Shown here: in pieces, positions 1 to 20,066 of the stretch
How the letters are laid out: each line of letters opens with the position of its first letter
Numbering within the stretch: position 1 is the stretch's first letter
Virus record (IMG/VR): IMGVR_UViG_3300035698_003849
Location: 1 to 20,066 of that record
Origin: a virus
Reading direction: 5' to 3' (one strand)
Length of the DNA: 20,066 bases
The notes under the pieces: model-generated
Told to the model about the DNA's origin: nothing
The model's input: only the letters and a program-made list of their open reading frames with translations
The model's database searches: none
Translations under genes and position numbers: made by a program

Positions 1-1040
1 ATGCCACCCTTAACTTCTATATTTGCCTGCCCCATCTGTGTTATAGTTTCAGTCAATAATTCTTCTCCATAAATCCCTGCAACCTTATTTAATACTTTCC
101 CTGCTATATTTTTACCTATCATTTTAGATAATGGAGCAGTTAATATACTTACAAAGGCAAGGTTGCTTAATGCCTCTGGTACTGCTTCCCACAATCCGTA
201 TTGTGTGGCTAAATTATTAAATCCCTTCTTTAAACTATCTTCTTCTTCTTGTGTTAAACCCTGCCCTGTCGTGGCTAACTTTTCTTCATTTTTAATATCT
301 AAATAACTTTGCATAATCTGATAGGTTGATATCTTATAAGCTGCAACACCGGAAGCGGTTGTACCTGCTAAATAAGCAGCCACCCTTGAACCCGGTACAG
401 GCAATAATGCAATAGGAACGCCTGTTGCTAATCCTGCTCCCATTGAAGTAGCCGAGAACGCCATACTTTGAGGCATACTGGCTACATCAGATATCTTTAT
501 CCCGGGAAGGACATTTATATCCCCATATTTTTTAACAGCTTCTTGAACAAATTTCTGCTGTTCTACTTGTGCCTGTGCGATATATTTATCAGCCTTATCT
601 TTATTAACCACACTTGCTCCACTTGATCCTTGTGTTGCCTGTAAGACGGCTGCCTTAATCTGTTGTGGTATTTTTGTAATGGATTGAGCTAAAATACCTG
701 CACCGGCAAGTAATGCGTCTGTCCTTTCAGGATTATACGTTTGGCTTTCTACCCAGTTAAACTTTTCAATAATTTTAGTTGGTTTAGGCAAAGTAACCCC
801 CATAGAACCTTTAGCTATTGTTCCAGGAGTTGACATAGGAGAAGTAGCCATAGTTGGAGTAGGTGCAGGCGTAGTTATATCCTCTACAGCCTCCGGCTCA
901 AACTTTGCCTTTAAACTTTCAAAGTCATATTCTTCTGTTGATGTTTCAATAGGCTCAAATTTAGCTTTAAGGCTTTCAAAATCAAATTCTTTTTCTTCTT
1001 CTTCAGGTTCAAATTTTAACTTTAGTTTAGCAAAATCCAT
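1..1040 (-). CDS. Large virion/ejection-type protein, N-terminal part (runs off window)
   Basis: The reading frame is open from an ATG at 1040 to the window edge (about 346 codons), so the C-terminus is missing. The ATG overlaps the TAA of the preceding gene (TAATG), implying coupled translation. The N-terminus holds three copies of a short unit of the form DFESLKAKFEP (about residues 2-12, 20-30 and 39-49), separated by acidic linkers. A Pro/Thr-rich linker follows, then an Ala/Gly-rich, mostly helical region with hydrophobic stretches around residues 195-240 and 290-315. No catalytic motif is visible in the part present. Last place in the virion gene block, large size and Ala/Gly-rich helical content resemble ejected internal proteins or large polyvalent proteins of podoviruses. 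That is inference; the diagnostic C-terminal domains would lie outside the window. Confidence 0.8.
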   Translation of the reverse strand, partial: MDFAKLKLKFEPEEEEKEFDFESLKAKFEPIETSTEEYDFESLKAKFEPEAVEDITTPAPTPTMATSPMSTPGTIAKGSMGVTLPKPTKIIEKFNWVESQTYNPERTDALLAGAGILAQSITKIPQQIKAAVLQATQGSSGASVVNKDKADKYIAQAQVEQQKFVQEAVKKYGDINVLPGIKISDVASMPQSMAFSATSMGAGLATGVPIALLPVPGSRVAAYLAGTTASGVAAYKISTYQIMQSYLDIKNEEKLATTGQGLTQEEEDSLKKGFNNLATQYGLWEAVPEALSNLAFVSILTAPLSKMIGKNIAGKVLNKVAGIYGEELLTETITQMGQANIEVKGG

Positions 1041-2230
1041 TATTTAATAAGACCTCTTTTTTTAAGTTCTTCGTATGCTGATTGGTCATCTTTTTCGTCT
1101 GCTAATTTAAACAATTCAGCTACAGTCATAGTTGTATAATCAGACTCTTTCTGTGTAGGAATTGCTGTTACTCCTCTCTTTGGAACAGTCCCTTTTTGCC
1201 AAAACTCTTTAGCTTTATTAATGCCCCTTTGTAATAGATTAGGCTGTGCTTCAGATTCTGGTTCGGGTATTGGCTCTTCTTGTGTCTGTGCATTAACATC
1301 AATACCAACCTGTAATAAATAATCTTCTACTTGCTTTTGAACATCTGCGGTAAGTGAAGGTTTTATAAGACTATAATTATTCTTAATCTCTACCTTTTGT
1401 TCTTCGCCTAATTGAGCGCCACTATTAATATAATCCTTCATTATCCCTTTAGTGCCAAATAAAACATCATTAGGATCAACTGGTTCAGTACCACCGCCCC
1501 CTGTAGTCCCCGGCTTCTCATACTTTGGATAGAACCCTGTTGAATCATGACCAAAAGGCATACCTTTGCCATATTTAGCCCAGAATTCGTTAAGGGTGGA
1601 ACAACTCTCTGTTTGAGCTTCGGTTGGCTGTTTAAACTGTATGCCCTCTAATCCTGCGGTCTGCCCTGCCACAGAAGGGGCTATCTGACTTCTCGTCTCA
1701 GAAGATGATTCTCCATAAAATTCATAAGGAGTAACTGTTTGAGGTTGCTGTGCTGCATTTTGTGCCGCCTGTTTTTTCTTCATTAATATACTTTCATAGG
1801 CTTCAAATGTTCTTAATCCTTTTTCACCCTGAATATGCGGTCGGATAGCGTCAGTTATTGCCTGTGCATCTTCTAAACTTACGCCTTCTAATATACTTGG
1901 CATCATCTCAAAATATTGATAATTTGACTCTACGGTCTTTTTATCCATAGCCTGTATTGCCTTATATGTGCCGTCAACTGTTTCTTTTACATCATAACCA
2001 AGTGCCATCCATGCAGTATTTATTTTCATTATGTCATCGTCAGAATATACGCCATCTTCACCTAATTGGGCTACTGTTGTATTAAATAGGGTAGCCTGTT
2101 CCGTCATTTCTTCCTGCTTTTTCTGCAACTTCTTCTTTTCGTTCTGCTGCCATTTCATCTGACCCATATTAAAACCTGATTTCAGACCACTTGATAAACC
2201 CTGTAAAAAGAATCCTGAGTAATCTGCCAT
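1040..2230 (-). CDS. Putative internal virion (ejection) protein
   Basis: A 396-residue protein starting at an ATG 2 bases after the preceding stop; the ribosome binding site (AAGGAAGTGATTT) lies inside the end of that gene. Residues 1-22 form a Gly/Ser/Phe amphipathic segment and residues 24-45 are a Lys/Glu/Gln-rich probable coiled coil. The middle is helical and Gln/Ala-rich around 150-165, followed by a low-complexity Gly/Pro section. The C-terminus carries DYTTMTVAELFKLA (364-377), which resembles motifs at both ends of the scaffold protein. No enzyme motif is visible. Its position between other probable ejection proteins, and its composition, suggest an internal head protein delivered with DNA. 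I do not recognise a named family, so the role is inferred from context. Confidence 0.7.
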   Translation of the reverse strand: MADYSGFFLQGLSSGLKSGFNMGQMKWQQNEKKKLQKKQEEMTEQATLFNTTVAQLGEDGVYSDDDIMKINTAWMALGYDVKETVDGTYKAIQAMDKKTVESNYQYFEMMPSILEGVSLEDAQAITDAIRPHIQGEKGLRTFEAYESILMKKKQAAQNAAQQPQTVTPYEFYGESSSETRSQIAPSVAGQTAGLEGIQFKQPTEAQTESCSTLNEFWAKYGKGMPFGHDSTGFYPKYEKPGTTGGGGTEPVDPNDVLFGTKGIMKDYINSGAQLGEEQKVEIKNNYSLIKPSLTADVQKQVEDYLLQVGIDVNAQTQEEPIPEPESEAQPNLLQRGINKAKEFWQKGTVPKRGVTAIPTQKESDYTTMTVAELFKLADEKDDQSAYEELKKRGLIK

Positions 2231-2232
2231 AA

Positions 2233-2652
2233 TTAAATCACTTCCTTTTCTATTACAATATATTTCTTTTTATACCCATACCTGCCCATTTGCCTATCTA
2301 TAGCTTTCTCGTTTCTTGCTGTTGTAAAGCTAATTTTTACTGCCTTATATTCTTTAGCCTTATTTTCTATATGTTTCATATAATCTTTCCATAATTTACG
2401 ATAGTTCGGGTTGACCCATAAGAACACCACAAATAGCGTTAAATTACCTGATATGTCATTATCTATAGTTATAGCTGAACAGCCAGTCATTTTATCTTTA
2501 TCATAACTGGCAAAGGTAAGCGTCTTTTCGTTATATATTCCAGCTATCATATAGGTATATAATGATTTTTTACTTAATTTACAGTCGGGTACATCGCCTA
2601 ATTTATCCACTATATCTAAAAACGTTTTACTATCTGTAATTTGTTTTATCAT
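2233..2652 (-). CDS. GNAT-fold acetyltransferase-like protein
   Basis: The preferred start is the ATG at 2652, one base after the TAA of the upstream gene (TAAGATG), giving 139 residues. An in-frame TTG at 2670 would add six residues and overlap that gene. The order of predicted elements fits a GNAT fold: an N-terminal helix, strands around 45-65 and 71-81, then the turn NPNYRKLWKDYM (81-92) leading into a helix, a strand at 104-111 and a C-terminal RYGYKKKYIVIEKEV segment (124-138). The usual acetyl-CoA loop (Q/RxxGxG/A) is not evident after the NPNYR turn, so cofactor binding is uncertain. Its place between two virion genes is unusual for a modification enzyme. It may be an inserted accessory gene or a repurposed structural protein. 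Confidence 0.6.
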   Translation of the reverse strand: MIKQITDSKTFLDIVDKLGDVPDCKLSKKSLYTYMIAGIYNEKTLTFASYDKDKMTGCSAITIDNDISGNLTLFVVFLWVNPNYRKLWKDYMKHIENKAKEYKAVKISFTTARNEKAIDRQMGRYGYKKKYIVIEKEVI

Positions 2653-2653
2653 C

Positions 2654-3661
2654 TTATTTACCAAATACAAACCCTAATATGGTTCCGAATAGACTACCTA
2701 TACCTTGAGCCTTAGCCACCTTATTACTTGCCTCTAATTCCATTTCAGCTAACTGTAAATTATAACCGTGTTGTTGTTCACTTAACTGACTTGTTAACTG
2801 TCCCTGTAATAATATATTCTGGGTCTGGTATGCCTGGTTGATAGCCATTTTCTTTATGTCAATATCTGCCTGCCAAGCCTGCATAGTAGCTAATTGTTCC
2901 GCCTGCCAGGTGGCAAATTCAGGTGCATACTTTAACTGACTCTGTTCACTTAAATAGCCCAAGAATTGACCTGCTGCCCCCATAGCCTTTTCAAAACTTG
3001 CCATCTTCATTAGTGCTGAATTAATCTGTACATCACTTATCGCCCCTGCTATAGCTACCGAAGTATTGGAACGGATTGCCTGCTCGTTGGCAAAAGTAAA
3101 ACCTGAATTAGTAATCCCCCTGCGTTCCATGTTATTACGCATTACCCGGATATTTTCCTGTTCACGTGCCTTAAGTGAGTCAGTCTGCTTTTGTATCATT
3201 AACGCTTGTGTTTCTTCGGGGATACCGTATCCGCCTGCTTCTACCCAATCAGTTATTTTACCGCCATACATATCCTCAAAAGCCTGTTGTGCCGCTGATA
3301 TTTCATAAGGTGGCGCTGGTGTTACTTTGGCTGGGGTTATACCTGCTCCTGCTCCTGCTCCTGGTATGCCTGGTGTACTAGGTGTACCTGGTGTACCAGG
3401 TGTACCTGGTCGTATAACTGGTGTACCTGAAATAAAATCTCCGGTAGGCATATTTTCAGTTGTAGTTGGTGTAGTTGTTTCCGCAGCTGTAGCATCAGTT
3501 GATACAGCAGTCCCCCAGGGGGATTCTCCTGTTTCCTGATATGATGTCCATGCATCTGCGAACATGTCGTTATATGTTGCACGTTTTGCCGGACCCTCCG
3601 AATAATACCATCGATAATATTGTTTATTAAAATCAGATTTTTCAGCTATATTTTCTGCCAT
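2654..3661 (-). CDS. Putative internal virion protein with collagen-like linker
   Basis: A 335-residue protein with a clear ribosome binding site (AAGGAGTGATTT) before the ATG at 3661. Residues 1-50 are aromatic-rich (QYYRWYY) and 51-75 are Thr/Ala-rich. Residues 80-107 form a low-complexity Pro-Gly-Thr then Gly-Ala segment, encoded by short direct repeats. From about residue 115 onward the protein is mainly helical and rich in Ala, Gln and Met, and it ends in a glycine-rich hydrophobic tail (GSLFGTILGFVFGK). The helical region with NNMERRGITNSGF resembles small ejection or internal virion proteins of podoviruses (P22 gp7 or T7 gp14 type by position, not by demonstrated homology). The hydrophobic tail could interact with membrane during DNA entry, which is inference. 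Confidence 0.7.
   Translation of the reverse strand: MAENIAEKSDFNKQYYRWYYSEGPAKRATYNDMFADAWTSYQETGESPWGTAVSTDATAAETTTPTTTENMPTGDFISGTPVIRPGTPGTPGTPSTPGIPGAGAGAGITPAKVTPAPPYEISAAQQAFEDMYGGKITDWVEAGGYGIPEETQALMIQKQTDSLKAREQENIRVMRNNMERRGITNSGFTFANEQAIRSNTSVAIAGAISDVQINSALMKMASFEKAMGAAGQFLGYLSEQSQLKYAPEFATWQAEQLATMQAWQADIDIKKMAINQAYQTQNILLQGQLTSQLSEQQHGYNLQLAEMELEASNKVAKAQGIGSLFGTILGFVFGK
3361..3427 (-). repeat. 9-bp tandem repeats encoding Pro-Gly-Thr units
   Basis: Short tandem copies of CCAGGTACA-type units encode a Pro-Gly-Thr run inside the 335-residue virion protein, followed by GCAGGA-type units encoding Gly-Ala. Such repeats are prone to slippage, so the copy number may vary between related phages. 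The encoded segment is a flexible or polyproline-like linker between the aromatic N-terminus and the helical body. Confidence 0.75.
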
Positions 3662-3715
3662 AATAAAATCACTCCTTATAGATTATTCCCCTATATATTT
3701 AACCCCCTAATATTG

Positions 3716-5239
3716 TTACCTTGCTTTGCAATCTAATTTGACCATCACACTCGCACTAATCCCTGTTAAAGCATCTGTTTCAAACTTGATTTTCTTTTTC
3801 CCGCTACCCCTTACTAATAATTTTGTTACTTCGATATCTACTTGGTCTGTCGTGTAGGGTCCGTGTTTCTGTCCCCATGTCATACCGTCATCTTCGGATA
3901 GATAAAAATTGATAGTTGGGGTATTATCTTCTTCGTGCATACCATAAGCAGGTACTGGAGGCACTTCTGTCGTGGTACATTCAAACCAATCGCCATAAAC
4001 AAGCCCATCATAAGAATTTAATGCCCATGCCCTAATATAATAAGTTGTTGTTGGTTTTAATCCATTTAAAGTCATTTCAAACTGCCCCGTGCCGATACCA
4101 TCTAATAATTCCCTAACCGCATACATACTATCTGTATATGTAATAATCGAGCTTTTTTCGTAATATTCAAATCCCCTTGCATCATATCCGCCCCCATCAC
4201 TGGTTATGTTACCTATTGCAGTTAAGGTAGTTGATTGAAGGTCTGTACAAGATGCTACAGAAATAATCGTTAAACTATTTGTATAAATACTAATATAGGG
4301 TGAATCGGTGGTAGTGAAGGCAATATAATGGGCATTACTATTTGAAAAACAAATACTATTGCCTGCAATTGATACTGTCGGGTCTAAATCGTCATATTTA
4401 GTTAATACATCTCCACTTCTGCTATAAATTATATTGTAAGGAGCATTACTTTGAATACACGCTAAAAGTGAACTATCGTGTGAATAGTCTAAATCCTCAA
4501 TTGTACCCGAACCTGATGTTGCCGGATATGTTAGTTTTGTAAAAGTATCATCGCTTCGTTTGTAGGTAAATACAGTGCCGCCAGCCTGACCCATTGACAA
4601 ATAAGTATCATCGTTTGACCATGCTACAGAAGAAGATTTGGGTAAATCAGCCGGGTCGTCTAATAAAGTAAAAGTATCTCCACTTCGTTTACATATTTTA
4701 ATTTTTAGTGTACTATCTGAAGGGTTAAGGCGTGCTAAAGCAAAATAGGTGTCATCATGGGAAAATTCTGCGTCTAAAAAACCAGTAGAATTTTCAAAAG
4801 AGATTGTTGTAAAAGTATCACTACTTCGCTTGTACATTCTGCCATAGGCAGAAATTCCATTATATACACCTGCATAAAGATAGGTGCTATCACTCTTTGA
4901 CCATGCTATACGCTGTACTGTCCCACGAGGCAAATCATCAGGGTCAGTAAGTTTTGTAAAAGTATCTCCACTTCGTTTGTATATTGTTATATAAGGTGAT
5001 GTATAATATCCGACTGCTAAATAAGTATCATCATGAGACCAGCCAACAGACAAAGCGTTCCCGGTAGGTAAATCGTCTGGGTTAGCTAATTTAGTAAAAG
5101 TGTTTCCACTTCGTTTGTAGATTGTTACAAAAGGAGTGATCGCATGAGCCACCGCTAAATAGGTATCATTGTGAGAAAATTGTGCGTCTTGCCCTACACC
5201 TGTTGGTAGAGTTGCTGGATTGTCTAATTTTGAATACAT
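3716..5239 (-). CDS. Seven-bladed beta-propeller plus Fn3-like virion protein
   Basis: A 507-residue protein whose ATG overlaps the previous stop (TAATG). Seven near-regular repeats begin at residues 21, 67, 113, 159, 207, 252 and 298, spaced 45-48 residues apart. Each has the pattern [FWY]SxxDTYLA...IYKRSGDTFTKL...PDDLP. The N-terminal MYSKLDNPATLPTG supplies the last strand missing from repeat seven, the usual 'velcro' closure of a propeller. Residues about 329-424 form an Fn3-like domain (LNGLKPTTTYYIRAWA), and a small beta-rich domain ends the protein. Placed directly after the tail nozzle and a coupled 92-residue protein, it is a good candidate for a tail-tip, fibre or host-binding component. 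The fold follows from the repeats; the receptor-binding role is inferred. Confidence 0.8.
   Translation of the reverse strand: MYSKLDNPATLPTGVGQDAQFSHNDTYLAVAHAITPFVTIYKRSGNTFTKLANPDDLPTGNALSVGWSHDDTYLAVGYYTSPYITIYKRSGDTFTKLTDPDDLPRGTVQRIAWSKSDSTYLYAGVYNGISAYGRMYKRSSDTFTTISFENSTGFLDAEFSHDDTYFALARLNPSDSTLKIKICKRSGDTFTLLDDPADLPKSSSVAWSNDDTYLSMGQAGGTVFTYKRSDDTFTKLTYPATSGSGTIEDLDYSHDSSLLACIQSNAPYNIIYSRSGDVLTKYDDLDPTVSIAGNSICFSNSNAHYIAFTTTDSPYISIYTNSLTIISVASCTDLQSTTLTAIGNITSDGGGYDARGFEYYEKSSIITYTDSMYAVRELLDGIGTGQFEMTLNGLKPTTTYYIRAWALNSYDGLVYGDWFECTTTEVPPVPAYGMHEEDNTPTINFYLSEDDGMTWGQKHGPYTTDQVDIEVTKLLVRGSGKKKIKFETDALTGISASVMVKLDCKAR
4250..5200 (-). repeat. Degenerate tandem repeats (~138 bp) encoding propeller blades
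   Basis: Seven diverged copies of a unit of about 138 bp, matching the 46-residue blades. The best conserved DNA block encodes KRSGDTFTKL and recurs almost unchanged near 4540, 4670, 4810, 4960 and 5100. Retained nucleotide similarity, not only protein similarity, suggests recent duplication or ongoing recombination between blades. Confidence 0.75.
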
Positions 5240-5517
5240 TAAATATCTTTTACCCCCACATTAAAAGCTCGTATCTTAAACGAAACCTTACATTCTACTA
5301 ATTTAGTCATATTTTCTAATAGCTCAAAATCCATTATAAAAGAGTAGGTTGCATCACAATTCCCCCAGTCGTTAAACACCATTGTATTTCTATATTCGGT
5401 GATGTTGGCTGAACGGATTCTGCCTTCCATTAAATCAGTCATTTCCTGCATTTTAAATTTAACTATACGCAGGTCATTATGAAATTGGTCTAATTGTTCA
5501 TTAGATATTTCGGGCAT
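5239..5517 (-). CDS. Small tail-associated protein, unknown function
   Basis: A 92-residue protein overlapping its neighbours by one base on both sides (TAATG at 5517 and at 5239), so it is probably translated in step with the tail nozzle and the propeller protein. The first 35 residues are helical and charged (NEQLDQFHNDLRIVKFKMQ); the rest alternates hydrophobic residues as in beta strands. No motif identifies it. Coupling to two virion genes points to a structural or assembly role in the tail tip. I do not recognise the family. Confidence 0.7.
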   Translation of the reverse strand: MPEISNEQLDQFHNDLRIVKFKMQEMTDLMEGRIRSANITEYRNTMVFNDWGNCDATYSFIMDFELLENMTKLVECKVSFKIRAFNVGVKDI

Positions 5518-7265
5518 TATACTATCAACGCTCCTACGCTATATTGAATCTCGTATCCCTTAAAAGTAACTGCAAATTTATTGTTTACACTTGGTCTAAT
5601 CTTAATAGCTCTCCCACTGACACTTCCAGGAAGGTCTATTTCATACCATTGGTCTTTACCTGCTGTTAAAGTTGCAGTTACTGACGCTTCTGTATTTATA
5701 TCAGTTTGATAATATACAGTTAAAGTAGATTCGGTGGTTACTTCTGCCCTTATATATATTTTGTAGAAAGTCTTTTCATATTCTGGTATCCCTAAATCTA
5801 AATAATCTATCTGGTCGTATGCTTCTATAGCAGAACCGTCATCATCTAAACCCAATAACACGCTATAAACCTGACCTATAGTGTTACTACCACCCTTTAG
5901 CTTTAAACCGTCTGTTCCTCTATCCCATATAGAAAAGCAGGAGAAGCCAAGATTATATACTCCGTAAGACTTGTTTTTCATATCAATCCATATAATCTCA
6001 TTCGGTACAGTCGAAGCACCCTTCGGGTAACAGAGTATATACTTATCATCAAAGTAGATTGCACAAGACAGATGTCTATAAGTGCCGTTTATATTCGTTT
6101 TTATATATTCATTCACCGCTTTACTAAATATTCCGCTTGTCGTGCCGTCAAAATAATTAATCCCGTTTTGACCGAGATAAACAATCAAGTTATCACAATT
6201 TACATAAGAACGCATAGCTACACACCCTTCAGTTGAATAGCTATTCTTAAATTCAAAATTATCTTCATCAGTACCTACTAATCTTTCAATACTGTCTTCT
6301 GTCGCTACAGGTAAAGCGGTAAGCTGTTCAAGTAAGCCAAATATCTTTTGGCTATTACCTGTTCTTTGTCTCCAAAGTGGTGGAAAGTATTCCACGTCTG
6401 AAGTATAAGAAGGATAGAGATATCCGCCATAAGCAAGATATAACTTATTCCTTCGTTTAGCTATTAAGTGAGAGGTTGTAGGTGGTACAGTATGGTTGGT
6501 TTTCGCTTCTGTACCTAAAGTATTATCGGCTTGAATTGATGAATAGGTTTCGGTGGTATTATTATCAACAGCCCCGTCATAATAATAAATCGCACCCCCT
6601 ACAGAGGTACGATAGATATTCTTTGAGGCTATTTTGGCATCAGTAGAATTAACAATGGTCAGAGTAACCTTATCACTTGCCACACATTCTATAGCGTCAC
6701 TAACAGGCGAGGCGTTACTTTCATAGCCGTCCTCATCTACATAGGTATAGCAGTATTTATAATTACCTGCACCTAAACTACCACCTGCACCTGCGGCTAC
6801 ACCTGTAGGTTTGGCAGCAGGCGGAGTAATTCCCATTATACGGGCAAAAGTGCCGTCATACTTAAATACACCATCTTTACCATTGACAAAATAACAGACA
6901 TCTCCAAAGTCGCAAAAGTAGACATCTTGGTCAGCAGTTAAGAGAAAATCAGTCGTGCCTGTTGAATATACAGCAACCCCTGTGTGAGGAGCTGTATCTG
7001 GTAATTTATATATGCCCCTATTCCATGCAACTAAAAATTCCTTGCTTGAGGTGCTGTAATAATAGCGGTGCATACCTGTTATCTTATGTAAAGAACCTGC
7101 ACCTATAGAAGTAAGATTATATTTTGCATATCCTGCACGCTTCTCTAACTGCCCATATTCATTTACTTTTAAGTTATGAAGTCCATCAGGTTTACGTGGC
7201 AGGTTAGCCAATTTATTTTGTGATGGACTTAAGTTATCGAGGGCTTTCCAAATTTGTTTAGCCAT
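5517..7265 (-). CDS. Tail nozzle/hub protein, P22 gp10-like
   Basis: A 582-residue protein. The ATG at 7265 follows a strong site (AAGGAGTGATTT) that overlaps the previous stop. The opening, with LPRKPDGLHNLKVNEYGQLEKRAGY near residues 22-46, is the 'mostly accept the defaults, list with a gene' pattern seen in P22 gp10-type nozzle proteins (packaged-DNA stabilisation proteins). Beta-propeller-like strands follow, interrupted by an Ig/Fn3-like section at about 150-260 (TYVDEDGYESNASPVSD), then more propeller (YLGQNGINYFDG) and a beta-sandwich C-terminus. The adaptor gene lies just upstream in transcription order. In the virion it would form the tube below the adaptor that closes the head and contacts the tail tip. 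The assignment rests on fold-like features and gene order. Confidence 0.75.
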   Translation of the reverse strand: MAKQIWKALDNLSPSQNKLANLPRKPDGLHNLKVNEYGQLEKRAGYAKYNLTSIGAGSLHKITGMHRYYYSTSSKEFLVAWNRGIYKLPDTAPHTGVAVYSTGTTDFLLTADQDVYFCDFGDVCYFVNGKDGVFKYDGTFARIMGITPPAAKPTGVAAGAGGSLGAGNYKYCYTYVDEDGYESNASPVSDAIECVASDKVTLTIVNSTDAKIASKNIYRTSVGGAIYYYDGAVDNNTTETYSSIQADNTLGTEAKTNHTVPPTTSHLIAKRRNKLYLAYGGYLYPSYTSDVEYFPPLWRQRTGNSQKIFGLLEQLTALPVATEDSIERLVGTDEDNFEFKNSYSTEGCVAMRSYVNCDNLIVYLGQNGINYFDGTTSGIFSKAVNEYIKTNINGTYRHLSCAIYFDDKYILCYPKGASTVPNEIIWIDMKNKSYGVYNLGFSCFSIWDRGTDGLKLKGGSNTIGQVYSVLLGLDDDGSAIEAYDQIDYLDLGIPEYEKTFYKIYIRAEVTTESTLTVYYQTDINTEASVTATLTAGKDQWYEIDLPGSVSGRAIKIRPSVNNKFAVTFKGYEIQYSVGALIV

Positions 7266-7275
7266 AAATCACTCC

Positions 7276-7773
7276 TTACAGATGTTCTATTGCTAATTTA
7301 TTAATTTCATTCATACCTCTCCACGTCCATATATTGTGCCAAATGCTTTGGTGTATTTTTTTGGGTATATATATTATAAAATTCTCGCTAATATGATGTC
7401 CTTCATAATTTACAAAGGGTTTATTTAAAGGAATAAAACCTAATTGACGACGTTTTGCTTCTTGTTTTTGAAGACTTAATTTACCTTTTGATGATTGTCG
7501 GTATCGATTAGCAATTACATCACGACGTTCGATGTTATTAATACCCCATAATATATTTTCATTTAATATTTTTTCTTTATTATCTTTATAATATTGCTTA
7601 TTATATTCAATTTTTTTCTCTTTATTGTTTTTACGATATTGTTTTTGATATTCAACTATTTTCCCAGCATTTTTGACACGATATTTCTTATCCCGTGCTA
7701 ATATCGCTTCGTGGTTATTAAGACGATAATTTTTATCATATTCTTTCTTGTCTTCTTTATTTTTATATGGCAT
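7276..7773 (-). CDS. HNH-type (homing-like) endonuclease
   Basis: A 165-residue, very basic protein. The C-terminal part has the HNH-like signature: YEGHHI (123-128), followed by IIYIPKKIHQSIWHN (133-147), with candidate metal or catalytic residues His126, His127, Asn131, His141 and His146. This arrangement (GHHI...YIP..LH...HN.W) is typical of phage-borne HNH nucleases. Residues 9-90 hold several KxYRxxNxEKIxEY-like helical repeats, rich in Lys, Tyr and Asn, probably for DNA binding. It sits alone between the adaptor and nozzle genes, which normally adjoin, as free-standing homing endonucleases often do. Whether it is active, and what it targets, cannot be told from the sequence. Confidence 0.8.
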   Translation of the reverse strand: MPYKNKEDKKEYDKNYRLNNHEAILARDKKYRVKNAGKIVEYQKQYRKNNKEKKIEYNKQYYKDNKEKILNENILWGINNIERRDVIANRYRQSSKGKLSLQKQEAKRRQLGFIPLNKPFVNYEGHHISENFIIYIPKKIHQSIWHNIWTWRGMNEINKLAIEHL

Positions 7774-7784
7774 GTATACCTTCT

Positions 7785-8480
7785 TTAATCAATGGAACTG
7801 TATGTGCTTCCGTAATTTGTAGTATAAGGATGTCGTTTAGGTGTGTATGCAGGTATCATTTTTGATCCTTGATTCTTATTCCCATTTAAGATAGCGTTGA
7901 TGTTATATATCCCCTGATTAAAACGTGCCATAAACCTATCACCTTTAGTATCTTCACTCTTTGCATACCAGCACATAGCTACGGCATAATCCCGCATATA
8001 CCGCCTGAAGGATATCGTCCTGTAATCACCTGATAGTGGCACGGTATCACCTGACAGCTCGGTTGCCCTTTCTATACCGTAATAGGCGACTATGCCACCT
8101 ACAGAAGGCTTGGGATAAAACCCCATCATATCGCCCCTAAAATAGAAGCGTGTAGGCGTGCCTGTAGTATCCCGCCAATTCCCAGCGTATTCATCAAGCT
8201 CTTTTAGCGAGGTCTGCACCAAAGGCTTGCCTGCATAAGTGACTCCGCCTTCATCGAGGGCTACAAAATCAGAATAGAAGCGTATTTCACGATCATTTTT
8301 AATATCAGCAGCTTCTAAGGTATGGGAATAGTATTTAGACAAACATTTGGTCTCGGTGGCAATAATCTCTTGTCCCTCGTTAATAAAACTTACTACTTCT
8401 ATGGATGTCCAGAAACTTGCATCTTTTTCATTTAGTAAATACCTGGTACTGGTTTCAAGTTCTGCTATTGTGGCTAACAT
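7785..8480 (-). CDS. Head-tail adaptor protein
   Basis: A 231-residue protein starting at the ATG at 8480 after AAGGTGATG. The N-terminus (ATIAELETSTRYLLNEKDASFWTSIEVVSFINEGQEIIA) matches the helical start common to podovirus adaptors ('phage adaptor protein' group, P22 gp4-like by role): a short helix, a W-t-x-x-E/D-x-x-x-x-I-N-E-G-Q element, and a long helix. A beta-rich middle with FYFRGDMMGFYPKP follows, then a helical YMRDYAVAMCWYAKSED segment. Twelve copies would sit under the portal and connect it to the nozzle. Gene position, between capsid-associated genes and the nozzle, supports this. Confidence 0.75.
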   Translation of the reverse strand: MLATIAELETSTRYLLNEKDASFWTSIEVVSFINEGQEIIATETKCLSKYYSHTLEAADIKNDREIRFYSDFVALDEGGVTYAGKPLVQTSLKELDEYAGNWRDTTGTPTRFYFRGDMMGFYPKPSVGGIVAYYGIERATELSGDTVPLSGDYRTISFRRYMRDYAVAMCWYAKSEDTKGDRFMARFNQGIYNINAILNGNKNQGSKMIPAYTPKRHPYTTNYGSTYSSID

Positions 8481-8490
8481 TCACATCACC

Positions 8491-8694
8491 TTACTTTTTT
8501 TTCTTATTTATTATTATCGGTTGCTTAACTTCTTCCAGCTTCACAACTTCTTTCGGTGCTAACCTATCTATTTTGGCAAGGATAGCTACGGTAGATTCAT
8601 ATATCTCATGCTTAAATTCTTTTATAATCTCCGCCTTATCCTTATCAAGTCTCTCAAATATTTCTTGTTTATATATCGGTATTCTGGTTGGCAT
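8491..8694 (-). CDS. Small charged helical protein, unknown
   Basis: A 67-residue protein with a strong AAAAGGAGGAAATT leader before the ATG at 8694. Residues 8-45 are predicted helical with regular charge alternation (EIFERLDKDKAEIIKEFKHEI), possibly a short coiled coil. The C-terminus is basic (INKKKK). Its stop is 10 bases before the adaptor start, within that gene's ribosome binding region. No family recognised; it may be a small head-tail connector component. Confidence 0.65.
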   Translation of the reverse strand: MPTRIPIYKQEIFERLDKDKAEIIKEFKHEIYESTVAILAKIDRLAPKEVVKLEEVKQPIIINKKKK

Positions 8695-8718
8695 AATTTC
8701 CTCCTTTTAATTACTTAA

Positions 8719-8979
8719 TTAATCAATATCTATCCATAATTCACCTGCTGCATAGTCAATATAGCAACCTGTCTCAAATACAACGGGGCCGTCTTCGTCA
8801 CTAAACACTTCGGCACTGGTGGCAAGGGCTATCTGTTTTTTGGCGGCATTTTTGGATGTACTTACTTCATTGTAGAAGTCAGCAGTCGTAGCTCCTGGAT
8901 GGGTTAACCTTGCCTTATAAATCTTAATTGGCACTGATATAGCTAACTGTATATCTCCGGTAATCTTAACTCTTCTCAT
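8719..8979 (-). CDS. Small beta-rich phage protein, unknown
   Basis: An 86-residue protein, mostly alternating strand-like sequence (VKITGDIQLAISVPIKIY at the start, YIDYAAGELWIDID at the end). The ATG at 8979 follows AAGGAAGTGAG. It lies among capsid-adjacent genes, so a head-surface or connector role is possible, but no motif shows this and I do not recognise the family. Confidence 0.65.
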   Translation of the reverse strand: MRRVKITGDIQLAISVPIKIYKARLTHPGATTADFYNEVSTSKNAAKKQIALATSAEVFSDEDGPVVFETGCYIDYAAGELWIDID

Positions 8980-8994
8980 TTAATCTCACTTCCT

Positions 8995-9396
8995 TTATTC
9001 TTCTTTGATTAATTTTCCTAACTTATAGAGTAGATCGGGTGTTATCTTAGTATCCCCAAACTGTTCAAGTTTAATCGGCTCAAAAGGTACATAAATCTCT
9101 TGTTGGCTTAACTTGTCATATTCTTTGGCAAACTCAATAAAATTCTTTTGAGTCAGATCATACTCATTTAACTGCTTACCCTTTTTGTCCTTCTTGAACA
9201 GCGGCTTACCGTCTTTATCTTTTTTAGCATATTCGACAGCTAATGAAAGTCTAAACTTTTCGTGTACCTTAATCTCTCTTACAATTACATCCATAAACCG
9301 CTTAAACCAGTAAGCAGTCTTTGAAGGTAATGCCAATAACATAGCCTCGTTAAGCCCTATCTGCATACCCCGAATTTCATTTAAAGTAATTTTCAT
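8995..9396 (-). CDS. DUF1617-like phage protein
   Basis: A 133-residue protein with an AAAAAGGAGGG ribosome binding site before the ATG at 9396. The pattern MKITLNEI..MQIGLNEAMLLALPSKTAYWFKRFMDVI, followed by a long Lys/Glu helix and a C-terminal FEPIKLEQFGDTKITPDLL, resembles DUF1617 proteins of Gram-positive phages as I remember them, including a linker with KKDKDGKPLF and an acidic C-terminal half. The function of that family is not established. The similarity is from memory and should be treated as moderate. Confidence 0.65.
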   Translation of the reverse strand: MKITLNEIRGMQIGLNEAMLLALPSKTAYWFKRFMDVIVREIKVHEKFRLSLAVEYAKKDKDGKPLFKKDKKGKQLNEYDLTQKNFIEFAKEYDKLSQQEIYVPFEPIKLEQFGDTKITPDLLYKLGKLIKEE

Positions 9397-9410
9397 ATTT
9401 TCCCTCCTTT

Positions 9411-9530
9411 TTATTTTTTAGGACATTTCTGTCCGGCTTGTTTACGCTTGCCTACTTTAGATTTTGTGCGTTGTAATGACCCCTTATAAGGTCCTGTCCC
9501 GTCACGCTTTTTTCTTACAGTTTTACTCAT
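9411..9530 (-). CDS. Very small basic protein, unknown
   Basis: A 39-residue protein (MSKTVRKKRDGTG...GQKCPKK) rich in Lys and Arg. The ATG at 9530 has an ideal AAGGAGGAAAT leader. An upstream extension of the frame to 9608 would run back through an intergenic hairpin without a better ribosome binding site, so the short form is preferred. Similar tiny basic phage proteins with RDGTGP and GKR.QAGQ elements occur near capsid genes, and an RNA- or DNA-binding or capsid-lining role is possible, but nothing proves it. Confidence 0.6.
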   Translation of the reverse strand: MSKTVRKKRDGTGPYKGSLQRTKSKVGKRKQAGQKCPKK

Positions 9531-9552
9531 ATTTCCTCCTTTTTTAAACGTC

Positions 9553-9578
9553 TGCGGTTGTATCATCGGACAACCGCA
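9553..9578 (-). promoter_or_regulatory. Intergenic hairpin between beta-helix gene and 39-aa gene
   Basis: An 8-bp perfect inverted repeat (TGCGGTTG / CAACCGCA) with a 10-nt loop in the 94-base gap after the beta-helix gene. No U-run follows on the minus strand, so it is not a typical intrinsic terminator. It may stabilise the upstream mRNA end or dampen read-through. Confidence 0.55.
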
Positions 9579-9624
9579 AAACCTGTAAGCATGGAGTATT
9601 TGTGGCACTGTTAGTCTAGTTTAC

Positions 9625-10554
9625 TCAATTTGTTAATCCGTCAAGTAATACAGGTGCATTATTAGTACTAGTTTCACCAGTAGCAATATTTCCAGCAGCT
9701 AATTTCTCATTATAATCAAGCATATCATTAGCTGTATTTGCACCATCAGCAATGAAACGACTGTTTGTAATAACACAATCGGCTGAATCATCATCTATGC
9801 AAAGTGTTGTTGCTCTAACTATACAGTTGTTTATTAAACCATTATATAGGTTGGTTGTGTCAATTTTTATTCCAATTTCGCCTTCTATATAAGAGTTCTC
9901 AATTACAAGATTCCAGAATGTAGTAGTTGTAGCAATTAATATACCAGCAGTAGCGAATCTGTCTGCATATTCATCATTGATTATTCTGCAATTTAATACT
10001 CTAAGGTCATGTCCAGTCCCACCTGTAATATGAATAGCATGAATAGAATCAGCTTCTGCAATAAAGTCACAATCTCCAAAGTATAATCCAGTAAGCGAAT
10101 CCACAGTAAAGATAGCAGCAGCACCATCATTAACAAATTGAATATTGTAGAATCCAGAACTCATTAATGTAACTGAGCCAGTCCAAGCGTGTTCTCCTTT
10201 GATTTCAGTTTTGTTGAAAGCGTCATTAGAACCTACTCCGATTACGTCACATTTTACAGGAGGAACGGTTAAATCTTCTTTACAGGAGTCACCCTTTAGA
10301 AGTATAGAATTTCTTGAAGCCCAGCCATGAGAACCAGCGGCAATATTAGCATTACTTACTCCAATGGCATAAGCGAGTGTCTTATAAGGAGTATCCCAGC
10401 TTGCACCGTCATCAACTCCGTCACTTCCAGCATTACAGTCTACGAAATAGACTTCGCCTCCTACCGCCAGACCTAAATTCTGCAGTTGTTTCAGTACATC
10501 GTATAATTCGCCACTTGCAAATCCTTGTCCTATATGTTTTTTTATCTCTATCAT
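9625..10554 (-). CDS. Right-handed beta-helix protein next to capsid gene
   Basis: The start is taken as the ATG at 10554 (309 residues), because it follows a GAAAGGAGAT site; a frame extension to 10605 would translate the intergenic hairpin. After a helical start, DCNAGSDGVDDGASWDTPYKTLAYAI (about 38-63) is the usual opening of pectin-lyase-like beta-helix proteins. Repeating turns follow with N/D-containing loops (SGFYNIQFVND, LYFGDCDFIAEADSI, LRVLNCRIIND, LVIENSYIEGEIG, GLINNCIVRA, CVITNSRFIADG), each about 20-25 residues. No catalytic residues stand out. Directly after the major capsid gene, it could be a capsid decoration or head fibre, or a glycan-binding surface protein. Confidence 0.75.
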   Translation of the reverse strand: MIEIKKHIGQGFASGELYDVLKQLQNLGLAVGGEVYFVDCNAGSDGVDDGASWDTPYKTLAYAIGVSNANIAAGSHGWASRNSILLKGDSCKEDLTVPPVKCDVIGVGSNDAFNKTEIKGEHAWTGSVTLMSSGFYNIQFVNDGAAAIFTVDSLTGLYFGDCDFIAEADSIHAIHITGGTGHDLRVLNCRIINDEYADRFATAGILIATTTTFWNLVIENSYIEGEIGIKIDTTNLYNGLINNCIVRATTLCIDDDSADCVITNSRFIADGANTANDMLDYNEKLAAGNIATGETSTNNAPVLLDGLTN

Positions 10555-10574
10555 ATTAAAAATCTCCTTTCTCA

Positions 10575-10602
10575 AATAGAGGGACGGTAAAGCCCCTCTA
10601 TT
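10575..10602 (-). promoter_or_regulatory. Strong hairpin downstream of major capsid gene
   Basis: A 9-bp perfect inverted repeat (AATAGAGGG / CCCTCTATT) with a 10-nt loop, 13 bases after the capsid stop codon. The sequence after it on the minus strand (TGAGAAAGGAGATT) lacks a U-tract and contains the ribosome binding site of the next gene. It is therefore more likely an mRNA-stabilising or attenuating hairpin than a full terminator. It would favour high capsid output relative to the beta-helix protein. Confidence 0.6.
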
Positions 10603-10615
10603 CAATTATTATTGT

Positions 10616-11821
10616 TTAAGCAGGAGTAGAAGCCCCACTTAAAAGTTGTACACCAAATAATCCGTTTAAGACAACTGCTATAAAGTAGGCTTTCCATGAT
10701 ACATAGCTGTAAGCATTGGTTGGGTTGGAAGTATCAGTCGGGCCGGATACTTTGATTATAAGTTTGTCTTTTACGCCGCTTAATCGAGTACCTGCAATAG
10801 CGTGCTTACCGAATACCGGGGTCTGGTTAACAGTTCCACTTTCCGAGTAGAAAGAGAATCCTCTATCAACAGTGGCTTCATGAGCACTTGCGTCGGTAAC
10901 GAGCATGGTAAAGGCTTCGGTATCTTCATACCACCTTACTCCGCCCCATTTTCCGAGTTCGCCGTTCTTGATGGCTTCCGGTGAAGCGTAATGCTGTGCA
11001 TTGACCCAAGCACTATCTTGCATAAAGTCATAGACTACGAAAGGACTCATAATCCCTACGAAGAATTTACCATCATACTTTGGTGCTTTATAATGCTTTA
11101 ATACTGCTACAGCTCTTTCTACTGCTGAACCAGTTACCACATTAGTAGCGGCAAGTCCTTTAGTTACTACGATACGGAAAGTATCAGTGTCACCAGGTGC
11201 GTCTTTTAAGGCTGGTTCAAAAGTGACTACGCCATTAGCGTTTACAAAGTCGGTAACTAATCCTGCATATCCGGCACATTGTCCTGAAGTAAAGATGATT
11301 AATCCGTCATTCCAGAAGTCATTAGCTTCACTTAAACTTGAATAGCAGGTAGTAGTAGTTGCTGTAGTTGCCACTGCATCACTTTTAGCATAAGTGCTTG
11401 AATTATCTACCCTCATCGGATAGAATCCTAAAGACATTGCTAATCTATACCGATAATTAATTGATTCACCCATATTAACACCGGCAAGCATAACCGCATC
11501 TTGAGTAACATCACTATATGAAGTTAATAACAAGGTGTCGAGTAGCTTGATACTGTTAGAGTATTTGGCTGTGGTCTTCTCAAACTCGAAGGCTTCCATC
11601 TCAACAGGAGTAGGATTTGATCCTTCAGTAGTTGCAGCGGTTATTTTTGCAAGCGGTATTAATCGAGTAAAGTTTACGGTCTTACCTTCTTTTTGAGGGA
11701 TATCACGACTATGGTCTGCAAGTTTGTCGGCTACCATTACTGGTTCGGCAAACTTGAGTAACTGTCTGTCGTAATACACCTTCATTAATTGGGTAAGAGA
11801 AGTAGTACTTGTATCTACCAT
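10616..11821 (-). CDS. Major capsid protein, N4-gp56 family
   Basis: A 401-residue HK97-fold capsid protein. The N-terminal pattern SLTQLMKVYYDRQLLKFAEPVMVADKLADHSRDIPQKEGKTVNFTR (about 8-53) is characteristic of the N4-gp56 family: a helix with YYDRxLL, then basic/aromatic strands, then IPLAKITAATTEGSNPTPVEM. The C-terminal half has a conserved-looking AVAVLKHYKAPKYDGKFFVGIMSP segment and a late SYVSWKAYFIAVVLNGLFG helix. It assembles with the scaffold encoded just upstream. The start codon is immediately after an 11-bp inverted repeat whose loop holds the AAAGGA ribosome binding site, so translation may be controlled by that fold. Confidence 0.92.
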   Translation of the reverse strand: MVDTSTTSLTQLMKVYYDRQLLKFAEPVMVADKLADHSRDIPQKEGKTVNFTRLIPLAKITAATTEGSNPTPVEMEAFEFEKTTAKYSNSIKLLDTLLLTSYSDVTQDAVMLAGVNMGESINYRYRLAMSLGFYPMRVDNSSTYAKSDAVATTATTTTCYSSLSEANDFWNDGLIIFTSGQCAGYAGLVTDFVNANGVVTFEPALKDAPGDTDTFRIVVTKGLAATNVVTGSAVERAVAVLKHYKAPKYDGKFFVGIMSPFVVYDFMQDSAWVNAQHYASPEAIKNGELGKWGGVRWYEDTEAFTMLVTDASAHEATVDRGFSFYSESGTVNQTPVFGKHAIAGTRLSGVKDKLIIKVSGPTDTSNPTNAYSYVSWKAYFIAVVLNGLFGVQLLSGASTPA

Positions 11822-11873
11822 TATAATTCACGTCCTTTTTATTAATATTTTTGTTTTTCCCCCGTGAATTATA
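11822..11873 (-). promoter_or_regulatory. Inverted repeat framing the capsid ribosome binding site
   Basis: TATAATTCACG (minus strand, beginning at 11873) pairs exactly with CGTGAATTATA (ending at 11822), the base next to the capsid ATG. The 30-nt loop is A-rich and ends in the AAAGGA ribosome binding site. A fold of 11 bp would hold the site in the loop and the start codon at the stem base, so ribosome access to the capsid gene may depend on its opening. Confidence 0.65.
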
Positions 11874-11898
11874 GACTAATAATTATTCTTGTTAGTCT
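11873..11898 (-). promoter_or_regulatory. Hairpin overlapping the scaffold stop codon
   Basis: A 7-bp inverted repeat (AGACTAA / TTAGTCT) with a 12-nt loop, including the scaffold TAA stop in its first arm. It abuts the capsid-leader inverted repeat. No U-run follows. It may couple scaffold termination to folding of the capsid leader. Confidence 0.45.
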
Positions 11899-12851
11899 TT
11901 TGGTTTCCCGACTAATTTGTCAAGTTCTGCATCTGACATAGCTTCGTAGTCGGTTGATTTCCCACCAGTAGAAGCGGAAGATGGTCCTTGCGGTTCGGTA
12001 AAAGTATTAACTTTACCGCTTGCGGCTTTTTCGGCTTCCTTTAGTGCTTTCTCTTGAAATTCTTTCTGGCTGGCTTCTAATGCTGACCCGATATTCTGCT
12101 TATAGTAGATATCATAGGCGGCTTCAAATGCACCCTGACCGTGTTTATCAAATAGCTCATTTCTACCATTTTCTTTGGTAAAACCTGCTATTATCTTGTT
12201 GATCTTTGTGCGATCATAAGGAACAAAACCCTCTTTAGCCTTATCTTCCAACCGTTTAATCTCTGCTTCATTATCTGACCTTGCCTGTTTAACTGTAATC
12301 GGCTTTATTGCTTCTCTTATTAACGGCATTAATGCTTCGGCGGGGTTCTCGCTAAACTTGTCGTAAAATTGGGTTTTCTGCTCATCAGTCAGCTTTGCAA
12401 TGTTTTTTTCTACGAGATGTTGTGCAGTGGTGTTAATCCCATATTGCTTAATTTCTTCGTCTATTTGTGCATTTTCTTTTTTATACTTTCGCAGTTCACC
12501 AAGCTCGTCAGTTTGTGTGCTTTGGAGTTTTCTAAGGTTAACATAAGCCTTAGATATATCCTCAGCAGACTTACCTTTTAGGTCATCAGGTAATTTACCA
12601 GTCGGTTCAGTTACAAGTTCAGGTTCAGCTACAGGTTCGGGTTCAGGTCCAGGTTCTTTGTCACCTTTTTTAATCACAGGTTCGGGTACACTTGCAGGTT
12701 TGCCTTTCACCATTTCATCAAGTTCTTTATCAGTCAGCTTATCATATTGAGAAAGCTCTGATATGTCCTCGCTTACTTCGCCAGCCTTGTCATCTACTTG
12801 TCCTTTAACGGGGGTAGATTCTGGGTTATTGACGGTTGTTTCGATTGACAT
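11892..12851 (-). CDS. Capsid scaffolding protein
   Basis: A 319-residue acidic, mainly helical protein directly before the capsid gene, the normal place for a scaffold. The N-terminus is disordered and includes a Pro-Glu-rich stretch (about 55-85, EPEPVAEPELVTEP). A long helical part spans about 90-280 (VNLRKLQSTQTDELGELRKYKKENAQIDEEI), containing likely coiled coils. The motif QYDKLTDKELDEMVKGKP (35-52) recurs as DYEAMSDAELDKLVGKPKD at the very C-terminus (301-319). In known scaffolds the C-terminus binds the coat protein, so the paired motif could provide two contact sites. The ATG at 12851 follows GAAAGGAGAT. Scaffold is removed during head maturation. Confidence 0.82.
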   Translation of the reverse strand: MSIETTVNNPESTPVKGQVDDKAGEVSEDISELSQYDKLTDKELDEMVKGKPASVPEPVIKKGDKEPGPEPEPVAEPELVTEPTGKLPDDLKGKSAEDISKAYVNLRKLQSTQTDELGELRKYKKENAQIDEEIKQYGINTTAQHLVEKNIAKLTDEQKTQFYDKFSENPAEALMPLIREAIKPITVKQARSDNEAEIKRLEDKAKEGFVPYDRTKINKIIAGFTKENGRNELFDKHGQGAFEAAYDIYYKQNIGSALEASQKEFQEKALKEAEKAASGKVNTFTEPQGPSSASTGGKSTDYEAMSDAELDKLVGKPKD

Positions 12852-12882
12852 AGTTTTAAAAATCTCCTTTCATTTATTTTAT

Positions 12883-13179
12883 TTAAAACTTAAAATTATC
12901 CTTTAATACTTGATACAATCCTTCGGATAATCGGTCTACTTGTTCTTCACTTAATTCGTGATTATTATAATTTGTGTCTATACAATGTAATATCTCGTGT
13001 AAAAAAGTTTCTTCGATAACTGATTTTGCTAATATATTTCCACGATATTTTTTACATAAATAGATTAACAATTTATTATGTATAGAAAGCCCTACATAAC
13101 CTTCATTTGTTAAATATCTATCATCCCATTTAACTTTATAAACATGTCCAGCTACCTTAATTTTCTCTGGTATCTTCAT
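12883..13179 (-). CDS. Small HExxH zinc metallopeptidase-like protein
   Basis: A 98-residue protein with a strong AAAAGGGGGATAT leader before the ATG at 13179. It carries the zincin motif FLHEILH (59-65): His61, Glu62 and His65, with Glu78 or Glu79 in ELSEEQVDRL as a likely third ligand. An N-terminal strand pair (KIKVAGHVYKVKWDD) and the C-terminal helix GLYQVLKDNF complete a minimal metallopeptidase, as seen in many phages of Bacillota. It lies between the portal region and the scaffold, where a prohead protease is often encoded. Whether it cleaves scaffold or capsid is unknown; similar proteins are commonly left without an assigned substrate. Confidence 0.78.
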   Translation of the reverse strand: MKIPEKIKVAGHVYKVKWDDRYLTNEGYVGLSIHNKLLIYLCKKYRGNILAKSVIEETFLHEILHCIDTNYNNHELSEEQVDRLSEGLYQVLKDNFKF

Positions 13180-13189
13180 ATATCCCCCT

Positions 13190-13202
13190 TTTATTTCTTT
13201 AT
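13190..13202. repeat. 13-bp direct repeat, copy downstream of RNA element
   Basis: TTTATTTCTTTAT on the plus strand, identical to 13383-13395. The two copies bracket the structured RNA segment. This copy lies immediately beside the ribosome binding site of the zincin gene. Confidence 0.8.
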
Positions 13203-13208
13203 AATATT

Positions 13209-13377
13209 GGTCTCGGCAGGATTATTGCATACCTGCAAGCCTCAAGGCTATTCATCAGCTGTATGGATTCGAGAGACTACTCCAGCGATAAAACGCTAAA
13301 CATGATGTCCTCACCGTTTGGCACACCCCATCATGCGGATACTTTACCCCTAAGCGAGGGTATTCAGTCACAAGACC
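13209..13377 (-). ncRNA. Candidate structured RNA, closed multi-hairpin fold
   Basis: A 169-nt segment filling the gap between two genes. Minus-strand GGUCUUG at the 5' end pairs with CGAGACC at the 3' end (7 bp). Inside are a 7-bp stem CAUGAUG/CAUCAUG (13335-13329 with 13307-13301), and hairpins at 13348-13360 (CCCU/AGGG), 13284-13297 (AGCG/CGCU), 13238-13249 (AGCC/GGCU) and 13216-13236 (GCAGG/CCUGC). The closing stem has a U-G pair on the minus strand that would be a C-A mismatch on the plus strand, so the minus strand, the coding direction, is the likely RNA. By hand count 83 of 169 bases are G or C, clearly more than the AT-rich genes around it. No coding frame with a ribosome binding site is visible. 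I do not recognise an RNA family. It may be a leader of the zincin-scaffold-capsid block or a processed independent RNA. Confidence 0.6.
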
Positions 13378-13382
13378 AAAAC

Positions 13383-13395
13383 TTTATTTCTTTAT
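13383..13395. repeat. 13-bp direct repeat, copy upstream of RNA element
   Basis: TTTATTTCTTTAT on the plus strand, identical to 13190-13202. It covers the stop codon of the 84-residue gene. Removing one repeat plus the segment between (193 bp) would leave an intact stop codon followed directly by the zincin gene's ribosome binding site. Confidence 0.8.
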
Positions 13396-13638
13396 CTTTT
13401 CCGCTTCTTCGCCCTGCTTAATCAACATATCTACCTCGTTAAATATCAAGTCTATCCCTTCTACGCAGGCTTGAGCATAATATATTTTATTCAAGTCTTT
13501 CTCTGTCAGTGCCTTCTGTGTATAATAGGCTTTCTTGTCGTTTTTTAGCTTCAATATATCCTGCCAGCCAGCAGTATTGACCGTAGTCCGCAGGCGGTCT
13601 GCATTGTCTATTAGTGATTTATAATCATTTGTTTGCAT
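13384..13638 (-). CDS. Small helical protein, unknown
   Basis: An 84-residue protein starting at an ATG with a good site (TGGAGGGTAGCC) inside the previous gene, which it overlaps by 28 bases. Mostly helical and charged (LIDNADRLRTTVNTAGWQDILKLKNDKK, CVEGIDLIFNEVDMLIKQGEEAE). No motif identifies it. Its location after the portal suggests a head-assembly or packaging accessory, by context only. Confidence 0.65.
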   Translation of the reverse strand: MQTNDYKSLIDNADRLRTTVNTAGWQDILKLKNDKKAYYTQKALTEKDLNKIYYAQACVEGIDLIFNEVDMLIKQGEEAEKIKK

Positions 13639-13823
13639 TGGCTACCCTCCAAAATAATATCTAAATATTTTCGTTCTTGTTGTTTCCATTTTTGCCAATA
13701 GTAAAAATCCATTTTTGCAAACTTATCATTTCTAAATTCCTTTAACCACTTTTTAATATTACGTTTGTGGACAAAAGCATATTTATTACCAATTTCGATA
13801 TAATTTTCTAAATCACGTGACAT
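13611..13823 (-). CDS. Small basic, aromatic-rich protein, unknown
   Basis: A 70-residue protein beginning 3 bases after the portal stop, with an AAAGGGGT leader. It is rich in Lys, Tyr and Trp (DFYYWQKWKQQERKYLDIILEG), mostly helical. The last 28 bases overlap the next gene in another frame, suggesting coupled expression. Family not recognised. Confidence 0.6.
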   Translation of the reverse strand: MSRDLENYIEIGNKYAFVHKRNIKKWLKEFRNDKFAKMDFYYWQKWKQQERKYLDIILEGSQCKQMIINH

Positions 13824-13826
13824 TAT

Positions 13827-15770
13827 TTACCCCTTTCTTCCCCCTCTTATTCCCACTTTCCCACCTTGAGCATTCCCCATCCCACCAGGCACAGTCGGGG
13901 GAGTTCCTCTGCCTGGCGTTAATGATGGGGCACCAGGAGTGGGAGTTCCTGGCTTATTGGCAGTCGCTTGAGCATTACCTTTAGCTTTAGCTTCTTTTGC
14001 TTCTCTTTCTTCCCTGATAGCTGGTATCAAGTCCTCTAATTCAGGAAATTTCATATTTTCCCCTATACGCTTTCCTATTTCTTCCATACTGATAGCAGGT
14101 ATCATAACAGGCTTACCTTCCCCGTCTAACTGAACATTACCCATTGGATCAAGTGCAGGTTTTAATATGGTAGGAGCTATTTCTAAGAACTTTAGCAGAT
14201 TAACTATCATGGCTTGCTGTTCCTCAAATATGCTTACTCCACGAGGTATAAAGTCAGGATTACCAGCCATCTTAATATCTTCTTTTTTGACTTCTTTACG
14301 TTCTTTATCTTCAAACCACCTTTCGGCCTTCTCTTTGCCTAATACCCTAAAAGCACTTTCCTTGCTAAAGAATTGGATATCATGCTTATAGAATATTTCC
14401 AGCACTCTTTGAAACCACGGTTCAAGTGAATGTTTAACTTCGTGTTTAAGTGGTTCGGCTGCATTACCCTGCTGTATTCTGGTCTGCCCTAAAGTATCCG
14501 GTAAATCCTTTGCATTTGACATAGCAGATATAACAGGGACAGCTTGTGTGGTTTTCATTATCTTATCTTCAAGCATTTGAATAAAGGCTATTAGCGGTGT
14601 AAGTGCCGCAGCCTGTGCAGTAGTATTAATAAACGCCATAGCTTTCGTAACATCTTCTACATTGGGATTGGTAGTAAATACTTTTCCCGGATGGGTTATG
14701 ATTATTCCACCAGATAAACCAGCCATCTTCTGTTGATTAATTATAGACATAGGATTAGATATAATATTGACACAATCACTAAATTTATTGTGGGCATTGG
14801 TAAGCTCGGCAGCATAAGACTGTATATCTTCGCCTGTACCTACTCCAAACTTCTCGTTAGGCATCTTATCTTTACTGGCATCAGCAAAGATATTGCCGCA
14901 GTCATAGGGATATTCTTCATTTCTGATACATACTTCCTGATTAGCCACGGTGATAATAGCTTTTACATAATCATCTTCATAAGGGTTGACGGTTGCCTCA
15001 TCTGATATCTTGCCTTCTAACAGCGATTTTGGCACTTCACCATGATATTCTAACAGCTCTACACGGTCATCTTTTAGTTGATCTTCACCTGCTGCTATAG
15101 TATCGCCACTACCACTACCGGGCTGTGAGGTGTTAAAAAGGTCTTTGATGCTGTGATATATACCCTGCTTTTCCTGCATACGCAGGTAGGAAGCAAATGC
15201 ATTACGCTTACGAAGGACTATCCAGCTTTCACCTATATCAAGCGTACCGGGGTCAGGAAAGCTGTTAAAGATATCTAATATTTCCATATCCGGTTGCTCT
15301 AATACAGTCTTACCTTTTTCTTTTTCTACTTTCCAGGGCTGTTTAGATTGTGAATAGCCATACATCTCAAATTGCTTAATAAAGGCTTCACCTTGATTAA
15401 AGAATCCACCCTTCTTCTTGCCAACATTACCAAGCTGATATATTAAAATATCCTTTAATATAGGTATAGCATCTTCGTCAGTTTCTTCACCCGGCTTGAT
15501 ATTAAATGATTTTAACCCTGCCGAGAATAGGATATTCATATAAAGCGGTACTTTAGTGCGGATTGCTTCTTTAAGTGATGTTATTACATAGTTGGCCTGC
15601 CAAGCTTCCTTGCCTGCTGACTGCGTGCCTCGGTAGTCTTGATAGTATTCCATCCACTTGGCGTGTCTGGCTGCCATGTTAGTCTTAGAATAGTTATAAC
15701 GCTTTAGTACAAACTTAACAAGGGCTTCACCTTTGGTCTTTATATCCTCTTCTTTTTTGCTTACTGTCAT
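13827..15770 (-). CDS. Portal protein
   Basis: A 647-residue protein between terminase and scaffold. The N-terminus (VLKRYNYSKTNMAARHAKWMEYYQDYRG, about 21-48) and the following W-x-x-N-Y-V-I-T-S-L-K-E-A-I element are typical of podovirus portals, followed by LYMNILFSAG and a DIFNSFPDPGTLDIGESWIVLRKR strand region (about 165-190). The middle includes the long helices of the stem and wing (YAAELTNAHNKFSDCVNIISNPM). The end is a Pro/Gly/Ala-rich tail (about 600-647). Twelve copies would form the ring at one head vertex, which terminase docks on and DNA passes through. The length is in the usual range for P22-type portals or a little shorter. Confidence 0.88.
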   Translation of the reverse strand: MTVSKKEEDIKTKGEALVKFVLKRYNYSKTNMAARHAKWMEYYQDYRGTQSAGKEAWQANYVITSLKEAIRTKVPLYMNILFSAGLKSFNIKPGEETDEDAIPILKDILIYQLGNVGKKKGGFFNQGEAFIKQFEMYGYSQSKQPWKVEKEKGKTVLEQPDMEILDIFNSFPDPGTLDIGESWIVLRKRNAFASYLRMQEKQGIYHSIKDLFNTSQPGSGSGDTIAAGEDQLKDDRVELLEYHGEVPKSLLEGKISDEATVNPYEDDYVKAIITVANQEVCIRNEEYPYDCGNIFADASKDKMPNEKFGVGTGEDIQSYAAELTNAHNKFSDCVNIISNPMSIINQQKMAGLSGGIIITHPGKVFTTNPNVEDVTKAMAFINTTAQAAALTPLIAFIQMLEDKIMKTTQAVPVISAMSNAKDLPDTLGQTRIQQGNAAEPLKHEVKHSLEPWFQRVLEIFYKHDIQFFSKESAFRVLGKEKAERWFEDKERKEVKKEDIKMAGNPDFIPRGVSIFEEQQAMIVNLLKFLEIAPTILKPALDPMGNVQLDGEGKPVMIPAISMEEIGKRIGENMKFPELEDLIPAIREEREAKEAKAKGNAQATANKPGTPTPGAPSLTPGRGTPPTVPGGMGNAQGGKVGIRGGRKG

Positions 15771-15808
15771 ATATTACCATCCTGAACCTCCCACTAATTT
15801 ATTATTTA

Positions 15809-16024
15809 TTATTCACCGCTTAAATAGTTAAACCACGCTCTATATATGTTTAATTTAGTTATCATCTTCCTAATTATAATATCAATATCAACCAATTTAT
15901 GACTGTCAATACCAATAAATTCTGGTATCTTTCTATGTTTAATTCTTCCAGCTAATTCCTTCGTTGCGTCGTTCATATACTTAATTACTTCTTCATTGGT
16001 CCAATTATTCATTTTTTCCATCAT
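15809..16024 (-). CDS. Small helical protein, unknown (first before portal)
   Basis: A 71-residue protein starting at ATGATG after an AATAAGGGGGAA leader; either ATG could be used (16024 or 16021). It is helical and acidic/basic mixed (NNWTNEEVIKYMNDATKELAGRIKH), with a hydrophobic C-terminal helix. The leader is nearly identical to that of the next small gene upstream. No family is recognised. Confidence 0.6.
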   Translation of the reverse strand: MMEKMNNWTNEEVIKYMNDATKELAGRIKHRKIPEFIGIDSHKLVDIDIIIRKMITKLNIYRAWFNYLSGE

Positions 16025-16035
16025 TTCCCCCTTAT

Positions 16036-16209
16036 TTAATTCCTACTCACCTTCCTGCTCGCTGCGATTAGTTCAGCCGAAGTGTCTAATGCTTGGATAG
16101 TCTTGATTTTGATGATTAGGCTAGCGATATTATTAAGTTTATCTATATCTTTCTCCATGTCGAAATCAACCTTTAAAGAAGTTAATATCGCATCATATTC
16201 GCTATACAT
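16036..16209 (-). CDS. 57-residue helical protein, unknown
   Basis: Reads from an ATG at 16209 to a TAA at 16036 (57 residues, MYSEYDAILTSLKVDFDMEK...SRKVSRN). A strong AAAGGGGGAAATGAT leader precedes it, and it fills the gap between two other small genes with a typical 11- to 23-base spacing. The protein is almost wholly helical with an amphipathic middle (DIDKLNNIASLIIKIKTIQ). Function unknown. Confidence 0.65.
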   Translation of the reverse strand: MYSEYDAILTSLKVDFDMEKDIDKLNNIASLIIKIKTIQALDTSAELIAASRKVSRN

Positions 16210-16232
16210 ATCATTTCCCCCTTTATTTAATA

Positions 16233-16448
16233 TTATTTTGTAACTACTACATTTGGCTGTATTGGTATATTTAGTTCATCTGTTATTGAATTATTAAGCA
16301 TTTTAACAATATCTTCAAACTCAATAATTAATTTTGCTATGTCTGTCTGATATAAATTAAGATTAGCCCTAAAATAACTCGCTATTATTTTATCTTCATT
16401 AATTTCTTTAAGTAGCCATAATATAGCCTTAACATCATTCTCGTTCAT
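16233..16448 (-). CDS. 71-residue helical acidic protein, unknown
   Basis: The start is set at the ATG at 16448 because AAGGGGGGAAT directly precedes it; an in-frame start at 16472 would overlap the terminase stop and has no such site. The protein (MNENDVKAILWLLKEINEDK...) is helical and acidic, with an extended end (IPIQPNVVVTK). Family unknown. It is the first of three tiny genes between the large terminase and portal genes. Confidence 0.65.
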   Translation of the reverse strand: MNENDVKAILWLLKEINEDKIIASYFRANLNLYQTDIAKLIIEFEDIVKMLNNSITDELNIPIQPNVVVTK

Positions 16449-16458
16449 ATTCCCCCCC

Positions 16459-17829
16459 TTATAAACCTTCATATTTCCCGCTATGCTGTTTCACATAGTC
16501 GAGGTCATTATCTCCCGTATCATTTCTTGAATTTCTATATAATTGTATCTGCCTGATTGATATAGCTGCATATCTTGCCGCTGCCCCTGCGTGATCATTG
16601 CCGTCTGCCTTCTCGGCATCTGTATATTTTTGTAAGATATCGTTCCAAACTCTACCCCACATCTCAAGATGCTGTCTACCTATTCTGGTCTTTTCTTCGT
16701 CGAACCAGCAATTTGGAAGTAATCCTTTCAATACCTCTACGCTATTTTCAAAGCTACATTTCTCTACTAACTCAAAGTTGATTCCTACATCTGCTGCGTG
16801 TTCCAACCTTGTCTTGGCTACAAACCCTTTACCCACCATCTCTTTAACTTTTATATCAGGTGGCGCCCAGTGGTTACGATATAGATATTTCTTTGATTGG
16901 AGTAATCCAGCCCAATAAGCAAATGTTTTTCCCGTTGCTTCCTCAAAATCTATAAACCTTACTTCATTCCCTAACTGCTGTACAAACCAGACCGCCATGC
17001 TATTCTTTGTTATCCCTAAATCCCAGTAAGTATCTACTAATAATTCTGCTTCATACGGTACTCTGGTTATGCGTCCTTCGTTAGCTAATTCCTGTAGCTC
17101 CTTGCCTATATATGTGCCTTCAATGCCCTGGTTGAATGAACAGTAATATTCCTGGTTGATGTAATCCTCTGACTTGCCGTCATCACGTTCTTTTTGCAGG
17201 TCTGCTTCGGTAATAAGTCTGTTACCTTGATGGTTAAATGTATCATCTACTGTTGCAAGTATGGTATAACAATCAGGGTTTTTCTTTGCCCTAAAATATC
17301 TTTCCTTATAGTGATTGTTCCCGTTAGGTGTGCTGTTATAGGCTCTGAAACCACCTGTCTTCCTTATCATGGGAGAGATAACTTCATCACCTCGTGGGTC
17401 TTGATAGGCAAACTCTGTAAATACTGCCCCGTTAGAAGGTTTGCCTCGTAGTGCTATATATTGCTTGTTATTAGTGCCAAACACCTGTATTATAGATGTC
17501 CCACCTACAGAGGCTACCGTAAGTTTCATGTCAGCATTATCTTTGTGGACTATTGCTTCTTGTGGAATATACTTCTGCATAACATCATCGCCTTCTTCAT
17601 TTTTGCCTTCCCAGAATGAATCACGCCCCTGTTTTAGGGATGGCCAAACATACTGATATGTTCCAGGATGTTCAAAGGCTTCAGGCAATAACACTTCATT
17701 TAAAGATAATAAATCTTTTCCACCTCGCCGGTGTATGGTAGCCCATATTTCTAAACCTTTTTGAAAAGCTATACAAATAGGCCTTTGCCACTGGTAAGGC
17801 TTATAATTATGTGGTAAACGAATCCCCAA
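16459..17829 (-). CDS. terL: Terminase large subunit
   Basis: A 456-residue packaging motor: an ATPase that drives DNA into the head plus a nuclease that cuts it. The Walker A-like loop is HRRGGKD (33-39) and the Walker B region is GAVFTEF (134-140), with Glu139 as the catalytic carboxylate; Thr138 sits where Asp is often found, which I recall as a variant of this terminase group. The coupling motif is YNSTPNGNNHY (164-174). The nuclease half opens with VDTYWDLGITKNS (265-277) and ends with ADGNDHAGAAARYA (408-421), giving metal-binding Asp270 and Asp412. The start is TTG at 17829, 2 bases after the small-subunit stop, with AAGGGGAT upstream; no earlier start is free of that gene. Confidence 0.92.
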   Translation of the reverse strand: MGIRLPHNYKPYQWQRPICIAFQKGLEIWATIHRRGGKDLLSLNEVLLPEAFEHPGTYQYVWPSLKQGRDSFWEGKNEEGDDVMQKYIPQEAIVHKDNADMKLTVASVGGTSIIQVFGTNNKQYIALRGKPSNGAVFTEFAYQDPRGDEVISPMIRKTGGFRAYNSTPNGNNHYKERYFRAKKNPDCYTILATVDDTFNHQGNRLITEADLQKERDDGKSEDYINQEYYCSFNQGIEGTYIGKELQELANEGRITRVPYEAELLVDTYWDLGITKNSMAVWFVQQLGNEVRFIDFEEATGKTFAYWAGLLQSKKYLYRNHWAPPDIKVKEMVGKGFVAKTRLEHAADVGINFELVEKCSFENSVEVLKGLLPNCWFDEEKTRIGRQHLEMWGRVWNDILQKYTDAEKADGNDHAGAAARYAAISIRQIQLYRNSRNDTGDNDLDYVKQHSGKYEGL

Positions 17830-17831
17830 AT

Positions 17832-18206
17832 TTATTTATCCCCTTTATCTTCAACATAAATTACCCTTTCAAAGTTTAGTGGTCCTCCATCCTTACCCAT
17901 AAGCTCGTTCTTTACTGTATTAGAATATTCTCCACCAGTTTTATTATTCAATACATATTCAATAGCACTTTGTTTATTCCTGCTTAAATTTACTTTTAAT
18001 CCTCTTCTTGCTAAAGTAATTAATTCATCATTGGCATTTTCTTTAATGTCTTCTATAGCTTGTTTAAACTTTGGATATTTTTCAAGGCATTTATAATAAG
18101 TTTTCCTACTAATATTAACTACATCACAAGCATTACTAATATTTTGTCCATTATTTTTAAATGTTTTTAAAAGTGTTTTTTTTGTAACCTTTGTAACCTT
18201 TGCCAT
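17832..18206 (-). CDS. terS: Terminase small subunit
   Basis: A 124-residue protein with the ATG at 18206 overlapping the previous stop (TAATG) and GAGGGTGA upstream; a GTG at 18212 is possible but poorer. Residues 1-60 hold a helix-turn-helix (AFKNNG-like start, NISNACDVVNISRKTYYKCLEKYPKF), then a helical oligomerisation part (ANDELITLARRGLKVNLSRNKQSAIEYVLNNKTGGEYS) and a C-terminal GKDGGPLNFERVIYVED, a tail often seen in this group that probably docks the large subunit. It should recognise the packaging site and load TerL. The large subunit follows 2 bases later. Confidence 0.85.
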   Translation of the reverse strand: MAKVTKVTKKTLLKTFKNNGQNISNACDVVNISRKTYYKCLEKYPKFKQAIEDIKENANDELITLARRGLKVNLSRNKQSAIEYVLNNKTGGEYSNTVKNELMGKDGGPLNFERVIYVEDKGDK

Positions 18207-18394
18207 TACCACTCACCCTCGCTTATTTCCTCTATCGTTACCTTAAATACCGGAGACTTTAAAGCTAATAACTCCATCACCGCCGCCAAATCTGAAGCAG
18301 GCACGTCCAGCTTTATCCGGCTATTCTTATCTTGCCCACCTATAGCAATAGCAAATATGTTAGGTAGTGAAGCAGTAAATTGTATCTTTTCCAT
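18206..18394 (-). CDS. Small phage protein upstream of terminase, unknown
   Basis: A 62-residue protein ending in TGG-TAA where the TAA overlaps the terS ATG. The sequence (IQFTASLPNIFAIAIGGQDKNSRIKLDVPASDLAAVMEL) looks like a small alpha/beta domain of a type commonly found beside terminase or recombination genes. The ATG at 18394 has no clear ribosome binding site. Role unknown; coupling to terS suggests it is made with the packaging genes. Confidence 0.65.
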   Translation of the reverse strand: MEKIQFTASLPNIFAIAIGGQDKNSRIKLDVPASDLAAVMELLALKSPVFKVTIEEISEGEW

Positions 18395-18439
18395 ACTTAA
18401 TATTATCCCATGTATCCCAGAGTTGAGGAAGTATTTTTG

Positions 18440-18895
18440 TTATTTCCCTTTATACTTCCTCTCATCCTCTTCCGTTACCTCAATCTCATACTGCAAAGCC
18501 GGCTCATAATTATCTATCTCATAATATTCATCTACCCTCTCCATATAGTCTAAATCGTCTACTAAAACAGGGTTATTGTCTTGTGAGTTGCCCATCGTGC
18601 AGTGCAAGTGCCGTTTCCTCTCAAAATATTTATTATTAACTTTTGTATTTTCCTTCATTCGCTTAATCAACTCCTCGCTAAATTTCCTTTTCTTTTGACC
18701 ATTACCAAATCTTGCCCCTGATTCTATTCTATTAGTTTCTACCCCCGCTTTGTGTAGTGCATTTTGTATCCCCCATCGGTTGACTCCATACTTTACTTGT
18801 ATCTCGCTATACTTCAATCCCAGTAAATAATCGACTGCTATATTAAGATAATTTAAGTTTATTTCTGGCTCGTATATTGCAGGGTCTTCAGACAT
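18440..18895 (-). CDS. Helix-turn-helix protein, possible regulator or packaging accessory
   Basis: A 151-residue protein with a GAGGTGATGTA leader before the ATG at 18895. Residues about 16-52 form a clear helix-turn-helix (AVDYLLGLKYSEIQVKYGVNRWGIQNALHKAGVETNR). The middle is basic, with RRK/KKRK clusters, and the last 45 residues are strongly acidic (DDLDYMERVDEYYEIDNYEP...EVTEEDERKYKGK). It could bind DNA as a regulator of late genes or as a partner in packaging. The gene lies just upstream of the terminase pair. Target and function are not shown by the sequence. Confidence 0.7.
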   Translation of the reverse strand: MSEDPAIYEPEINLNYLNIAVDYLLGLKYSEIQVKYGVNRWGIQNALHKAGVETNRIESGARFGNGQKKRKFSEELIKRMKENTKVNNKYFERKRHLHCTMGNSQDNNPVLVDDLDYMERVDEYYEIDNYEPALQYEIEVTEEDERKYKGK

Positions 18896-18914
18896 TACAT
18901 CACCTCACCTCTTT

Positions 18915-19118
18915 TTAGCTCACCATATCTTTTAGCCTAAAATTATGTACAGTGTGTACTTTTTCTCTACCTCTTTTTAGTGCCCGCTTGATTCTGTTTT
19001 TATCTTCCTCTGCTTCCCTGATAAATTTCTGACTGCAAGCATTGTCAATAAACTCATTAGTGTACTCTAATAAATTCCTAACTGTTTTTTCCGGTAAGTT
19101 AAAAGCTACCATTGTCAT
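18915..19118 (-). CDS. Small helical protein, unknown
   Basis: A 67-residue protein, ATG at 19118 after AAGGAGGTTAATTAAA. It begins with a short strand-like start (MTMVAFNLPEKTVRNLLEYTNE) and is then helical and basic (EEDKNRIKRALKRGREK). The charge pattern would allow nucleic-acid binding, but no family is recognised. Stop is followed within 20 bases by the next gene. Confidence 0.65.
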   Translation of the reverse strand: MTMVAFNLPEKTVRNLLEYTNEFIDNACSQKFIREAEEDKNRIKRALKRGREKVHTVHNFRLKDMVS

Positions 19119-19139
19119 TTTAATTAACCTCCTTAATTT

Positions 19140-19153
19140 ACTTATACATAAGT
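19140..19153. repeat. Short inverted repeat ahead of 67-aa gene
   Basis: ACTTAT-AC-ATAAGT, a 6-bp palindrome with a 2-base centre, just upstream of the 67-residue gene's leader. It could be an operator half-site pair or chance in AT-rich DNA. Confidence is low. Confidence 0.25.
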
Positions 19154-19185
19154 CATTCGTAACCCTTGAATGATTCTGTGTGCAT
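19153..19185 (-). CDS. Possible 10-residue leader peptide
   Basis: An ATG at 19185 follows an ideal AGGAGGTGAACGCTC site with 9-base spacing and encodes 10 residues (MHTESFKGYE) before TGA at 19153. It occupies the only sizeable gap in this part of the window. The ribosome binding site is stronger than chance would suggest, but such a short frame needs experimental support. It might be a regulatory upstream ORF for the 67-residue gene, or a remnant start of a decayed gene. Confidence 0.3.
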   Translation of the reverse strand: MHTESFKGYE

Positions 19186-19218
19186 GAGCGTTCACCTCCT
19201 TTCTAATTTTAAAATTAT

Positions 19219-19470
19219 CTATTCCTCTTTAATAAATTTCAGATTATCAGCCTTGATACTATATCCCGATTGAACAATAAACTCTCTTAATATTTCTCTA
19301 ACATCATAATAATCAGAACCTACATTATATTTGTTTAAGTTTTTTATATCACTTTCTAAATATCTAATTTTGTTTTTAAGGTCATATATCACACTCGCTA
19401 AAGAACACACCCATAAAAAAACCGCAAACTCAACAACCGCAAGAATTATCATCAAAATTTTAATATCCAT
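19219..19470 (-). CDS. Single-pass membrane protein with coiled coil
   Basis: An 83-residue protein, ATG at 19470, with GGAGGTGATGAAGAG upstream. Residues 4-27 (KILMIILAVVEFAVFLWVCSLAS) form one transmembrane helix near the N-terminus, followed by a charged helix likely to coil (YDLKNKIRYLESDIKNLNKYN) and a C-terminal helical segment. This looks like a small inner-membrane anchored protein. No lysis or exclusion motif can be assigned. Confidence 0.65.
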   Translation of the reverse strand: MDIKILMIILAVVEFAVFLWVCSLASVIYDLKNKIRYLESDIKNLNKYNVGSDYYDVREILREFIVQSGYSIKADNLKFIKEE

Positions 19471-19477
19471 CTCTTCA

Positions 19478-19810
19478 TCACCTCCCCTCTATAATTATTT
19501 CTGTTCTCGGATTTGCCTTGTCGATATGAAAATTGACGATTGGCTGACCTATGCAGTAATAGTTATCGTCTACTATAAATTCTTTATCAACTAATACGTC
19601 TATCCAACTAATTAGTCCGCCACCAAAATAGTTTTGTATATCTCTTTTTCTATTAGTCTTAAAATATATATCAAAAGTTAATTTTGCCTTTTTATATTTA
19701 GGTTTTTTCATGCCTATAACTTGTTGTAATATTAATACGGCTATATCCGATTTATATGACCTTCTTTTCGCCCAGTGCATATTGACATATTTATTTTTAC
19801 TTAATGGCAC
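19478..19810 (-). CDS. RusA-like Holliday junction nuclease, possibly altered active site
   Basis: The pattern KAKLTFDIYFKTNRKRDIQN (41-60), followed by a helix and VDKEFIVDDNYY (74-85) and a final NPRTEIIIEG (100-109), matches the RusA family of small DNA-junction resolvases, normally active as dimers. RusA uses three Asp residues: the first (Asp57) and third (Asp81/82) are present, but the second is Gln59 (RDIQN instead of RDxDN). The listed start is GTG at 19810, giving 110 residues, but it has no ribosome binding site. The first beta strand expected in RusA proteins appears encoded just upstream (KITINEVPLSKN), which implies a non-standard start near 19825-19831. It overlaps the preceding gene by 14 bases. 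Confidence 0.7.
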   Translation of the reverse strand: MPLSKNKYVNMHWAKRRSYKSDIAVLILQQVIGMKKPKYKKAKLTFDIYFKTNRKRDIQNYFGGGLISWIDVLVDKEFIVDDNYYCIGQPIVNFHIDKANPRTEIIIEGR

Positions 19811-20006
19811 TTCGTTTATGGTTATTTTCGTTGTCCTTCACCTCCCCCTCAATTTCCCTCTTATGCAAAATAGCCTCGTCATCATCTACACAATTATTTA
19901 ATAATGCCTGGTGCTTATTATAGTCAATGCTATTCTCGGCTATCCATTTTTGAATATCAGCTATTGTGTCAGACTGGGTTTTCAAAGTATCTATGGTAGT
20001 TTTCAT
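19797..20006 (-). CDS. Small charged helical protein, unknown; start uncertain
   Basis: From an ATG at 20006 to TAA at 19797 gives 69 residues (MKTTIDTLKTQSDTIADIQKWIAENS...), helical and acidic, ending basic. The ATG has no recognisable ribosome binding site, and the frame stays open upstream to the window edge (20 more codons), so it may be the C-terminal part of a longer gene. Function unknown. Confidence 0.5.
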   Translation of the reverse strand: MKTTIDTLKTQSDTIADIQKWIAENSIDYNKHQALLNNCVDDDEAILHKREIEGEVKDNENNHKRSAIK

Positions 20007-20014
20007 AAAATAAT

Positions 20015-20066
20015 TTACAAGAATTTTTTGGTTGTGTTTAGCAAATCTACCACCTTCATTCCCTTC
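20015..20066 (-). CDS. Possible C-terminal end of an upstream gene
   Basis: A frame entering from the right edge ends at TAA (20015-20017), encoding KGMKVVDLLNTTKKFL. If this is the real upstream gene, the next gene starts 8 bases later at 20006, matching the spacing used elsewhere here. It competes with the other open frame through the same bases. Too little is visible to decide. Confidence 0.3.
   Translation of the reverse strand, partial: KGMKVVDLLNTTKKFL

Follow-up and report, generated by a model that had tools for sequence, protein, structure and literature searches.

A divergent manA-like RNA between two genes of the head block of an uncultivated phage

The closest described relative of the RNA reported here is the manA RNA (RF01745; Weinberg et al. 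2010, PMC2864571), for which that study considered cis-regulation certain and a riboswitch probable, and which has figured among the riboswitch candidates from 2010 onwards. The cis-regulatory reading is repeated in PMC9964418 and PMC12197685, and no report of a functional test of manA was found in the open-access literature. The manA RNA is known mainly from ocean phages, from which the phage that hosts the present copy is quite different. A second RNA, wcaG (RF01761), is a cyanophage-associated candidate cis-regulatory RNA whose ligand is not known (PMC2864571); manA is likewise cyanophage-associated, and no wcaG match occurs in the window (i.e. the whole stretch of 20,066 nucleotides that was analysed, IMG/VR record IMGVR_UViG_3300035698_003849). 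The terminase large subunit (TerL) of the window has its nearest matches, at 28-35% identity, in unclassified spring-metagenome phages and in Stenotrophomonas and Pelagibacter phages.

A first-pass annotation had placed a structured RNA at positions 13209-13377, between two genes on the same strand within the head gene block. The RNA indeed lies there, on the minus strand at 13205-13381, in the 204 nt that separate two open reading frames of that strand, 13384-13638 (upstream) and 12883-13179 (downstream). The G+C count of 83 of 169 in the annotated stretch was also correct; for the RNA this amounts to 47%, compared to 38% in the upstream gene, 26% in the downstream gene and 37% in the window. 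No open reading frame of 60 aa crosses the stretch on the minus strand, and a scan of that strand in the immediate surroundings found no usable promoter or terminator. Its features, all on the minus strand, are given below, where L093 and L103 denote the loci of two similar RNAs and R1 the covariance model that was built only from these and the window RNA (alignment A1).

13384-13638, minus strand: upstream gene, an 84-aa open reading frame whose stop codon almost abuts the RNA
13206-13391, minus strand: footprint of the Rfam manA model
13205-13381, minus strand: manA-like structured RNA (footprint of R1; RF01745 match, reciprocal R1)
13372-13379, minus strand: 5' strand of the closing helix, UUGGUCUU, pairing with 13207-13214
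13361-13371, minus strand: conserved segment GUGACUGAAUA, invariant in the window, L093, L103 and the marine copies
13347-13360, minus strand: hairpin CCCU-CGCUUA-GGGG, within the AC/GU pair 13368-13367 / 13342-13341
13281-13339, minus strand: central junction, subtype-specific
13339-13337 / 13283-13281, minus strand: UCC/GGA helix that encloses the central stems
13335-13329 / 13307-13301, minus strand: inner stem CAUGAUG/CAUCAUG, 7 bp
13297-13294 / 13287-13284, minus strand: hairpin AGCG/CGCU
13238-13278, minus strand: long-range helix AGUCUC/GAGGCU (13278-13273 / 13243-13238) with a small inner hairpin CAU/AUG
13216-13236, minus strand: 3' hairpin GCAGG-UAUGCAAUAAU-CCUGC with the conserved GGUAU...UAAUCC, adjoining the closing helix
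13207-13214, minus strand: 3' strand of the closing helix, GAGACCAA, pairing with 13372-13379
12883-13179, minus strand: downstream gene, a 98-aa protein with an HExxH motif (phrog_1233), whose start codon lies 25 nt past the RNA

The annotation had stated that the element matches no RNA class that could be named, and an Rfam scan of the whole window at gathering thresholds did return no matches. In a local E-value search, however, RF01745 aligned to the RNA over its full length (model positions 1-192 of 192) at 45.3 bits with E = 9e-11 (1.5e-12 when computed over the 20-kb record), a score below the gathering cut-off of 55.2 bits, which is why the default scan missed it and why strict Rfam membership does not apply. 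In the reciprocal search over 364 kb, R1 matched 20 of the 25 other manA loci, at E-values from 7e-7 to 0.024, without a single false match, and none of the 18 loci related by the major head protein was recognised. Intermediates are graded: cyanophages and other marine copies score 142-181 bits with the manA model (181 in the cyanophages), the diverged loci L054, L049, L104 and L093 score 82, 77, 70 and 53.5, and the lowest end is formed by the window (45.3), L103 (34.7) and a further locus, L125 (32.9), every score in the series having E <= 2e-9. Judged by these scores, the window RNA is at the diverged end of a manA continuum.

The conserved features of manA that recur in the window are the closing helix beside the 3' GGUAU...UAAUCC hairpin, the GUGACUGAAUA segment, the AC/GU pair with its hairpin, and the long-range helix that precedes the region of the closing helix and GGUAU...UAAUCC. 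The window copy differs from manA in lacking the P1 hairpin upstream of the closing helix, the position of which is taken up by the end of the 84-aa reading frame (the Rfam alignment flags non-standard pairs there), and in lacking the canonical central junction with its GUGGUG loop and ACCA-loop hairpin, instead of which the CAUGAUG/CAUCAUG and AGCG/CGCU stems are found. It also differs in having no promoter of its own, in residing in a phage that is not a T4-like cyanophage, and in the absence of the marine gene context. As the homology is well supported, but the cut-off, P1 and the central junction are not matched, we use the name manA-like rather than that of a strict Rfam member. On sequence comparison, the element is a divergent manA homologue with a rearranged central junction, and the proposal of an undescribed system did not survive; what is known is the manA family, and what is new is a diverged window-type subtype in quite different phages, which has apparently been passed on as a self-contained unit.

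Other routes to an identity gave little. Apart from manA, no Rfam family rose above noise in the window in either the gathering or the local search (RF00044, the phi29 pRNA, included), and neither ARAGORN nor Rfam detected a tRNA or tmRNA; identities as a phi29-like pRNA, tmRNA or tRNA were accordingly dropped. Against named phages, blastn with the window RNA returned chance matches only, and with the L054 and L093 RNAs only short marginal ones. An initial pattern scan that demanded a strict 3' motif gave zero matches; subsequent scans of the viral collection yielded at least 80 marine-type manA loci plus a set of diverged loci, from which L049, L054, L093, L103, L104, L109/L119 and L125 were retained. 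Most matches to a relaxed viral pattern, as well as L146, proved on inspection to be coding or chance. Two strict patterns, which diverged copies could escape, gave 0 and then 2 matches in 84,980 bacterial and archaeal genomes, and these 2 were discarded since neither R1 nor Rfam recognised them.

Folding energy alone is of little help here, as single-sequence folding beats shuffles only weakly and to a similar degree on both strands (z of -1.61 on the minus strand, with 12 of 200 shuffles as good, and -1.76 on the plus strand), which neither proves an RNA nor decides its strand. The comparative data do both. A 46-pair structure was drawn by hand on alignment A1 (window, L093 and L103), in which 94% of cells pair and nine pairs are changed on both sides, compared to 3.3 in shuffles (none of 500 reached nine). 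Slid structures gave at most three such changes, a control that is biased by the structure having been drawn from the same sequences; this bias does not account for the changes on both sides. When 23 sequences were aligned to R1, 133 cells were changed on both sides versus 17-35 in slid structures, the 133 being an upper estimate because the alignment was fitted to the structure. The changes on both sides thus establish a real, minus-strand RNA, as the annotation had held, and the covariation that it had wanted to see in homologues is present in both alignments. Of its suggestions for what would speak against its candidate, a match to a known class was found in the form of manA; the homologues do covary and their pairing is conserved.

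The bulk of the signal in the 23 sequences comes from the closing helix, helix 8 and the 3' hairpin. The closing helix consists of 8 bp including one U-G, two pairs longer than the ends of the stretch at 13209-13377; all eight pairs form in the window, L093 and L103, four are changed on both sides, and the U-G pair of the window is replaced by U-A in L093 and by C-G in L103. All six pairs of the long-range helix vary on both sides over the 23 sequences (97.5% of cells paired), and in the 3' hairpin 100% of cells are paired and the loop is conserved. In the central junction, L093 carries compensatory changes (CCUGAUG/CAUCAGG, AACG/CGUU and CCC/GGG), which include the 7-bp inner stem that the annotation had rightly seen. 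No more than three or four sequences have residues in these central stems (helices 5-7), whose columns are mostly empty in canonical manA, and by this alignment filled central stems are the distinguishing mark of the window-type subtype. Some hairpins picked out by eye or from the minimum-energy fold, AGCC-UUGA-GGCU among them, are unsupported; the relatives back the AGUCUC/GAGGCU helix instead. A possible pseudoknot between the two conserved segments (ACUG/CAGU), spotted by eye, is not preserved in the window, which reads CAAU, and is not proposed here.

Only four sequences of the window type were found (window, L093, L103 and L125, all on contigs of uncultivated phages), and the latter three share the central junction of the window, but sit at other gene junctions. 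The L093 copy is 92.3% identical to that of the window over 182 nt (window 13198-13378), which coincides with the RNA, and no further DNA match exists between the two at E <= 0.01. Leaving aside frames inside the RNA, their proteins share one similarity of 49 residues (49% identical), at the HExxH gene. The L103 RNA is 73% identical to the window RNA, and the TerL proteins are 46% identical. The window copy precedes the HExxH gene, the L093 copy a P22-type portal gene, the L103 copy is situated between tRNA-Met and TerL, and the L125 copy follows a gene for a single-stranded DNA-binding protein (SSB). With boundaries this exact and surroundings that are unrelated, transfer as a unit is favoured, although conservation alone could maintain 92% identity. 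Just upstream of the L093 RNA (minus strand, ~5880-5925), a long palindrome is followed by a T-run; this terminator-like element resembles a stop of upstream transcription before the RNA begins.

The RNA is absent from 20 viral contigs related to the window by the major head protein and from 16 relatives of L103 (some of these 36 are fragments, in which the junctions present are empty and the situation elsewhere could differ), and a portal-based search for relatives of L093 returned L093 alone. Genes that flank the RNA do occur without it: the HExxH gene (68-69% identity) has no RNA in front of it in two relatives of the window (L003 and L011), the 84-aa gene lies directly or nearly adjacent to the scaffold-like gene in L004, L007, L009, L010 and L014, and TerL is present in near relatives of L103. 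As judged from these contigs, the RNA is an accessory unit, found at different gene junctions of unrelated phages and missing from the phages most closely related to its carriers. The HExxH gene itself is mobile in the head block, being located before the scaffold gene in the window and L003, and between TerL and portal in L011/L012.

The marine copies look different in their immediate surroundings. Among the matches listed, a sigma-70-like promoter (at most 2 mismatches of 12) precedes 48 of 49 unique copies, against a background of ~3% in Markov-shuffled sequence, and the single exception is L093, the window-type copy that the pattern also caught. This promoter is near consensus (TTGACA-17-TATAAT/A), its -10 end mostly 24-36 nt from the conserved GTGACTG. 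The next recognised gene is gp32 (ssDNA-binding protein), on the same strand and 39-104 nt downstream, in 59 of 80 loci among the matches listed (L022-L101); as these were chosen by pattern and are mutually related, and at least 80 exist, this share is not a family-wide rate. The literature searched held no description of an association between manA and gp32. Among the matches listed, the next open reading frame is on the same strand in 41 of 45 copies, and of 50 unique copies only 2 had a downstream terminator in the terminator scan. In twelve annotated cyanophage genomes, gp32 is the neighbour only in P-HM2; the RNA directly follows the major head gene gp23 in five, and in others it is near talC, pstS, purL or ferredoxin/carbamoyltransferase.

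Certain arrangements show that manA need not have a protein gene in cis. In L098 and L100 the order is promoter, RNA, terminator, second promoter, gp32; in L072 (4359-4617) a promoter and manA are followed a few bases downstream by tRNA-Asn; and in P-TIM68 the gene following manA is convergent. Downstream of manA at L098:9627-9805, the intrinsic terminator is CCTCC-ATCTA-GGGGG-T8, and with the second promoter before gp32 the RNA forms a separate transcription unit.

Taken as a whole, a manA homologue that is carried as an accessory unit and acts as a co-transcribed, self-contained module is, somewhat better than evenly, the best explanation of the window copy. The best sigma-70-like promoter upstream has 4 mismatches of 12 in the window, 4 in L093 and 3 in L103, and without a good promoter the RNA is probably expressed with its operon. 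The window copy, having neither promoter nor terminator, would thus be transcribed with the head-operon mRNA and, between the 84-aa and HExxH genes, would fold into a domain of its own. That the module itself acts in trans, or on the transcript or the general transcription or translation machinery, we consider an even chance; it would be hosted in late or replication operons, in the former much as phage tRNA genes are, rather than serve as a switch for the following gene. A module is favoured by neighbours that are unrelated to one another, by exchange of the RNA in one piece, by its gain and loss and by the arrangements in which it stands alone, and to this reading the score under the gathering cut-off and the missing P1 and central GUGGUG/ACCA loops are counter-indications, as is the leader-like look that the frequent gp32 position and the rarity of terminators (both among the matches listed) give to the marine copies. 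More tentatively, manA RNAs in general might be portable, self-contained phage RNA genes with a shared trans-acting or transcript-level function, rather than metabolite switches for metabolic genes of host origin; just as tentatively, their carriers would comprise T4-like cyanophages and otherwise unrelated phages with P22-type portals.

A cis-acting leader, possibly riboswitch-like, that detects a ligand or protein and regulates the next gene at the level of translation or transcription (here the HExxH gene and possibly the scaffold and capsid genes, in many marine phages gp32) ranks below the module, yet is a serious possibility. It is the published reading (PMC2864571), and the promoter upstream, the same-strand gene downstream and the gp32 neighbour of most marine copies listed agree with it, as does the start codon that follows the window, L093 and L103 copies after ~20-40 nt, which equally weighs against a module. 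On the other hand, manA-type copies do not share one kind of gene whose 5'-UTR they would occupy: the genes downstream are unrelated (HExxH, portal, TerL, gp32, talC, purL, carbamoyltransferase, tRNA), and near relatives keep the HExxH gene or TerL without the RNA. As to an expression platform, base pairing between the RNA and the Shine-Dalgarno region is inconsistent (mean pairing 0.04-0.66), and the window copy has no downstream terminator. The mRNA leader of T4 gp32 is an autoregulatory pseudoknot. Many marine copies among the matches listed occupy this leader position, a likeness by position alone, whereas the window copy is not adjacent to an SSB gene. A divergent subtype that moves as a unit among unrelated phages weakens the metabolic-riboswitch reading in particular, and the near-universal marine promoter, the frequent gp32 neighbour and the few copies with a terminator or tRNA make specific experiments possible.

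The role in head gene control or packaging that the annotation had suggested fares far worse. Like phi29 pRNA, the window element is a phage RNA of ~170 nt in the vicinity of packaging genes; the terminase-portal-scaffold-capsid block houses the copies of the window, L093 and L103 alike, and five cyanophages have manA after gp23. A packaging RNA, or one essential for head assembly, is nevertheless highly improbable: the RNA is missing from all 36 contigs related to the carriers, which together with the HExxH genes lacking it also argues against gene-specific control; the three copies use three different junctions, most marine copies listed adjoin gp32, the family as a whole sits beside unrelated genes, and RF00044 matches neither in sequence nor structure (the scan at the gathering threshold gave no match, and neither did the local search, run to E <= 10). 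Least probable of all is a chance fold or a gene remnant, which the modest folding energy would allow and the comparative data refute, given the pair changes that no shuffle reached, 1-nt and longer indels between relatives that are incompatible with a reading frame, the lack of a 60-aa minus-strand frame and the independent manA match.

The diverged locus L049 carries, on an 80-kb viral contig that also bears a manA-like RNA, a tmRNA gene predicted by ARAGORN (10941-11374, minus strand). In the tail region of the window, a lysine-rich 165-aa open reading frame (7276-7773, minus strand), which matches only PHROGs of unknown function, may be a candidate HNH-type homing endonuclease.
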